DNA from: Methanosphaera sp. BMS | Lineage (GTDB): Archaea; Methanobacteriota; Methanobacteria; Methanobacteriales; Methanobacteriaceae | Assembly (NCBI RefSeq): GCF_003268005.1 | Contig: NZ_CP014213.1 | Location: 682,001-746,000, forward strand | DNA: 64,000 nt | Direction of reading: 5' to 3' | Shown: in pieces, positions 1-64,000 of the stretch | Position numbering within the stretch: the first letter of the stretch is position 1 | How the letters are laid out: each line of letters begins with the position of its first letter | Made by a program: the position numbers and the translations under genes | The notes under the pieces: generated by a model | Told to the model about the DNA's origin: nothing | The model's database searches: none | What the model saw: only the letters and a program-made list of their open reading frames with translations

Positions 1-3000
1 GCGTTATAGTCTTCATTTTCTTCATATTCGACGTTTATCGTGTGCTCTCCTATCGTTAGCGTGTCATCAGTGATTATTCCATGTGTGGTCTTTTTTGTAA
101 TATCACCTGTTATGCTTATCGTTGCATCTGGTATTGGCGTGTTGTATATCTTATCCAGTACTGTTATGTTTATTTGTACATTGCCCTCTGTGTTGTTTAT
201 GATGTCATATGTTATGGTGGTGTTTCTTTGTTTTATAATGTTTAATGTGAATTCTGTTGAACTTGGAGCAATATATTCATTGTTACTCGTGTATGTTAGG
301 TTGATGGTATAGGAGTCATCAAGGGAGGAGTACATGTTTTTAAGTGCTTGTATTATTGATTCTGTTGAGAATTCATATCCATCAGCTACATTATATATTG
401 TTAACAGTTCATTGTAGTTGTCATCTTCTTTTATGGATGCTGTTACTGTTCCTTTTTCTCCGATAGGATCATTAATGTCTAATGTTACAGTTTCTTTTAT
501 TCCATCAACGTAGTCATATATGATCTTGTCTGTATTTATTTCTGAAAAACCAATCACTACTTTGAATGTTACGGGATTTGATTCAGTGTTACATGTAGTG
601 AAATAAGTGGTGTATTTTCCGGGATTTAATTGTGATAAGGTATAATTTTCATATTTGGTCGTGATGTTTATTTTATTATTAATATAAAGTGTTATATCTT
701 CAATTTTCTCTAAAATATCATTATCATAATAATCTGGATTTTCCAGTTCTATGCTAAAGTTTAATACTGCATCTTCACCTAGTCTGAAAGTTTCTTGATT
801 ATCTTTAACAGTTAAATTTATTGTTTTAAGTAAAATATCCGTATGATTATAAGTATTATTTTCTACAGTTTTTTCTCCTGGAAGATAAAGGGTTTCACCA
901 TTGTCTGCGGTATTTTCAGTAAATAAATTACCGGTTATATTACAAGTTCCCTCTGTATTAGTTATTGCTCCTCCAATCTTTGCATTATTGTTGTTTAATG
1001 TTGAATTATCAATACTTATGATTCCTTTATTTTTGAATATTGCTCCACCGTTTCCATTAACTGCCGTATTGTTGTTTAATGTGGAATTGAATATGTTTGA
1101 ACTTCCATTAACGTATATTGCTCCACCATTTCCATTAATTGCAGTGTTATTGTTTAATGTGGAGTAATAAACACTTAAATTACGATAAAACGTATAACTA
1201 CTAGGCGTCATATAATGATATATTGCTCCACCATTTCCATCTGCTATATTGTTGTTTAATGTGGAATTATCAATCATCAACATCTGATTAAACCCACTTA
1301 GTGAATAATATCTAATGTGGTATATTGCCCCTCCATCCATGTTTGCTTGGTTGTTATTAATTTCGGAATTATAAATATCTGCAGAACCAACCTTGTATAT
1401 TGCTCCTCCACTTTGCTTTGCTTTGTTATTGTTTATTGTAGACTCTTTAATCCTTAAATGAGATAATTTATCATAGTATATTGCTCCACCACTTTCACTT
1501 ATTGCCGTATTGTTGTTTATTGTAGAACAGTTAATTTCTAAATATCCTCCTGAATTGTGGTATATTGCCCCTCCACTAGTGTTTGCATTGTTGTTGTTTA
1601 ATGTAGACTTATAAATATCCATATAAGCCCTTAACGTCTCTAGAAGTTCATCATCATAATACTCGCCATTGTATATTGCTCCTCCACTCCCACTTGTTGC
1701 GGTGTTATTTTTTAACGTGGAATAATTAAGATCTACTGTTCCATAACTATATATTGCTCCTCCATTGTTTGCATAGTTATTGTATAATGCTGAAAAAGAA
1801 AGATATAGACTCCAATAATTATATATTGCTCCTCCATTGTTTGCATAGTTGTCATATAATGATGAAAAAGAGATATATAGAACTGAATTGGCAAATATTG
1901 CTCCTCCATATTCTGTTGCATGGTTGTTGTATAATGATGAAAAAGAAATATTTAAAGTCCCACCAGCATATATTGCTCCTCCGTTGTTTGCATAGTTGTC
2001 ATATAATGATGATAAAGAAATATTTAGAGATCCCATGTTGTATATTGCTCCTCCATTGTCTGCTGTGTTGTTGTATAATGTGGAATTATATAGCTGATAA
2101 GAATAATCAGAAATTGCCGTTCCATAATTGTATATTGCTCCTCCATGTTCTGTTGCATGGTTATCGTATAATGAGGAATTATATATATTAAAAAAAACGA
2201 AATATCCGTTGTTGAATGTTGCTCCACCATTGTTTGCCGTGTTGTTGTATAATGAGGAATTATAAATATTAGTGATTGCCATGGACTGGCTTATTGCTCC
2301 TCCCTCTTCTGTTGCGTGGTTGTCGTATAATGAACAATTATAAATATTTAATACAGCACTAACTAAATCCTCTGCTGAGTTATAACCCATGAAACTCTCC
2401 GCTGAGTTATGACCCATGGTGTTGAAAATTACTCCTCCATGTGTTGCATTGTTGTTGTTTAATGTGGAATTATAAATATTCATAGTACCATTTCGATTGT
2501 ATATTGCCCCACCACATACTTGTGCGGTATTGTTGCTTAGTGTGGAATTATAAATACTCATAGTACCATCATTGTTGTATATTGCTCCACCAGCTAAATT
2601 AATTGCATAAGGACTATTCCAATAATAAGAATCCCTTTCAAATACTGCTTCACCTGTATCATTATTTACGGTATTGTTGCTTAGTGTGGAATTATAAATA
2701 CTTGAAGTACTCTTTATGTCATTGTATATTGCTCCCCCACTATTTGCCGTGTTATTAATAAGGGTTGAATTGAATATGGTTAAAGTTCCATTATTGTATA
2801 TTACACCACCGTTATAAGATTTAGCATTTCTTATTGTGATATTTTTCAAAACTAAAGAAGAACCACTGCCAATACTGAATACTTGTAGTTGGTTTCCATC
2901 GATTGTCTGACCGTTACCATCAATAGTAACTGTTATCTTTTTACTAAAAGGTATGGTTGATGTTGTTGTATATGTTCCTTCATCAAGGGTTATGATTGTA

Positions 3001-3326
3001 TCACTTGTTGCACTGCTAACAGCACTTGCTAGTGTACTCCATGAATTTACTGTTGAATCCTTCTTTATGTTATTCATCATATCCTTTTGTATGGCTTTAT
3101 GTGTATTTACTCCTTGATCCAGAGTCCTATCACTTTCAGATTTTTCAGTTATAATATCTTCAAGGTTATTATTATCTGCCTGTGAAACCTGTACTGTATC
3201 CGTTATGGCAGTTTCTGTTGCATCAGCCGTACATATTGTATCCGTGGACACCTCTTCTGCACTTGATGCTCCTACTAGAAGTAACAGTACTATAGCAAAA
3301 AACAGTACATATTTTAATTTTTTCAT
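1..3326 (-). CDS. Adhesin-like surface protein, 3' end outside window
   Basis: Reading from ATG at 3326 the frame stays open to the window edge (over 1,100 codons), so the C-terminus is missing. Residues 1-24 (MKKLKYVLFFAIVLLLLVGA...) form a signal peptide. Residues about 130-790 hold roughly twenty rungs ending in GGAIY or GGAI with Asn/Thr-rich spacers, the right-handed beta-helix pattern of polymorphic-membrane-protein-like archaeal adhesins. A linker domain (about 790-925) contains the motif N-Y-T-L-S-x-L-x-P-G-x-Y shared with the genes at 4018 and 42121, and an Ig-like module begins near the left edge. GAGGATGA lies upstream of the start as a ribosome binding site. The protein is inferred to be secreted and displayed on the pseudomurein wall; its ligand is unknown. 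The Ig-like part is very similar to a module in the 11951-18931 gene. Confidence 0.88.
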   Translation of the reverse strand, partial: MKKLKYVLFFAIVLLLLVGASSAEEVSTDTICTADATETAITDTVQVSQADNNNLEDIITEKSESDRTLDQGVNTHKAIQKDMMNNIKKDSTVNSWSTLASAVSSATSDTIITLDEGTYTTTSTIPFSKKITVTIDGNGQTIDGNQLQVFSIGSGSSLVLKNITIRNAKSYNGGVIYNNGTLTIFNSTLINNTANSGGAIYNDIKSTSSIYNSTLSNNTVNNDTGEAVFERDSYYWNSPYAINLAGGAIYNNDGTMSIYNSTLSNNTAQVCGGAIYNRNGTMNIYNSTLNNNNATHGGVIFNTMGHNSAESFMGYNSAEDLVSAVLNIYNCSLYDNHATEEGGAISQSMAITNIYNSSLYNNTANNGGATFNNGYFVFFNIYNSSLYDNHATEHGGAIYNYGTAISDYSYQLYNSTLYNNTADNGGAIYNMGSLNISLSSLYDNYANNGGAIYAGGTLNISFSSLYNNHATEYGGAIFANSVLYISFSSLYDNYANNGGAIYNYWSLYLSFSALYNNYANNGGAIYSYGTVDLNYSTLKNNTATSGSGGAIYNGEYYDDELLETLRAYMDIYKSTLNNNNANTSGGAIYHNSGGYLEINCSTINNNTAISESGGAIYYDKLSHLRIKESTINNNKAKQSGGAIYKVGSADIYNSEINNNQANMDGGAIYHIRYYSLSGFNQMLMIDNSTLNNNIADGNGGAIYHYMTPSSYTFYRNLSVYYSTLNNNTAINGNGGAIYVNGSSNIFNSTLNNNTAVNGNGGAIFKNKGIISIDNSTLNNNNAKIGGAITNTEGTCNITGNLFTENTADNGETLYLPGEKTVENNTYNHTDILLKTINLTVKDNQETFRLGEDAVLNFSIELENPDYYDNDILEKIEDITLYINNKINITTKYENYTLSQLNPGKYTTYFTTCNTESNPVTFKVVIGFSEINTDKIIYDYVDGIKETVTLDINDPIGEKGTVTASIKEDDNYNELLTIYNVADGYEFSTESIIQALKNMYSSLDDSYTINLTYTSNNEYIAPSSTEFTLNIIKQRNTTITYDIINNTEGNVQINITVLDKIYNTPIPDATISITGDITKKTTHGIITDDTLTIGEHTINVEYEENEDYN

Positions 3327-4017
3327 TTTAATCATTCATCCTCTGATTTTATAGTCTTTATTAATATATTGAGAGGGGAGGATATTAAATGTTATCATGG
3401 AGTATATCAAAAAAGAAACACAATAGAAGTAATTAAGTAATTAAGGAGGTTTTATTCATGAAAAAGATTAATAATTCACTGGGAAAATTAGAATGATTAA
3501 ATTATAGGGGCTATTATGATAATTAACCAATACTCATGATTAATCATTACAATTAAAAGAACTAAACACACCATTCATAAAAACCCATCAACCGATAAAA
3601 AAAAAGATGAAGATAAAGCCCTCATCAATAATAAAACAACACAACACTAAAAAATAATATATACATATAAAAGAATACTAAAGACTATCTGATACACTAG
3701 ACTAAAGATTAACATAAAGTGGTACAGAGCCACGATTCGTCTTTGAAAGAAAAAATAAATAGTGAATGGTTATCATTATATGAAATCGATTCTTTTTATT
3801 TTCTTTGCAAGCAGGGTATCATTATGGGTTATATGCTCTTGTTTGACCATACAATCCCAAAATAAAGAAAAAAAATCATAACTTTAAAAATAGAAGATAA
3901 AGATGTAAAAGTACAATACTCTCTTATTTTCATGTTAACCTATATCAAAGTCTAAAAAACATATTTCCTGCCGATAACCAATCAATAGAAGAAAAAATTA
4001 AAAAATAGAAAAGGGGT
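3327..4017. other. AT-rich intergenic region between two adhesin genes
   Basis: About 690 bases without a supported gene. It must hold the promoter of the minus-strand adhesin starting at 3326 and the 3' region of the neighbouring gene that ends at 4018. No tRNA-like fold, repeat array or credible small ORF was seen. Confidence 0.5.
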
Positions 4018-7000
4018 TTAGGTTATTGTAACGTTTTTTGTGTAAGTGTTTGTTTTGCCATCAGCGTCTGTGAACACTACCTTCAGTTCGTGTCCTCCGA
4101 GATATTTTTCCACGATTTCCAGGATGACTGTTGCAAGGTCATCACCGACTGTACCGTTAAAGACGAGCTGTCCGTCTATGTATAATAATAGGTGTCCGTT
4201 TGTGAATGTCTGGCCAAATATCTCGTTTAATTGGCCGAGTGTAATTGTATTTTCTATAGGTATCATATTGTCGTCAGTGACTACTTTATGGCTTGTAGGA
4301 GTGGTTGACTGAGCTGTTTTTGTGTATTTTGTCATTGTTTTATAACGTGGGGTGTCTTTTGTGTATCTTTGTTGGCTTCCAGTTTCTTCTACTTGAGTTT
4401 TATCTTCGTCACCGGCTCCTTCAGGTATATTGTCGATTATCGTCAAGGTCTTATTGTCTGTTGTCCATGTACTAGTAGATGCTATGTATACCGCTGTTAA
4501 TGTATGATTTCCAAGTGATAATTCTATTGGAATCTGGTATGGCAGGTATGCCCAGTTATCCTTTACGGGAGCATATAGTACGAGTCCGTTTTCATCTACC
4601 AGTGGCTTGCCGTCTATTTCAAAGTATACTTTACCGTACTTGATTGTCCTGTTTTTATAGTCTACGTATGCTTCAAGCATCACTGATCTTTCCTTTACCA
4701 TTTCAACATCAGAGGTCGTCAGGTTAATCGAGTTGGTTGGCTCGAAAACGTTGAATGTAACGTTATCTGATACCTCATCACCTGAGTTATCCGCATAGCT
4801 AACGTTTGCCGTGTATTGGCCTGTTTCGAAGTCGTCCAGTGCTATGAATACCTGGCCGTTTTCATCAGGGTAGTATCTGTTTCCTGTCAGGTTTGTTGTT
4901 ATTGTTCCATCCGTTATCGGATTTGTGCTATCATCCTTTACTGTGATAATCAGGTGTGTCGGCGTTGTCTGGGTGGACAGGTTTATGTTGACTGTTTCGT
5001 TTTCACTATTATTAACTGTGAAGGTGACAGTGTTTGATTTCTGATTGGCGGCTGTAAAGTATAGCGTGTATCTGCCAGGGTTTAAGTTTGATAGTGTGTA
5101 GTTTTCATTTTCTGTTGTAACATTTTTTTCTCCATTGATATAAAGAGTTTTATCTATTTGATCTAAAACATCCTCATCATAATAATTAGGATGTTCCAAT
5201 TCAATACTAAATTTTAAAAGCACATCTTCACCATATTCGAATGATTCCTTATCCTCTTTAACAGACAATACATTATTTAATGAAATATCCGTGTCTTCGT
5301 AACGATTACCATTAACTAATCCATTAGTCCATCCAAATAAATCAATAGTTTCTCTATTATCCGCGGTATTATTGGTAAATATGTTGCCTTTAAGATTAGC
5401 ATACCCCTCTGTATGTATTGCACCACCAATTTGTGCATGGTTGTTTGTGATATTAGAACTACTTATATTAAAGTATTCCCTATTGACGTTATGTATTACT
5501 CCTCCCTTTCTTGCGGTGTTGTTTGCCAGTGTGGATTCGGTGATGTTAAGTTTTCCCCAGTCGTTGTATATTGCTCCTCCATCATATATTGAGGTGTTGT
5601 TTGCAAGTGTGGATTGTGTGATTGTCAGTCTTCCAGAGTTTCTTATTGCACCACCATAGTATGATTTTGCGTTTTGTATTGTGATGTTCTTCAGAATCAT
5701 TGTGGAACCAACTGTAATGTTGAAAACCTGTAGCTGATTTCCGTCTATTGTTTGTCCATTACCATTAATTGTAAGTATCGTATCTGTATTATCCCAAACG
5801 ATTGTGCCAGTATTTATGTATGTTCCCTCACCCAGTGTGATGGTTTTCGTTGCTCTTTGGCTTTCCACATCACCTACTGCATCACGTAGTTGTTGCCAGT
5901 TGGTTATGTTTCTTGCTATTACCTTGAATGTGACTGTGTTTGAAAAGTGGTTACACGTCCTGTAATAAACCTTGTATTCTCCGGGTTCTAGCTTTGATAA
6001 GGTGTAATTCTTGTAAGTGGTTGTATCATATTTTATATTATTGATGAAGATTTTTATGTCTTCAAGTCTTTCCACGAGATTCTTATCATAATAATGGGGA
6101 CGTTTTAAAGCAATATCGAAGTACAGTACTATTTCTTCACCTTCATCGAATATGGTATAATTTCCCGTAACACTTAAATTTACGGTTTTCAATGCAACAT
6201 CGGTTGAGTTATAAACGTTGGAACTTAACTTTCCATTATAAAGTCCGGCTAAATCAATTGTTTCATTGTTGGTAGCAATATTTTCAGTAAATGTATTGCC
6301 GGTAATATTGTTAGTTCCATAGGAGTATATTGCAGCACCCTTTGGTGCATAATTGCCCGTAAAGCTTGAATCGACAATGCGTAACTCTCCTGATTTGGAA
6401 CTCATAAGTGCTCCACCATAATTGAATGCGAAATTATAATCAAATGTGGAGTTTATGACATATAACTTTCCAAAGCTTGCAATTGCCCCACCATACTCGG
6501 TTGCAACGTTATCCTCGAATGTGGAGTCTGTAATATTTATATTTCCAAAACTTGAAATTGCTCCACCATACTTGGATTTAGCGTTTTTTATCGTAATATT
6601 CTTAAGAATAATGTTAGTATCATCACCAATATCAAATACCAACATTTGATTTCCATCTATTGTCTGTCCATTACCATTAATTGTAAGCACATTCTTTGTA
6701 TTGGTCCACTTGATTGTACCTGTATTTATATATGTACCACTATCTAATTCAATTGTAACGTTTTCTTTCCTGCTTGCAGCACTTTTAACTGCCGCCGTTA
6801 ATCCTTTCCAATTATTTACACGATATAAAATATAGTGTATGGGTTCTTTTTTTAAAGTGCTATCTTTTGGAGTTTTGGCTATTGTTTTAGTTACGTTTTC
6901 GTTTAAGTTATCATCGGATGCTTTGACTGTTTGTATATTTTCATCCACATAATTTTCCTGTATACTCTTAGCAGTATCGGATACTTTATGTGTATCCTGT

Positions 7001-7125
7001 GTAACTGCCTCTTGTGTAATGCTACCTGTATCAGTTATGTCTTCTGATACTTCACCTGCACTGGCTACTCCCACAAGTAGGAGTAATATAGTAGCAAACA
7101 GCAGCATGATTTTTATATTTTTCAT
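4018..7125 (-). CDS. Adhesin-like surface protein with shared C-terminal module
   Basis: A 1035-residue secreted protein. Residues 1-23 are a signal peptide ending near GVASA. Two beta-helix blocks with GGAI rungs (about 165-300 and 410-600) are each followed by a linker domain with the motif YTLSxLxPGxY. Ig-like modules follow (about 705-880), then a basic Thr-rich stretch and a C-terminal module (about 955-1035) that begins near TLGQLNEIFGQTF and includes NGHLLLYIDGQLVFN. That module recurs at the end of the 21924-24773 protein. No pseudomurein-binding repeat or C-terminal membrane helix is visible, so how it is anchored is unclear. AAAGGTG upstream of ATG 7125 supports the start. A cell-surface adhesion role is inferred from family resemblance only. 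Confidence 0.88.
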   Translation of the reverse strand: MKNIKIMLLFATILLLLVGVASAGEVSEDITDTGSITQEAVTQDTHKVSDTAKSIQENYVDENIQTVKASDDNLNENVTKTIAKTPKDSTLKKEPIHYILYRVNNWKGLTAAVKSAASRKENVTIELDSGTYINTGTIKWTNTKNVLTINGNGQTIDGNQMLVFDIGDDTNIILKNITIKNAKSKYGGAISSFGNINITDSTFEDNVATEYGGAIASFGKLYVINSTFDYNFAFNYGGALMSSKSGELRIVDSSFTGNYAPKGAAIYSYGTNNITGNTFTENIATNNETIDLAGLYNGKLSSNVYNSTDVALKTVNLSVTGNYTIFDEGEEIVLYFDIALKRPHYYDKNLVERLEDIKIFINNIKYDTTTYKNYTLSKLEPGEYKVYYRTCNHFSNTVTFKVIARNITNWQQLRDAVGDVESQRATKTITLGEGTYINTGTIVWDNTDTILTINGNGQTIDGNQLQVFNITVGSTMILKNITIQNAKSYYGGAIRNSGRLTITQSTLANNTSIYDGGAIYNDWGKLNITESTLANNTARKGGVIHNVNREYFNISSSNITNNHAQIGGAIHTEGYANLKGNIFTNNTADNRETIDLFGWTNGLVNGNRYEDTDISLNNVLSVKEDKESFEYGEDVLLKFSIELEHPNYYDEDVLDQIDKTLYINGEKNVTTENENYTLSNLNPGRYTLYFTAANQKSNTVTFTVNNSENETVNINLSTQTTPTHLIITVKDDSTNPITDGTITTNLTGNRYYPDENGQVFIALDDFETGQYTANVSYADNSGDEVSDNVTFNVFEPTNSINLTTSDVEMVKERSVMLEAYVDYKNRTIKYGKVYFEIDGKPLVDENGLVLYAPVKDNWAYLPYQIPIELSLGNHTLTAVYIASTSTWTTDNKTLTIIDNIPEGAGDEDKTQVEETGSQQRYTKDTPRYKTMTKYTKTAQSTTPTSHKVVTDDNMIPIENTITLGQLNEIFGQTFTNGHLLLYIDGQLVFNGTVGDDLATVILEIVEKYLGGHELKVVFTDADGKTNTYTKNVTIT

Positions 7126-7455
7126 CTATTAACACACCTTTCTTCTTTTATACTTATCTATAGTGATTATAGGATTATAACCAATAATGATATATTATTA
7201 TCCATTACTTATCCATGTGAAAAGATTTTATTGGATAATATAATGTATATTTTTATTTGTTTTATAATAAATAGTTATAAATAATACTTATCATGACATG
7301 ATAATCCATGAAAAAAACAATAACTTTCAAGAAAAACAACGATACGATAAAAAAGGATTTATGATACAAAAACAGGAATATACCCGGATGATGTAAAACT
7401 ATAATCAGAGAAAGAAGAATATGAAACATATACTCCATTAATTAAAAAAAATGCT
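7126..7455. other. Intergenic region
   Basis: About 330 AT-rich bases upstream of the adhesin start at 7125; expected to contain its promoter. No gene, repeat or RNA structure was recognised. Confidence 0.45.
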
Positions 7456-8190
7456 TCATTTGATGGATTTTTCCCTTTTAAAGAAGTATACGAATGAAAT
7501 AAGAGGAATAAGTATACCCGCGACCGCAATACTAGGATGAATTAAAAATCCCAAGACAATAAGACAGAGTCCACAGATACACAATTGTATTCTTCCATGA
7601 AAAACCGATCTTGAATCTTCATAATATTGCAATATAACAGATAATGAAATCTCAAAAGATAAGCATACGATTCCCACAATAAAGAACATCGCCATAAGAA
7701 AATCATCAGGGTCATAGTAAATCAGGGAGACAAGCGGCAATACTATGCCAAGAAAAGATAAGACATATCCAACCACAATACTCAAAGTATGCGATTTATT
7801 CTTCGTAGTATTAACAAAAGTATCCTTATTTACAACCTCAATGTCACCGTTTAATAATTCAGAAGAACCACTTACTGCTTGTTTATCCAACCGATTCAAC
7901 AACTTTTCCAAAACAGTTTCTATTGCTTGAGTGCCTCCACCGGTAAGATCCAATATGGCATGCGGATAATCAACCATGAATTGAACAATCGTAGAATTCA
8001 GGTCATATTCCTTTAAACTTATCCTCATAATAAATGCGGGATTAAACGAATCAACAACAGTAAAATCACGTGTCATATGATTATATCTTTTTAATTCATA
8101 ATATTTAACTGGAAATACTGAAATCAAGGCCCCATAAACAACATCTACCGGATATTCTATAATAACTTCTTTTTTCGTCTCTGCAAACAT
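7456..8190 (-). CDS. Hypothetical membrane protein with soluble N-terminal domain
   Basis: A 244-residue protein I do not recognise. Residues 1-105 are soluble and begin with an alternating beta pattern (KKEVIIEYPVDVVYGAL) that recalls START/SRPBCC-type lipid-binding domains, but this is only a resemblance. A polar linker follows (about 105-135). The C-terminal half has about four hydrophobic helices between residues 136 and 240 and ends with KREKSIK, so the tail is likely cytoplasmic. GTGAT precedes the ATG as a ribosome binding site. It stands alone: the upstream and downstream neighbours are separated by more than 300 bases and are functionally unrelated. Confidence 0.7.
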   Translation of the reverse strand: MFAETKKEVIIEYPVDVVYGALISVFPVKYYELKRYNHMTRDFTVVDSFNPAFIMRISLKEYDLNSTIVQFMVDYPHAILDLTGGGTQAIETVLEKLLNRLDKQAVSGSSELLNGDIEVVNKDTFVNTTKNKSHTLSIVVGYVLSFLGIVLPLVSLIYYDPDDFLMAMFFIVGIVCLSFEISLSVILQYYEDSRSVFHGRIQLCICGLCLIVLGFLIHPSIAVAGILIPLISFVYFFKREKSIK

Positions 8191-8747
8191 ATGAAATCAC
8201 GCTTATTAATAACAATTATATGAAAACAAATATTTATTTTTATTTAAAACCGAACAACATTGAAAAAAAAGCCTTCCTAATACAGAATCCTGAGTCATAC
8301 ACATAAATAATTATTCATTACTCATAACGCATCTTCGGCAACCTTAAATAAATCCCATTAATCCACCAACTCTCTTTTAAATCTTCCCCAATTATGGCAG
8401 TATACATTCTAAGGGGGGTAAGTTTTTGATTAGATTTTTTATTGAATAATGTATTGTTTATTTATGTTGAGTTATAAGGAGGGATTTATTCTATTAGGTA
8501 GGATATTAGTTTTAGTTCGTAATATCTGCAAATAAAAAAGTGGAAAATTTAAAAAAAAATATTCGACTTCTTTAAAAGACTAAGAAACATTCCAGTTACA
8601 AAAAAATAAGAGAGGTACGGAATAATAACTCATGAATAAAATTATTTAATTAATCTTCTCATGCTTATCCTGATTAACACTACCGTTAAAGCCGTAAAAT
8701 AAAATAAATATAATAGAAACAATACTGAACATGTCCCCAATTATACT
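8191..8747. other. Intergenic region
   Basis: About 560 AT-rich bases between the membrane protein and the decayed BRO-type gene. No supported ORF, RNA gene or repeat. It may be part of the remains of a mobile element, but nothing in the sequence shows this directly. Confidence 0.4.
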
Positions 8748-9561
8748 TTACTTTCCTAGAGAATATGGATCTGTTGCATTATTTTTACTGACTATCTTTT
8801 TTCCTGTTCTTTTTTCAATAGTTTTTCTAGTGTTTCCCGCAATTGTACCTCCTTCTATTGCTATTTCCTTACTTTCATCAAATCCCTCGGGGTTTTCAGT
8901 CTTGCTGATTTCGGTTGTGGTCGCTTCAGCTAGCATGTTAAGAACCAATTCCATATTTGTCATGTTATCTCTAAGGCTTTCCTTTTTAATTCCCTTATAA
9001 TCCTTATATTCACTAACGGTTTTATCACTCCATGCCTTGGTTATTTCATTAGTGAGTATGGCATATTCTTTGCCCTGTTGTACTCCTGATCTTTTCCATT
9101 CATTAGTAAGGTCATTACGAATATGGATACTGTTTATTCTTTGCTTTATCCACTCTTCAGAATAACCCATTTGTCTATATGTTTCCACAGCTCTTTCCAT
9201 CGCTATCTCAGGGTCTGCTATTTCATCAAGTCTTTCTGAGCCTACTTGTGCAAGCCATTGTTTAAATGGTTCTGCATTAGGGGATGGAACTGACTGTATG
9301 ATACGTAACAATTGTTTAGTACTGGCAACATCTGTTAAACGCATTTTACCATCTTTTGCAGGCATTTTCAACCTGTGACAATTTGTCACACTTTCATCTT
9401 GTTCTTCTTTAAGTCTTTGTTTTAATTTTCTCCAGTAATTATTGGGATTTTTACGTCAGTTAATATCATTAATACATCTATTATTGAATAGAACTAATTT
9501 CCACTTTCAAAATCCCATTTTTTATGTATTTTCTTGAAATACAGATGATTCTTTTGTTCAT
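8748..9561 (-). pseudogene. Decayed BRO-N / phage antirepressor-type gene
   Basis: The intact 3' part (GTG 9389 to 8748, 213 codons) matches the C-terminal body of BRO-N/DinD-like proteins, for example TNCHRLKMPAKDGK, IIQSVPSPNAEPFKQWL and AGNTRKTIEKRTGK. The same frame continues upstream as NPNNYWRKLKQRLKEE to a TGA at 9456-9458. The missing N-terminal part is found in the next frame as FYSIIDVLMILTDVK (9493 downward), directly after a TAG at 9494-9496 where the family has a conserved Trp. Adding one A to the A5 run near 9449-9453 would rejoin the frames. Further upstream, KIHKKWDFESGN aligns with the family N-terminus, and a likely original ATG lies at 9559-9561. Intact length would be about 270 residues, as usual for the family. 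A nonsense change plus a homopolymer frameshift argue for a dead gene, though the 213-codon remnant could still be translated. Such genes belong to phages and mobile elements. Confidence 0.8.
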
Positions 9562-9661
9562 GATGTGTTATCCATATAGAATTGAATATTCTAAAATATT
9601 CTTCTAATTTTAAATTTAATATTAATAAATAGTGTTTATGATATTTAGGATTATTTAGATA
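9497..9661 (-). other. Coding-looking open stretch upstream of BRO pseudogene
   Basis: On the minus strand 55 codons lie open between TAG 9662-9664 and TAG 9494-9496 in very AT-rich DNA, with a protein-like composition (for example KLEEYFRIFNSIWITHHEQK). It has no clear start codon. The last dozen residues belong to the BRO N-terminal remnant; the rest may be a leftover of another gene. Chance cannot be excluded. Confidence 0.35.
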
Positions 9662-9764
9662 CTATTTTATAAAAATAAACTATTATAATTTATTTTTTTT
9701 AGTAATGCCTATTTTTTTATAATGGTTTTTTCATGTAGTTATACTGTTGTCATAATAATAGTAG

Positions 9765-9814
9765 TTATATTTAAATAGTTTTTATTACAAAGTACTAAAT
9801 ATTTAGGGGGAGTG
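9765..9814 (+). promoter_or_regulatory. Promoter and ribosome binding site of XRE-ImmA-PIN operon
   Basis: TTATATTTAAATA at 9765-9777 is a good archaeal TATA box, and AGGGGGAGTG (9805-9814) is a strong ribosome binding site just before ATG 9818. The nonamer GTAGTTATA occurs at about 9735 and again at 9761, overlapping the TATA box, and is a plausible operator for the XRE protein. Operator function is inferred. Confidence 0.55.
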
Positions 9815-9817
9815 TAA

Positions 9818-10144
9818 ATGTTTGATGTTGTGGCAAGAAATCTAAAAAAGTTAAGAATTGAAAATGGTTATACTCAGAAACAAGTTTCTGATTATTTGGG
9901 GATTGCTCAAAGTAATCTTTCTAAAATAGAAAATGGTGAAAGAAAATTTAATATAACTTTACTTGATAAATTATGCTTATTGTATAATTGTTCTCCGGAG
10001 TATTTGTTGGGTGAAACTGATGTTCGTGAAAAATCATGCATAGCATTTCGTAGTGATGAAAAAATGGATTTGAATGTCATTGCAAAAATGAATGAAATAA
10101 CGGGATTTTTAAAACTACTAAGAAAATTGGATGAGGAGGATTAA
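9818..10144 (+). CDS. XRE-family helix-turn-helix transcriptional regulator
   Basis: A 108-residue protein. Residues 5-62 form a classic XRE/Cro-CI helix-turn-helix: LKKLRIENGYTQKQVSDYLG, then IAQSNLSKIENGER, then ITLLDKLCLLYNCSPEYLLG. The C-terminal 45 residues are polar and could dimerise or bind a partner. It is the first gene of a tight operon: the ImmA-type peptidase starts two bases after its stop. By analogy with ImmR/ImmA and DdrO/IrrE pairs, it is probably a repressor of its own operon and the substrate of the downstream peptidase; that link is inferred from gene order. The start is fixed by AGGGGGAGTG. Confidence 0.9.
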   Translation: MFDVVARNLKKLRIENGYTQKQVSDYLGIAQSNLSKIENGERKFNITLLDKLCLLYNCSPEYLLGETDVREKSCIAFRSDEKMDLNVIAKMNEITGFLKLLRKLDEED

Positions 10145-10146
10145 GT

Positions 10147-10866
10147 ATGAATAGTTCTGCATTAGCTGAAATGTTAAGACATGAGTGGGGTATTGAAAGT
10201 TTTGCTTCAGTAAACATTCGATCCTTAGTTTATAACAATATCAGAAATTTAACAGTACTTTGGTTTCCAATGAAAAATAATATTAGTGGGTGTTGTGCTA
10301 AAACAAAAGATGACAAAGTAATATTTATCAATAGTAATAATACTATAGGAAGACAAAATTTCACATTAGCTCATGAATTATATCATTTGCTTTATGAGGA
10401 TGCCCCAGATTATATTGGTTGTGGAGTAAATAGCAATAACCAAAGTGAAAAAAATGCGGATGATTTTGCATCCACTTTCCTGATGCCAGATAGTGCACTC
10501 TTTTGGTTTAAAAATAAAAATCAAATTGAGGATTGGACTTTGGAAGATGTAATCAAATGCGAACAGTATTATCAGATTAGCCGTTTGACAATGATTATCC
10601 GTCTTAAAAACTTAAATTGGATTAGTCAAAATCAGTTTGATGAATTTAGTCACGATGTTATTCGTGAAGCTGATAGATTAGGTTATGATACCAGTCTTTA
10701 TAGGTCATCGCCGGATAATCAGAAATATTCTTCTATTGGAGAATTAATACGTTTAACCCAAAAAGCCTATGATGACAAAAAGATAACTGGTGGCAAACGT
10801 AGAGAAATTTTATTAAATAGTTTCAGAAATGACGTTCTTTATGAGGGGGCAAATGACCTTGAATAA
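10147..10866 (+). CDS. ImmA/IrrE-family Zn metallopeptidase
   Basis: A 239-residue protein of the COG2856 type. The zinc motif H76-E77-L-Y-H80 lies in FTLAHELYHLLYED, and the third ligand is probably E101 in the segment EKNADDFASTFLMP, which matches the E-x-x-A-x-x-F-A-x-x-L-L-M-P signature of the family. Known members (ImmA of ICEBs1, IrrE of Deinococcus) cleave an XRE repressor when a damage or quorum signal arrives. Here the XRE gene is immediately upstream and a PIN-like gene overlaps the 3' end by 14 bases, so cleavage of the neighbour and release of operon repression is the most likely role. No N-terminal helix-turn-helix is fused to this peptidase. Confidence 0.9.
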   Translation: MNSSALAEMLRHEWGIESFASVNIRSLVYNNIRNLTVLWFPMKNNISGCCAKTKDDKVIFINSNNTIGRQNFTLAHELYHLLYEDAPDYIGCGVNSNNQSEKNADDFASTFLMPDSALFWFKNKNQIEDWTLEDVIKCEQYYQISRLTMIIRLKNLNWISQNQFDEFSHDVIREADRLGYDTSLYRSSPDNQKYSSIGELIRLTQKAYDDKKITGGKRREILLNSFRNDVLYEGANDLE

Positions 10867-11431
10867 ACCCATTTTCTATGATACTGATTGTTTAGAAAGT
10901 TTTTTGTTTGTAGATGCAGGTCATATATTAGAAGATCTATTTTCTAAAATCATTATTCCCGAACAAGTATATAACGAAATTATGGTTGAAAATACTCCCC
11001 CAATTGTAAAAACAAATTTTAAAAAGTTGAAAGAAGGATTTGTAGAAATCAAAGAAATAACATTCACATCCAAAGAATACCAAGCATATAAGTCTATTGA
11101 AAAGGGATTCTGGAGTAAAACTGGCCAAATCTGTGGGTCAGGTGAAGCAGCGGCAATAGCATTAGCTCATTTGAACAAGGGGATTGTGGCAAGCAACAAT
11201 TTACGGGATGTATATGAATATGTGGAAAGTTTGGATATTGAAATGATTACCAGTTCCATGATTTTAACTCAAGCAGTTAAGAAAGATATCATCTCAAAAA
11301 ATACCGCAAATTCATTATATGTCTCTATGATAGATAAAGGTATGAGTTTACCTTATGATTCTTATTATGACTATTATGATAATCTTTATGAAAATGATTG
11401 TAAGATGTTTCTAAAAGATGATTTTTTATAA
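10853..11431 (+). CDS. PIN-like domain protein, likely nuclease toxin
   Basis: A 192-residue protein starting at ATG 10853, preceded by GAGGGGG; an upstream ATG in the same frame at 10829 lies deeper inside the peptidase gene and is less likely. Acidic residues fit the PIN nuclease pattern: D10/D12 in IFYDTDCLESFL, E37/E42 in IPEQVYNEI, E98 in GSGEAAAIALA, and VASNNLRDVYEYV where D119 is the likely last metal ligand. PIN proteins are RNases, often VapC-type toxins. The gene overlaps the ImmA-type peptidase by 14 bases and no separate antitoxin is seen, so the XRE and peptidase genes may control it. Family assignment is by motif reading; activity is inferred. Confidence 0.75.
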   Translation: MTLNKPIFYDTDCLESFLFVDAGHILEDLFSKIIIPEQVYNEIMVENTPPIVKTNFKKLKEGFVEIKEITFTSKEYQAYKSIEKGFWSKTGQICGSGEAAAIALAHLNKGIVASNNLRDVYEYVESLDIEMITSSMILTQAVKKDIISKNTANSLYVSMIDKGMSLPYDSYYDYYDNLYENDCKMFLKDDFL

Positions 11432-11518
11432 ACTTTATTGGTGGTATGGAAGTTTAAGATTTTATTTTTTAAAATGCATTCAAGGTAAGAATTTTTTTGA
11501 ATAATTTCTTTTAAATTG

Positions 11519-11668
11519 TTATTTTTTTTTATTTGAATCTTCTTTTGTGTAGTTTGTATTTGTATTTTCTAGAGTTTTTGTTTCTGGAGTAGGATACTTT
11601 TTTGTTGGTGTTGATTCTGGAGTTGGTTTTTTTTTAGTTATATGTTGTGTTATTTTTTTTTGTTTCAT
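11519..11668 (-). CDS. Small basic Lys/Thr/Pro-rich protein
   Basis: A 49-residue ORF from ATG 11668, preceded at good spacing by TTTGGTGATATT, a typical ribosome binding site. The product is rich in Lys, Thr, Pro and Glu (for example KKKPTPESTPTKKYPTPE) and has no hydrophobic core or signal peptide, so it is probably disordered. It converges with the XRE-ImmA-PIN operon. No family is recognised. The good ribosome binding site is the main argument that it is real; low complexity argues against. Confidence 0.4.
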   Translation of the reverse strand: MKQKKITQHITKKKPTPESTPTKKYPTPETKTLENTNTNYTKEDSNKKK

Positions 11669-11950
11669 AATATCACCAAATAAAGAAGTGGAAAAAATAA
11701 AAAAATTACATTCAGCATATACATGCATAACGAGGGAAAAAAATTAAATAAGCTATAAAATCAAAAAAAGTAATTATTCTAATGTACTTCTGAAAAATCA
11801 GTATATCTCTTGAAAATTCATTTATATATACAAGACCAAATAATAAACATACACAACTTCGGAAATGGCTATGATGACATAGGATTGGTACTAGAAAAAA
11901 GGAGGTTAAGGGGAGTTTTATCGATTATTTTATCTGTGAGGGATAATCAT

Positions 11951-14900
11951 CTATTTCTTTACAAGTACGCTTGTTATCCTATCTGACTTGTATGCTCCGG
12001 TTTCACCGGCTATGAGTTCTATTGTATGTGCTCCTGTGGTGATGTTTGTTGGGATTGTCACGTTAATGATACCGTTAGTGGCTGTTGTGGTGGTTATCAT
12101 CTTGCCATCTAGTTTTATACCAACGGTTACTGTTCCGGAGATGTTGTTTTTGTTTTTATCCACGATATTGGCAGTTATTCTCGTGGTTGTTGTCTTTGTT
12201 GTTATTGGCGTGTATCTTATGAATGCTTCTCCTTTTGTCACGTTTAGTTTGCCTGTTGCCTCGATACGGTTGTATCCGGTGTATGAGTATACTGCCGTTA
12301 GGTTGTATTCTCTTGCACTTAGGGTGATGTTGTAGTCTATTATTGCCACTCCATTTACTACGTTTGCCTGTAGGGCTTTACCGTTGGAGTCTTTTAGTGT
12401 TACACCGTTTGCTTTTATGATTACGGTTCCACCGGTTATGCTTTGTCCTTTTTCATCTGTTGCTGTTATGACAAATTGTATCTTGTCACCGTTTTCATGT
12501 GTTGGTAGTTGTGCTATTTTTATCTTAACGTTTCCAGGTGTTATGTTGTTTTTGGTATTGTTTGCCCTACTTGAGGCGTATTTATCGTTGCCGGCGTATA
12601 CGGCTTCTACTGTGGTATTGTCCTTGTACCAGCTTCTTGGTACGGTGTAGTTTAGTGTTGCTGTTCCATTGTTTACTAAGGCGTATAGTGTGTTTCCGTC
12701 TTCATCTTTTAGTGTTACACCATTTACCTTGAAGGTTACTCTTCCACTGGTTACTGCTTTTGTATTGTTGTCCTTGATTGTTGCTTTTAGTTGTATGGTT
12801 GATCCTACTCTTCCGTTTATTTTTGATACTGTTGTTGTGGTTGGTGTTGGTGTGCTTGTCTTGTTTAGTTGTTTGATGATTTCCTGTAATTCTTTTATTG
12901 TATTGTTTTGTTTAATGATAGTGTTTTGTAGTTGTTTGTTGGTGTTGTTTAGGTTTTGTATTGTTTTGTTTAGGTTTTGATTTTCTTTTGTGAGTGTTTT
13001 TATCGTGTTATTTTGTTGTTTTATGGTATCGTTTAGTGTTTTAATGGTGTTTTCTTGTTGTTTTATTGTGTTGTTTAGGTTTTGATTTTCTTTTGTGAGT
13101 GTTTTTATTGTGTTATTTTGTTGTTTTATGGTATCATTTAGTGTTTTAATGGTGTTTTCTTGTTGTTTTATTGTGTTGTTTAGGTTTTTTATTGTGTTGT
13201 TTAGGTTTTGATTTTCTTTTGTGAGTGTTTTTATTGTGTTATTTTGTTGTTTTATGGTATCATTTAGTGTTTTAATGGTGTTTTGTAGTTGAGTAATGTT
13301 TGCTTGTAGTTGTGTGTTTTGTTTGGTTAGGTTCTGGTTTTGTGTTGTTAATGTTTTTATTGTATTGTTTAATGTATTGATCGTGTTATCTTGTTGTTTA
13401 ATTGTATTGTTTAATGTATTTATCGTGTTTTCTTGTTGTTTAATTGTATTGTTTAATGTATTTATCGTGTTTTCTTGTTGTTTTATTGTGTTGTTTAGTT
13501 GATTTACGGTATTGATTAGTTGTGTTATATATTCTTCAAGTTCCCTTATTTTAGCGTCCTTGTCTATTTCTACTGTAAAGTCTATAGTTGTGGCAGATGA
13601 CTTGTACTCGTCTGTTTCTGCAAATTCTACGTTGATGGTGTAATCTCCAGGTGTTAGTGTGGTGTCTGTGATTACTCCGGCAGTGGCGGTCCTGTTGATG
13701 GCTCCCGTTATATTGATTAGAGCATCGGTTATTGGTGTTTTGTAAACGTCATCCTGTACTGTTATGTTTATTTGTACGTTGCCTTCTGTGTTGTTTATGA
13801 TATTGTAGGTGATTATGGTGCTTTTTCTAACCTTTACTGTTACGATGGTTGAGTTTTCAGTGTAAACAGTATTGTCACCAACTTTAACTGTAATGGTGGC
13901 AGTGCCTTCTTTTAATGCAGTGACAACGCCATTATCATCAACACTAACAACGCCGGAATCATCAGGAACATAAGTTACGTCCATACCTTCCGGTGTAGTT
14001 GTGGCAACTAATGGGAATGTGTCATCAATTATTAAATCCAAAGTATTATTATTAACACTAACACTTGCATGGTTTAAATTAACCGTGACTGGGATAATTT
14101 TACTTGCAGCGGCAGCATAATAATCATTGCCCTCGAATGAAACTGTTATTGTCGCGGTTCCTTGGCTAAGACCAATGATTTCACCAGTCTCATCAACAGT
14201 AGCAACAGCAGTATTACTTGAAGTATAAGTTAAATTACCTGCTTCTAGAGGATTTAAAACTGCATTAACAGTATCAGATTTAGTAACATTTATTGTTATT
14301 TCTGGTTTATTATTAATAATCTCTGTAGCTTGTTTGGCTAAAACAATGGTGTATATGGCAGTTTTAAATTTACCAGTTACAATTGCAGGCCCTTCTTCTT
14401 CATATTTATATGATATTGTTTCATTAATTAAAGCAGTTGTTTTATCTAAGCTACCATGTGTTTGTGATAATTCTAATTGCATATTCATTTTTGATGCATC
14501 ATATTCATTAATTTCTTCTGAAGTACTATTATATGCATATAATTTAAAAGTAATTTCAGATGTTTCATTTATTGTAAGTTCACCTGTAGTATTGGTTGTT
14601 GCATTTAAGAATAGCCAATTGGCCATAGTTACATTTTCACTAACTTTTGGTTTTATATTGTAATTGGAGGCATTATTTCCAAACCAGTTATTAATGGATA
14701 AAACAGAGCCTGAGATAACCTCAATAATCAATTTATCATCCATTGTATTGTTTATGAAAATGGAGTCATGAATATTGGAATTTTCATCACAATATACAAT
14801 ATAAATCACACTGCCATTGGAAATATTGTTATTTATATAATTTCCGGACATACTAAGGTTATTTGCTTCTCCTATTATATTAATACCTTTTTTCGCATAG

Positions 14901-17900
14901 TTATTGGTGTAGTTTCCAGTTATGTTGGAATTATTTATGGTTCCTTCTGTTAAAAATACAACACAATAATTTGCAGAGTTATTATAATAATTCCCAGTTA
15001 TGAGGGAATTATTTATGCTTGTAAATTCACTCACGTAGTATACTGCACAGTATTCTGCAGCATTATTACTGTAATCTCCAGATATTATAACGTTAGTCAA
15101 ATTATTATTAAATAAGAATACTCCTGCAGTATCATTTGCCCGGTTATTATTATAATATCCACTTATATTTACATCAGTTAATTCTCCATTAAAGAAGATT
15201 GCTCCGCCACCCTCTTTTGCTGTGTTGTTTGTGTAATTTCCTGTTATATTTACATTGTTTAAATCTCCATAAAATAGGATTGCTCCACCATAATCGTCTG
15301 CTGTGTTGTTTGTGTAATTTCCTGTTATATTTACATTGTTTAATTCTCCATTAAAGAAAATTGCTCCACCGTAACCATTATTTACACTGTTATTTATTAA
15401 AATGGCATTTATATTGGTGTTAGTAACATCTGCATAAAATCCAATTGCACCTGCAAGACCATCAACTACACTATTGTCTATAAAAATGGCATTTATATCT
15501 GAGTTATTAAGTGTTTGATTAAAGAAGATTGCACCGCAGGCAGATTCTTCTTTTCCATTTTTAAATGTTAAGCCTGTGATATTTATTCTTTCTGCGTTAA
15601 CAGTCCAGATCCTACTTACTCCTTGTGCATCAAAGATTACTTCACCAGCATCATAATTAACGAATGTTAAATTCTTATTAATGGTTAAATTTGTATTGTT
15701 TTCTCCAGTGTATGTTCCTGATGCAATATAAATTGTACTATCATCTGGTGCTTTGTTTAATGCTTCTTTTAATGTTTTAAATGCAGTATCTGCTGTTGTT
15801 CCATTACCGCTGGATTCTTTATTTCCGTTTACATACCAAACAATAATTGCCGGATTTACCGTGATGTCAACTGTGGTTGTTGCATTGTTGTATCTATAAT
15901 CACCAGCATAGAAAACAGTAGCAGTAGCATCGAGTGTTAATCCTGTAACAATAATAGTAGCATTACCATTATTAATTTCACCATACCATTTATCACCATC
16001 AATATTGACAGTGACATTTCCTGTAGCATTTTCTAAACCGGTAACAACAACAATAGCATCATCACCAACCATAATAGGATCGACACTAGCACTAATACTT
16101 AAATCCTCTTTAGGCACGGAATTAACAATAATATCGACTGTAGTGATAGCACTAGTATAATTAGCATCACCACTATAGATAACGTTTGCCGTAGTATTTT
16201 CGTCTAATCCCTCAATAATAATGACGGCAGTTGCGTTGTTGATTTTGCCCGTCCAGTTATTATTATCAATAGTAACATTAACATTGCCTGTAGCACATTC
16301 TAAGCCAGTTACAATAACCGTTGCATTTTCACCTTGATGTATTGGTTCTGCACTTGCATTAATGTTTAAGCTTTTAGGATTAACTGTAATAATTACATTT
16401 TCCTCTTTAGGGTTATATAATCCGTCACCTGAATAACTGACATTTAAATCATGACTACCCACTGATAAATTTGAAATAATGACAGTAGCAGCACCATCTA
16501 CAATATCAGAAGAAATATTTCCAATTTCAATATCAGAAGAATTAATTCCAACCGTACCAGTAGCATTATCTGGTGTGAAAATAATAGTTACAGTAGCATT
16601 ATCACCAAAACTAATTTCCGGCACGTTAATATTCATCGTAACATCTTCTTTATAAAAGGAATATGATAATGTTAAAACTTGATAATTAACAGTAGCATTT
16701 ACATTTGTAATGCCGTCCTCAAATTCAATATCTGAGGTAACAACATTATTTCCTATTTTATGATTACTAAGTGTTGCTCCATTATCTGCACTGAATTGTG
16801 CATCATAATTAAATAATTCTCCATCTGATATGAATCCGACAATTAATGTTGGTTGACCGGTTTCATTTAAAGATAATTCAACTGTAACAGGTGCATCATC
16901 TGTATGGCTTTCACTTCCTGTAAAATGATATTCTACAAGCTCATTGGAAAAATCAAAAACGTTTTTTCCATACCAGTTATTATGAATTCTATTATACTTC
17001 CCTTTATTATATATAATGTTTCCTTTGGTATCTGCCCAATTGTCAATAAAAATATTATATTCTAAATACAAAGTAGAAGAAGTGGAATCCAAATAGATTG
17101 CTCCGCCTTCATCACCACAGCGATTATTTTCAAAATAACACTGGGAAAACAAAACATTATTTTCCTTGTTTATATAGATTGCTCCACCATCATCATCGGA
17201 TTTAACTTCATTATTAATGAAAACACCATATTTTACATCAGTGGCGAATTTATTTGTATATATTGCTCCACCATCATGTACCTTAACGTAATTGTCTTTG
17301 AAATATGAAGGTGAATCCACCCAGGTAATAGTGTCTGCATAAATTGCACCACCATAATCACGGGCATAATTACCACTGAAGGTACAATTATCAACTTTAA
17401 CATCACCTTTACTTAGTATAGCACCACCACTTTCACTCTGTCCATCATCTGAGCCATCATCAGCTTTATTATTTCTAAAAGTGGTATTTTTTGCATTGAC
17501 ATTATTTTTGCTGAATATTGCTCCGCCATCAACGTAAGCATGATTATCTGCAAATTCACTATTTTCAATAAATACTGATTTTTTACAATAAATTGCTCCA
17601 CCATCCGTGTATGCATTGTTGGATGTGAAGTTAGTATTATTAATATGTACATCTCCATCGGATTCAATTGCCCCACCACGGAAACGAGCCTGATTATTAT
17701 AAAATGTAGAGCCATTAATTGTAACATCACCTTCAGCTCGTATAGCACCGCCATAATCCTCAACAGCAACTTTATGACTTTCTACTTTATTAGATCTGAA
17801 AGTGGTATTTTTTACATTGACATTATTTTTACTGAATATTGCACCGCCATCAACACACCCCTGATTATTGTAGAAGGAGGAATCCCTAACATCAATAGTA

Positions 17901-18931
17901 CTCTCAACATAAACTGCTCCACCATCATTATCATCTACCTTATTTTCACTAAAAGTAGATGAATATATGGAAGCAGTATTTGCATAAATTGCACCACCAT
18001 AATCATAAGCCTTATTCGAAGTAAAAGTAGAATTATTAACTTCTACATTAGCTTCACTTCGTATGGCACCACCATAACATTGAGAAGATGCACCATTTGC
18101 TTCATTTTCGATGAAACGGGTATTTTTTGATACATTGACATTATTTTTGCTGTATATTGCACCGCCATCAACATTAGCATGATTTTTTTCAAATAGACAA
18201 TTTTCAAGAGTTACAGATTTTTCACAATAAATTGCTCCACCATCATCATCCTCAACATTATTAGATTTAAAAGTAGAATTAATAATAGTTAAATCTCCTG
18301 CGGAGTATATTGCTCCGCCATAGTCCTCTGCCCAATTATTGTTGAAAGTACAGTTTATAATTGTGTATTGAGCAGAACCTTCTATATGAATGGCACCACC
18401 TTTATTATTATAATCGTTATGTCCATTAATTATTATGAGATTTTTCAGGGTTATAGTTCCACTATTTGAATAAAATGCACTGCAACCGCCTTCACCTAAA
18501 CAATCAAGGGTATGTCCCTGACCATCTATAGTTAAATCTTTATCAAGTTGGATTCTAGAACCATAAGCTCCGTTATAATCTCTTGTTAGATTTAAAACAG
18601 AACTTTCAGTTGCATTATCTATCTCAGTTTGAAGGTCATTAAAACTTCCAACATCATTAGCTTTTTTCACACTTGCACTAATATCACGTTTAGTAAGATT
18701 ATTATTTTTAGATATTACTTTTTTAGAATTGTCCTTCTTTAAAACATTATTAGTATCTTTAACTTCACTATTTTCATCATTACTTATATCCACATTATCA
18801 TTATTACTATCAGGTGATATAGAATTTGTTAGCTTAGAACTTGAAACAACACTACTATCACTTGATGCACTGACTGCTCCAATCATAAAAATTGAAAGTA
18901 ATAATATACTCAATATTATCTTTTTCTTCAT
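11951..18931 (-). CDS. Giant adhesin-like protein with beta-helices, Ig repeats and coiled coil
   Basis: About 2326 residues from ATG 18931; a GTG nine bases upstream is a less likely start. Order: signal peptide (1-25, ending VSA); beta-helix block with GGAIY rungs (about 130-620); Ig-like repeats (about 670-950); a second beta-helix opened by VWYVNGNKESSGNGTTADTA (about 1030-1400) with NVNITGNYTNNTA rungs; two BIG2-type domains (near 1520 and 1610, for example NTAVATVDETGEIIGLSQGT); an Ig-like module shared with the gene at 1-3326; a coiled coil of 14-residue units such as TLNNTIKQQENTIN (about 1795-2010); and three Ig-like C-terminal domains ending VLVKK. The coiled coil probably makes a multimeric stalk. 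No pseudomurein-binding repeat is visible. A surface adhesion role is inferred. Confidence 0.9.
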   Translation of the reverse strand: MKKKIILSILLLSIFMIGAVSASSDSSVVSSSKLTNSISPDSNNDNVDISNDENSEVKDTNNVLKKDNSKKVISKNNNLTKRDISASVKKANDVGSFNDLQTEIDNATESSVLNLTRDYNGAYGSRIQLDKDLTIDGQGHTLDCLGEGGCSAFYSNSGTITLKNLIIINGHNDYNNKGGAIHIEGSAQYTIINCTFNNNWAEDYGGAIYSAGDLTIINSTFKSNNVEDDDGGAIYCEKSVTLENCLFEKNHANVDGGAIYSKNNVNVSKNTRFIENEANGASSQCYGGAIRSEANVEVNNSTFTSNKAYDYGGAIYANTASIYSSTFSENKVDDNDGGAVYVESTIDVRDSSFYNNQGCVDGGAIFSKNNVNVKNTTFRSNKVESHKVAVEDYGGAIRAEGDVTINGSTFYNNQARFRGGAIESDGDVHINNTNFTSNNAYTDGGAIYCKKSVFIENSEFADNHAYVDGGAIFSKNNVNAKNTTFRNNKADDGSDDGQSESGGAILSKGDVKVDNCTFSGNYARDYGGAIYADTITWVDSPSYFKDNYVKVHDGGAIYTNKFATDVKYGVFINNEVKSDDDGGAIYINKENNVLFSQCYFENNRCGDEGGAIYLDSTSSTLYLEYNIFIDNWADTKGNIIYNKGKYNRIHNNWYGKNVFDFSNELVEYHFTGSESHTDDAPVTVELSLNETGQPTLIVGFISDGELFNYDAQFSADNGATLSNHKIGNNVVTSDIEFEDGITNVNATVNYQVLTLSYSFYKEDVTMNINVPEISFGDNATVTIIFTPDNATGTVGINSSDIEIGNISSDIVDGAATVIISNLSVGSHDLNVSYSGDGLYNPKEENVIITVNPKSLNINASAEPIHQGENATVIVTGLECATGNVNVTIDNNNWTGKINNATAVIIIEGLDENTTANVIYSGDANYTSAITTVDIIVNSVPKEDLSISASVDPIMVGDDAIVVVTGLENATGNVTVNIDGDKWYGEINNGNATIIVTGLTLDATATVFYAGDYRYNNATTTVDITVNPAIIVWYVNGNKESSGNGTTADTAFKTLKEALNKAPDDSTIYIASGTYTGENNTNLTINKNLTFVNYDAGEVIFDAQGVSRIWTVNAERINITGLTFKNGKEESACGAIFFNQTLNNSDINAIFIDNSVVDGLAGAIGFYADVTNTNINAILINNSVNNGYGGAIFFNGELNNVNITGNYTNNTADDYGGAILFYGDLNNVNITGNYTNNTAKEGGGAIFFNGELTDVNISGYYNNNRANDTAGVFLFNNNLTNVIISGDYSNNAAEYCAVYYVSEFTSINNSLITGNYYNNSANYCVVFLTEGTINNSNITGNYTNNYAKKGINIIGEANNLSMSGNYINNNISNGSVIYIVYCDENSNIHDSIFINNTMDDKLIIEVISGSVLSINNWFGNNASNYNIKPKVSENVTMANWLFLNATTNTTGELTINETSEITFKLYAYNSTSEEINEYDASKMNMQLELSQTHGSLDKTTALINETISYKYEEEGPAIVTGKFKTAIYTIVLAKQATEIINNKPEITINVTKSDTVNAVLNPLEAGNLTYTSSNTAVATVDETGEIIGLSQGTATITVSFEGNDYYAAAASKIIPVTVNLNHASVSVNNNTLDLIIDDTFPLVATTTPEGMDVTYVPDDSGVVSVDDNGVVTALKEGTATITVKVGDNTVYTENSTIVTVKVRKSTIITYNIINNTEGNVQINITVQDDVYKTPITDALINITGAINRTATAGVITDTTLTPGDYTINVEFAETDEYKSSATTIDFTVEIDKDAKIRELEEYITQLINTVNQLNNTIKQQENTINTLNNTIKQQENTINTLNNTIKQQDNTINTLNNTIKTLTTQNQNLTKQNTQLQANITQLQNTIKTLNDTIKQQNNTIKTLTKENQNLNNTIKNLNNTIKQQENTIKTLNDTIKQQNNTIKTLTKENQNLNNTIKQQENTIKTLNDTIKQQNNTIKTLTKENQNLNKTIQNLNNTNKQLQNTIIKQNNTIKELQEIIKQLNKTSTPTPTTTTVSKINGRVGSTIQLKATIKDNNTKAVTSGRVTFKVNGVTLKDEDGNTLYALVNNGTATLNYTVPRSWYKDNTTVEAVYAGNDKYASSRANNTKNNITPGNVKIKIAQLPTHENGDKIQFVITATDEKGQSITGGTVIIKANGVTLKDSNGKALQANVVNGVAIIDYNITLSAREYNLTAVYSYTGYNRIEATGKLNVTKGEAFIRYTPITTKTTTTRITANIVDKNKNNISGTVTVGIKLDGKMITTTTATNGIINVTIPTNITTGAHTIELIAGETGAYKSDRITSVLVKK
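12890..13500 (-). repeat. Coiled-coil coding tandem repeats (42-base units)
   Basis: This stretch of the giant adhesin gene is built from related units encoding 14-residue blocks (two heptads), such as TLNNTIKQQENTIN and TLNDTIKQQNNTIK, interspersed with TLTKENQNLN. Several units are nearly identical in DNA, so length change by slippage or recombination is expected. Confidence 0.8.
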
Positions 18932-19616
18932 TTTAACCACTACTTTTTTTGGAAATTTATTACATGAACTATGTTTATGTTGTTAAGTCTTAATAAATTA
19001 TTCTATTTGTTGCAAATCAATAAAATCTTCCGTTTTGAATTTATAGCCTATTACCATAAGTTTACGTCAAAATATTCATTGAACCAATTTAGATAATAGG
19101 TAGTATCATCCACGATTTCGGCACTGTCCAAAATACAGTCTGACTTCCCATAAATTTAATATTTTTTCAGTAAGTTGTATTACAAGGACTGGCATGATAA
19201 AATCTTTTTTTCCTAAACATACCCTATAATTACATCTGGATCTATTTGTCCTCATTTTTCTATTAACACCCTTATCTGTTATATAATGTTTTTTTTTTAA
19301 TTTATTACCACATGTAACATTGAAAAAATAATTATATACGCTTCGAGTGTTGATTCATTGTTATTTTCTTTATTTTAGTAATAGTTTATATACACTTGTT
19401 TTTAGACTTTTATTCATTCTTCGGGTTTAATGATTTTAGGCTGTTTATACATTTTTCATATAATTTATTATAAGCAGGCTAATCTTATAGTGTGATATAG
19501 TCGAGGTTTACACTATAGATGAGATATGATATTTACTTCATTATACCTGCATATAGCGAAGTCTAAAAAATTAAAAAAATAGTATCTACTAAAATAGTAA
19601 GAGATAACTTGTTGCA
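18932..19616. other. Intergenic region with possible gene vestige
   Basis: It should contain the promoter of the giant adhesin (AATTTATTAAG on the minus strand is a candidate TATA element near 18985-18995). Between about 19050 and 19270 the minus strand shows two overlapping coding-like fragments in different frames, one ending YYLNWFNEYFDVNLW before a stop at 19051-19053. They might be a frameshifted relic, but no family is recognised. The rest is AT-rich and featureless. Confidence 0.35.
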
Positions 19617-19657
19617 GTCGGATAAGTTAGAGAGGTTGCTCTCTCTTCCTCTCCTCA

Positions 19658-19691
19658 GAACCGTACGTGTCACTTTCATAACATACGGCTC
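19658..19691 (-). ncRNA. Group II intron 1 domain V
   Basis: A 34-base hairpin, the standard length for domain V, carrying the AGC catalytic triad and a GAAA-type terminal loop. It differs from the domain V of intron 2 at one position in the upper stem region. Confidence 0.88.
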
Positions 19692-19739
19692 AAGCATATT
19701 AGTTATCTGAAGAAACTAAGTCAAATTAAAAAAATTATT

Positions 19740-21284
19740 TTATATTCCATATAAGCATTGGTAATTATTTTTAAATTTAAATCTTTCAAAGTACTCATTG
19801 AATTCACTTTTATACGGGGTTGCTTTATATTTAATGCACCACGCATACTTAATATGAATCCAACTCATACGTTTAAGTTGATTACCTGTTTCAGGATTAG
19901 TAAACAAATACTTATCTTTTATCGTTTTATCCCTACATGGTTTAAAGTGTTTACCTTTAATCCACTTATGAGACTTCTTAGGATATAATCTCTTAAGAAG
20001 ACGAATAATACGATATATAATAAACCAATCCATCTTTTCAAAGGTTCTTTCTGCAGCTGTCATTCTCCAATAATAAGCAGTACCAATTATAAGATTATTT
20101 AAGGAGTCAATAAAACTTTCTATGTCTCCCCCATAAGCTTTTATAAAGATACGCCGTGCTTTATCTTTGAATGAAACAATACTACTCTTTGACGGTTTTG
20201 TAAGAACCACTTTTCTATTTCTACTGAAATATGATTTAATATTGATTCCTAGAAAATCAAAACCATTATCAATATGAGTAATTCTAGTTTTATCCTCAGC
20301 TAAAGTTAAACCCCTCTTTTCCAAGTAAGAATTTAACAGTTTCGGCACTTTACATGCATCCTCTTTTGTTCTACAAAGTATTACAAAATCATCAGCATAA
20401 CGCACCATAACATACTTAGACACATTACTGTAAGTATACGAGCCATCTTTTCTGCGGATACGAGTGTATTTAATATCTAATGCTTCCTCCATTCCATGCA
20501 ATGCAATGTTAGCAAGAAGCGGAGATATAATACCCCCTTGAGGTGTACCACTATCAGACTTATAAAATACATTATCGTCTAAGTATCCTGCTTTTAACCA
20601 GCGACTAATGGTTTTAGAGGCTGGAAAATACCGTACTTGTTCCATGATATAATCATGGTCAAGAGTATCAAAACAAGATTTAAAATCACCTTCAAATATC
20701 CAAGGACGATTAAATCCACGTACATGACTGTGAATCTTTGCTATAGCATCACTAGCACCTCTACAAGGCCTGAAACCATAACTATTGGCTTCAAAATGAT
20801 GCTCCCAAATAGGTTCCAAGGCAATTTTACATACCATTTGGAACACACGATCACGTATGGTTGGAATACCCAAAGGTCTTAATATTCCATTCTTTTTAGG
20901 AATATAAATCCTACGAACAGGCCGAGGCCTATGTAGATTAATTTTACAATCCTTAAGCTGGTAAAATAGTTTCATACGCTCAGCATTTGTCATGACAATT
21001 TCAGAGTCAACTCCTGCCGTACGTTTACCACCATTTATTTGAGTAACTACTCTTATAGCCCACAATAGTGTTCTATTATCATTTAAAAGTAGTCTACAAT
21101 GACTTCGAACTCTTCGATAGTCACCAGATTCTTCAGCACGAATTATCCGCTGTTGTATCTTATATATGCTTCGACTTACATAGTTCCATTTAATATTGGA
21201 CCATTCACTGTCGAGTTTGTCCAATTCCGTGGACTGACACAAATTAATATTTGCACAGTTTTCTTCATCTGAAATTTGACTCAT
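19740..21284 (-). CDS. ltrA: Group II intron reverse transcriptase/maturase
   Basis: A 514-residue intron-encoded protein. The RT domain (about 85-340) contains RPLGIPTIRDRVFQM, NSYGFRPCRGASDA, FKSCFDTLDHD, GTPQGGIISPLLANIALH and the catalytic MVRYADDFVILC near residue 295. The maturase/X domain follows (about 360-480). No HNH endonuclease signature follows the maturase domain, so target cleavage may rely on reverse splicing and another primer source. It normally binds its own intron RNA, helps it fold and splice, and copies it at new sites. It is clearly homologous to, but well diverged from, the protein at 47061-48623, so the two introns are not a recent duplication. Length and motifs suggest it is intact. 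Confidence 0.95.
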   Translation of the reverse strand: MSQISDEENCANINLCQSTELDKLDSEWSNIKWNYVSRSIYKIQQRIIRAEESGDYRRVRSHCRLLLNDNRTLLWAIRVVTQINGGKRTAGVDSEIVMTNAERMKLFYQLKDCKINLHRPRPVRRIYIPKKNGILRPLGIPTIRDRVFQMVCKIALEPIWEHHFEANSYGFRPCRGASDAIAKIHSHVRGFNRPWIFEGDFKSCFDTLDHDYIMEQVRYFPASKTISRWLKAGYLDDNVFYKSDSGTPQGGIISPLLANIALHGMEEALDIKYTRIRRKDGSYTYSNVSKYVMVRYADDFVILCRTKEDACKVPKLLNSYLEKRGLTLAEDKTRITHIDNGFDFLGINIKSYFSRNRKVVLTKPSKSSIVSFKDKARRIFIKAYGGDIESFIDSLNNLIIGTAYYWRMTAAERTFEKMDWFIIYRIIRLLKRLYPKKSHKWIKGKHFKPCRDKTIKDKYLFTNPETGNQLKRMSWIHIKYAWCIKYKATPYKSEFNEYFERFKFKNNYQCLYGI

Positions 21285-21923
21285 AAATTAATCACATCTA
21301 GGATACAAATTCGTTTTAATTCATGTTATACACCTGTTAAAGTCAGCATATCCACAAGAGTTAATTATTTGTTAAATTCCCCTTTATCTTAACGATAATG
21401 TGGCATTAGCTTCCTTAACATCCTTTACCCAATAAGGTCTTAGAATTCCCTCACAGAAACCCCTACCAGTAATGTATTACTGGACTTTACTGGGCTTACC
21501 AAGTTTATCTTTTGTTAGACTACGACACAACTTAAGCCCTCCCACTACACCGACAGACATATGGGTTGTAATCTATAGACGTCCTTTTTCACTTCGTCTG
21601 ACCTGCCTGCAACTACAACACATCCTTTAATCATCCTAACGTGCTGTTTAACTTAACGATGCTTATAAGAGTTCATTTATCATTAGCCAATATTGGTCTT
21701 TCTCTCGCCCTCCACTTCATGGATGCTAGAAGTAAGATTAGGCTTTACCTATCATGCAACCCACCCCACTGTTACCAATGACGCAGTTTCAAGGGAGAAT
21801 AACCCATACAACAGGATTAAAAGTATCCGTTAATAGATACTATACTAACACACACATACAAAACAATGTTTCGAGTGAGAACAAATTAAAGACAATCGCT
21901 TGTCGCACAAAAAATAAGGGAGT

Positions 21924-24773
21924 TTAAGAATTTAATGAAATGTTTTCAGTATAACTATTTGTATTTCCATCTTTATCAGTAAATTCTACTCGTATTTCAT
22001 GGTTACCCGACACTAGTTTTAACAAATCATAAATTATTTGTGTTAAGTCATCAGTTGTTGTTGCATTGAATACCAGTTTTCCATCAATGTATACTAAAAG
22101 ATGTCCATTTCTGAAGTCCATGTTGAATATTTCATTTAATGATTCAAGTGTTATGTGGTTGTCTATTATTTTTATTTTCTTGTTGTTGCTTGTAAGTATA
22201 ATTTCACTTACTTTTGTCATGCTTGGACTAATACTTCTTGTAACTGTTCTTACTTGTTTCCTGTTTCTTATGCTTGGGTATACTATTTTATTTTCTGAAG
22301 CATCTCCACCATAGTCAAGGTATGTATTGTTTTCATAGGTGTTATTGTCCCATCCACTGAATAAATAGTAGTTTGGTCCTTCGACACATACGCTTCTACC
22401 GTTTTTTGCTTGATTGTTTGTGAATATGTTATTTGAGTATTTGAAATACTTACCTGATGAGTATAATGCTGCTCCTTGATCTGCAGCATAATTTCTGTCA
22501 AATTTGCTGTTGTTTATAAATGCATCTTCACCATGAGAGTATATTGCTCCACCGTCAGTTTCTGCAAAGTTAAATAGGAATGTTGAGTTATCTACTATTG
22601 CTCCGTCATTATTAAATGTTATTGCAGCACCATTGTATGCTTTACCGTTTTTAATTATAATGTTCTTAAATTGAACATCATCAGCAGTAACATAGAATCC
22701 TCGGACTTTATTATCACAATCAATTGTAAAACCGTTACCATCAATGGTTACAGTTTTATTTACGATAATTCCTTCTTTAAGATTTTTATCTACATCTGGG
22801 TTATATACATAATTTTCATGTAATTCGACAGTATCATTTTCTCCTGCATTATTAATAATCTCTTGTAATCTGGATAAGGGGTATCCTTCTCTAAAAGTGA
22901 AAGGAATCTCAATACCAAATATATCGTTTTCAATTCTTAAGTAGGATAATCCATTATTTGTTAATATATTAAATTCTAAACTGTCTCCGGTAAATTTTTT
23001 TACAGTTTTGTCGTTATAAATAAAACCATCAAATATACCAAGTTTATCTCCTGTTAAATTATATTCATTATCCAAGTTCGGATAATTAAAGTCACCTTTT
23101 CCAGAACTTAATTTAAACATGATTTTACCTTCAAAAGGTTTACCTACCATGTCGATTTTCTTTGGAATTGTGTTATTTAACTTGTCTACAACATCAAGAT
23201 AGTACCAATTATTAACAATAACTTTCTTGTTGTTTGTTGATGGACTGAGAACCTTCTTTTTCATATATGCATCCAGAGGATGACAAACATCAGTATTTAC
23301 ATTTCCCCACCAATTTTTATCAGCATTAAGACGTTCTCTGGAATATATGTCATTACGTTGATTTATAATATCTTTATTCTTCATAAGGTAATTGTGGAGG
23401 AACATATTATTACTTATCTGATTATTTTTTGCATCTAGATATATACCTCCACCTAATTCAAATGCCCTGTTATCATAGATTATACATGAATTAATATGGT
23501 TGTTCTCTTTTTTGATGCATAATGCTCCACCGCTATTTTTTGCAGAGTTTTTAGATATTGAACAATCATGGATTTTATTATTAATATCATTGATGTATAT
23601 TGCTCCACCATTAATATTTGCAGAGTTATTGAATATTAAGCAATCATAGATTTCATTATCATTATCATTGATGTATATTGCTCCACCATTAATATTTGCA
23701 GAGTTATTGAATATTAAGCAATCATAGATTTCATTATCATTATCATTGATGTATATTGCTCCTCCCTCTTCTTTAGCAGTATTGTTTTCAATGGTACATC
23801 CAATAATTTCATTGTTTTTTTGATTGATGTATATTGCTCCACCATCTCTGTAAACATAATTGTTTCGGAATATACTGTTTTTTATAAGATTTTTTTCACC
23901 ATTAACATATATTGTACCGTATACTGTACTTTGATTTAAAAAGACACAGTTATTTATAAAGTTATTATCTCCATTGATAAATATTCCGGAACCTGCTGAA
24001 TGTTTAAAGTAAAGTTGGTGTTCAAAGTCATCATTATAACCATTATTTCTATTAAATGTACAGTTTATAATATTATTATTATTTGAGTTTAGATAAAATC
24101 CTGCACCTCTAAATGCTGCATTGTTTTCAAAATAACAATTTCTTGCAGTGAAAGAATCTCCTTTTACATATACTGTTCCCTCAATAGCTCCCTCTGAACG
24201 AGGTATACAATCTTTAAAGGTACAATCTTCCAAAACACCATTCTTTCCCAGCCAATCAATAGCTACTCCTCCAGAATCTAACAGTGAAAATGCATTGATA
24301 AAACTGATATTTCGTAATACTACATTATCAGCGGTTATTTTCAAGATTCGCATATGATGAATACCATTTAATGTATGTCCTTGACCATCTATCGTTAATG
24401 TTTTATTAATGGTGACTGGTACTCTATCACCTAAAGGTGGTTCGTAATAATAATCTTTATCCAGATAAATCGTAGATCCAGTACTTGCATCATTTAATAA
24501 TTGTTTTAATTCATATTGTGTACCGTTATTTGAACTTGTTTTTAATAGTTCGGTATTCTTATTTTTCTGTATATTTTTAGTTGTAATGCTTTCTGCCGTT
24601 TTGGTGTATGTACCTGTTGAACTTGAAGCAAGTGTATTGTCATAGTCTGGTTCATTTGGGCCATTGGATTCTGTTGTGGTTGTATCATTGTATTCGTTAG
24701 CGTTAATTGCAGTTAATGAACAAAGAAATATTACTAATACCAAAAATATTAAAATATATTTAACTCGTTTAAT
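21924..24773 (-). CDS. Adhesin-like surface protein with possible ATT start
   Basis: The secreted protein has about 949 residues if it begins at ATT 24773. The frame includes a full signal peptide, IKRVKYILIFLVLVIFLC then SLTAINA, but the only conventional start in the frame, TTG 24743, would cut this peptide in half. GGAGGTGA at 24778-24785 is an excellent ribosome binding site four bases before the ATT, and an in-frame TAA lies just upstream. Beta-helix rungs with GGAIYIN fill about 180-480 and 700-800, including two identical 26-residue rungs. The C-terminal module (about 870-949, with NGHLLVYIDGKLVFN) matches the end of the 4018-7125 protein. Group II intron 1 begins 15 bases after the stop. 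Confidence 0.85.
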   Translation of the reverse strand: MKRVKYILIFLVLVIFLCSLTAINANEYNDTTTTESNGPNEPDYDNTLASSSTGTYTKTAESITTKNIQKNKNTELLKTSSNNGTQYELKQLLNDASTGSTIYLDKDYYYEPPLGDRVPVTINKTLTIDGQGHTLNGIHHMRILKITADNVVLRNISFINAFSLLDSGGVAIDWLGKNGVLEDCTFKDCIPRSEGAIEGTVYVKGDSFTARNCYFENNAAFRGAGFYLNSNNNNIINCTFNRNNGYNDDFEHQLYFKHSAGSGIFINGDNNFINNCVFLNQSTVYGTIYVNGEKNLIKNSIFRNNYVYRDGGAIYINQKNNEIIGCTIENNTAKEEGGAIYINDNDNEIYDCLIFNNSANINGGAIYINDNDNEIYDCLIFNNSANINGGAIYINDINNKIHDCSISKNSAKNSGGALCIKKENNHINSCIIYDNRAFELGGGIYLDAKNNQISNNMFLHNYLMKNKDIINQRNDIYSRERLNADKNWWGNVNTDVCHPLDAYMKKKVLSPSTNNKKVIVNNWYYLDVVDKLNNTIPKKIDMVGKPFEGKIMFKLSSGKGDFNYPNLDNEYNLTGDKLGIFDGFIYNDKTVKKFTGDSLEFNILTNNGLSYLRIENDIFGIEIPFTFREGYPLSRLQEIINNAGENDTVELHENYVYNPDVDKNLKEGIIVNKTVTIDGNGFTIDCDNKVRGFYVTADDVQFKNIIIKNGKAYNGAAITFNNDGAIVDNSTFLFNFAETDGGAIYSHGEDAFINNSKFDRNYAADQGAALYSSGKYFKYSNNIFTNNQAKNGRSVCVEGPNYYLFSGWDNNTYENNTYLDYGGDASENKIVYPSIRNRKQVRTVTRSISPSMTKVSEIILTSNNKKIKIIDNHITLESLNEIFNMDFRNGHLLVYIDGKLVFNATTTDDLTQIIYDLLKLVSGNHEIRVEFTDKDGNTNSYTENISLNS
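23601..23756 (-). repeat. Two identical 78-base rungs in adhesin gene
   Basis: Two adjacent 78-base units encode the same 26-residue rung containing GGAIYINDNDNEIYDCLIFN. Their identity points to recent duplication and shows that rung number can change in this gene. Confidence 0.85.
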
Positions 24774-25008
24774 AAGCTCACCTCCGTTTTATGAGAATAT
24801 CTTTTTATTTATAATTTTAATATTTTTCTAAAAAAAATATTGGCAGACAAATATTATTTTTAATATTTTATTGGTTTTAATGGTTTATGTTAATAATGAT
24901 AGTTCTTAAAGTTTTTTTAGAGTTAATAAGTAGGATGATTATATTCCAAGGATTACATTGCATAGATTATATTCCATGTTTAATTAAAAAAAATGGATAA
25001 AAAAGAGT

Positions 25009-25617
25009 TTAAAATATATATGTTAATAAGATAATCAATGTAAACAGTATTACTACAGGTATTAAAGACAATACAACTATGATTGTAGCAAATTGCCTGT
25101 AATCAAAGGAATGTTTCCTTAATATGAAATAATTCTGTAACTTATCCGGATATAAACTAATTACAAGAACTATTAACTCAACAAATACAGCAAGCATAAC
25201 CAATATAATCAATATCGTATTGTTGAACACCGTTAGATTTATCAACAATGATATGATTATAATGGGAACAATTCCCATATTCACAAAGTCCAGATAATAC
25301 GTGTCATTACCATCTTCACATGAGTATTTTAAGTTCAAGACATCATTTCTGAATATCAAGAAGACAGCAAATAACAACATACAAACAACCGGTATCAAAG
25401 TATTGTATAGGTTAACACCCTTTAAATTGTTATACTCCAATAATAAGATTATTACTGAAAAGAATATTATCAAATAACCAAGATACTTGGCTTTTAACCT
25501 ATTGAATGTACTGTTAATATATATTTTCTTTGAAAAGCCTAGTTTATTGGATAAGACAGGCCCTACAAACCACGCTAAACAATATATAATCAGTATCAGT
25601 ATAAATGTATACTCCAT
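25009..25617 (-). CDS. Hypothetical polytopic membrane protein
   Basis: A 202-residue protein with about six hydrophobic helices (near 3-22, 45-65, 72-90, 112-130, 132-152 and 175-200) and short polar loops. The loop KYSCEDGNDTYYLDFVNMG (about 97-115) is the most polar section. AAAGGTTA precedes ATG 25617. I do not recognise the family. It is divergent from the cupin gene at 25774, and the two promoters must share the 156-base gap. Confidence 0.7.
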   Translation of the reverse strand: MEYTFILILIIYCLAWFVGPVLSNKLGFSKKIYINSTFNRLKAKYLGYLIIFFSVIILLLEYNNLKGVNLYNTLIPVVCMLLFAVFLIFRNDVLNLKYSCEDGNDTYYLDFVNMGIVPIIIISLLINLTVFNNTILIILVMLAVFVELIVLVISLYPDKLQNYFILRKHSFDYRQFATIIVVLSLIPVVILFTLIILLTYIF

Positions 25618-25773
25618 AATTTAACCTTTAATGCTTATTATATTAAACTTTTTTAAAAATGAATATATAAATGTTATTCAATGATAATAATCCTTTTGTC
25701 ACTAGAATAGTGAAAAAAATTTAAGGTAAACATTGAATATAATAAGTATTATATATTTATTGAAGGTGATACG

Positions 25774-26097
25774 TTGAGTTTAAACACGGCAGAAATAATA
25801 AACATTGAATCACTCATTGATTATCAGGAAAAATCAGTAGTGAGTACCGAGATAATTAAGAAAGAAACAGGTAACGTTACACTGTTTGCTTTTGATGAGA
25901 ATGAGGGATTAAGCGAACATAGTGCACCATTTGATGCATTGGTACAGGTTGTTGATGGTAGTTTAACAATAACAATTGATAAGGCTGAATATTCACTCAA
26001 TAAAGGTGAAATAATTATAATGCCTGCCAATATACCGCATGCATTACATGCAAACACAAAAGTAAAAATGATTTTAACAATGATAAAATCACAGTGA
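25774..26097 (+). CDS. Cupin-domain protein
   Basis: A 107-residue single-domain cupin. Motif 1 is degenerate (SEHSAPFDALVQVVDGSLTI, where the family usually has a His pair and Glu), while motif 2 is clear (GEIIIMPANIPHALHA with a His). These small cupins bind a metal or small ligand in a beta-barrel; the substrate cannot be told from sequence. The start is TTG 25774, supported by GAAGGTGAT at good spacing. It is a single-gene unit next to an unrelated divergent membrane protein. Confidence 0.85.
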   Translation: MSLNTAEIINIESLIDYQEKSVVSTEIIKKETGNVTLFAFDENEGLSEHSAPFDALVQVVDGSLTITIDKAEYSLNKGEIIIMPANIPHALHANTKVKMILTMIKSQ

Positions 26098-26163
26098 TTT
26101 TAGAAAAATCAGATAAAAAACCGTTCCATATTATAAAATAAATAAAAAAAGTTAGATTAAAGA

Positions 26164-26433
26164 TTAGAATGTTAGAGAAAAGATAAAAATGATAAAAATT
26201 ATTAGACAACACCAAATTATCTTATTATCTAATATACCATCCTCTTTTTTATCAGCATAATCGTTTCTGTAATTAATGTTATTTGGATTGTTAATATACT
26301 CCTCATTAATTATATCAGCAACGGCATCTGGGTCTTCACACTCTTCGATATCAAGTACCCCATCCATAACCTCATATGCCTGGTCTTCATTAAATGATTC
26401 TGATGGCACACTAATCACCCAGCGTCTTTTCAT
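26164..26433 (-). CDS. Small acidic protein with C-terminal membrane anchor
   Basis: An 89-residue protein. The first 70 residues are polar and acidic (for example SFNEDQAYEVMDGVLDIEEC); the last 19 are a strong hydrophobic helix (IIWCCLIIFIIFIFSLTF), as in a tail-anchored protein. Its start overlaps the end of the ADP-ribosylglycohydrolase gene by 23 bases and AGGGAATTTA precedes the ATG, so translation is probably coupled. No family is recognised; the shared transcript hints at a linked role. Confidence 0.65.
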   Translation of the reverse strand: MKRRWVISVPSESFNEDQAYEVMDGVLDIEECEDPDAVADIINEEYINNPNNINYRNDYADKKEDGILDNKIIWCCLIIFIIFIFSLTF

Positions 26434-27205
26434 TAAATTCCCTGAATATCTGATGTAATCTAGGATCTAACTTGGATATACAGAACTGACATATCGTACT
26501 AGGAACACTGTAATAAGCTGCTGCAACTGAACCTGCAATGGCTGCCTGAGTATCAGCGTCACCACCCAAAGATACTGCATTTCTTATTGTGTCCTCATAA
26601 CTGTCAGCCTCCAAAAAGCATCTTAATGCCTGGGGAACTGATTTTTGACAGGATACTTCAAATGAATAATTAGGACGAATATCCTCCAGTGCTGTTGATA
26701 GATCATAGCCGTAATTATTTTCAATGTAATCTTTAATCTCATCCTTGGAATAATCATTTCTTGCCATGAATATGGCTGATGCTGTAGATACTGCTCCTTT
26801 AATACCTTCGGGATGATTATGTGTAACTTCGGCAGATAACTTGGCCAATTGTATACAGTCATCCAAGGTACTTGCATACCATGCTACTGGACTAACACGC
26901 ATGGCAGATCCATTTCCCCAACTGTTGTATGCTTCAGGTTTTTCATCCGTCAGCCAAGTTGAAAATCGTCCCCCATAGCCGGCCCGTGGATACTCTGAAC
27001 CAAGTATCTGCATTTGACTTATTAGAACATTTTTAGTGAGGTTTAAATCTAGTAGTAACCAATTTGCAACAGCTAATGTCATAACGGTATCATCAGTGAA
27101 TCTGGAATTACTAGGAAATAAATCAAAGTCCTTAGTTTTTACTGGATGAAACTCATATGATGAACCGATTATATCACCGCATATAGCACCTATTATTCCT
27201 TTCAT
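26411..27205 (-). CDS. ADP-ribosylglycohydrolase family protein
   Basis: The protein is about 264 residues from ATG 27205, whose product opens MKGIIGAICGDIIGSSYEFH as is usual for the family; an in-frame ATG 33 bases upstream is an alternative start. Metal-binding signatures of the DraG/ARH fold are present: FTDDTVMTLAVANWLL near residue 45 and SLGGDADTQAAIAGSVAAAYY near the C-terminus, where the Asp residues bind the two Mg ions. The enzyme removes ADP-ribose from proteins or other targets; no partner ADP-ribosyltransferase is seen in the window. It is followed, with overlap, by the small membrane-anchored protein at 26164. Confidence 0.9.
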   Translation of the reverse strand: MKGIIGAICGDIIGSSYEFHPVKTKDFDLFPSNSRFTDDTVMTLAVANWLLLDLNLTKNVLISQMQILGSEYPRAGYGGRFSTWLTDEKPEAYNSWGNGSAMRVSPVAWYASTLDDCIQLAKLSAEVTHNHPEGIKGAVSTASAIFMARNDYSKDEIKDYIENNYGYDLSTALEDIRPNYSFEVSCQKSVPQALRCFLEADSYEDTIRNAVSLGGDADTQAAIAGSVAAAYYSVPSTICQFCISKLDPRLHQIFREFNEKTLGD

Positions 27206-27429
27206 ATTAGCATCTTCCATAATATATTTTTTATTCATTATTATATAGGATAATTAAGTATTTAAATGTTTTAATTTTTTATATTGATTATCGTATTTAT
27301 TTAATATTATTAAATACTATAATAAAATAGATTAATCTAATAAATAATATATATTTCAACATAATTAAAATAAGATATTGGAAATAGAGGGGGTAAATAT
27401 GTTTTAAAAAAGTTAAATGGTGATGGATT

Positions 27430-28965
27430 CTACATTTGGTAGACTCCATCAATGTCTTTACCATAATCACCTTCCGGTGTGTATACACAGATGTAATATA
27501 ATCTCTGATTTACATCCTGCTGTTTTAGAAATTCCAGTGCGTCATTTTTGTTGTCTGCATCATAACATTCATATGTGAACTGATCTTTGGTTATCTTTTC
27601 CCTGAACTTTACGCTGCTTTCTTTATTTTGAGTGTTGTTATCTGATGGTTGTTGTTGTATATTTTCACTTGTCTTTTCTGGTTCGAGGTTGTTTTTACGT
27701 TTACCGCCGTATTTTTCAAAAGCTTTTTCTGCCTGCGTGAACTGTTCATAAGTCAAGTCCTTTCCACATATTATCGCTTCGTAATTTGCATCGGCTACCT
27801 TGTAATAACCGTAGATGAATACTTCATCACAAATCAGTTTTCCTGTATCTATTGCCTTGTGTATATAAGGCAACTCAAGAAGTGCTTTTTCTGCATCCTC
27901 TGCATTGTCAAATATGTACATTGTAAATGGTGGCTTGTATTCTGACTGGAATCTTTCACCTAGCCAGTATGCGGTTGCCTTCTCGACAGTATCATGATTT
28001 GTACCGAGATTATCCATATTATAATATGCTTCTGTAGGGTTATCATCCATGCTATCGGCAATGTTTTCATCAGCGTTTGGATTATCAGTTATACTTTCTT
28101 GTGGAATATCTTCAGAAGGATTTTGTTCAATATTTAAATCATCATTGGATTTTTCTTGGATAATTGTATCTTCCATATCATTTATATTTTGGATTTCTTC
28201 TTGGTTATTTTCGGTTGGTGGATTATAATAATGCTGGGTATTGTCAACATTGGATAGTGTGTTTGTTGCTTCTTGAGTGTTTACTCTTTGGAAGTCATCG
28301 TTTGGTACTTGATTATTAGGTGTATTTGGAACTGGTTGGTTATTTGGTGGAATATAATCCAGATTAGATATTTGTTGTTCAGGCATCTGCGGGTTATATT
28401 GATTATTTGGCATCTGCGGATTGTATTGCATATTAGGCATTTGTGGATTATACTGATTGTTAGATATCTGCTGATTGTATTGCATATTAGGCATTTGTGG
28501 ATTATACTGATTATTTGGCATCTGAGGATTGTATTGCATATTAGGAGCATTATTATCTTCCATTAGTTTTCCAATGATGAATCCTATGACGAATACTGGA
28601 ATTGTAACTATCAATGCCAATATTAAAGCTCCGAAAAAATCCCATCCTTCTAGGTATCCATATGTATCATATGTTGCCCATAGTCCAAATAGTAACATGA
28701 AGAAAAATAATGCTATGGATATTGTTTTTGTTTTTGCTATTCTATACATATTTTGTTTTCTGTCAAACTTATAAAATAATCCTGTGATGATTGAATTTTC
28801 ATCCATATTATTTTGAGGATTATAATTATTTTGTGGATTATAATTATTTTGTGGATTATAATTATTTTGTGGATTATAATTCCCGTTATTATTCATTTGT
28901 TGATTTGGATTGTTGCCATTATTATTTTGAGGAGTATCCCCCTTATTATTATTTGGATCATTCAT
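27430..28965 (-). CDS. Asn/Gln-rich repeat membrane protein of unknown function
   Basis: Start is ATG 28965 with GGGGTGA just upstream (GTG nine bases earlier is less likely); 511 residues. Residues 1-50 are nearly all Asn, Pro, Gln and Tyr with NNYNPQ repeated four times. Two membrane helices lie around 80-140 (TISIALFFFMLLFGLWA and ALILALIVTIPVFVIGFIIG). A second low-complexity tract of PQMPNNQYN-type repeats follows (about 145-210), then an acidic linker (210-320). The C-terminal part (about 330-511) looks folded and contains two related blocks, FTMYIFDNAEDAEKALLELP and FTYECYDADNKNDALEFLKQ, each followed by a short beta segment. No family is recognised. Confidence 0.8.
   Translation of the reverse strand: MNDPNNNKGDTPQNNNGNNPNQQMNNNGNYNPQNNYNPQNNYNPQNNYNPQNNMDENSIITGLFYKFDRKQNMYRIAKTKTISIALFFFMLLFGLWATYDTYGYLEGWDFFGALILALIVTIPVFVIGFIIGKLMEDNNAPNMQYNPQMPNNQYNPQMPNMQYNQQISNNQYNPQMPNMQYNPQMPNNQYNPQMPEQQISNLDYIPPNNQPVPNTPNNQVPNDDFQRVNTQEATNTLSNVDNTQHYYNPPTENNQEEIQNINDMEDTIIQEKSNDDLNIEQNPSEDIPQESITDNPNADENIADSMDDNPTEAYYNMDNLGTNHDTVEKATAYWLGERFQSEYKPPFTMYIFDNAEDAEKALLELPYIHKAIDTGKLICDEVFIYGYYKVADANYEAIICGKDLTYEQFTQAEKAFEKYGGKRKNNLEPEKTSENIQQQPSDNNTQNKESSVKFREKITKDQFTYECYDADNKNDALEFLKQQDVNQRLYYICVYTPEGDYGKDIDGVYQM
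28320..28560 (-). repeat. Short tandem repeats encoding PQMPNNQYN-type units
   Basis: About seven imperfect units of roughly 33 bases encode NQYNPQMPNMQYNPQ-like peptide inside the gene at 27430-28965. A second array of four 18-base units encoding NNYNPQ lies near 28805-28880. Confidence 0.8.
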
Positions 28966-29779
28966 TGAATTCACCCCTTTAATAAAATTATGACTGGATA
29001 TTCACCATATTAAATAGTAATTGAATATCTATAATTATGTTTCTATAATTATAGTTATTTAAATCAATTAAATATAAAGATTTACATATGATTTCTTTTT
29101 TTAAGTCTTTCATACAAAGAATAATAATAATCAATATATATTTTCTCATTATAATTCAATTATAATTATCCAATTCATCATATTATGCAATTAATTAAAT
29201 AAAAATGAGTTTAGCTTTAAATATCCATTATAATTAAGATACAATTGTACCTAGGATTATTAAATATTTAAATAGTGTTTTATAGAATAAATGAAATTTA
29301 ATTAACAGATATAACAAGTGATTGGCGATTAGCTTAAGTGAATAATTAATTTAGTTATATTTAAAAAAATATTAATTCAGTTTAAATTTATTTAAAAACG
29401 ACCAAATCATTAATTATTCATCTCATACTTAAAGTTATATGACTTCCATTATATATAGTTAATTCTATGATTGTTTCTAATAACATAGTTATATTATTTT
29501 TTTCAAAAATAGTTACAATTTTATTAAATGAATTTAACAACTAAATAATTAATGTATTAGTTCCCGATTAAAATATAATTATTGATAAATCATTTTTTTA
29601 ATCAATGACTAATTCTACTCATTTTTATAAAAAATATTATAATTAAACACAGAAAAATCAAAAAAGCGTTTAAACTGATATAACCCTAAAACAATTTGTA
29701 ATAATAATTTATAATTTATATAGTATTAGAATTATACTCTAATTTGTAAAATAAAAAAGAATTATAGGAGTGAGTCAAA
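28966..29779. other. Long AT-rich region upstream of the MtaA gene
   Basis: About 810 bases with no ORF above noise and no recognisable RNA gene. It contains the promoter of the Asn/Gln-rich gene at its left end and the MtaA promoter at its right end. The length is notable for a compact archaeal genome and leaves room for regulatory sites or a small RNA, but nothing specific was identified. Confidence 0.5.
29715..29774 (+). promoter_or_regulatory. Promoter and ribosome binding site of the MtaA gene
   Basis: TTTATATAG at 29715-29723 fits an archaeal TATA box. Transcription would begin about 25 bases downstream, leaving a leader of about 40 bases. AGGAGTGA lies just before ATG 29780 as a strong ribosome binding site. 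Confidence 0.6.
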
Positions 29780-30808
29780 ATGACAATTAATTATAAAAAA
29801 AATCTAGAGGATGTGTTAAATGGTAAAGAAGTAGACATTACCCCCGTGATAACAGTTACCCAATCAGGTATACTAGATGCAATGGAACTGACAAATACCT
29901 CCTGGCCGGAGGCACATAAAAATCCGGAACAAATGGCAACACTTGGTGCTTCATTATATGAATTGGCCGGACTGGAAGATGCAAAAATACCATTCTGTCT
30001 AGCCGTTGAAGCAGAATCAATGGGATGTGAAGTCGACTTAGGTCAAGGGGCTAGAACCCCTGAAGTAGTAAAATCCCCATTTGATAATCCACGAGAAATA
30101 GAAATACCCGATGACTTTGAAGAAAGAGGAAGAATACCAGTAATATGTGAAGCCGTAGAAATATTACATGAAAGATATGACAACCTTCCGGTATGTGTAG
30201 GTATAACCGGACCATTTACGGTAGCAGGACATATGATAGGAGTAGAGGAAATATTGAAGATGATCAATACCGATTACTATGGGGTTGAAGCCGCAATAGA
30301 TGTAGCAGCAGAGGCCGTGATGGCATATATCAAAGTATTAAATGAAGTTAAACCAGACATAATATGTGTAGCAGATCCAACATCTTCAGGGGATTTATTA
30401 AGTCCTCTTGATTTCCAGCAATTATCACGTCCCGCACTTGAAGATATAGAAGAGAAAATGAAGTCACAAAATGTACTTCACATATGTGGACACGTAAAGA
30501 ACATGCTAAAAGACATGCTGTCATGTGGATACAATGGTATAAGCATTGAAGAAGCAGTGGATATGAGAGATGCACAGGCAGTAAAACATAGTCTTGGAGA
30601 CATATCACAGGTATGCGGTAATATATCTACCAGTAAGACATTATATAGGGGAACACCTGAAGAGGTAAGACAAGAAGTTCTACAGGCACTGGAAAAAGGT
30701 GTGGATGTAGTAGCACCAAGCTGTGGTATTGCAGCTGCAAGTCCACTAGCCAATATCCAAGCCATGGTCAATGCCAGAAACGAATATTTTGGAATTGAAG
30801 AACACTAA
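29780..30808 (+). CDS. mtaA: Methylcobamide:coenzyme M methyltransferase (MtaA type)
   Basis: A 342-residue protein of the uroporphyrinogen decarboxylase-like MtaA/MtbA family. It moves the methyl group from the methylated corrinoid protein (MtaC) to coenzyme M, giving methyl-CoM for methanogenesis. The zinc ligands are visible as HICGH (about 234-238, His-x-Cys) and the later Cys in APSCGIAAASPL (about 314). The family features ITGPFTVAGHMIG and CVADPTSSGDLLSP are also clear. MtaB and MtaC are not in the window, so this is a stand-alone gene. Methanol rather than methylamine use is inferred from the likely organism. A T-rich stretch right after the stop may terminate transcription. Confidence 0.9.
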   Translation: MTINYKKNLEDVLNGKEVDITPVITVTQSGILDAMELTNTSWPEAHKNPEQMATLGASLYELAGLEDAKIPFCLAVEAESMGCEVDLGQGARTPEVVKSPFDNPREIEIPDDFEERGRIPVICEAVEILHERYDNLPVCVGITGPFTVAGHMIGVEEILKMINTDYYGVEAAIDVAAEAVMAYIKVLNEVKPDIICVADPTSSGDLLSPLDFQQLSRPALEDIEEKMKSQNVLHICGHVKNMLKDMLSCGYNGISIEEAVDMRDAQAVKHSLGDISQVCGNISTSKTLYRGTPEEVRQEVLQALEKGVDVVAPSCGIAAASPLANIQAMVNARNEYFGIEEH

Positions 30809-30819
30809 ACCACCCCACC

Positions 30820-30833
30820 TTTTCTATTTTTTC
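30820..30833 (+). terminator. T-rich terminator after MtaA gene
   Basis: An interrupted T tract (TTTTCTATTTTTT) begins 12 bases after the MtaA stop and lies between two convergent genes; U-rich tracts end transcription in archaea. Confidence 0.5.
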
Positions 30834-30867
30834 TAAAAAAAAGAGTTAAAATTAGAATAAATCTATT

Positions 30868-31476
30868 TTAAATCATCATAGGTACCAAAATTGCATTTAA
30901 TACCGAATAAATAATGACAAATAACAACATTATAACAATAGATAATATTAAATCCTTAAGTGGCGCTTTAAGTCTATCTAGTGGATTTTTCTTTGAATTT
31001 GACACGTATGCTATGAATCTGACTTCCATCTTAGTAACCAGAAATGCTCCACACATGGCAAATACACTGCCAATCAAAGTAAATATTGACTGCGGAAGCA
31101 GAAGATTTATGTTATTCATATTCTGATTGAATAAAAATCCTATTGATACAGCATTTGCTACAAATGACAGCATGGCCATTACAGAAAATGTAAGTCCCAT
31201 AACAATCATTGACAGATAATATATTAGTGTATTAATAAAGGATGTAAGGAAGTTAGCACTGAATGTGCTTACATGCATGTTTGATAATATCATATTAGTC
31301 ATTGAATATTTACTGAATGCTGCATATGAATGTGTGTCTGTAAAACCGGAGTATACAGATAATATCAATACGATTACTGATACCAATAGAAATACCTTGT
31401 TTCTCTTGAAGTAATCCTTAAAATTGCCCTTGTTGAATATGTCCTTGACAAATTTTTTTATACTAAACACCTCCAT
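30868..31476 (-). CDS. SpoIIM/DUF95-family membrane protein
   Basis: A 202-residue membrane protein with about five helices (near 28-46, 80-100, 105-125, 133-155 and 175-200). The pattern NFLTSFINTLIYYLSMIVMG followed by a helix hairpin and a late basic segment (KKNPLDRLKAPLKDL) fits the stage II sporulation M family, common in non-sporulating archaea, where its job is unknown. The start at ATG 31476 has no ribosome binding site; instead GGAGGTG lies inside the first codons, so either a leaderless transcript or a slightly later non-standard start is possible. It converges with the MtaA gene. Confidence 0.8.
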   Translation of the reverse strand: MEVFSIKKFVKDIFNKGNFKDYFKRNKVFLLVSVIVLILSVYSGFTDTHSYAAFSKYSMTNMILSNMHVSTFSANFLTSFINTLIYYLSMIVMGLTFSVMAMLSFVANAVSIGFLFNQNMNNINLLLPQSIFTLIGSVFAMCGAFLVTKMEVRFIAYVSNSKKNPLDRLKAPLKDLILSIVIMLLFVIIYSVLNAILVPMMI

Positions 31477-31758
31477 AATTATACTTTGTATGAATCAATT
31501 AATAATATTTTCAAAGATTAAGAAAAAGATATCCCTTCACTCATTTGAAAAAAAAATTTATACATCCCATAGCTAAGCATCTTAAACTTAACAACTGTTA
31601 AAATCAGAAAATGATATGAAAATCTTATTTATTTAAGCGGTTATTGATTGATATAGCATCAATTAATTATCGTAGAAGATGTCCATTATTCATATACCTC
31701 AAAGTCAATTTTTATTAAATGTTAATTACATATATAGTATTAATAGTGAGGTATACAG

Positions 31759-33228
31759 ATGTCGAATTTATCAGATAACAATAATGAATACCAATGGAAA
31801 AGCAGATTTTCCTTTTTAATGGCTATGATTGGAGCCGCTGTTGGTCTTGGAAATATATGGCGATTCAGTTATGTTCTTTACTCCAATGGTGGAGGAGCAT
31901 TTCTGATACCGTACTTTGTGGCAATATTTATAATGGGTATTCCATTTTTGATTCTTGAATATGGTTTGGGTGCCAAGTTCAAGAATTCATTGTCAAATAT
32001 TCTAAAGAAGATAAGACCACAACTGGAAATACTTGGATGGATTACGGCTTTTCTTGTATTTCTGGTGCTGACTTACTATGTTGTTATAATGGCATGGGAT
32101 TTGATCTATCTGCTTATAAGCTTTACAAAAGGTTGGACAACAAATCCGGACATGTTTTTCAACACACATATTATAGTTGGAGCAAATAACCTGAATAACG
32201 TATTCACACCGGTTATAATTACATTGGCTGCCACGATATTCGTATGGCTACTGATATGGTACATATCCCATAAGGCCTTGGATAAGGGTATTAGTAAGGT
32301 AGTAAACATATTAATTCCACTACTGTTTATTATGATGGCAATTATAGTGTTCTATTCATTTACACTGCCCGGCATGGATATTGGTATAAAGGCACTTTTG
32401 AATCCTAATTGGAGTTTGCTGTTGGATATTAACATATGGCTTGCAGCATTTGGTCAGATAATTTTTTCACTGTCAATGGGTCAGGCTATAGCTGTAACCT
32501 ATGCAGGTTATCTTCCGGAGAATTCCAGATTGGTTGATAATGTATTGGTGGTTGTAGCTGCAAATTCCGGCTTCGAGCTATTTACTTCCCTTGGTGTATT
32601 TAGCATACTTGGATTCATGTCATTTACAAGTGGTTTACCTATTGAACAGATAGCTACCAGCGGTACGGGATTATTATTTGTGGTATTTCCGGAGATATTT
32701 AATGTAATGGGAGATATGGCTTATGTCATTGCACCAATATTCTTCCTGTGCGTATTCTTTGCGGGCGTTACATCAGCACTGGCATTTCTTGAGCCGATGT
32801 GTCTAGCAGTTTCAAGAAAGTTTAGAATAAGTCGTGCAAGAAGTGTGACACTGCTTTGTATCTTTGGATTTATATTATCCCTGGTATTTACCACTGCTTC
32901 AGGTAATTATGTCCTGACAATTGCCGACAGCTTTATAAATCAGTTTGGTATACTACTGGCAGTTATATTACAGGCCGTGATATTTGGATGGATTTATGGT
33001 GTAGATAAGCTAATTCCCGTTCTCAATGAACATTCCACTGTTAAGATTGGAAGAACATGGGTTACAGTAATCAAATATATCATGCCGGTATTTCTATCAA
33101 TCATGTGGATTATTGGAATCTTTGACTTGTTAAACAGTCAGAATAGTGTTGAGATTATCATCCAACTGTTGATAGCAGTTATTATCGTGGCCGTACCGTT
33201 TACGTTAACAAAACTAAAAGCCAGATAA
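31759..33228 (+). CDS. Sodium-dependent transporter, NSS/SNF family
   Basis: A 489-residue carrier with about 12 membrane helices. The first helix holds the sodium and substrate signature AAVGLGNIWRFSYVLYSNGG, diagnostic of neurotransmitter:sodium symporters (LeuT fold). Later segments PEIFNVMGDMAYVIAPIFF and FFAGVTSALAFLEPM also fit. Members import amino acids with Na+. Prokaryotic members usually have 11 or 12 helices, as here. GTGAGGTA precedes ATG 31759 and CATATATAG about 25 bases further upstream is a likely TATA box, so the leader is short. A T-rich run follows the stop. Confidence 0.93.
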   Translation: MSNLSDNNNEYQWKSRFSFLMAMIGAAVGLGNIWRFSYVLYSNGGGAFLIPYFVAIFIMGIPFLILEYGLGAKFKNSLSNILKKIRPQLEILGWITAFLVFLVLTYYVVIMAWDLIYLLISFTKGWTTNPDMFFNTHIIVGANNLNNVFTPVIITLAATIFVWLLIWYISHKALDKGISKVVNILIPLLFIMMAIIVFYSFTLPGMDIGIKALLNPNWSLLLDINIWLAAFGQIIFSLSMGQAIAVTYAGYLPENSRLVDNVLVVVAANSGFELFTSLGVFSILGFMSFTSGLPIEQIATSGTGLLFVVFPEIFNVMGDMAYVIAPIFFLCVFFAGVTSALAFLEPMCLAVSRKFRISRARSVTLLCIFGFILSLVFTTASGNYVLTIADSFINQFGILLAVILQAVIFGWIYGVDKLIPVLNEHSTVKIGRTWVTVIKYIMPVFLSIMWIIGIFDLLNSQNSVEIIIQLLIAVIIVAVPFTLTKLKAR

Positions 33229-33238
33229 AACCCTAACC

Positions 33239-33258
33239 TTTTTTTTTAATTTTTTTTG
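33239..33258 (+). terminator. Poly-T terminator after NSS transporter gene
   Basis: Two T runs separated by AA start about 10 bases after the transporter stop codon, fitting an archaeal U-tract terminator. Confidence 0.6.
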
Positions 33259-33361
33259 CTGTGAAATTTGCAAGTCATAGCAAATTACAATAATATTATT
33301 AATTGATTTATTTAAAAATAGTTTTTTGGATTGTGAAGAAGAATTAAATGGGATGAGTTGT

Positions 33362-33763
33362 TTATGTTGTGTCCCACTCTCTAAATAACCATCCTTCTTC
33401 TTCTTTTTTCTTAAGAATGAAGTGACTCTTTAGGTCCCATATAACCTGAGCACCCGAAAGTCTTGTCTTGATGTATATTTTCACGTCTATAGTAGCGTGA
33501 TCTCCGTCTACATTTATCTTTGGATTCTTTATGGTCGCTTCAACATAATGTAATACATCTTTTCTTATATCTCTCAGGAATTCTTGCTTTAATTCTTTTC
33601 TTCCTGAACCTCTTACAAGGATGAACTTATGATGCAGTAATTTGGACATGTTTTTTATGTCTTTTTTACAAATTGATCTTGTTAAGCATATTAGTTTATT
33701 CAGTACTTCTTTTTCTTCGCCTTCAAAGTTATCGTCAAATTTTAATTTAATAGTATCTCCCAT
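33362..33763 (-). CDS. NTF2-like (SnoaL/DUF4440-type) protein
   Basis: A 133-residue protein. An N-terminal helix pair with KDIKNMSKLLHHKFILVRGSG and the later strands ATIDVKIYIKTRLSG and WDLKSHFILKKKEEEGWLFRE fit the cone-shaped NTF2-like fold seen in DUF4440 proteins. Function is unknown; such folds bind small ligands or act as minor enzymes. GAGGAATTATA precedes the ATG. It lies 93 bases upstream of the hydroxyacyl-CoA dehydrogenase gene on the same strand. Confidence 0.65.
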   Translation of the reverse strand: MGDTIKLKFDDNFEGEEKEVLNKLICLTRSICKKDIKNMSKLLHHKFILVRGSGRKELKQEFLRDIRKDVLHYVEATIKNPKINVDGDHATIDVKIYIKTRLSGAQVIWDLKSHFILKKKEEEGWLFREWDTT

Positions 33764-33856
33764 TATAATTCCTCTTATATATTTTATTTGGAAATAGTGG
33801 AAAACAGGTAAAAGAGAGGGGGGTTTAAGGAAAATAAAAAAGGTTTAATTTTTTAT

Positions 33857-34795
33857 TTAATCGTATTTGTAGAAACCCTCTCCTGCATTTACTCCTGTTT
33901 TTCCAGCATCAATTTTTTCTTTTAGTTTAGCTGCAATTTTTGCATGAACTGATTCCGGATTGTTTACTTCAGGATTCATCATCACTATATTATATGCTGT
34001 AGTTAAACCTACTACATCCAGTATGGCAAATGGTCCTGCAGGTGCACCGGTAGCTAATTTCCATGTTAAGTCTATTGTTTCCGGATCTGCTACATCGGTT
34101 GCATATAATGCTTCTGCTGCACTTAAAAATGGTACTAGCATTGAATTTAATATGTAACCTGGCTGTTCTTTCTTAAGCCTTAGTGGCACCATGTTTATGT
34201 CTTGTGCAAACTGAGCTACTTCTTCGTAGTATTTTTCATCAGTTTGTGAATGTCCCATTACCTCTGCAGTGTTGTTTTTCCATATTTCATTTGCAAAGTG
34301 TAGTGCCAGGTATTTTTCTGGTCTTCCGGTGTACTTGGCAAATGTACTTGGCAGTAATGTAGAGGAGTTTGTGACCAATATTGTTTTTTCAGGCATGTAT
34401 TTTGCCAATTGTTCATAGAATGGTATCTTTTGTTGCGGATCTTCCGCTATTGCTTCAATTATTAAGTCAGCATCTTCTGCAGCTTCCTTGTAGCTTGTTG
34501 TCATGTCTATGTTTTCATATGCCTTGCATACGTTGGCTTTTAATTGGTCTATTTCTTCGTCAGATAATTTCTTTTTATCTGTGAATCCCCTACAATATGC
34601 CAATGGATTTGTTTTCATTGCTTCTAAGGTTTGTAGGTATATGTCATTTAGTCTATCGATTTTTGGCTGTGCTCTTTCTATTGAAGATTCACTTCTTAAC
34701 CAAATTTTCACGTTAAAACCGCAGAAAGCACTTTGGAATGCTATTTGACTTCCAAGCACTCCTCCGCCCGCTACGGTTACATTTTGTATTGACAT
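33857..34795 (-). CDS. 3-hydroxyacyl-CoA dehydrogenase family protein
   Basis: A 312-residue NAD-dependent dehydrogenase. The Rossmann motif VAGGGVLGSQIAFQSA opens the protein, with NAD-side residues ADLIIEAIAED. The catalytic region shows NSSTLLPS, ALHFAN (catalytic His) and QPGYILNSMLVPFLSAAEAL, and the C-terminal helical domain contains GAPAGPFAILDVVGL. These match 3-hydroxybutyryl-CoA/L-3-hydroxyacyl-CoA dehydrogenases. Methanogens lack beta-oxidation, so the natural substrate is unclear; transfer from gut bacteria is a fair guess. GAGGT precedes the ATG. Confidence 0.9.
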   Translation of the reverse strand: MSIQNVTVAGGGVLGSQIAFQSAFCGFNVKIWLRSESSIERAQPKIDRLNDIYLQTLEAMKTNPLAYCRGFTDKKKLSDEEIDQLKANVCKAYENIDMTTSYKEAAEDADLIIEAIAEDPQQKIPFYEQLAKYMPEKTILVTNSSTLLPSTFAKYTGRPEKYLALHFANEIWKNNTAEVMGHSQTDEKYYEEVAQFAQDINMVPLRLKKEQPGYILNSMLVPFLSAAEALYATDVADPETIDLTWKLATGAPAGPFAILDVVGLTTAYNIVMMNPEVNNPESVHAKIAAKLKEKIDAGKTGVNAGEGFYKYD

Positions 34796-35098
34796 GTTTA
34801 ATACCTCACATTATATTATATTTTGTATACTATAGTATATATCTTTTAGTATAAATAATTTATCACGATTGTTAATGATTAATAATGGAATTATTAAAAA
34901 TTAATAGAATAATAATAAACACTCAAAATGATAACACATATAATAAAACAATGTATATGAATATAAGAATATCATAACCAAAATCATAAAATGACGATAT
35001 TTATTGAAATTTAACAAAACTAACTCATAGCCATAAAAAAACATTAAAAAAATGCAAAGGTTTATATAATGAAAAAATATTTTGATGAAAAAATAGCA
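34796..35098. other. AT-rich gap upstream of the dehydrogenase gene
   Basis: About 300 bases holding the dehydrogenase promoter (TATA-like sequence near 34835-34850 on the minus strand) and the end of the GNAT gene. No gene was seen. Confidence 0.4.
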
Positions 35099-35605
35099 TC
35101 ATAACTTAATGATATATGAAACGGCTTTCCGGCCATCAAAATCAAATGTATAACTATAAACCCCACCATTATTGACAATAGTCTTGATTGAAGCAACATT
35201 ATCCATTTCAGCCGATAACTTAACCTTTTTCATCCCAAGATTTCTTGCCTCTATGAGTATCATGGAAAGCATCACTGTAGCATAACCTTTTTTCCTATCA
35301 TGGGGACGAACGCTGAATGCAATATGACCAAAATCTTTTAAAAAATCATTCAAACAATGCCTTAAACAGATGACTCCCACAATTCTTTCATCAACAATTG
35401 CCAGATAAGTGTCCGTTAAAACCCAATCAGCCGATACAGTGTCACAGGAGCTATTATTTGATACATATTCAATCCATTTATCTATGGAATCCATACTATC
35501 CAATAGTTCACCACCATTGATTACATCTTCACCGGCAGATAAAAAATCATCCCTAAACTCCTTAATATCATGAGCATATTCAAGTGCTGGCCTTAATAAT
35601 TTCAT
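35099..35605 (-). CDS. GNAT-family N-acetyltransferase
   Basis: A 168-residue protein from ATG 35605 (TAGGAC upstream); an upstream TTG at 35641 is less likely. It opens MKLLRPALEYAHDIKEF, typical of GNAT proteins with an acidic helix 1. The acetyl-CoA binding signature is SVRPHDRKKGYATVMLSMIL, followed by KVKLSAEMDNVASIKTIVNNGG, the usual strand-helix with the Asn that binds the cofactor. The substrate amine cannot be predicted. It is divergent from the hypothetical gene at 35712. Confidence 0.9.
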   Translation of the reverse strand: MKLLRPALEYAHDIKEFRDDFLSAGEDVINGGELLDSMDSIDKWIEYVSNNSSCDTVSADWVLTDTYLAIVDERIVGVICLRHCLNDFLKDFGHIAFSVRPHDRKKGYATVMLSMILIEARNLGMKKVKLSAEMDNVASIKTIVNNGGVYSYTFDFDGRKAVSYIIKL

Positions 35606-35711
35606 ATTTGTCCTAGAATTCATGACATTATTTAAGTACAAAAAGATATTAATAAATATCTATAGAAATAAGAAAACATAAGTTTACCCAGAAAAAATAG
35701 GATGTGTTATA

Positions 35712-36236
35712 ATGAATGACTATGACAATTCACTAAAGCAGATAACCCAAACATTAAAAAACATAAACGCCTCATTAAATGATATTGACTTAAACATGAA
35801 TGATGAAAACTTCTTTGACAAATCAATAAACATCTATGGCCTGATAAATTATACGAGAAATCAGTTTCTGCCAAAGACATCCTCCTTCATAACCGACAAC
35901 CATGCATTCAATGACATATTCTTCAACTATACCTCGGTTGAATCCATGATACTTGACCTATTTTTGATAATAGAATCAGATCTTATTAAAGCATTGGATA
36001 AAAACACAGGCCAACTTTTGGATTCTGAGAAGATAAATTCAATAATTGCATTTTCCCATAATCTGTTTGAACTTTTAAGCAGTATAATATACACCAGAAT
36101 AAATCTAAACAATAAAATTATAAGTGATGATGAATATGCAATTCTCAACAAAAAGTACAATCATGAGATATTCAACATGCAGAATAACTTCTATAAACTT
36201 GTATATGATGAAAAAATAGATTTCAGGGTAAAATAA
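35712..36236 (+). CDS. Hypothetical helical protein
   Basis: A 174-residue, largely helical, soluble protein rich in Asn, Ile and Asp with no signal peptide or membrane helix. The N-terminal 30 residues (LKQITQTLKNINASLNDID) have a coiled-coil rhythm. I do not recognise any family. It is divergent from the acetyltransferase and converges with the small membrane protein at 36258. Confidence 0.65.
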   Translation: MNDYDNSLKQITQTLKNINASLNDIDLNMNDENFFDKSINIYGLINYTRNQFLPKTSSFITDNHAFNDIFFNYTSVESMILDLFLIIESDLIKALDKNTGQLLDSEKINSIIAFSHNLFELLSSIIYTRINLNNKIISDDEYAILNKKYNHEIFNMQNNFYKLVYDEKIDFRVK

Positions 36237-36257
36237 AAAAAAGAAATATGGTTTTGT

Positions 36258-36485
36258 TTAAAAACCTGGCTTGAATCCAAAGACTTTCTGAGCCAATTTG
36301 AATGAAATCCTATTAACAAATAACGTTACGATGAAATATGCTACAACCCACCTAACAGGCCACCATAATAGACATACCTCAAATGGCATTCCATTAGGTA
36401 TAGCAAATATCAGGGGCATTATAAGACTCATCAACAGGCTAATGAAAAATGCTATTGGATTCCAAAATATCCTCTTATAATCCAC
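36258..36485 (-). CDS. Small DUF2798-like membrane protein
   Basis: A 75-residue protein with two membrane helices (about 10-30 and 40-60). The pattern AFFISLLMSLIMPLIF, then GMPFEVCLLWWPVRWVVAYF, then VNRISFKLAQKV fits the DUF2798 family of two-helix proteins, whose role is unknown. Confidence 0.65.
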   Translation of the reverse strand: MDYKRIFWNPIAFFISLLMSLIMPLIFAIPNGMPFEVCLLWWPVRWVVAYFIVTLFVNRISFKLAQKVFGFKPGF

Positions 36486-36580
36486 GTTTATCCTCCCATA
36501 AATATTACATTACTACTTAATTGAAGGATAGTATTTAAAACTTATGATTAAATCATTATCATCCTTATTGTTTACATGGA

Positions 36581-37429
36581 TTATATTAATTTACGGGCGA
36601 AGTTATCCTCATCCAATGGATATTCATTGACACTGGGTTTTTTTCCAACATCTTTTAGACGTGCATCAAGAAACTTCCTGCCGTCGTTACTGACGGCAAG
36701 TATCGGTACAGCTGTTCCATAATAGCATGGCTTTTTAATTTGGGCCAGATTAATTATCTCACGTGAAGCACATGCCGTTACTATATCAGCACATTCAAAG
36801 ACCATATTTGCTAATTCTTCTGTAATTGCCGTAGTATGTGCTACAAAGATATATACATTAACATCATCGGGTAGAGGATATTCTCTTATTTGCTTTATCA
36901 TTTCACATGGAATAATGGTGATGGCAATATTTTTATAACCCTTATCGATAGCCATTTTTAATCCTTTTAACTGATTTAACTCAGCCGTTTCAGGATCTAA
37001 TACATTATCCTCTCCTACCTGTTCTATTATCTCGGGTATTGGTGTTGTACTTAGCAGTCCTGATACTCTGCCACCTACTCCCTGGACAAGATCGGCTTCG
37101 TTCATTATCAGCGTACCTGTACCTTCACATGCACCGACTACACAGTCGATATTTCCAAGTTTGAGATTGCTTCTTAGTATCTCGGATATACCTACAGAGA
37201 GCATGTCACCCATTCTTAACTTTCTATCCTTGGTACACATTCCAAAGTCCTTTATACGATATTCAATGTTTTTTCTAATGTCATCCTTTGTTATATGTTC
37301 TATATTGTGATATTTTCCAAATATCGGACAGTAGTCAATCATTGGCTCATCAATGCTGACTACTTCACCATCCTTTATTACAATTCGGGCCTTGCCCAAT
37401 GCCTCTATTACATGTTTATCTTCACTCAT
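36581..37429 (-). CDS. Methanogenesis marker protein 8 (DUF2099)
   Basis: A 282-residue protein from ATG 37429 (GGTGAT upstream; the TTG just before is less likely). It opens HVIEALGKARIVIKDGEVV, then IDYCPIFGKYHNIEHIT and FGMCTKDRKLRMGDMLS, and contains GACEGTGTLIMNEADLVQGV and GGRVSGLLSTTPIPEIIEQV. This is the conserved pattern of methanogenesis marker 8, found almost only in methanogens. Conserved Cys residues (in DYCP, GMCT, GACE, IPCEM and TACAS) suggest metal or cluster binding. Its biochemical role is not established. It supports the methanogen assignment of the window. Confidence 0.88.
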   Translation of the reverse strand: MSEDKHVIEALGKARIVIKDGEVVSIDEPMIDYCPIFGKYHNIEHITKDDIRKNIEYRIKDFGMCTKDRKLRMGDMLSVGISEILRSNLKLGNIDCVVGACEGTGTLIMNEADLVQGVGGRVSGLLSTTPIPEIIEQVGEDNVLDPETAELNQLKGLKMAIDKGYKNIAITIIPCEMIKQIREYPLPDDVNVYIFVAHTTAITEELANMVFECADIVTACASREIINLAQIKKPCYYGTAVPILAVSNDGRKFLDARLKDVGKKPSVNEYPLDEDNFARKLI

Positions 37430-37531
37430 CAAATCACCATATTAATTATATATTATATGTCTGATATGATTTATATTTAAATGGATGATATTTAAGTTCT
37501 TAAAATGTGTAAAAAATAGAAAAAGTGGGAT

Positions 37532-38137
37532 TTATCGTGAGTATATTATACCCCTACCATTTGTTCCGTAATAATAGCCATAATGGCCTTTATTACTTTC
37601 TTTACTACTGCTTGCCCTTCTAGTATTGTCTTCTATGTCTTCTAGCGCATATTGATTCTGCTCCTGGTAATACTCATCACGGGCCGCTTCATAATCATCA
37701 AAGTATGATCTTTGGTCTTTGGTTAGACTCTTAGACTTAACGTCCAGTTTTGGTATCTCGGAGCCGTCCTTCTTAAACATTCCAAGTAGTATGCAATCAT
37801 ATGCACGACCATCTACAATTAAGCTATGTTTTACGTCTATATGATCATCAAGAGCAAATGAGTTTTGAGTAAACCATGCAAAAGTTCGTACATATTCCAC
37901 GGGGACATAATATGTCATATTATCTACTGTATTGTTTACATATGCTCCTCTTAATCCAGTATCTCCTTCATAGCTTGTTGAATTGTATCCATTGTATTCG
38001 AATATGAAGTCTGACGGATAAAAGTCGTACTTGGAGTCAAGTATCTTCTGTTCTTCGGCGGTAAATGCTGATACTGATGATAATGTTAATATAAATACAA
38101 ATATCATCATGAACGTTATGATTATTTTCCTATCCAT
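37532..38137 (-). CDS. Secreted protein of unknown function
   Basis: A protein of about 201 residues from ATG 38137 (GGTGG at good spacing). The N-terminus DRKIIITFMMIFVFILTLSS then VSAFTAEEQ is a signal peptide. The mature part (about 175 residues) is polar, contains N-glycosylation sequons (NST, NNT, NMT) and ends with a Tyr/Gly-rich tail (GHYGYYYGTNGRGIIYSR). No catalytic motif or family is recognised. It is probably external to the membrane. Confidence 0.7.
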   Translation of the reverse strand: MDRKIIITFMMIFVFILTLSSVSAFTAEEQKILDSKYDFYPSDFIFEYNGYNSTSYEGDTGLRGAYVNNTVDNMTYYVPVEYVRTFAWFTQNSFALDDHIDVKHSLIVDGRAYDCILLGMFKKDGSEIPKLDVKSKSLTKDQRSYFDDYEAARDEYYQEQNQYALEDIEDNTRRASSSKESNKGHYGYYYGTNGRGIIYSR

Positions 38138-38396
38138 TGATTGTTCCACCATTAATTTTTTTTGAGTTTATAATATTTAGTATATCATTCAATTATATAA
38201 TCTTATTGATTATCTTTTTATTTGCGTTGATGGATGCATACTTTTGGAAATGCTAAACTTGGTTATTTGCTAATTAGCCATAATCATATCATTATAAAAT
38301 ATGATAAAATATGGAAATATTTAATAAGAAATAATTATAAACTATTGATTAATATAATAAAAATTATTATAGATTAATTTTATGGAGAGATAAAAT

Positions 38397-39137
38397 ATGG
38401 CAAAAAATGCAATAATAACAGGCGGATCAAGAGGAATAGGAAAAGCAATGGCACTTAAACTAGGAGAACTAGGATATAACGTTGCAATCAACTACAGAAG
38501 TGACTCCTCAAAACAATTAACAGAAGATTTAATAGAAGAAATCAAAGCGGAATATGGCGTGGATGCAATAGCAGTACAGGCTGACGTAAGTAAATTTGAA
38601 GACTGTCAAAAACTGGTGGAAGCTACAGTCGAGAAATTCGGCGACCAAATCGATGCACTCGTAAACAACGCAGGAATAACAAACAACTGTAACTTCATAG
38701 ACCTACAGCCGGAAGACTATGAAAGAGTTATCAACACAAACCTAGTAAGTATGATGCACATGAGCCACTTATGTCTTCCATACATGGTAGACCGTGAAAC
38801 ATCAATCGTATGTACCGCATCAGTAGGTGGATTGACCGGTGTAATAAACCAGGCAGACTACTGTGCAGCAAAAACTGGAGTAATCGGATTAGTACGTGCA
38901 TTGGCACTTGAATTTGCATCCAGAAAAGTACGTGTAAATGCCATCGCACCGGGTATGATTATGACCGACATGCTACGTGGAGTAAACCAGGATGAATTAA
39001 ATGCACTTGCTGCAACAATACCTATCGGCAGAATCGGTGATGTATCAGACATAGCAGGAGCATTAGGATATATCCTAGAAGCACCATACCTAACAGGTCA
39101 GGTAATATCACCTAACGGTGGATTTGTACTGCAATAA
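38397..39137 (+). CDS. SDR-family oxidoreductase (FabG-like)
   Basis: A 246-residue short-chain dehydrogenase/reductase. The cofactor motif ITGGSRGIGKAMA lies at 8-20, NNAG at about 91-94, the catalytic Ser in CTASVGGLTG and the Y-x-x-x-K pair in ADYCAAKTG, and the C-terminal GALGYILEAPYLTGQVISPNGG closes the fold. It most resembles 3-oxoacyl-ACP or acetoacetyl-CoA reductases. Archaea lack the bacterial fatty-acid cycle, so the substrate is open. GGAGAGATAAAAT precedes ATG 38397. With the dehydrogenase at 33857 it is the second hydroxyacyl-type enzyme in 6 kb. Confidence 0.92.
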   Translation: MAKNAIITGGSRGIGKAMALKLGELGYNVAINYRSDSSKQLTEDLIEEIKAEYGVDAIAVQADVSKFEDCQKLVEATVEKFGDQIDALVNNAGITNNCNFIDLQPEDYERVINTNLVSMMHMSHLCLPYMVDRETSIVCTASVGGLTGVINQADYCAAKTGVIGLVRALALEFASRKVRVNAIAPGMIMTDMLRGVNQDELNALAATIPIGRIGDVSDIAGALGYILEAPYLTGQVISPNGGFVLQ

Positions 39138-39239
39138 GTATATACAATATTCCCCTCCATCCTTTTTTATAAACTACAAACTTTTTATCCACATACTTTT
39201 CTCGCATATTATTTAAGTCATTGAAACATATATAAGCAT

Positions 39240-39851
39240 ATGAAGAAATTATACATTTTTGACTTTGATGGAACACTGGTAAATACGTTTTATGACTCCG
39301 TATTAGCATATAATCAGGCATTAGCTAAGCATAATAGGGACATTTATGAATTTGAACGCCTGGAGGATATCGACTTTGAGGACTTCATCAATTCAATGAC
39401 CCATGATGAAGAGGTATTGAAGACATACGCGATAGAATATGAAAACAGTCCGCTTAAAAATACTTTGGCATATCCGGGCATTAAAGAAACATTGGAAAAA
39501 TTGCAGGATGATGGCTGTACTCTGGCCATATGCTCTAACAGGCTGCAGTCACAACTTGAAGAGCTAACCAGGAATATATTTCCAAACATTGACTTCAAGT
39601 ATGTCGTCGGATACGAAATGGGTTCCAAGGCCAAACCTGATCCAGAGATGATTAACAGAATACTGGATAATGAATCATATGATAATGATGAGATTGTATA
39701 TATCGGTGACAGATGTACCGATATTCAAACAGCAGTTAACGTTGATATAGATGTGGTCATTGTAAAATGGGGTCAAGGTAACGAGGATGCATTTACTAAC
39801 ACATACCCCCTTGCAATAATAGATTATGCAGAGAAACTGCTTGAATTATAA
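39240..39851 (+). CDS. HAD-superfamily hydrolase
   Basis: A 203-residue phosphatase-like protein. Motif I is FDFDGTLVNT (nucleophile D8, acid D10), motif II is AICSNR near residue 100, the motif III Lys is in GSKAKPDPEM, and motif IV is YIGDRCTD. The layout with a helical cap after motif I fits the phosphoglycolate phosphatase/beta-phosphoglucomutase type. The substrate is unknown. The start has no ribosome binding site and a TATA-like sequence sits almost on it, but motif I is so close to the N-terminus that ATG 39240 must be right. The nitroreductase gene follows after 34 bases. Confidence 0.9.
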   Translation: MKKLYIFDFDGTLVNTFYDSVLAYNQALAKHNRDIYEFERLEDIDFEDFINSMTHDEEVLKTYAIEYENSPLKNTLAYPGIKETLEKLQDDGCTLAICSNRLQSQLEELTRNIFPNIDFKYVVGYEMGSKAKPDPEMINRILDNESYDNDEIVYIGDRCTDIQTAVNVDIDVVIVKWGQGNEDAFTNTYPLAIIDYAEKLLEL

Positions 39852-39885
39852 CACGTGAAAACGATATAAACAACTGGTGATAATT

Positions 39886-40407
39886 ATGGAATTATTGGAC
39901 ATAATGTTAAAAAGAAGAAGCATACGCAAATACACTCATGAGAACATCCCAAGTGAAAAATTGAATAAGATACTGCAGGCAGGACTGCTGGCCCCAACAA
40001 GCAGAAACAGAAAGCCATGTGAATTTATAGTGGTAAAAGACAAAAAGGTACTCAAGAAATTATCCCAATCCAAAAGTGCAGGTTCAGCCATGATAGAAGA
40101 TGCCGACTGTGCCATAGTTACAATAGCAGATTCCGATAAAGCCGACACTTGGATAGAGGATTCATCCATAGCAATGGCATACATGGATTTGATGGCAACA
40201 AGTGAAAACGTGGCAAGCTGCTGGGTACAAAGCCACCTTAGAAGCACATCCGATAATACAGACAGTGAAGAATACATAAAAGAATTACTAGACCTTGATA
40301 AGAAGTATAGGATAGTGGGAATACTATCCCTTGGAATAAATGACACTAGACCGCCGGCACATACACTGGATGAAATTGACTACGGCAAAATTCAACGTAT
40401 AGAATAA
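39886..40407 (+). CDS. Nitroreductase-family flavoprotein
   Basis: The protein is about 173 residues from ATG 39886 (GGTGATAATT upstream); GTG 39877 would overlap the ribosome binding site. It opens MELLDIMLKRRSIRKYTHEN and continues ILQAGLLAPTSRNRKPCEFI, the FMN-binding signature of small nitroreductases. It ends IVGILSLGINDTRPPAH, also typical. Such enzymes use FMN and NAD(P)H to reduce nitro or quinone compounds. It probably shares a transcript with the HAD gene. Confidence 0.92.
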   Translation: MELLDIMLKRRSIRKYTHENIPSEKLNKILQAGLLAPTSRNRKPCEFIVVKDKKVLKKLSQSKSAGSAMIEDADCAIVTIADSDKADTWIEDSSIAMAYMDLMATSENVASCWVQSHLRSTSDNTDSEEYIKELLDLDKKYRIVGILSLGINDTRPPAHTLDEIDYGKIQRIE

Positions 40408-40425
40408 TATTCAATCAACTCATCA

Positions 40426-40977
40426 TTAGTATAATATGGCATTTAGAAAGATATGGTAATCCGGCCGTGAATCTTGGCTTATCCATTGGGCCTCGACGTT
40501 GAAGTAGTCACGGACACACTCCACAACATTAACACCCACAGATTCAACGGCATAACGCATAAGTTCCGGATGCCTGCATGGATTTGAATTTACCTTTTCA
40601 CATGGAATGCATAATGCGCATGGTCCACAGGTTAAATATAATCCATTTAATCTTTTTTCCTCATCCAACATTTTATTTAATATTTTTCTTTTTTCCCTTT
40701 GAAATAACATTCTGGAATTTTCCCTGAACTTTTCATATGAAAGGTTTTTATTCTTAAATTCATCAGTAAACGTTATCTTCATGAAATATAACCTTATATT
40801 GTCATATCCGGTCCATATGTCATCAACGTCAAAGTCAAATGATGGACAGCTCCACTTGTATTCATAGCTGGAACACTGGCTGCACTTATAATCGGTATAG
40901 TCAAAGTCAACATATTTAGGATAAAATTCATCCATACTCACAGTACGTTCAAATCTTTCTATGGTATAATCATTCAT
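40426..40977 (-). CDS. DUF2284 metal-binding protein
   Basis: A 183-residue Cys-rich protein. CSQCSSYEYKWSCPSF lies near residue 33 and TCGPCALCIPCEKVNSNPC near residue 116, giving a set of Cys ligands suited to an iron-sulfur cluster or zinc, the hallmark of DUF2284, a family widespread in anaerobes. Its role is not known. It converges with the nitroreductase gene and lies downstream of the radical SAM gene on the same strand, with a 117-base gap. Confidence 0.87.
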   Translation of the reverse strand: MNDYTIERFERTVSMDEFYPKYVDFDYTDYKCSQCSSYEYKWSCPSFDFDVDDIWTGYDNIRLYFMKITFTDEFKNKNLSYEKFRENSRMLFQREKRKILNKMLDEEKRLNGLYLTCGPCALCIPCEKVNSNPCRHPELMRYAVESVGVNVVECVRDYFNVEAQWISQDSRPDYHIFLNAILY

Positions 40978-41094
40978 AATACACGCCTACCATTTCTTAA
41001 ATTACTGATTATAATGTATATTTACACAGACATAAATAAGAGAGGCTAACTATACTTTAAATTGGGACAAGTTTAATTAAAAAAGAGGGGAAGA

Positions 41095-41964
41095 TTAGAA
41101 TAATTTTGTCTGTACACTTTTATTGGCTTTCGGAAACTCATGCAAGTACTCAAATATTTCCTTGGGATTATTCATAATTCCGGCATTTCTTGTTTTTTTG
41201 TTGAATATCCTCATAAGATTTTTATTATTGGGACTTACTATTCCATAACTATTAGCAAATTCCTTTATGTAACGACTTTTAAGACCGGGAAAATGTTCAT
41301 CAAGTCTTTTATAGTAGTATTCACGATTTCCATCACGTAGAGTCATGCCCATACCGAAGCATATGATACCCTTAACCTCCAAGTCGATGCATGCATCCAA
41401 GAGCCCATCAATATTCTCATATGTATCCGTTATATATGGAAGTATCGGCGTCATCCATACAACGATAGGTATGTTATTTTCCTGAAACTTTCTTAATACT
41501 TCTATCCGTCTAGTTGTCGGACATACATTCGGCTCTATTTTCTTACTGATATCATCATCAATACACGTTAGAGTCATCTGCACTACAAACTTTGATTTTT
41601 CATTGATTTTTTTAATCAAATCCATGTCACGCAATATCAAGTCGGACTTTGTTATGCATGTAAATCCATGAGAGTATATATATGCCAACTTCATGGCTTC
41701 TCTAGTGTAGTTGAGCTTTTCTTCCAATGGTATATACGGATCAGTCATGGAGCCCAAGCCAATCATAACCCTTTCCTTCTTGTTTTTCAATGCTTTTTTG
41801 AGCAATTCAAGTGAATTCTTTTTAACCTCTATATCATTAAAGCTATGATTCATGTTATAGACATCACTTCTTGAATCACAATAAATACAGTCATGACTAC
41901 AGCCACGATAAAGATTCATACCATTGTTTTTTGACAATATAGACTTAACACTTACATAATGCAT
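41095..41964 (-). CDS. Radical SAM protein, SPL/Rv2578c type
   Basis: The protein has about 289 residues from ATG 41964 (GGTTGAT upstream; GTG 41973 less likely). The cluster motif is MNLYRGCSHDCIYCDSRSDV (C-x3-C-x2-C). A TIM-barrel pattern follows (MIGLGSMTDPYIPLEEKLNY, CITKSDLILRDMDL, VVWMTPILPYITDTYENI). This matches the spore-photoproduct-lyase-like group of radical SAM proteins, most of unknown substrate. It ends with KSVQTKLF. Confidence 0.88.
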   Translation of the reverse strand: MHYVSVKSILSKNNGMNLYRGCSHDCIYCDSRSDVYNMNHSFNDIEVKKNSLELLKKALKNKKERVMIGLGSMTDPYIPLEEKLNYTREAMKLAYIYSHGFTCITKSDLILRDMDLIKKINEKSKFVVQMTLTCIDDDISKKIEPNVCPTTRRIEVLRKFQENNIPIVVWMTPILPYITDTYENIDGLLDACIDLEVKGIICFGMGMTLRDGNREYYYKRLDEHFPGLKSRYIKEFANSYGIVSPNNKNLMRIFNKKTRNAGIMNNPKEIFEYLHEFPKANKSVQTKLF

Positions 41965-42120
41965 ATCAACCACTCAAAACATAATCAATAAGATAAAATT
42001 GATTCAATTCAAACAAGATATATTTCTAATAAATCACTTTATTCATAATTTAAATAATATGATAATCCAATATAAATAATTAATTGCCAAACAAAAAAAA
42101 AATAAGAAAATAGGGAATGA

Positions 42121-45100
42121 TTAATTTATTACTTTAATAACTTTAGTCGTGTTTCTCTGTGAGTTGTATGCAAGTCTATCCTGTGTAATAACCTCTATAC
42201 TAGTGTAGTTTTTAGATTGAGGTACCGGTATGTTTTTAAGGTCTAAAACTCCATCAGTAGTGTAATAGTACTGTACATTGGTACCGTTTTTAAGTGTTAC
42301 ACAATTTACTTTTATAATACACTTGTTAGGACCGGCCACTACATTGCCGAGATAGTCTTTGATCGTGATTTTCATGGATAATGTGTGTGTCTTGTTGTTT
42401 ATTGTAGCGTTGGCTAGGTTTATTGTTATGTTTGATCTTTCCACCTGGAAGGTTGGTGTTTTTGTCATGATGTTCTGGTAGTTTTTGTTGTAGAGTCCAA
42501 CTTGTATGGTGTGATTTTTTGGTGTTAGTGTCTGCATATCCGTTACGCAGGATATTCCTAGAGGTATGGTGTAGTTTACCGTTGCCGTGCCGTTTACTAT
42601 CTTGACTTTAAGCATTTCCCCATTTGTGTCTTTTAGTGTTATGCCGTTTACTTTGAAGTATACGTATTCGTCCTGGTATTTGGTAATGTTACTTGTTTTT
42701 TTGCCATTGGTGGTGTCATAGATTTTAGCGGTTATCCTGAGTACTTGTCCCTGTTTGATTATCTTCTTGTTTGTAGTTACTTCTATTGTAGCGTTACGTT
42801 TGGATATGTTAATACTTGCCGGGCTACTGGTTGATGCATTGTATATTGTTGTACCCACATAGTATGCAGTTATGTTTTTAGCATTGGTCATATTGATATC
42901 CGGTATGATGGTGGCTGTTGCTACTCCGTTTACTATTTTTATTTTGAGTGGGTTATTTGAACCGGTTAGTTTTCCGTTGTCTTTTATTGTTACTCCGTTT
43001 ACTTTGAATATGAGGTTTCCTTCGTTTACATTACCTCCGTTTGTATCGGTTACTGTTGCTTTGATGGTGAGTTTTTCTCCTATAACACCAGTAGCGGAGT
43101 TAACTGTGGTTTGTGTTTTTATCTTGTTTTTGACTGTTATTTTGATGGTTTTTGTGCTGTTGTTGTATCTGCTGTCTCCTTTATAGGTTGCGGTTATGTT
43201 TTGTGTTTCAACTTTAGTAGGTGTATATGTTTGTGTTACTATTCCATTATTGTTTGTTTTAGCCGTTACTGATTTTCCATTGATGTTAAGTGTTACTTGT
43301 TGATTTGCAAGTTTATTGTTATCTGCATCTGTTAGTGTTACGGTTATGTTGATTGGTGTGTTGTTTACTGGTGTGGTGTTGGATATTTTTAGATCCAGTT
43401 TTGTGTTTATCTTTTTGACTGTGATGTTGGTTGTTGCTGTACTGTTGTTGTATTTGCTGTCTCCTTTATAGGTTGCTGTGATTGTTTGTTTTTCTACTTT
43501 GGTTGGCGTGTATGTTTGGGTTGCTATACCATTGCTATTGGTTATAAGGTTGAATGTTTTACCTGCAACATTTAGTGTAACGTTCTGGTTTGCTAGTTTG
43601 TTATTATCGGCATCTGTGAGTGTTACGGTTATAGTGATTGACGTGCTATTTACTGGTGTAGTGTTGGATACTTTAACAGTCAGTTTAGTGTTAATCTTCT
43701 TAACGGTTATGGTGGTTGTTGCCGTGCTATTTACATATTGGCTGTCACCTTTGTATGTTGTGGTGATTGTTTGTTTTTCTACTTTGGTTGGTGTGTAGGT
43801 TTGGGTTGCTATACCGTTATTGTTAGTTTTAACTGTGAATGTTTTATCACTTACTTTTATTGTAATGTTTTGATTTGCTAGTTTGTTACCAGTGGTATCT
43901 GTTAATGTTGCTGTTATATTAATTTGTGTGTTGTTTACTGGTGTGTCGTTGGATACTGTTAGTGTTAGTTTTGTGTCTGTCTTGGTTGCCGTGACTTTGG
44001 CCGTGTTGTTGGTTGACTGATTGTATACATCAGTTCCAGGATATATTACGGTTATCTGGTATTCTCCCATCTGGTCTAGTGTGAATGTTGTGTTGAATTG
44101 TCCCATTGTGTTTGTGGTGGCTGTTTTTGTTGAACCATTAACGCTTATGTTTACTGTTTCTATCGATAATGGTTGGTTATCTTTGTCGAGTAGTGTTCCG
44201 GTTATTGTAAAGTTTTGTCCTACTTTAGTATCTGCATCATCGACTATGAGTTTTGTTTCTATTTTAGGTGCTGTTACTAGTAGGGTTGTCGTGTTTGTAT
44301 TGTAGTTATTGTTTCCTGGATATGTTGCATTAATTAGTGTTTCATTGCTTTTTATAGTGTGTTCTATACTTGTGGTTCCGGTTATATCTGTTGTCTTGTT
44401 GGTTGTATAATCTTTTATTGTGATAGTAATATTTTCATCAATTATTGGCCTGTCTAACAGATCTTTTAAGGTGAATGTAATGTTTATAACATCATTTATT
44501 TCAGGATTGGTGTTATTTGTAGATATGTTGATTGTTGTATTGAGTTTATCATAGAACTTATTATCTTCTATTGTAACTGTGTAGGTTGAGTTTGTGTATA
44601 TTGTTCCATTGTAAGTGGAAGTTTCAGCACCTTCATTGTTTTCTATTGTTGCTGTTCCATCATTTATTATAGCAGTTTCAGTCATTTGTGAAGGATTAGC
44701 TATGAAGTAATTGGATTCTATAAATGCCTCACCATTATTGTTGTATATTGCTCCTCCCCGTGTTGCGTTGTTGTATTCAAGTATTGAATTGTCAATTTTA
44801 AGAGTACCACTGTTGTATATTGCACCACCCTCCTCTGCTGTGTAGTTTGTTATTGTGAGGTTCGTGAGTGTTAAGTTATGTTCTTGTGCTATTTTGATGA
44901 ATTGGTATGTTTTTTGTCCGTTGAGTGTTTGTCCGTTACCGTTTATGATGATTTTCCGGGTTGCTGAGTTTTCCCAGTTTATGCTTTGTGTTGCATTATA
45001 GTCTCCTGGTTGTAGGTTAATTTTATAACTGGTGTATGGATTATTGGTGGCATTTTCTATTGCTTGTACTAACAGGGTATAATTTGTTACATTACATTCT

Positions 45101-46939
45101 GTATCTGGATAATATACTGTAAATGTTACCTTGTTTGATTGCCTGTTACATGTGGTATAGTATATTTCATATGTTCCTGGTTGTAAATCTGTCAGTGTAG
45201 TGTTTTCATATTTTGTTGTCTTGTTTTTTTCATTGTTGATGTAGAGTGTTATGTCATTGATTCCTGTTTCAAAGTCCCAATAGTTCATAGGAGTTGTTAG
45301 TTGTATACTATAGTTTAGAACTACTTCGTCACCTTGTTGGAATATAGTTTGATCATCTTTGATGTTTAGTTTTATTTCCTTAAGTGCAATATCTGTGGAT
45401 TCATAATTATTGCCTTCATGTATTCCATTCCAATATCCGTTTAAATCTATTGTTTCCTTATTGTTTGTTGCGGTATTTTCTTTAAATGTGTTGCTTGTAA
45501 AACTTACATTTCCATCGGCATATATTGCAGCACCATATGGTGCTGTGTTGTTTATGAAATTAGAAGATGTTATACTAGTTAAAATGCTCCATGATGCATC
45601 ATATATTGCACCTCCACGTCCATCATATGTTTGTCCTGTTGCGGTGTTTTGTGTGAGGTTGGAGTGTGTTATGTTAAGAGTACCACCGTTGTATATTGCA
45701 CCTCCATATCCATCATATGTTTGTCCTGTTGCGGTGTTTTGTGTGAGGTTGGAGTGTGTTATGTTAAGAGTACCATTGTTGTATATTGCACCTCCAATTC
45801 CATATCCATCTTGTCCTTGTCCTGTTGCTGTGTTTTGTGTGAGGTTGGAGTGTGTTATGTTAAGAGTACCATTGTTGTATATTGCACCTCCCCATCCATA
45901 GCCTTGTCCTGTTGCTGTGTTTTGTGTGAGGTTGGATTGTGTTATGGTAAGAGTTCCCACGTAGTTGTATATTGCACCTCCAACTCCATCTTCAGTTTGT
46001 CCTGTTGCGTTGTTTTGTGTGAGGTTGGATTGTGTTATGTTAAGATTACCCCTGTTGTATATTGCACCTCCACGTCCAGTATTTTGTCCTGTTGCTGTGT
46101 TTTGTGTGAGGTTGGTGTTGTTTATGTGAAGAGTACCCTCCCAGTTGTATATTGCACCTCCAACTCCATCTTCAGTTTGTCCTGTTGCTGTGTTTTGTGT
46201 GAGGTTGGATTGTGTTATGTTAAGAGTACCACGATTGTTGTGTATTGCACCTCCATATCCATTTTGTCCTTGTCCTGTTGCGTTGTTTTGTGTGAGGTTG
46301 GATTGTGTTATGTTAAGATTACCAGTGTTGTATATTGCACCTCCAACTCCTTCTATTTGTCCTGTTGCTGTGTTTTGTGTGAGGTTGGATTCGGTTATGG
46401 TAAGATTACCCCCATAGTCGTTGAATATTGCACCTCCAACTCCATATTGTCCTGTTACGTTGTTTTGTGTGAGGTTGGAGTCTGTTATGGTAAGAGTACC
46501 ACCATTGTTGTATATTGCACCTCCATATCCATTGTTTTGTCCTGTTGCTGTGTTTTGTGTGAGGTTGGAGTTGTTTATGGTAAGGTTACCACGTTCGTTG
46601 TATATTGCACCTCCAAGATCTTGTGCATGACAGTTGGTGATTGTGATGTTGTTAATGTTTACCATTTGATTACTTGTTATGTTTAAAAATCGGTATTTGT
46701 TATTTCCGTTTATTGTGTAACTGTTTCCGTTTATTGTAAGAGTCTTTATATTAGTATTTAGTGTTGGACTGGCTGGGAGTGTTATGTTGGAGTTAATGTT
46801 TATAGTTACGTCTTCATCTGTACTATTTAATGCATTTTTTAGTTCAGCGTAATTGCTTACGTCATGGGTTTGGCTTGCGGTTTTTAAGTTTTCTTCTTTT
46901 TTGTTTATTTTCTTTTCATTTATTATATTTTCTTTTATA
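42121..46939 (-). CDS. Adhesin-like surface protein, exon 2 of intron-split gene
   Basis: This is the main part of a gene whose first exon is 49229-49398. Joining position 49229 to 46939 on the minus strand completes an Asn codon (AA plus T) and gives one uninterrupted 1662-residue protein. Exon 2 encodes a linker, a beta-helix block with about 16 GGAIYN rungs and the repeat LNITQSNLTQNTATGQ, a linker domain with TTLTDLQPGTYEIYYTTCNR, a second short beta-helix, and then about eight Ig-like domains of the type NGIATQTYTPTKVEKQTITA. It ends NTTKVIKVIN. No anchor domain is visible. An ATG at 46665 could start a protein without a signal peptide, but the spliced reading is much more convincing. 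Confidence 0.9.
45590..46610 (-). repeat. Tandem beta-helix rung repeats (75-95 bases each)
   Basis: About 11 near-identical units encode GGAIYN plus LNITQSNLTQNTATGQ plus a short variable tip (TEDGVG, NTGRG, GQDGYG and others). The core is highly conserved in DNA while the tips differ, a pattern that favours copy-number change by recombination. The repeat also makes long false ORFs on the other strand. Confidence 0.88.
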
Positions 46940-46980
46940 GTCGGATAAGTCGGAAAGATTACTCTCGCCTTCTCTCCTCA

Positions 46981-47014
46981 GAACCGTACGTGTCACTTTC
47001 ATGACATACGGCTC
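46981..47014 (-). ncRNA. Group II intron 2 domain V
   Basis: A 34-base hairpin with the AGC triad (GAGCCGTATG ... CGTACGGTTC), nearly identical to domain V of intron 1. The following domain VI stem precedes the 3' splice site. Confidence 0.9.
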
Positions 47015-47060
47015 AAGCATATTTTAACCCAAATTGATTATTTTATATCTCCGAGATGGA

Positions 47061-48623
47061 TTAATATTCTCTTTTCTTGTATAGGCATTCAAATGGTGTT
47101 TTCTTGTATGCTTTCTTTATGTATCCTGTATATTCAGGGTCATAAGGGTTGCAGTTATATTTAATTGTTTGTGCATAATGTATGTTGGTCCAACTCATTT
47201 TGACAAGTTGTTCTGATGGTTCTTTGGGGTTAGTAAGTATATAATTATCCTCACTTTTATGAGTATAATCTTCTTTGAAGTACTTATTTCTAATCCAAGT
47301 CCACGACTTATTAGGATGTTGTCTGAGTAGATATCTCCTAGTAAGTGTCCATACATATGCATCAATATCATTGAAAGTTGATTTGGATGCACTTTGTTTC
47401 CAATAGTTGGCAGTGCCTATTATTATGTTGTTGGCATCGTATATTAACTTTCCAATATTGTCACTCCTATATTTTAGGAATGTTGCTTTGAGTTTTGCCT
47501 TGAGCCTTTTAACTCTGTCTTTTGAGGGTCTGGTGATTACTTTAAGTCCTTGGTTTGTCTGATAACTTCTTATATTGAATCCGAGAAAATCGAATCCATT
47601 ATTAAGTGGTGTTATCATTGTTTTATCGGGTGCTAGTGTTAGTCCACGCTCTGATAAGTAAGGTTCTAACAATGGGTAAATATTTTCTGCATCTTCTTTT
47701 GTTTTACAGAGTATTACAAAATCATCTGCATAACGTACCATTGCATATCGAGATAAGTTAACATAATTAGTTGAATACTGATTATGTCGTCTTTTCGTGT
47801 ATTCTATACCGAGTGCTTCATCCAGTCCAGTTAGGGCAACATTAGCCAATATAGGTGAAACTATTCCACCTTGTGGTGTGCCTTCATCAGTTAGATTAAG
47901 CATATTGTTGTATAGATATCCTGCCTTAAGCCACTTTTGTATTAATTTCTTGGCTGGAAAGTTTCCCAGTTGTTTTAATATCCAATCGTGGTTTAATGTA
48001 TCAAAGCATGATTTGAAGTCACCTTCAAATATCCAAGGTCTGTTTCCTCTCCTTGCGTATCTGTGTATCTTTGCTAGTGCATTTCCTGCACTTCGCATTG
48101 GTCTAAAACCATAACTACATGGTTCAAAACCCACTTCTACACGAGGTTCAAGAGCAAGACTAGCAACCATTTGATATACTCGATCAGTAATGGTCGGTAT
48201 ACCAAGTGGTCGCTTTTTACCATTTGTTTTATCAATATAAACCCTACGAACAGGTAGAGGTTCATACTGATTAATGCCATGAGATTTGAGATTATAGAAT
48301 AATGCCATGCGTTCAGGGTGTGATTTAAGAATCATCCCATCAATGCCAGGAGTTTTATAACCCCTGTTTAGCATAGTAACTCTTCTTATACTGTAAAGAA
48401 GTGTAGAATCCTTAGATAATAGGATTCTTTGTAAGTTACGGGCTTTTCTATAGTCTCCGTCAATTTCGGCACGAGCTATATCACATTGTAATTTGTAGAT
48501 GCTCCGTTCAAGTTTTTTCCATGGTATTGAAGTCCATTGGTCAGTGTAAACGGACTTATTGTGCTTAGCATCCTCCAAAATAATTCTATTTTGGCTCTTA
48601 TCTGCATAAACATTCTTCGACAT
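47061..48623 (-). CDS. ltrA: Group II intron reverse transcriptase/maturase
   Basis: A 520-residue intron-encoded protein. RT motifs: RPLGIPTITDRVYQM, CSYGFRPMRSAGNALAKIHR, FKSCFDTLNHDWI, GTPQGGIVSPILANVALTGL and MVRYADDFVILC (about residue 295). The maturase domain (about 365-490) contains DFLGFNIRSYQ and NIIIGTANYWKQSASKSTF. No HNH endonuclease motif follows. It should bind and splice the surrounding intron RNA and thereby enable expression of the interrupted adhesin. It resembles the 19740-21284 protein along its whole length but differs at many positions. The frame is intact. Confidence 0.95.
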   Translation of the reverse strand: MSKNVYADKSQNRIILEDAKHNKSVYTDQWTSIPWKKLERSIYKLQCDIARAEIDGDYRKARNLQRILLSKDSTLLYSIRRVTMLNRGYKTPGIDGMILKSHPERMALFYNLKSHGINQYEPLPVRRVYIDKTNGKKRPLGIPTITDRVYQMVASLALEPRVEVGFEPCSYGFRPMRSAGNALAKIHRYARRGNRPWIFEGDFKSCFDTLNHDWILKQLGNFPAKKLIQKWLKAGYLYNNMLNLTDEGTPQGGIVSPILANVALTGLDEALGIEYTKRRHNQYSTNYVNLSRYAMVRYADDFVILCKTKEDAENIYPLLEPYLSERGLTLAPDKTMITPLNNGFDFLGFNIRSYQTNQGLKVITRPSKDRVKRLKAKLKATFLKYRSDNIGKLIYDANNIIIGTANYWKQSASKSTFNDIDAYVWTLTRRYLLRQHPNKSWTWIRNKYFKEDYTHKSEDNYILTNPKEPSEQLVKMSWTNIHYAQTIKYNCNPYDPEYTGYIKKAYKKTPFECLYKKREY

Positions 48624-49228
48624 TTTAATTACGACACCTCTTAAATTATAATAATGATTATAAGTTCGTGTTATACACCTGTTAAAGTTAGCATATACCT
48701 CATAGTTATATCCTTAATTTCCTATTGTCTTAACGACTTGAGGTCGTTTGCTTTCTTAACATCCTTTACCCTACTAGGTTTAAGAACACCAGTTCACACC
48801 GTAGTCCCCCCACAAGAAATACTTGTAGGTCAAAGTAGGGTTTACCAAGTTTCTCTTCTATCAGATACGACTAACTTAGGCTCTCCCATTACACCGACCA
48901 ACATATGGGTTATGTTCGATACACATAAATAAAGTGTGCATCACCTGTTGGCAACACGACAGGTAATCTAATATCCTTTCCTTATCGCCCAATATAACGA
49001 CGCTTATAAGAGTTCATTTATCATTAGCCAATATTATTAGTCTTTCTCTAGCCCTCATACTCCATGGATATTAGGAATATGATTAGACATTATCCCTCAT
49101 GCAACCCACATCATCCGTTACCAGTTGATGCAGTTTCAGGCGAGAATGACCCACATAACAAGGTCAATAATACAACATTTGTTGTATTATACTGATTTTA
49201 TAAAGGAGAAGAGAATTGCTTGTCGCAC

Positions 49229-49398
49229 TTATCTGTTATTGTGTTGGTATGTTGTACTGTTTCTTTTGTATTTATATCAGTACTTTGTGTTGTGATTGTA
49301 TCACTAGTGGATTCATTTTGTATATCTGCTGCAGTTGCAACTCCCACTAAGAGTACTAATACTATGACAAATAACAGTACTTCTTTAATTTTTTTCAT
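49229..49398 (-). CDS. Adhesin-like surface protein, exon 1 (signal peptide)
   Basis: ATG 49398 is preceded by GGAGGATGG. The 56 complete codons encode a signal peptide (MKKIKEVLLFVIVLVLLVGV then ATA) and a Thr-rich start of the mature protein, ending NTITD plus two bases of an Asn codon. The signal peptide closely resembles those of the adhesin genes at 1-3326 and 4018-7125. Group II intron 2 begins at 49228. The frame resumes at 46939 with NIKENIINEKKINKKEEN and runs into the beta-helix. Confidence 0.9.
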
Positions 49399-50395
49399 AC
49401 TCGACCATCCTCCATTAGTTATAGTTTATTATGATACTCTATATGTGAAGTGGTGGTATTTAATATTTTTTAGAGTTTTTTATAAAAAAAGAAGTTAAAT
49501 TAAATACTAATATACTTATTAAAGAGTATATATTCTGAAATTACTGATTTTTCTTAGGGCTGTTATGATTGTATCCGATGTATCTTTTTTCTATGATTAT
49601 TTAATGGATAGGCATGATTAATCATGATAATTAGGGGGTATATTATCTTTTTTTTATACACTGAGTGATGGCATATAATTTTTTTTGTGTTTTTGTTCAT
49701 TTTGTAGGTCTAATCAGTATATTTTTTATTATTTTTAAATATTGTCAATTTAAGATTTTTACTTATTATTATAGCTTAGTTTACATATTATATTTAATAT
49801 TTACTTTGATTTTAGTTAATTCCTTATTTTATAGTAGTGTTCAGAATCTTACATATATCTTGACAAAATTCCAGTAAGATTTTTAGTTTTCAGATTTTGA
49901 TTTTAATTTTCATCAAAAAAAAAAGTATTGTTATTAGTAGTGAATTATGCATTAAATTAAATTATTTATTAAGTTAGTTTATTATTTTTTAATAGGATGT
50001 TCTGAAGTTTTATTTCTTTTCTGTTAGAAATGGTTGTTATTTCCTTTTTTAGTATGATAGAAGATTATCTACAACAGATATAATCTTAATATAACCTTTC
50101 TTCTTAAAATAAATAACACTTTGAAACATTGATAATAATAGCAATATTATTTAGTACACGAAAACAAAAAACGATGTATTGATTGTTAAAAAAAGTAATG
50201 AAGGTCAATTTCAACTGTAAATAAATCAGTATAGTTATGAATATATAAATAATACAAAATGTATTATTAGTAAGATTCTTAACACGGCCGTTATAATAAT
50301 TTATGAGTATATGGTGAGGATTTGGATTCTCTTAGAAAGATAATTAGCTATGTAAATTAAATTTTTTATAAAAAAAAATATGAATTAAATGACGG
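49399..50395. other. AT-rich intergenic region upstream of split adhesin
   Basis: About 1 kb without a convincing gene. It must hold the promoter of the adhesin starting at 49398 and the 3' end of the channel gene. A 70-codon plus-strand ORF at 49665-49877 is Phe/Ile/Tyr-rich, lacks a good ribosome binding site and is treated as chance. No RNA gene or repeat was recognised. Confidence 0.5.
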
Positions 50396-51229
50396 TTATT
50401 TCTTCTCTTTTATATATTCTTGCTCTAGTAACTTCTTAAGTTCCCGGTTTTCCTCTTCGAGTGCCGTCATCCTATCATTTATCAGGTATAATTGTTCTCG
50501 TAGCAATTGATTGTTTTCCTCGATAAGTATGGCATTTTCCTGTACCGTTTTTCTTGTAAGGGCCTCTGTTTTTTCATTGTATATTGCTGAAAGGTATGCT
50601 GTAAATATTGCCACGAAGAGTATTCCTATCACCATTGTCAATACTGTCAGGTATTTTCCTGTTATCGATGTTGGTGTCAGATCACCGTAACCTACAGTTG
50701 TTGTGGTTACGATTACAAACCATAATGCATCACCCAATGATGTAAATCCACTATCCAGGTAATATAGGAGTACTGTTGATACCGCCATGTATATCATCAA
50801 GACAACAAAAAGCAGTTTAAAGAGATGATTCTGTATAAAATAAAACAGTGAATCAATATCCTTTACCACATTATATACCCTTATGACCTTGAATACCTTT
50901 AAAAAACGGAACAATCTGAATACCGCAAAGTATCTGAAGAGTATATCGAATGGAAATAGTGATAATAGCGAGAGTATGTTTTTGTCATCAATGAAAAACT
51001 CCTTCAATGATCTGTCCGAGGTATAGTAATCATAGGATAAGTCAATAAACAGTAATAGACATACCATAAAATCATAATCTGCAAAGAAATTATCAATTCT
51101 TAAATCAAATGAATATGCAACCGATAGAAAGATGAATATCAAATCTATAACTGTTAGTATAAGCAGTATGACATTCTTTAATTCACCCATCAGGTGTATG
51201 TTTTCATCATTCACGTATTTTTTTGGCAT
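50396..51229 (-). CDS. Voltage-gated-type potassium channel
   Basis: A 277-residue protein with six membrane helices. The S4-like helix carries regularly spaced Arg/Lys (FRYFAVFRLFRFLKVFKVIR, about 110-130). The pore loop holds the K+ filter TTTTVGYGDLTPTS (about 180-193), and the last helix is followed by a C-terminal coiled coil (about 225-277, ENNQLLREQLYLINDRMTAL), a likely tetramerisation element. This matches KvAP-like archaeal channels in layout. AGGAAG lies upstream of the ATG. A TrkH potassium carrier occurs about 11 kb away. Confidence 0.92.
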   Translation of the reverse strand: MPKKYVNDENIHLMGELKNVILLILTVIDLIFIFLSVAYSFDLRIDNFFADYDFMVCLLLFIDLSYDYYTSDRSLKEFFIDDKNILSLLSLFPFDILFRYFAVFRLFRFLKVFKVIRVYNVVKDIDSLFYFIQNHLFKLLFVVLMIYMAVSTVLLYYLDSGFTSLGDALWFVIVTTTTVGYGDLTPTSITGKYLTVLTMVIGILFVAIFTAYLSAIYNEKTEALTRKTVQENAILIEENNQLLREQLYLINDRMTALEEENRELKKLLEQEYIKEKK

Positions 51230-51382
51230 GCTATCATAAACTTCCTAACGTATATATTAATTTTTTTGTCAATTCTATTATTTAGTTATATAGGAATATT
51301 GATTAACTCCCATGAATATACATCTTATTAGAATAGATTATAAAATCTAATAAAAAAAAAGATTTTAATGGAGTTTTAATTG

Positions 51383-52012
51383 ATGAAAGAATTATTTACA
51401 TGCTGTGACTGTCATGTTTTAAACTGCAATAGTCAAGCTGCCGACTACCCCGAGTTCTGTCCAACAAAAGACTTGAGGGATTATGATATTGAGATTGTAG
51501 AAAAACTGTATAAGGAGGATAACAATAAGGAAATATCCAGGATATCAGCGGAGATTGAAGCCGATTTCTACTGTAAATATACACGAGTAGAGGAGATTAT
51601 CGAGTTTGCCAATCGGTTGAATTTTAAAAAGATTGGCATTGCCACCTGTATTGGCTTGATTGAGGAAAGCAGAATCTTTGCCGAGATACTCAAGAACAAC
51701 GGATTCGAGGTTTACTCGGCAGCGTGTAAAATAGGTGCCATGAAAAAGACCACAGTGACGGGTATTGATGAGGACAAGACCAAAGTTACCGGTAATATCA
51801 TGTGCAATCCCATCCTGCAGGCACAAATACTTAACAATGAAGAAACAGATCTTAACGTTGTTGTTGGATTATGTGTTGGCCATGACAGTCTTTTTTACAA
51901 GTACTCGAATGCTTTGGTTACTACTTTGATTACCAAAGACAGGGTATTGGCACATAACCCCGCCGGTGCATTGTATCAGACAGGCACATATTATAGAAGA
52001 TTACTTGAATAA
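51383..52012 (+). CDS. DUF1847 metal-binding protein
   Basis: A protein of about 209 residues from ATG 51383 (GGAG upstream; TTG 51380 is an alternative). The N-terminus has the Cys cluster LFTCCDCHVLNC, and further Cys occur in FCPTKD, ATCIGL, AACKIGA and IMCNP. The body contains KIGIATCIGLIEESRIFAEI, VVGLCVGHDSLFYKYSNA and VTTLITKDRVLAHNPAGALY, the pattern of DUF1847. The family is common in anaerobic bacteria and methanogens; the role is unknown, and a metal or iron-sulfur cluster is likely. Confidence 0.87.
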   Translation: MKELFTCCDCHVLNCNSQAADYPEFCPTKDLRDYDIEIVEKLYKEDNNKEISRISAEIEADFYCKYTRVEEIIEFANRLNFKKIGIATCIGLIEESRIFAEILKNNGFEVYSAACKIGAMKKTTVTGIDEDKTKVTGNIMCNPILQAQILNNEETDLNVVVGLCVGHDSLFYKYSNALVTTLITKDRVLAHNPAGALYQTGTYYRRLLE

Positions 52013-52227
52013 GCATATAATCCTAATATATAATGTTAATTTGTATTTCATGAGAGAGAGGTAATTCTGGAATTACCATATCTTTATTAATTTCTCTTTT
52101 TAAATATTAAATTAGTATTCAAGGATGGATTTAAATTCAAATAATCCTTCTTCATTTTATTAAAGTATTCACTCAAACTTATTTTATAAAATAAGATTCT
52201 TTTTGAAAAAGATTATTGAAAAGGTAA

Positions 52228-53595
52228 TTAACCTTTTGTTAATGTTTTCTTAAGTTTTCCAATGGTGTATCTGGCATATATGAAGTTTAGTATACTTGCC
52301 ATTACACGTCCAACGGCAAGTCCTATCCATATTCCTATCAGTCCCATGTTTAAGTATATTCCCAATAGATACGTGCATCCTACTGTAAATATTACCTCTC
52401 TTATTATTGTCCATGCCAGACTTATAGTGCCCTTTCCTATTCCCTGATAGAAAAATGATGATGACATTCCCATTGCCGTTAGTGGAAGACATAGGCTTGC
52501 AATTTGAAGAAATCTTGTTATTTCAGGTATTAAAGCACTGGTTTCAGCTGTGTATGCAAATAGCGTGGCCAGCTGTGGTGCGAATATTACCAGTATGAGT
52601 GTTACTACTGTTCCGAATGCTATTCCAAATTTTACTCCATATAGATGTGCCCTTGATAGATAATCACCGTTTCTTGCACCATATGCACTGCCCGATACGG
52701 CTGCAACTGCACTTCCTATTGCGGTTAATGGCATTATGGCAAAGAGGTATAGTCTTTGACCTGAGCTGAATGCTGCTATTGCATATTCTCCACCTATGTT
52801 TGATATGAATACAAGATATAGGCTCATAGCTATTGACATGACAAACATGTCCATTGATGCCGGTATTCCAACCTTAAGTATGTCTTTAACTATATGAGAG
52901 TCGTATTTGAATTTCTTTAAATCAACTTCCACGTATGTATCCTTCTTGATTACTATCCAGTACATTATTACCGTTGCCGAAGCTATTGAGCTTAGTATTG
53001 TTGCTATGGAAGCACCTGCTGAACCCATGTTTAGCATGTATATAAATACCGGATCGAGTATTGCATTGAATATCACCGACACTATTACTGCATACATTGC
53101 CCTTTTCATATCACCTTCTCCACGAAGTATGCCGCTTGCACCGTTTGCAAACATGAATCCGATTAATCCCATAAACAGTGGTGTTGAGTATTTTAATGCC
53201 TCTTTTAATGATTGACCAGTAGCTCCGTAGCTAATGAGTAATGGTTCTTGGATGATAAGGAAAATGATTGTCAGTATTGCTGATGCTACCAGAAATATGA
53301 GCAGTGCATGTTCTGCAGATTGTGATGCACCCTCATGGTTTTTTGCACCTACAAATCGACTTATGCTGCTTGTTGCTCCACTTCCCAATCCGACACTTAC
53401 ACCGTTTAGTATCATGAATATTGGCGTTACAAATCCTATACCTGCTATGGCTGCCTGTCCCAGTCCTGCCACCCATATTCCATCTATGATGTTATATGAT
53501 GCTGTCAGCAGCATGGATATCATTATTGGTATGGCCAGTTTCTTAACGGCCGTCTCGGGTTTTCCCCGCATTATTTCTACGTTCTTGTTTGTCAT
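52228..53595 (-). CDS. MATE-family efflux transporter
   Basis: A 455-residue protein with 12 predicted membrane helices in two related halves. The N-terminal half opens KPETAVKKLAIPIMISMLLT and continues IIDGIWVAGLGQAAIAGIGF, and the second half contains VGIPASMDMFVMSIAMS; these match MATE (NorM/DinF-like) exporters. They expel drugs or organic cations in exchange for Na+ or H+. GGAAATAAC precedes the ATG. The substrate cannot be predicted. Confidence 0.92.
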   Translation of the reverse strand: MTNKNVEIMRGKPETAVKKLAIPIMISMLLTASYNIIDGIWVAGLGQAAIAGIGFVTPIFMILNGVSVGLGSGATSSISRFVGAKNHEGASQSAEHALLIFLVASAILTIIFLIIQEPLLISYGATGQSLKEALKYSTPLFMGLIGFMFANGASGILRGEGDMKRAMYAVIVSVIFNAILDPVFIYMLNMGSAGASIATILSSIASATVIMYWIVIKKDTYVEVDLKKFKYDSHIVKDILKVGIPASMDMFVMSIAMSLYLVFISNIGGEYAIAAFSSGQRLYLFAIMPLTAIGSAVAAVSGSAYGARNGDYLSRAHLYGVKFGIAFGTVVTLILVIFAPQLATLFAYTAETSALIPEITRFLQIASLCLPLTAMGMSSSFFYQGIGKGTISLAWTIIREVIFTVGCTYLLGIYLNMGLIGIWIGLAVGRVMASILNFIYARYTIGKLKKTLTKG

Positions 53596-53926
53596 GTTAT
53601 TTCCTATTAGCTGTTTATGATTAGTAATCTATTATTTTTACAAAATTTTACTTTTTGTTGTTTTTTATCTATATTTTTTCAGATTATTATATTTTTTATT
53701 CTTGTATAAAGTATTTACTTTACAATAAAATGCTTTAAAAGAAATTTATTTATAAGATTTAATAATAATCTATAATATAAGTATATGTAATTAATAATGA
53801 TTAATAACGATAAATGTAGTTAAAAAAAATATACAATAGAGGATAATTTCAAAAGAAAATGCTGAAAACTTTTTAAAAAATATTATAACTTAATTTATCA
53901 AGTAATCATTACGTTATGGGATATAT
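53596..53926. other. Divergent promoter region
   Basis: About 330 AT-rich bases between the divergent MATE and TPR genes; contains both promoters. No ORF or RNA structure was seen. Confidence 0.45.
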
Positions 53927-54883
53927 ATGACAGATACAAACAATAAACTCAAAGAAGCATTTGACTTAATTCACGTTAATCCGGAAGAATCATTACCCCT
54001 ATTTGATGAAATACTTGAAAGTCAACCCAAAAATACGGAAGCAATAAACGGAAAAGCATCTGCTTATATGAAGTTAAATAAAATAGATCGGGCAGAAGAG
54101 TTATTTGACAATTCAATAAGCATAAATGCAACCACTACTGCACTGATAAATAAGGGAATTATAGCAAAGAAAAGACAAGACTATGAAAATGCATTGAAAT
54201 ACTACAACCAGACAAATAATATTAATCCAAGAATGAAAAACATTACATGCATTCTGAAAAATGATGTATTCGACTTACTTGACTTGGATGATGACTATGA
54301 ATTGGAAATGTTTTCCAAAGAGGCAAACCTACTTTTAAAGAAAGGATTGAATTATAAAAAAGAAAACAGGTACTGGGATAGCTTGGAATGCTATGAACTT
54401 GCAATACAAAATGATGAAAGATGTAGCGAATACCTTGACAGTCTAATACATGAAGTAAACATACAAATAGAAAATCAGTTCCTGTTCAAACGTCCAACAT
54501 ACTCCGATACACAGGAGTCACAGTTATGCATAACGGGACTTCAAAAACTGTTACTTGAATCAAAGGCCAATGAGGCAATGACCTATTTTAACAAGGTATT
54601 GAAGATTAACCCGAAGAATGTTGACACGTTAAATTATAAGGCAATCATATTATTTAACCAAGCCCAATATGATCAATCAATCAGATACTTTGACAAATGC
54701 CTTAAGATAGATGAAAATTATTATTATGCCTTATTCAACAAGTCACTGGTACTTATAAGAACAAAAAAACTGGAAGAAGCGTTCATATGCTTTGAAAAAT
54801 TATTGAATAATCCCGATTCGAGCCCAATAACAAAAAGATACAACACTGAGGACATAAAAAAATTCAATCAAATCAACAACTGA
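53927..54883 (+). CDS. Tetratricopeptide repeat protein
   Basis: A 318-residue soluble protein. TPR-type helical pairs are clear at the N-terminus (ESLPLFDEILESQPKNTEAI, KIDRAEELFDNSISINATTT, DYENALKYYNQTNNINPRMK), in the middle (YWDSLECYELAIQNDERCSE) and at the C-terminus (ANEAMTYFNKVLKINPKNVD, QYDQSIRYFDKCLKIDENYY, LEEAFICFEKLLNN). TPR proteins are scaffolds for protein binding. The winged-helix/FHA gene starts 16 bases after the stop, so the two probably form an operon and may act together. Confidence 0.9.
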   Translation: MTDTNNKLKEAFDLIHVNPEESLPLFDEILESQPKNTEAINGKASAYMKLNKIDRAEELFDNSISINATTTALINKGIIAKKRQDYENALKYYNQTNNINPRMKNITCILKNDVFDLLDLDDDYELEMFSKEANLLLKKGLNYKKENRYWDSLECYELAIQNDERCSEYLDSLIHEVNIQIENQFLFKRPTYSDTQESQLCITGLQKLLLESKANEAMTYFNKVLKINPKNVDTLNYKAIILFNQAQYDQSIRYFDKCLKIDENYYYALFNKSLVLIRTKKLEEAFICFEKLLNNPDSSPITKRYNTEDIKKFNQINN

Positions 54884-54899
54884 AAGTGGATGGTATAAT

Positions 54900-55685
54900 A
54901 TGGAAGAAATAACAAAAAATCATGAACAACTATTGACATTATTTGATGATAAAAGCAAAGAATTAAAGCTGTCTGCAATAGACAACAGGGTACGTTTTGC
55001 AATACTTGAAATACTAAGAGACTCTCAAAACAAGAATGAAAAACAACAAGCATTATATTCAAGGGAACTGAACACCGCATTATTGGAGGATTATCAAATC
55101 AACATAACCCCACAGATGCTGGGCCAGCATTTGAAACAGCTGGTTGATGCAAACTTGATAGATGAAAAAATCATTAAAAAGGAAGTTCCCAATAAGATTG
55201 GTAAAAGAAGCGTTAAGGGATACAGCCTAAAAACAGATGCATTTGAAGAACTCCTTTTGGAAGTAAACTTCATAACTGATGAGCTGATAAGATTAAATCA
55301 ACTATTCAAGTTAAATGAAGAGCATACAGATGGAAAACACTGCGTATTAACCATATTTAACGGAAAAGATAAGGGAAAAATATATAAAATACACGAGGAT
55401 GAAAAAATCCTCATAGGAAGAAAAACAAACTACAATCAAAATGAACTGCTAACATTTACCTTGATGTTGGATAATAGCTATACAAAGGTTTCATCAATAG
55501 ACAAGCCTCATTTAAAATTATACCACCAGGACGACGAATGGTACATTATAGACCAGAACAGTATCAGCGGAACATACATTGATGATAAGAAAATACCACA
55601 AGCAACAGCAACCAAAATAAAAAACAATTCATTCATAAGACTATCAAAGGGAATGGGATCAGCCATCATATACTGTTCATACTAA
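54900..55685 (+). CDS. Winged-helix protein with FHA domain
   Basis: A 261-residue protein. Residues about 20-115 look like a winged helix (NRVRFAILEILRDSQNKNEK, then ITPQMLGQHLKQLVDANLID as recognition helix and turn). The C-terminal part (about 150-261) is an FHA domain: ILIGRKTNYNQNE (Gly-Arg pair), KPHLKLYHQDDEWYIIDQNS and ISGTYIDDKKI (Ser-Gly-Thr and the usual Asn/Asp turn). FHA domains bind phospho-threonine, so the protein may be a DNA-binding regulator switched by a protein kinase. No kinase gene is visible in the window. It follows the TPR gene and has a paralogue at 63340-64000. Confidence 0.87.
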   Translation: MEEITKNHEQLLTLFDDKSKELKLSAIDNRVRFAILEILRDSQNKNEKQQALYSRELNTALLEDYQINITPQMLGQHLKQLVDANLIDEKIIKKEVPNKIGKRSVKGYSLKTDAFEELLLEVNFITDELIRLNQLFKLNEEHTDGKHCVLTIFNGKDKGKIYKIHEDEKILIGRKTNYNQNELLTFTLMLDNSYTKVSSIDKPHLKLYHQDDEWYIIDQNSISGTYIDDKKIPQATATKIKNNSFIRLSKGMGSAIIYCSY

Positions 55686-55872
55686 CTTCCAACCAATCCC
55701 TTTGTTCTTTTTGACAATGACTATTAAAACCCTTTTATCCATTTCATTTTTTACAATTTTTAAATGATAATCAATTATTTTTGTAAAAGTAATCCATTTT
55801 TATCCACAACTAATAATACTATAAAATCACATAATTATATAATACTAAAAAATTTTATGGGAAGAGATTATA

Positions 55873-56331
55873 TTGAAAACACTCATCGCTTATTATTCAA
55901 GAACAAACATTACAAAAAAAGTGGCTGAAAGTATCGCAGAAAAATTAAACTGTGATATAGAAGAGATTAAGCCTAATATAAACTACAACACGAAGATAGG
56001 ATATGCACGCGGAATCAAGGATGCACTGGCTGCTAAAATAGTAGACCTAAAACAGCTGGAATATGACCCGGCCGACTATGATGAAGTAATACTTGGAGTA
56101 CCTGTATGGGCATCAAAGGCTGCAAATCCACTCATATCATACATCGATAAAAACAACGGCAAATTCAAGAGCATCAAGATATTTGTCACGGCAGGAAGCT
56201 CAGGATTTGAGTCAACAATAAAACAGATAGAAGAATGCACAGGATTAAATGCATCAAAAACTTTAGCACTACGGACTATTGATGTGAAAAATGATGCATA
56301 TGAATCGAAATTGATTGAATTTATAGAATAG
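55873..56331 (+). CDS. Flavodoxin
   Basis: A 152-residue protein. The FMN phosphate loop is visible near the N-terminus (IAYYSRTNITKKVAESIAEKL), followed by the flavin-side loops VILGVPVWASKAANPLISY and FVTAGSSGFESTIKQIEE. Length and pattern fit a small flavodoxin carrying electrons by FMN. The start is TTG 55873 with GGGAAGAGAT upstream. The iron-sulfur aldo/keto reductase gene follows after 31 bases on the same strand, so flavodoxin may serve that enzyme. Confidence 0.9.
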   Translation: MKTLIAYYSRTNITKKVAESIAEKLNCDIEEIKPNINYNTKIGYARGIKDALAAKIVDLKQLEYDPADYDEVILGVPVWASKAANPLISYIDKNNGKFKSIKIFVTAGSSGFESTIKQIEECTGLNASKTLALRTIDVKNDAYESKLIEFIE

Positions 56332-56362
56332 AATCATATATTTTTCATAAGAGTGAATAAAA

Positions 56363-57583
56363 ATGGAGTACAGAACAGCCCCAAAACATGGTGAAAAAAT
56401 ATCCCTGCTCGGCTTTGGAGCAATGAGATTAAAGACAAAGGGAACAAGCGTTGATTTAGACTTAGCTCGAGAACAATTAAAAACCGCCATTGACAATGGA
56501 ATAAACTACATAGACACCGCATACCTTTATGGTAACGGTTCCGGTTCAAATGAAAGGGCACTTGGCCAGATACTCAATGAACTTGGATATCGAGACAAGG
56601 TATACTTATCCACAAAGATGAACCGTATGGCAATACACTCCAGAAGCGACATGGACGTCATGCTTGAAAAACAGTTGGAAAACCTGCAGACAGACCATAT
56701 AGATTTCTACTTCATACATAACGTCATTAGCTATGATGACATATCAGTACTGGACGATATGGGATTATATGAGTTTATAGAAGAAAACACCAAATCAGGT
56801 AAGATAAGAAATATTGGATTTTCATTCCACGGTTCATACAATGACTTTGTAAATATAGTGGATGACTACGACTGGGACGTTACACTACTGCAACACAATT
56901 ATATCGATAACAATATGCAGGCGGGAATCAAGGGAATAAAGCTGGCATATGAAAACGACATGGCAGTGATTATAATGGAGCCCCTAAAGGGTGGACTGCT
57001 AGCAGGTACAATGCCGAGGGAAGTTGAAAAGCTAATAACAAACTCCAATACCACCAGATCAAATGTGGACTTGGCTCTAAGTTGGATATTTGATACACCG
57101 GAAATTACATGTGTACTAAGTGGGATGAACTCCATTGATATGATAGAAGAAAACATTGAAATAGTAAACAATCACCCGTCAAATCCACTTAATAAAGAGG
57201 AGATGGAATTAATCGGAAACATGAAGGATAAGATTCTTGAATTAAACAAGATTAGCTGTACCGGCTGTAACTATTGTATGCCATGTCCAAAGGATATCAA
57301 CATACCGGACATATTCAAGTACTACAATGACAAGAACCTCTTTCCGGAGGATAAATCATATGGGGTGCATCATACATTCATATTGTACAATGCAAACATA
57401 AACGGAATTATAGGAAAGGCTCATGATGCTTCATTATGTGTGGAATGTGGTTTATGTACAAGTAAATGTCCACAGCAGCTTGACATACCTAATCTTATAA
57501 GACAGGTTGATAAAAGCTATCATGGAAAAACAATAAGAAGATTCAAGCCACTTATTAAAAAAATTAAGGACATTATAATGTAA
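56363..57583 (+). CDS. Aldo/keto reductase with two 4Fe-4S clusters
   Basis: A 406-residue protein. The TIM-barrel aldo/keto reductase domain (1-285) has LLGFGAMRLKTKG, YIDTAYLYGNGSGSNERALG (catalytic Asp and Tyr) and RNIGFSFHGS. The C-terminal ferredoxin part carries two clusters: CTGCNYCMPCPKDI (about 298-311) and CVECGLCTSKCPQQ (about 358-371). Such fused enzymes occur widely in anaerobes and methanogens; the substrate is unknown. Gene order suggests electron exchange with the flavodoxin encoded just upstream. Confidence 0.93.
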   Translation: MEYRTAPKHGEKISLLGFGAMRLKTKGTSVDLDLAREQLKTAIDNGINYIDTAYLYGNGSGSNERALGQILNELGYRDKVYLSTKMNRMAIHSRSDMDVMLEKQLENLQTDHIDFYFIHNVISYDDISVLDDMGLYEFIEENTKSGKIRNIGFSFHGSYNDFVNIVDDYDWDVTLLQHNYIDNNMQAGIKGIKLAYENDMAVIIMEPLKGGLLAGTMPREVEKLITNSNTTRSNVDLALSWIFDTPEITCVLSGMNSIDMIEENIEIVNNHPSNPLNKEEMELIGNMKDKILELNKISCTGCNYCMPCPKDINIPDIFKYYNDKNLFPEDKSYGVHHTFILYNANINGIIGKAHDASLCVECGLCTSKCPQQLDIPNLIRQVDKSYHGKTIRRFKPLIKKIKDIIM

Positions 57584-57605
57584 ATAAATTAGGAGGTATA
57601 AACTA

Positions 57606-58367
57606 ATGGATGTGATAATAGATAAGTTAAGACAAATAGAAGTTGATGAAGACATTACAATACTATATGCAGCCGAAGCGGGAAGTCGTGCATATGGTCA
57701 TTATAATGAAAAATCAGATTATGACATTAGATTTATCTATAAACACAACAATTTAAGCGATTACCTCACAATTGATAAAAAACGTGACGTTTACGAGTTT
57801 GATGATGGAGAATATGATATTGTAGGATGGGATATTAAGAAAGCATTGAATCTTCATTATAAAAGCAATCCCAATCTACGTGAATGGTTAATATCACCAG
57901 TTAAGTATGTTCCAATGGAGAAAGATATCTTTAAAGACCTGCCAGATTTTGATAAAATAGTGCTTAAACGCTATTATTACGAGCTTGCCAGGCGTCACTT
58001 CAATAAATATATCAATCAAAATGATGAAAGAAGCCCTACGTTCTATAAGAAACTAGTCCACACGTGTCGATATATACTGGCATGGATGTTACTTGATGAA
58101 GATGAGTATCCATCAATGCGTATTGAAAAACTGATAGAGGACAATAATCTTGACAAAAGTCTGCTTGATAAACTAGTTAAGCTTAAGAAGTGCATAATTA
58201 CCCAAAATACTAGTTTCATAGGTGATAATGAGGCATATTTTCTCATAGAATGGGTTTCATTCTATGTGGAGTATATGAAAGAGGACTCATATGATAAAAA
58301 GATTATAAAGGATATTGAAGTGTATAATGAAAGGTTCAGGGATATAATACTGTGCAATGACTTCTAG
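57606..58367 (+). CDS. Predicted nucleotidyltransferase (COG3541 type)
   Basis: A 253-residue protein. The nucleotidyltransferase signature AEAGSRAYGHYNEKSDYDIR (Gly-Ser then Asp-x-Asp) lies at residues 22-41, followed by KRDVYEFDDGEYDIVGWDI. A helical C-terminal half contains RYILAWMLLDEDEYPSMRIE. This fits the YcgL/COG3541 group of predicted nucleotidyltransferases, whose targets are unknown. AGGAGGTATAAACTA precedes ATG 57606. The last four bases overlap the end of the acetyltransferase gene on the other strand. Confidence 0.85.
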   Translation: MDVIIDKLRQIEVDEDITILYAAEAGSRAYGHYNEKSDYDIRFIYKHNNLSDYLTIDKKRDVYEFDDGEYDIVGWDIKKALNLHYKSNPNLREWLISPVKYVPMEKDIFKDLPDFDKIVLKRYYYELARRHFNKYINQNDERSPTFYKKLVHTCRYILAWMLLDEDEYPSMRIEKLIEDNNLDKSLLDKLVKLKKCIITQNTSFIGDNEAYFLIEWVSFYVEYMKEDSYDKKIIKDIEVYNERFRDIILCNDF

Positions 58368-58933
58368 TCATCCACATCATTTTCCAACTTGCGTATTACC
58401 CTTGCAGGTACACCTACCGCCAGGCTATTTGAAGGTATATCCTTGTTGACTACGGCACCAGCAGCTACTACCACATTGTCACCGATTGTAACGCCGGGCA
58501 GTATAGTAACGTTGGCACCTATCCAGACATCACTTCCTATATGTACCTCATCCGTTATGCTGATATGATTACGGCGGCCCTGTGGATTTAATGGATGACC
58601 AACGCTTGTAATGACAGTACCGGGGCCAATCATCACATCATCCCCTATATAGATCTTGTTTATGTCAAGTATGGTTAGGTTATGATTTCCTGTGAAATTG
58701 TCTCCGATAAATATGTTCTTTCCATTGTCACAGTGAAAGTAGCGTGCTATCCATACATTTTCACCTACACTGCCCAGCATATTCTTTAACTGTTCATACT
58801 GTTTTTCATAATCTGTCGGATCTATTGAATTGAATTTATCACATTGTATTAGTGCATTTGTCTTTAAGGCTATGATTTCCTCATCGGCATAGCAGTGATC
58901 CATTCCTTTCATATATTTTTCCAGTTCACTCAT
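58364..58933 (-). CDS. Maltose/galactoside O-acetyltransferase family protein
   Basis: A protein of about 189 residues from ATG 58933 (GGGGG upstream; TTG just before is an alternative). It has left-handed beta-helix hexapeptide repeats (for example NITDEVHIGS region to VTILPGVTIGDNVVVAAGAVV). The catalytic His is in TVITSVGHPLNPQGRR, and the N-terminal YADEEIIALKTNALIQCDKF is typical for LacA/Maa. These trimeric enzymes use acetyl-CoA to acetylate sugars or nodulation-type oligosaccharides. The donor/acceptor pair cannot be decided. It converges with and overlaps the nucleotidyltransferase gene by four bases. Confidence 0.9.
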   Translation of the reverse strand: MSELEKYMKGMDHCYADEEIIALKTNALIQCDKFNSIDPTDYEKQYEQLKNMLGSVGENVWIARYFHCDNGKNIFIGDNFTGNHNLTILDINKIYIGDDVMIGPGTVITSVGHPLNPQGRRNHISITDEVHIGSDVWIGANVTILPGVTIGDNVVVAAGAVVNKDIPSNSLAVGVPARVIRKLENDVDD

Positions 58934-59098
58934 CAATATAAATAACCCCCTGGTAAAGCTTTAATCATATTGTATTATACTATGTCATCACTGATATATA
59001 TTGATAGGCAATTGTTCCATTGAAAACCATATTATTATACAACGTTCCATTAATCAACAGAAACTTCAAATAATTCCATTAGATTAATGTATATATAA

Positions 59099-59397
59099 AA
59101 TGAAAAAAATAAAAAAACCAAAAACGTATATACACACAAACCAAAAACAACCGTACATACAAAAACAAAAAAAATAAAAAAACCAAAAACGTATATACAC
59201 ACAAACCAAAAACAACCGTACATACAAAAACAAAAAAAAATAAAAAAACCAAAAACGTATATACACACAAACCAAAAACAACCGTACATACAAAAACAAA
59301 AAAAATAAAAAAACCAAAAACGTATATACACACAAACCAAAAACAACCGTACATACAAAAACAAAAAAAAATAAAAAAACCAAAAACGTATATACAA
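59099..59397. repeat. Iteron-like tandem repeat array, 65/66-base units
   Basis: Four full units and a partial fifth, with periods of 65, 66, 65 and 66 bases; the one-base differences fall in an A run. Each full unit contains two copies of the nonamer CGTAYATAC (CGTATATAC and CGTACATAC, 27 bases apart), at 59125, 59152, 59190, 59217, 59256, 59283, 59321, 59348 and 59387. Long A runs in between should bend the DNA. Related half-copies (TGTACATAC, TGTATGTAC) occur near 59455 and 59500. The array lies between an acetyltransferase gene and the biotin synthase gene. No spacers exist, so this is not CRISPR. The regular double motif suggests a protein binding array. Confidence 0.85.
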
Positions 59398-59559
59398 AAC
59401 CCAAAAAACTAAAAAACCCTTAACTTATAAAAAATTATATAATCCAAAAAAAATCATGTACATACAAAAAGCATAAATAACATTAATCAAAAATGTATGT
59501 ACATTAATTTAAATAAAATATTTTAAGGGAGTATGACTCGGATTCAATTAAATAAATCA

Positions 59560-60531
59560 TTATATATTATTTTCACTTATTTTATATCCCAGCTCTTTAA
59601 TCATCTTTATGTCACTTTCATAGCTTGGACCGCTCGTTGTCAGCATGTTACCAAGAATTGCTGCATTTGATCCAGACCGGAATGCCTTTCGACCGTTATC
59701 CTCTAGTAGCAATCGTCCACCGGCTAATCTGATATATGCTTGGGGATTTATGAATCGGTATATGGCTATGATTCTACATGTCTCTTCATTGGACAGAACT
59801 GTATTATTTTCTAGGGGCGTGTTTTTGATGGGATTTAATATGTTTATTGGTATTGACTGTACGTTAAGTCTTCTTAGCTGTAGTGCCAAGTCTATTCTAT
59901 CCTTCCATGATTCGCCTATGCCAAATATTCCACCGCTGCATATTTTCATGTGCGAGTTGTCTATGTGTTTAATGGTATCGAGCTTATCCTGATATGTGTG
60001 GGTTGAACATACACTTGCAAAGTATGTCTTGGATGTTTCAAGATTATTGTGGATTCTGTCAACTCCCGCATCCTTGAGTTTCTGTACCTGCAACTTATTT
60101 AACTTTCCAAGTGATACGCATAAATAAATGTCTGAGTGCTTATTTTTAATGCCAGTTATCACTTCAGCTATACGTTTAAATTCATCATCATTTAATCTTG
60201 GCCCACTTGATACATAAGAAATTCTTTTTAAACCCTGACCATATACATCCAGTGTTTGTTTTTTTAATTTTTCATTCGAAAGTAAGGGATATTGTGTAAT
60301 ATGCGTATCATAATATGCTGATTGGGCACAGAATTTACAATCCTCACTGCAGTTGCCGCTCTTTACGTTGATTATCGTACATACATCAAAGTTATCCTGG
60401 CAGAAATGCCGACGTAATCTATCCGCATGACAAGACAGCCTGTTAATCGGCACATCCAAAAGTTCAAGCATGTCATTTTTTGATGGTGTATATCCATCCA
60501 TAACTTTTTTGCTAAGTTCTTCAACAATCAT
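59560..60531 (-). CDS. bioB: Biotin synthase
   Basis: A protein of about 323 residues from ATG 60531, which gives MIVEELSKKVMDGYTPSKND as in the family; an ATG nine bases upstream is an alternative. The radical SAM motif is SGNCSEDCKFCAQSAYY (C61, C65, C68). The 2Fe-2S ligands and core are visible as KICSGGIFGIGESWKDRIDL and IPINILNPIKNTPLEN, and AYIRLAGGRLLLEDNGRKAF is the C-terminal arginine region. BioB inserts sulfur into dethiobiotin. Other bio genes are not in the window. Confidence 0.93.
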   Translation of the reverse strand: MIVEELSKKVMDGYTPSKNDMLELLDVPINRLSCHADRLRRHFCQDNFDVCTIINVKSGNCSEDCKFCAQSAYYDTHITQYPLLSNEKLKKQTLDVYGQGLKRISYVSSGPRLNDDEFKRIAEVITGIKNKHSDIYLCVSLGKLNKLQVQKLKDAGVDRIHNNLETSKTYFASVCSTHTYQDKLDTIKHIDNSHMKICSGGIFGIGESWKDRIDLALQLRRLNVQSIPINILNPIKNTPLENNTVLSNEETCRIIAIYRFINPQAYIRLAGGRLLLEDNGRKAFRSGSNAAILGNMLTTSGPSYESDIKMIKELGYKISENNI

Positions 60532-60932
60532 ACAATCCATCCATTATAATAAATATTTGTAGGATATAATATTAAGTATTTTAGAAAAAAATGATAAATG
60601 TATCAAAGTATTTACGATAATTTTAGACATACATTTCAAGTGTATTACATTACCTTAAAAATGGGTCCCTTCAGTAATAACTCATTTGCATAGGACAGGG
60701 AATTGATGAAATCATATTAGGACATGATAAATTTAACCTTCTCATCAATAAATAACCCATTGGCATATCAGTTGAGTCTTTTAGCTATTGATTAAATCAT
60801 TAATATTGATTTATCCGTATATCAATCATTTTTTTATATATTTGATTAATAAAAATGTGTATTTATGAAAAAATGGTGGTTAAATTTATTCAACTATCTG
60901 ACGTTAAAAAAAAAGTGTTGGATAGGGTTATC
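60532..60932. other. Intergenic region
   Basis: About 400 AT-rich bases upstream of bioB and downstream of the glyoxalase gene. It should carry the bioB promoter. No gene or RNA was recognised. Confidence 0.45.
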
Positions 60933-61319
60933 CTATTTTCTTTGCATAACCTCTATTTGATATCCATCAGGGTCTGTTAAGAAGTAATATTCTTTTACTC
61001 CTTCTGTTAAACCTTTGAAAGGTCCTACCGTATAACCGGCTTCTTTATGTTCCTTACGGGCAAGTTCCAAATCATCAACATATACTGCAATATGACCATA
61101 ACCAGTACCGATATCATAAGGTTTGTCCGGATCATAGTTATATGTTAATTCCAATTCAAAATCCGATTCACCATCCTTTAAATAGACCAATGTGAATTTA
61201 CCTTCCGGTTTATCAATCCGTCTTGATTCTTTCATCCCCAATGCATCATCATAGAATTTAAGTGAACGTTCCAAATCATAAACTCGTATCATTTCATGCA
61301 CCATTTTACATTGTACCAT
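60933..61319 (-). CDS. Glyoxalase / lactoylglutathione lyase-like protein
   Basis: A 128-residue protein from ATG 61319, supported by AAAGGTGATAAT; the frame is open further upstream but that would overlap the TrkH gene. Metal ligands of the VOC fold are in place: His in MVHEMIRVYDLERSLKFYDD, Glu in DFELELTYNYD, His in GYGHIAVYVDDLE and Glu in GYQIEVMQRK. It is the length of bacterial glyoxalase I. It would clear methylglyoxal or a related compound, with an unknown thiol, since methanogens lack glutathione; coenzyme M or B are candidates by inference. Confidence 0.9.
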   Translation of the reverse strand: MVQCKMVHEMIRVYDLERSLKFYDDALGMKESRRIDKPEGKFTLVYLKDGESDFELELTYNYDPDKPYDIGTGYGHIAVYVDDLELARKEHKEAGYTVGPFKGLTEGVKEYYFLTDPDGYQIEVMQRK

Positions 61320-61428
61320 ATTATCACCTTTTAATTTGATTATATTATATTTTTTTAATAATAAAGTAATAAATGTTTGGATAAATACCAACATTATTTT
61401 AATTTTTTTTATTAAATTTAACAGTATA

Positions 61429-62913
61429 TCATCCATCACCAAATCTATTGATCAAATAAATAAATGGCAGCAATACAGGCCAAATTCCAATTCTTCCCGC
61501 CAGAAAATCAAATATCAAAACAACTTTAACCACAACAGGAATTGAAGTAGAGATATAACTTGGACCTAGTCCCGTATTTCCTATGGAAGCCGCGACAATT
61601 GAATAAGCAGTTTGAAAATCATTGCAGAATACCATTATTATCACTGTACTAAGTACAAAAAGTAGCAGATAAACCATGAAAAAGGTGAATACCTGCTTGA
61701 GCAAATAATTGCTTAGATGCATTTGTCTATTGTTATGAAAGACGTTCCTTTTAATAATCACGTCTTTCGGCAATAACATCGAATGGATTTCCCACCATAC
61801 TGCCTTAATCATAACGGCAACATTAAATATCTTAATTCCACTGGCTGTAGAAGTTGCACAGCCACCTATAAACATTAATATTATCAGAATATGATAACTG
61901 AGAGCGGGCCAGGCATTAATATCCGTTGATGAAAACCCAGTTGAAGTCAAAACGGATATTACCTGAAATAGTGCATGTCTGAATGTGAGCAATATGTCCT
62001 GATTATAGAAATTATGCTGCAGAAGGCTAAATGTTACAATAATTGTTGCTAAAGCAATGAAAATGAACATGTACCTTATTTCAATATCCTTGTGAACAAG
62101 TTTCAATTTTCCCCTCAATAAGTTATAATGCAGGATGAAATTCATGGCACCCAAAATCATTACAATCATGGTGACAATTTCAACGAGTGGATTGGCAAAA
62201 TAATTCAAATAGCTGGGATCCGATGAGAATCCACCAGTACCCAATCCGGCAAAGGAATAGCAAACAGAATTGAACAAATCCACTCCAACCAATATGTACA
62301 ACAGGATAGCCAAAATGGTTAATAATGTATATATCCTAATAAACATCATTGAATTATGTTTGATGTTTGGAGTTATTTCCTCAGTATTTCCTTCAGCCAC
62401 ATATAACCTTTTTAAGCTAACGGATGATGGAAGTAGAACGGATAATAATATTATCACACCTAATCCACCAATCCATTGAAGCAGGCTTCTCCAAATTCTA
62501 ATACAAAATGCCACGGGAACATCGGAATACATTGTAAATCCTGTTGAGGTAATTCCAGACATGGATTCAAAGTACGAATCAACAAAGGACAAATCACGTG
62601 AAAATATCATCGGCAATGCACATACAAGTGCCGAAAGTATCCAAATAGACAATACGAAGATGAATGAACCCTTAAATGATAAATCGCTGAGATTTTTCGA
62701 GTTACATGAATAATATAATAATAGTCCTATGGCTAATGAGATAATCATTGAATAAGTAAAAGAGTTAAAATAGGTCATGCCATCATTGTATATCAGACAG
62801 ATAATTATCGGAATCATCATGAATGATGCTATTGATATTAAAACAAATCCAGTGTAATGGGCTATTGTCTTTATTTCATCTCCACCTATTTTTTCCAAAT
62901 AATTTAAATTCAT
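61429..62913 (-). CDS. TrkH-family potassium uptake protein
   Basis: The protein is about 494 residues from ATG 62913 (AGTGAT upstream; an earlier in-frame start is weak). Four pore-loop repeats are visible: MSGITSTGFTMYSD, GLGTGGFSSDPSYL, VLTSTGFSSTDINAWP and SIGNTGLGPSY, the hallmark of TrkH/KtrB channels, with their filter Gly residues. Ten or so membrane helices lie between. KtrB/TrkH works with a TrkA/KtrA regulator, which is not seen in the window. The glyoxalase gene lies just downstream on the same strand. Confidence 0.92.
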   Translation of the reverse strand: MNLNYLEKIGGDEIKTIAHYTGFVLISIASFMMIPIIICLIYNDGMTYFNSFTYSMIISLAIGLLLYYSCNSKNLSDLSFKGSFIFVLSIWILSALVCALPMIFSRDLSFVDSYFESMSGITSTGFTMYSDVPVAFCIRIWRSLLQWIGGLGVIILLSVLLPSSVSLKRLYVAEGNTEEITPNIKHNSMMFIRIYTLLTILAILLYILVGVDLFNSVCYSFAGLGTGGFSSDPSYLNYFANPLVEIVTMIVMILGAMNFILHYNLLRGKLKLVHKDIEIRYMFIFIALATIIVTFSLLQHNFYNQDILLTFRHALFQVISVLTSTGFSSTDINAWPALSYHILIILMFIGGCATSTASGIKIFNVAVMIKAVWWEIHSMLLPKDVIIKRNVFHNNRQMHLSNYLLKQVFTFFMVYLLLFVLSTVIIMVFCNDFQTAYSIVAASIGNTGLGPSYISTSIPVVVKVVLIFDFLAGRIGIWPVLLPFIYLINRFGDG

Positions 62914-63339
62914 GTAAATCACTAACAATAATTAATATAGCTAAAAGAAATCTTATAATATGTGTATCTGATTTATTTTTAAATCCAACATGTTATAATT
63001 GGAATTACAAGTATTTTACGTTTACTTAAGGCTATTATATTATATATATATTTATTTATTATTTGGAAAAATATTTATAAATTTTGATGATAATGAAAAA
63101 TTTTATAGGAAATCAGCTTTGAGTTATAAAAAACATGCAAAATGGTGTTGGATTAGTTGTATTTGAAATTATGTAGATTAAATTTGGATAGGCATATACC
63201 ATACGCATTGTATGCAGGATAAAATTATTCAGGAAAAAATACATTCGGTTAACAAATAAAGATAAGGAATGTTGTCAACATCAGTCATTACCGAAATTCG
63301 TGAATATCTGTAAAAAAATAAGAAAAGGAATTAATGGTA
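62914..63339. other. Intergenic region
   Basis: About 425 AT-rich bases between the TrkH gene and the 3' end of the winged-helix/FHA gene. A dense TATATA run near 63040-63060 may be part of the TrkH promoter. No gene was recognised. Confidence 0.4.
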
Positions 63340-64000
63340 TTAATTGTAACTTACAAATAAAACCACGGAATTTGATCCATGTGATAACTGAATGAATGAA
63401 TCATTAGGGACTTTTACTGCTTTACCCGTTTCGATTTTTTTATTGGCGATAAAGGTCCCGTTTTCAGAGTTATCAACCATTAACCATTCACCATCATCAT
63501 TATATATTTTCAGGTGTGGTTTGTGCCTTTCGGTAACTGTTTCATAGGCAGAGGACAGTATTAATGATTCTGAACCATATTTACCAGGAGGATAACAATA
63601 ATCTCTTCCTATGTAACCTGTTTCATCTTCATTGATGGTTAATACTTCACTTTTATCAATACCAGTGAAAACAGTAATAACACAATCATATTCATTTTTA
63701 AGTTCTAGGTTTTCCTTATATAACTGCATATAACTTTGAATTTCTTCTACGAATATTTGATTTTCAAAGAGTATGCAGTCAAATGCCATCATATTGAAGT
63801 AATATGAATAAACTGCCTGTGGGAGCGGTTCACCATTTCGATTTCTACGACTTCTTATTCTGCCAATTAAACCCGCATCCATTAACTTTTTCAAATGGTT
63901 TCTTAAGCCTTGTTCTTTAAGAAATATCTTCTTTTTTTCCAGTTTTTCGTTGATTTCCTCTACGTTAAGTGTATACTTAACGATTGAATGATATTTCTTT
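63340..64000 (-). CDS. Winged-helix protein with FHA domain, 5' end outside window
   Basis: The frame is open to the right edge; the start is beyond it (a TTG at 63894 would cut the winged helix). Near the edge the sequence reads YTLNVEEINEKLEKKKIFLK then EQGLRNHLKKLMDAGLIGRI, a winged-helix pattern. A helical linker (YMQLYKENLELKNEYD) leads to an FHA domain: GYIGRDYCYPPGKYG, RHKPHLKIYNDDGEWLMVDN and SENGTFIANKKIETGKA. It has the same domain order as the 54900-55685 protein, and the FHA parts share KPHLK-Y--D-EW and the closing SFI-LS-G pattern. It is thus a paralogue, probably also a phospho-threonine-responsive regulator. Confidence 0.82.
   Translation of the reverse strand, partial: KKYHSIVKYTLNVEEINEKLEKKKIFLKEQGLRNHLKKLMDAGLIGRIRSRRNRNGEPLPQAVYSYYFNMMAFDCILFENQIFVEEIQSYMQLYKENLELKNEYDCVITVFTGIDKSEVLTINEDETGYIGRDYCYPPGKYGSESLILSSAYETVTERHKPHLKIYNDDGEWLMVDNSENGTFIANKKIETGKAVKVPNDSFIQLSHGSNSVVLFVSYN

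Follow-up and report, generated by a model that had tools for sequence, protein, structure and literature searches.

Our analysis of a 64,000-nt stretch of the Methanosphaera sp. BMS chromosome (NZ_CP014213.1, positions 682,001 to 746,000; hereafter the window) indicates that a gene for an adhesin-like protein (ALP) is interrupted by a group II intron that is intact and probably mobile. Very probably, this intron retrohomed into the ALP coding sequence and is expected to splice out of the transcript, and it belongs to a clade whose members lie mostly within open reading frames (ORFs).

The intron occupies 46940..49228 of the window (2,289 nt, GTGCGAC...CCGAC) and, like all features of this locus, lies on the minus strand. 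Its ends agree with the GUGYG / AY boundary rule and are identical in the 13 introns compared. A match to Rfam RF00029 (64.2 bits) spans domains V and VI (D5/D6) and ends exactly at 46940. In the predicted fold, D5 (46981..47014) is a 34-nt element with a GAAA loop, and D6, which together with the intron 3' end (..UUAUCCGAC) covers 46940..46980, carries the usual bulge. The Rfam match, the boundaries and the fold confirm the original prediction, made from the sequence, of a group II intron with a GTGCG 5' end, a 34-base domain V and an AC end. The intron encodes a 520-aa reverse transcriptase/maturase (47061..48623) that contains RVT_N, RVT_1 (with YADD) and maturase domain X (GIIM) and scores above the TIGR04416 cut-off. 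A domain search of this protein gave no match to an HNH endonuclease domain.

Among solved structures, the maturase is best matched by cyanobacterial TeI4h (6me0, 298 bits), followed at a distance by LtrA (147 bits) and the IIC-type enzymes (about 114-121 bits). We take the TeI4h maturase structure to be of the CL/IIB type. Judged solely by similarity to solved structures, the intron appears IIB-like, with a maturase nearest to the chloroplast-like (CL) type. No single column covarying as an EBS3-IBS3 (IIB) or delta-delta' (IIA) pairing was found across the aligned introns. The siting is not that of IIC introns, which lie behind terminators or T-runs: the window intron is inside a coding sequence.

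Exon 1 (49229..49398) provides the start codon and a hydrophobic N-terminus that we read from the sequence as a signal peptide, and it ends in ...NTITD plus AA. Exon 2 (42121..46939) completes the split codon and supplies the remaining 1,605 codons of the adhesin, and its translation and domain matches reveal beta-helix repeats, Pectate_lyase_5 and the Ig-like domains Big_1 / Big_3_5. Joining 49229 to 46939 (translation of 49398..49229 + 46939..42121) yields an open frame of 1,662 aa with a single terminal stop, exactly as had been predicted. The joined product, a secreted beta-helix/Ig protein, combines the signal sequence, the beta-helix repeats and the Ig-like domains that characterize ALPs of gut Methanobacteriales. 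The earlier suggestion of an interrupted surface protein in an archaeal host, Methanosphaera, with its frame restored on joining, is supported.

Without splicing, the frame stops after 66 aa, 10 codons inside the intron. Since exon 1 holds the start codon and the signal peptide and unspliced translation ends early, a secreted full-length adhesin needs splicing, and this part of the original prediction follows directly. The in-frame join itself is no evidence of function, and we dropped it as a functional argument, because every precise insertion by retrohoming yields one. Frame continuity by itself is expected in about one of three cases, which leaves room for a chance frame match or an assembly artefact. 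However, the window comes from a 2.87 Mb genome that is assembled as one contig and is 99.96% complete, other Methanosphaera genomes show the same arrangement, and both the exon pairing and the intron-free paralogue described below speak against such an origin, to which we give practically no weight.

The intron contacts its 5' exon through two pairings. EBS1 (TTATTT, 48927..48932) occupies the loop of a hairpin and forms base pairs, one of them G-U, with IBS1 (AGATAA, 49229..49234) at the 3' end of exon 1, and EBS2 (TATTG, 48990..48994) pairs with IBS2 (CAATA, 49237..49241) within exon 1. All 11 of 11 positions pair, in a register common to the related introns, and an equally good match occurs at just 37 of about 128,000 window positions. 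Two segments of domain I vary among the aligned introns, and their partners in the exon are positions -13 to -9 (IBS2) and -6 to -1 (IBS1). Introns that have different targets show corresponding changes on both sides, for example CCAAT/ATTGG and TTGCTC/GAGCAA at locus L107, CCATT/AATGG and TAGCTC/GGGCTA at L118, AATAG/CTATT and CTATTT/AGATAG at L177, and GGAGT/ACTTC and TTGTTT/AAACAA at L116. EBS and IBS covary across 11 introns in this fixed register, with a score of 112 versus a permuted mean of 61 (sd 8), although near-copies among the 11 mean that they are not fully independent cases. When introns were shuffled against exons, 0 of 100,000 permutations scored as high as observed; the register was picked by eye from the same data, and the contrast holds despite this because the permutation retains it.

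An intron-free paralogue of 1,841 aa is encoded in the same genome (G000:C1:2362499-2368024) and aligns across the join at about 97% nucleotide identity over 279 nt. At the join it is 3 nt shorter, in frame: it reads AACAG, a 3-nt gap and ATATAGAAG, versus AACAGATAATATAAAAG in the joined exons, so that the peptides are ITD-IEEN and ITDNIKEN, respectively. Comparison with an uninterrupted homologue, proposed as a check in the original prediction, is therefore satisfactory as to alignment and frame and imperfect as to the 3 nt missing at the join. This difference is probably an ordinary codon indel.

Divergence between the two paralogues is uneven, with a dS of 0.066 in the N-terminal part and 0.49 at the C-terminus, which suggests that the 5' part may have been exchanged lately or gene-converted between them. 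The low N-terminal dS means that the intron may have arrived recently, in which case an undamaged exon 2 is no proof that selection maintained splicing. For the C-terminus, dN/dS against the paralogue is 0.18; we dropped this value as proof of maintained splicing, as most of the divergence may predate the insertion.

One possible alternative is that the intron was inserted recently and splices poorly or not at all, leaving the adhesin effectively off and tolerated thanks to the many other adhesins. A recent event fits the low N-terminal dS, the ALP family is large, with 158 matching stretches in the genome, and spliced group II introns in bacteria are known to reduce host-gene mRNA by reopening ligated exons (PMC6003770). 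However, every examined ribozyme part is intact, as are the YADD motif and the pairings of EBS1 and EBS2 with the exon, and sister introns reside in genes whose loss would be less tolerable, one for a symporter and one, CobN-like, that almost all genomes sampled from the genus possess. We therefore consider non-splicing unlikely and favour an intron that is still expected to splice.

A 5'-end pattern is found in 7 of 20 Methanosphaera genomes and, among 139 Methanobacteriaceae, also in 4 genomes of one other genus. Related introns are often intergenic and commonly lie directly behind T-runs, as does a second intron of the window (19617-21908) and two more in the same genome. At least 12 in-ORF insertions are present in Methanosphaera, all in sense orientation. 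The hosts are nine ALP genes (the window gene; L106, L107, L108, L109 and L110 in genome G010; L115 and L116 in G009; L118 in G018), one glutamate/dicarboxylate symporter gene (L170 + L117, G017), one CobN-like gene (L177, G018) and one IS66-like transposase remnant (L111). Both ends are known for ten of the in-ORF insertions, and in 10/10 the exons join in phase. When the symporter and CobN-like sequences are joined and compared with their uninterrupted homologues from other Methanosphaera species, the alignments show no gap where the exons meet, and the GTGCG / GAC boundaries are thus supported independently of the window locus. The intron-encoded proteins, including that of the window intron, form one clade (support 100/98), in which 9 of 12 tree rows are in-ORF as labelled and 10 after re-scoring of L111. 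This wider pattern of many independent in-ORF insertions was missed by the original prediction and is the more interesting part.

The ALP insertions in G010 and G018 are mostly located between GG(A/T)GGAGCAA and T, or at close variants, which correspond to GGA(I) beta-helix repeat codons. The motif GGWGGWGCWAT occurs 465, 180 and 102 times in three genomes, versus 8, 3 and 3 times for a reversed control. In G010, four introns that are 97.6-98.3% identical each interrupt a different adhesin, all at one shared motif and in one codon phase (GGA, then ATN split after A). The target of the window intron, ACAATAACAGATAA, lies in the N-terminal spacer of the adhesin and differs from these GGA(I)-motif targets; it is nearly identical to that of the symporter intron (ACATTAACAGATAA), which interrupts an unrelated gene. 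The window genome contains a single intron from the in-ORF lineage. Exact matches to CAATANNAGATAA occur at 24 sites in this genome and only the window site carries an intron; occupation of 1 of 24 sites means that mobility may be low or that extra target contacts may be required.

In this archaeal genus, the lineage has entered coding sequences repeatedly, apparently through tuning of its EBS to a codon motif that is present in hundreds of copies in a redundant surface-protein family. Most likely, the redundant and repetitive ALP family serves as a niche for the retroelement. Insertion would cost the host little, as there are hundreds of near-identical targets in redundant ALP genes, and the supply of many equivalent targets would explain why in-gene insertions persist.

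We then propose a model for the life of the intron at such sites. EBS1 and EBS2 would select the site by base pairing with the target DNA, into which the intron RNA, together with its maturase, would reverse-splice and then be copied. After transcription, the ribozyme, aided by its own maturase, would leave the host transcript and thereby allow production of the full-length secreted adhesin.

The original prediction further held that the adhesin could be off in unspliced RNA, which amounts to a regulated on/off splicing switch or bet-hedging in which unspliced RNA would give only the short stub. The anatomy is compatible with such a switch, since exon 1 supplies both start codon and signal peptide while the unspliced frame closes early, and a group II intron of Clostridium tetani yields alternative forms of a surface-layer protein (PMC3919590). 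However, a search of the window locus found a single D5/D6, with neither a second copy nor an alternative 3' splice site, which speaks against alternative splicing via extra D5/D6 copies; the authors of the C. tetani study observed no large change in splicing across growth conditions (PMC3919590); and no strain difference or other sign of regulation was found in the sequences analysed. A switch is therefore highly improbable. By analogy with Ll.LtrB introns, which reopen ligated exons, adhesin expression may be lowered rather than switched by an intron that splices.

Prokaryotic group II introns are described in reviews as residing mostly outside housekeeping genes, where their splicing is of little consequence to the host, and those within protein genes are known yet unusual (PMC4424553). 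The C. tetani intron C.te.I1 likewise fuses reading frames of a surface(-layer) protein by splicing (PMC3919590). C.te.I1 is a class B intron without an intron-encoded protein or EBS2; its 5' splice site is displaced by 8 nt, and it uses four D5/D6 motifs. The window intron, in contrast, encodes a maturase, possesses both EBS1 and EBS2, keeps the canonical boundary and contains a single D5/D6. Another comparison is Ll.LtrB of Lactococcus lactis (PMC6003770), a mobile intron that likewise encodes its own maturase and that, as proposed for the window intron, inserts into a coding sequence under EBS/IBS guidance and restores the host protein by splicing. Its host is a relaxase gene on a conjugative plasmid, in contrast to a chromosomal archaeal adhesin multigene family, and, unlike Ll.LtrB, the window intron has several sister introns that share one repeat motif.

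CL1-type introns have been reported from archaea, and a complete-genome survey found archaeal group II introns mainly in Methanomicrobia and none in most other archaeal phyla (PMC8919778); the main text of this survey mentions neither Methanobacteriota nor Methanosphaera, the host described here. Nested introns are present among the Methanosphaera relatives of the window intron. Nesting is also a feature of Methanosarcina introns, which, as summarized in a later review, home into specific sequences, other introns included (Dai and Zimmerly 2003, via PMC4424553). According to the same summary, the exons flanking the Methanosarcina twintrons carry no coding ORFs, whereas the in-ORF Methanosphaera introns interrupt intact-looking genes. 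A search of the openly licensed literature revealed no account of a group II intron within an ALP gene of either Methanosphaera or Methanobrevibacter, and openly licensed papers dealing with these adhesins or with the phylum make no mention of introns.

It is tempting to speculate that the intron clade also acts as a shuffling joint of the surface-protein family, through intron-intron recombination or RNA trans-splicing, the latter having been described for Ll.LtrB (PMC6248898). Chimeras of the four split adhesins of G010, each combining the N-terminal part of one with the C-terminal part of another, are open in 12/12 cases, and the EBS sequences of the introns could act on many motif-bearing adhesin mRNAs. 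If so, exchange would fuse the N-terminal part of one adhesin in frame with the C-terminal part of another. We regard such shuffling as improbable, and, since the window genome has one intron of the lineage, it would concern the relatives and not the window locus.

As a single locus, the interrupted adhesin is moderately curious; more worthy of pursuit is that one intron lineage has entered coding sequences of a surface-protein family in archaea time and again. If splicing is confirmed, some protein genes of archaea would rely on self-splicing introns, and adhesin genes of gut methanogens that annotation marks as 'broken' may prove to be whole after splicing. These genes would also serve directly as a model of how group II introns, as has been proposed, invaded the genes of archaea ahead of the origin of nuclear introns.

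Sequence around the adhesin exon 1 (window 49229-49730) and the start of exon 2 were compared with the intron-free adhesin paralogue of the same genome (G000:C1:2362499-2368024). The two genes are near-identical from about 330 nt upstream through codon 155, and their divergence is far greater beyond that codon. This pattern looks like the trace of a recent gene conversion that covered the promoter and the N-terminus.

The minus strand of the window carries another full group II intron (19617-21908), whose lineage differs from that of the intron splitting the adhesin gene. This second intron sits 15 nt past the stop codon of another adhesin-like gene and is immediately preceded by TTATTTTTT; elsewhere in the genome, two nearly identical copies of it are likewise found behind T-runs. 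An isolated D5/D6 remnant (L009 7001-7070; G000:C1:409570) is found downstream of yet another adhesin gene, one with a C-terminus similar to that of the split adhesin in the window.

A nearly identical 14-mer, ACAWTAACAGATAA, occurs at the insertion sites of the adhesin-gene intron at window 49229 and of L170 (5' flank), a symporter-gene intron of G017. The host genes are unrelated, and the target is similar despite maturases from different subclades. The 5' flanks of several intergenic introns (L114, L044, L166, L167, L172 and L174) share a CTTCGTTATAT-like motif about 10-20 nt upstream of the insertion point, perhaps an intergenic element common across the genus.

Several different introns hold another intron (GTGCGACAAGATAGG...) at a single position separating D5 from D6, with the junction GGAGAGA|GTGCG. 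Such nested introns are present at 4271 in L113 and at 6667 and about 8945 (oriented) in L114, where the nesting is apparently three introns deep, and also in L115, L116, L044, L119 and L084 (723).

Finally, an 818-nt intron (L177, G018:C26, oriented 3002-3819) splits a CobN-like gene present in nearly all genomes sampled from the genus. Most of the intron's own protein gene is gone, and a maturase or host factor would be needed in trans.

Follow-up and report, generated by a model that had tools for sequence, protein, structure and literature searches.

A tandem array of palindromic sites in Methanosphaera sp. BMS, possibly an orphan member of a family of protein-binding arrays

Between two ordinary genes of the gut methane-producing archaeon Methanosphaera sp. 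BMS (genome G000), at ~741 kb on its contig, lies a tandem array of palindromic sites. We tentatively read it as a protein-binding array, an orphan and tandem-expanded member of an iteron- or centromere-like accessory family of Methanosphaera, and we rate the chance that this reading is correct as slightly short of even. The array was found in the 64,000-nucleotide stretch of DNA analyzed here (the window; positions 682,001 to 746,000 of NZ_CP014213.1).

The array spans 59103..59407 (no strand; repeat family D1) and consists of 4.7 copies of a 65/66-bp unit, for which TRF gave 97% matches and a score of 575. TRF reported a period of 65 together with a 131-bp higher-order unit, which arises because every second 65-bp unit carries one extra A. 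Nine palindrome-core sites, CGTATATACA or CGTACATACA, occupy 59125..59396 (no strand) and lie 27 and 38/39 bp apart from start to start. The first-pass annotation had described nine copies of the nonamer CGTAYATAC in 65/66-base units at these spacings, and both the nonamer positions and TRF bear it out: copies start at 59125, 59152, 59190, 59217, 59256, 59283, 59321, 59348 and 59387, with successive spacings of 27, 38, 27, 39, 27, 38, 27 and 39. CGTAYATAC occurs 11 times in the window, compared to a shuffle mean of 0.72 and a shuffle maximum of 3, and the two remaining matches, at 41730 and 60376, are solitary. The genome-wide search for clusters that the annotation had proposed yielded 30 occurrences in the single 2,868,093-bp contig, with the window array as the sole cluster. 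The next-best genomic match to the array DNA (~430 kb) was rejected as a second array, being instead a 21-bp-multiple repeat region that resembles the repeats encoding coiled coils in the window. The view that the array itself has no coding role also held, as the unit length is not a multiple of three and the reading frame therefore shifts from copy to copy. No Rfam match was found at the array and no tRNA in the window. The A runs had been expected to bend the DNA, which a simple wedge model did not support (array mean 0.54 vs window mean 0.53).

The nonamer belongs to a 10-bp palindrome, TGTANNTACA, whose first T is a C in the tandem units, and the window sites mostly take the form CGTAYATACA. 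Half-copies had been reported to continue downstream; they do, and two of them are complete palindromes outside the tandem unit, a perfect site TGTACATACA at 59457..59466 and, 37 bp from it, a perfect site TGTATGTACA at 59494..59503. On the other side, a one-mismatch site, TGTATATATA at 59088..59097, lies 37 bp ahead of the first array site (none of the three is stranded). Two sites in the 164-bp right flank arose in 0 of 20,000 trials under a Markov model of local intergenic DNA. Pairs of window sites with CA/TG and TA centers stand 37-39 bp apart, and the window spacing of 27 exceeds 17 by roughly one helical turn. Three TTCCATT repeats, 29-30 bp apart and a possible second site type, lie at 59015..59080 (starts 59015, 59045 and 59074; no strand), between the array and the adjacent acetyltransferase gene.

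Because the window sites are near-identical tandem copies, conservation within this array alone is uninformative, and the evidence for constraint comes from related genomes. The arrays of three relatives hold 74 sites over 4.3 kb (G010), 48 sites (G017), and 34 and 22 sites (two contigs of G009). Of the gaps in these arrays, 38 of 73, 15 of 47, 9 of 33 and 11 of 21 measure 37-40 bp, compared to random means of 2.6, 1.5, 0.8 and 0.8, a 10- to 15-fold excess; three of the four arrays also have a clear surplus of 16-19 bp gaps. The relatives have four pairs with CA/TG and TA centers, the type seen in the window, and in all four pairs the sites are 37 or 38 bp apart. In two non-tandem blocks of G017, sites are 0.94 and 0.88 identical and linkers 0.40 and 0.43 (composition expectation 0.36 and 0.42), and in one on G009 contig C66 the values are 0.93 and 0.35 (expectation 0.35). 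Linkers are more alike in G010 and on G009 contig C177 (0.53-0.55 vs 0.39-0.44 expected), a likeness that tandem copying would produce. Constraint on the sites against drift in the linkers is good evidence that the arrays of the relatives are protein-binding arrays. Evenly spaced palindromes kept constant between free linkers are the trace expected of a cooperative, dimeric DNA-binding protein. The large G010 array also contains an inserted ORF that looks transposase-like by eye (L093:10052-11443).

The window array sits downstream of the minus-strand gene bioB (biotin synthase, 59560..60540; PF06968, 5e-26; PF04055, 1e-18), which ends just past it, and ~150 bp upstream of a minus-strand gene for a hexapeptide acetyltransferase of the maltose acetyltransferase type (58364..58936; PF00132, PF12464). 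A position downstream of bioB is a weak one for the suggested multi-copy regulator of bioB; among bioB-carrying relatives, arrays occur in G010 and G017 alone, at loci other than bioB. Elsewhere in the window lie genes for metabolism and transport and for adhesin-like proteins, as well as two group II introns that carry reverse-transcriptase/maturase genes (19617-21284 and 46940-48623; Rfam RF00029; Pfam RVT_1 and GIIM). Pfam searches of 35 of the 41 window ORFs of at least 150 aa found no ParA, Rep, primase, integrase or histone; the other six are four giant ORFs, mostly adhesin-like (one was read), and two antisense to one of these. No gene recognized as encoding a binding protein neighbors the array in the window. 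The closest histone gene of this genome (756,049-756,246) lies ~14.5 kb to the right, a distance with a chance of ~1 in 10, as estimated from 11 histone matches.

Gene order around the window array is the same in genome G005 (aldo/keto reductase, RlaP-type nucleotidyltransferase, acetyltransferase, bioB), with flanks at 75-76% DNA identity. The acetyltransferase-bioB interval there has no array and holds a 165-aa ORF instead; G005 is 77% complete, but its contig covers the interval. Absence from close relatives had been named as a refutation, and this applies in part: the array is missing from the orthologous locus of G005, yet three other species have arrays of this kind at other loci. Within the genus, three sites with 10-40 bp gaps occur in 4 of 20 genomes (reversed pattern, 0). 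Across the family, three sites with 5-35 bp gaps occur in 7 of 138 genomes, and only the same four have more than one match (7 in G000, 35 in G009, 91 in G010 and 40 in G017; one apiece in the other three); the reversed control pattern gave one match apiece in 7 of the 138. The four array-bearing genomes are large Methanosphaera, listed at 2.5-2.9 Mb, and the remaining 16 of the genus are listed at 1.2-2.1 Mb. A search of an 84,980-species collection for palindromes in the 39/17 spacing grammar returned 10 records, three of them Methanosphaera (11, 6 and 2 matches) and one an unrelated bacterium with 5 matches. Matches to the array DNA itself were found in 19 of the 20 genus genomes, mostly weak, and A/C-rich filler of similar composition is common. 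In viral contigs, pattern matches among those listed were scattered and mostly at single places. None of the titles and abstracts in the literature covered, mostly from outside subscription journals, described such arrays, whether for Methanosphaera or for the sequence TGTATATACA.

In the relatives, an archaeal histone gene lies beyond each of the four arrays, at 180, 190, 246 and ~1,055 bp (PF00808, 1e-21, for the one scanned). The density of TGT-N4-ACA is 13-31 per kb at these array loci and at most 3 per kb at 20 other histone loci without an array (10 in G000, 5 in G016 and 5 in G010, the last two genomes covered in part). The 756-kb histone locus of G000 falls in between at 5 per kb, and its gene is the best match (92%) of the histone beside the G009 C66 array. 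For M. stadtmanae, seven histone paralogues are reported (PMC7776873). Two further histone loci are flanked by a different palindrome array, TGT-N3-ACA (mostly TGTAGCACA), at 17-18 per kb: G010:C2 (L298:12500-13340 and 15430-16900) and G009:C151 (L352). At L096:9196-9480 we observed five copies of TGTTCCCACA and one of TGTACCCACA, placed between a TGTACATACA block and the histone gene, and a few degenerate copies stand ahead of the matching histone gene in G000 (L258:14479-14663). bioB is close to a histone gene in several small Methanosphaera genomes (G007, G008, G019 and G014; L342, L343, L344 and L346). The idea that the window array replaced a former histone gene, drawn from this synteny, finds no support in the intervening genes or in the gene order of G005.

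Other companions of the relatives' arrays vary. On G009 contig C177 (L097:5917-8745) an AbrB-like ORF and a divergent priL-priS pair adjoin the array and histone gene, and at G010:C2 the histone has a similar primase pair (recognized by eye) and an AbrB-like homologue a few kb away. The arrays of G009 C66 and G017 lie on either side of a 198-aa coiled-coil protein (66% identity between the two genomes), with three further conserved small or coiled-coil proteins upstream. No homologues of the 198-aa protein or of two AbrB-like proteins were found in G000, and a 458-aa coiled-coil family gave only weak matches there, at three distant loci. Searches of 72,556 plasmid records with the 198-aa protein and a 193-aa protein from beside the relatives' arrays found no homologues. 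Ribbon-helix-helix and AbrB folds, suggested by eye, were not confirmed by structure models, with library matches weak or absent: the 198-aa protein was modeled as a long coiled coil whose N-terminus is poorly predicted, and the model of a 133-aa protein has a mean pLDDT of 48. At L298:18125-18718, right before a coiled-coil gene of the 458-aa family (18870-19844), there are ~25 direct 11-bp repeats (ATCTTACC plus 3 bases) that look like classical one-turn iterons.

Slippage and unequal exchange could also have built a neutral minisatellite from an A/C-rich intergenic stretch that held two palindromes by chance. The near-identity of the copies, the empty orthologous locus of G005 and the abundance of A/C-rich filler across the genus all fit such an origin. 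It nonetheless seems doubtful to us, as two perfect palindromes and one near-perfect one outside the unit keep the 37-bp spacing, and palindrome and spacing recur, clearly constrained, in three other species. Palindromic 10-mers are typical operators, and a regulator bound to them might control the acetyltransferase gene, upstream of whose start the array lies with the TTCCATT repeats in between, or the 3' end of the bioB transcript. We regard a multi-copy operator as unlikely, since G005 has no array in the same interval and the relatives' arrays lie beside quite different genes and reach 74 sites, far beyond the needs of an operator. Archaeal RNA polymerase stops at U-tracts, and minus-strand bioB leads into the array's T-rich strand, where each unit carries T7-T9 runs; a tandem terminator for bioB would leave the palindromes and their spacing unexplained, and some units of the G010 array have no such T-runs, which makes this account very improbable.

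The first-pass annotation had compared the spacing pattern with binding arrays for replication or partition proteins and had proposed checking GC skew and the position of orc1/cdc6. G000 carries two orc1/cdc6 genes, at 1,290 and 2,027 kb, which are ~550 kb and 1.29 Mb from the array, and cumulative GC skew has minima near both, with nothing comparable at the array (700 kb of the genome examined). Direct repeats within A-rich DNA would suit a chromosomal replication origin; given the distance of both genes, skew turns at their loci and none at the array, and the lack of arrays in most of the genus, we reject this possibility with near certainty. The conservation of palindrome and spacing in relatives supports the comparison in part, as regards a regularly spaced protein-binding array, and a partition or accessory-replicon role is possible on indirect grounds. 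The G010 array lies 24 kb from the second orc1/cdc6 gene, where skew turns too; because of this nearness and skew turn, the G010 array may be linked to that origin.

Several known systems share features with the array. Archaeal origin recognition boxes bound by Orc1/Cdc6 are repeated sites in A+T-rich intergenic DNA, a setting they have in common with the array, which differs in having no nearby orc1/cdc6 and no skew turn. Plasmid iterons and centromere arrays, such as those of ParR/parC, StbA and pSK1 Par, are bound by small DNA-binding proteins. They too are regular arrays of short sites, and the arrays of two relatives surround genes for small coiled-coil proteins; candidate binder genes were found only beside arrays of G009 and G017. 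The Methanosphaera palindromes stand at 39/17 or 38/27 bp rather than as close direct repeats, and no NTPase or Rep was found at the array. PMC12284271 describes SegB sites of the Sulfolobales SegAB system as 13-bp TCTAGASTCTAGA, also dispersed over the chromosome, mostly intragenic, and located beside the ParA-type gene segA. The two have in common that palindromic sites cluster in an archaeal genome, recognized in the SegB case by a dedicated DNA-binding protein (PMC12284271) and in the array by a putative one. The array differs in its 10-bp sites, which are TGTANNTACA and not TCTAGASTCTAGA, and in its single dense intergenic cluster, with no segA (ParA-type ATPase) recognized among the 35 of 41 window ORFs of at least 150 aa that were searched.

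Returning to the protein-binding reading, the palindrome TGTANNTACA would be a natural target for a dimeric DNA-binding protein, and repeated site pairs 37-40 bp apart would let several dimers bind cooperatively and form a nucleoprotein complex. Such a complex could work in the manner of iterons or of a centromere-like array, as part of an accessory module for replication or partition in large-genome Methanosphaera; the relatives' arrays lie beside a histone gene, and some also beside a primase pair and small and coiled-coil proteins, of which the latter may bind DNA. The occurrence of one or two dense clusters per genome, in a few large genomes, at places that change between species and in the company of primase and histone genes, suggests accessory DNA, and from it we infer a role for such arrays in replication or partition rather than in ordinary gene control. 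Of all these arrays, that of the window is the smallest in size and alone in lacking companion genes. It probably derives from accessory DNA and would be an orphan that tandem duplication expanded; any protein that binds it would be encoded at another locus. It may still function as an orphan, serve as an operator or be a relic. A more speculative scheme, which we think improbable, is that large-genome Methanosphaera carry accessory modules in which a dedicated histone gene is combined with a primase pair or small DNA-binding proteins and with the module's own TGT-N3-ACA or TGT-N4-ACA array. Linked to histones and resembling a centromere or an origin, such a system would differ from those known in archaea, and the window array would be a stripped-down, still functional docking site of it.

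To our knowledge, DNA separation and control are poorly understood in most methanogens. A precise site and spacing grammar, limited to a few Methanosphaera and tied in the relatives to particular histone genes, provides a concrete handle on these processes: the 65-bp unit can be used as bait for the binding protein, and the link to histones is directly testable.
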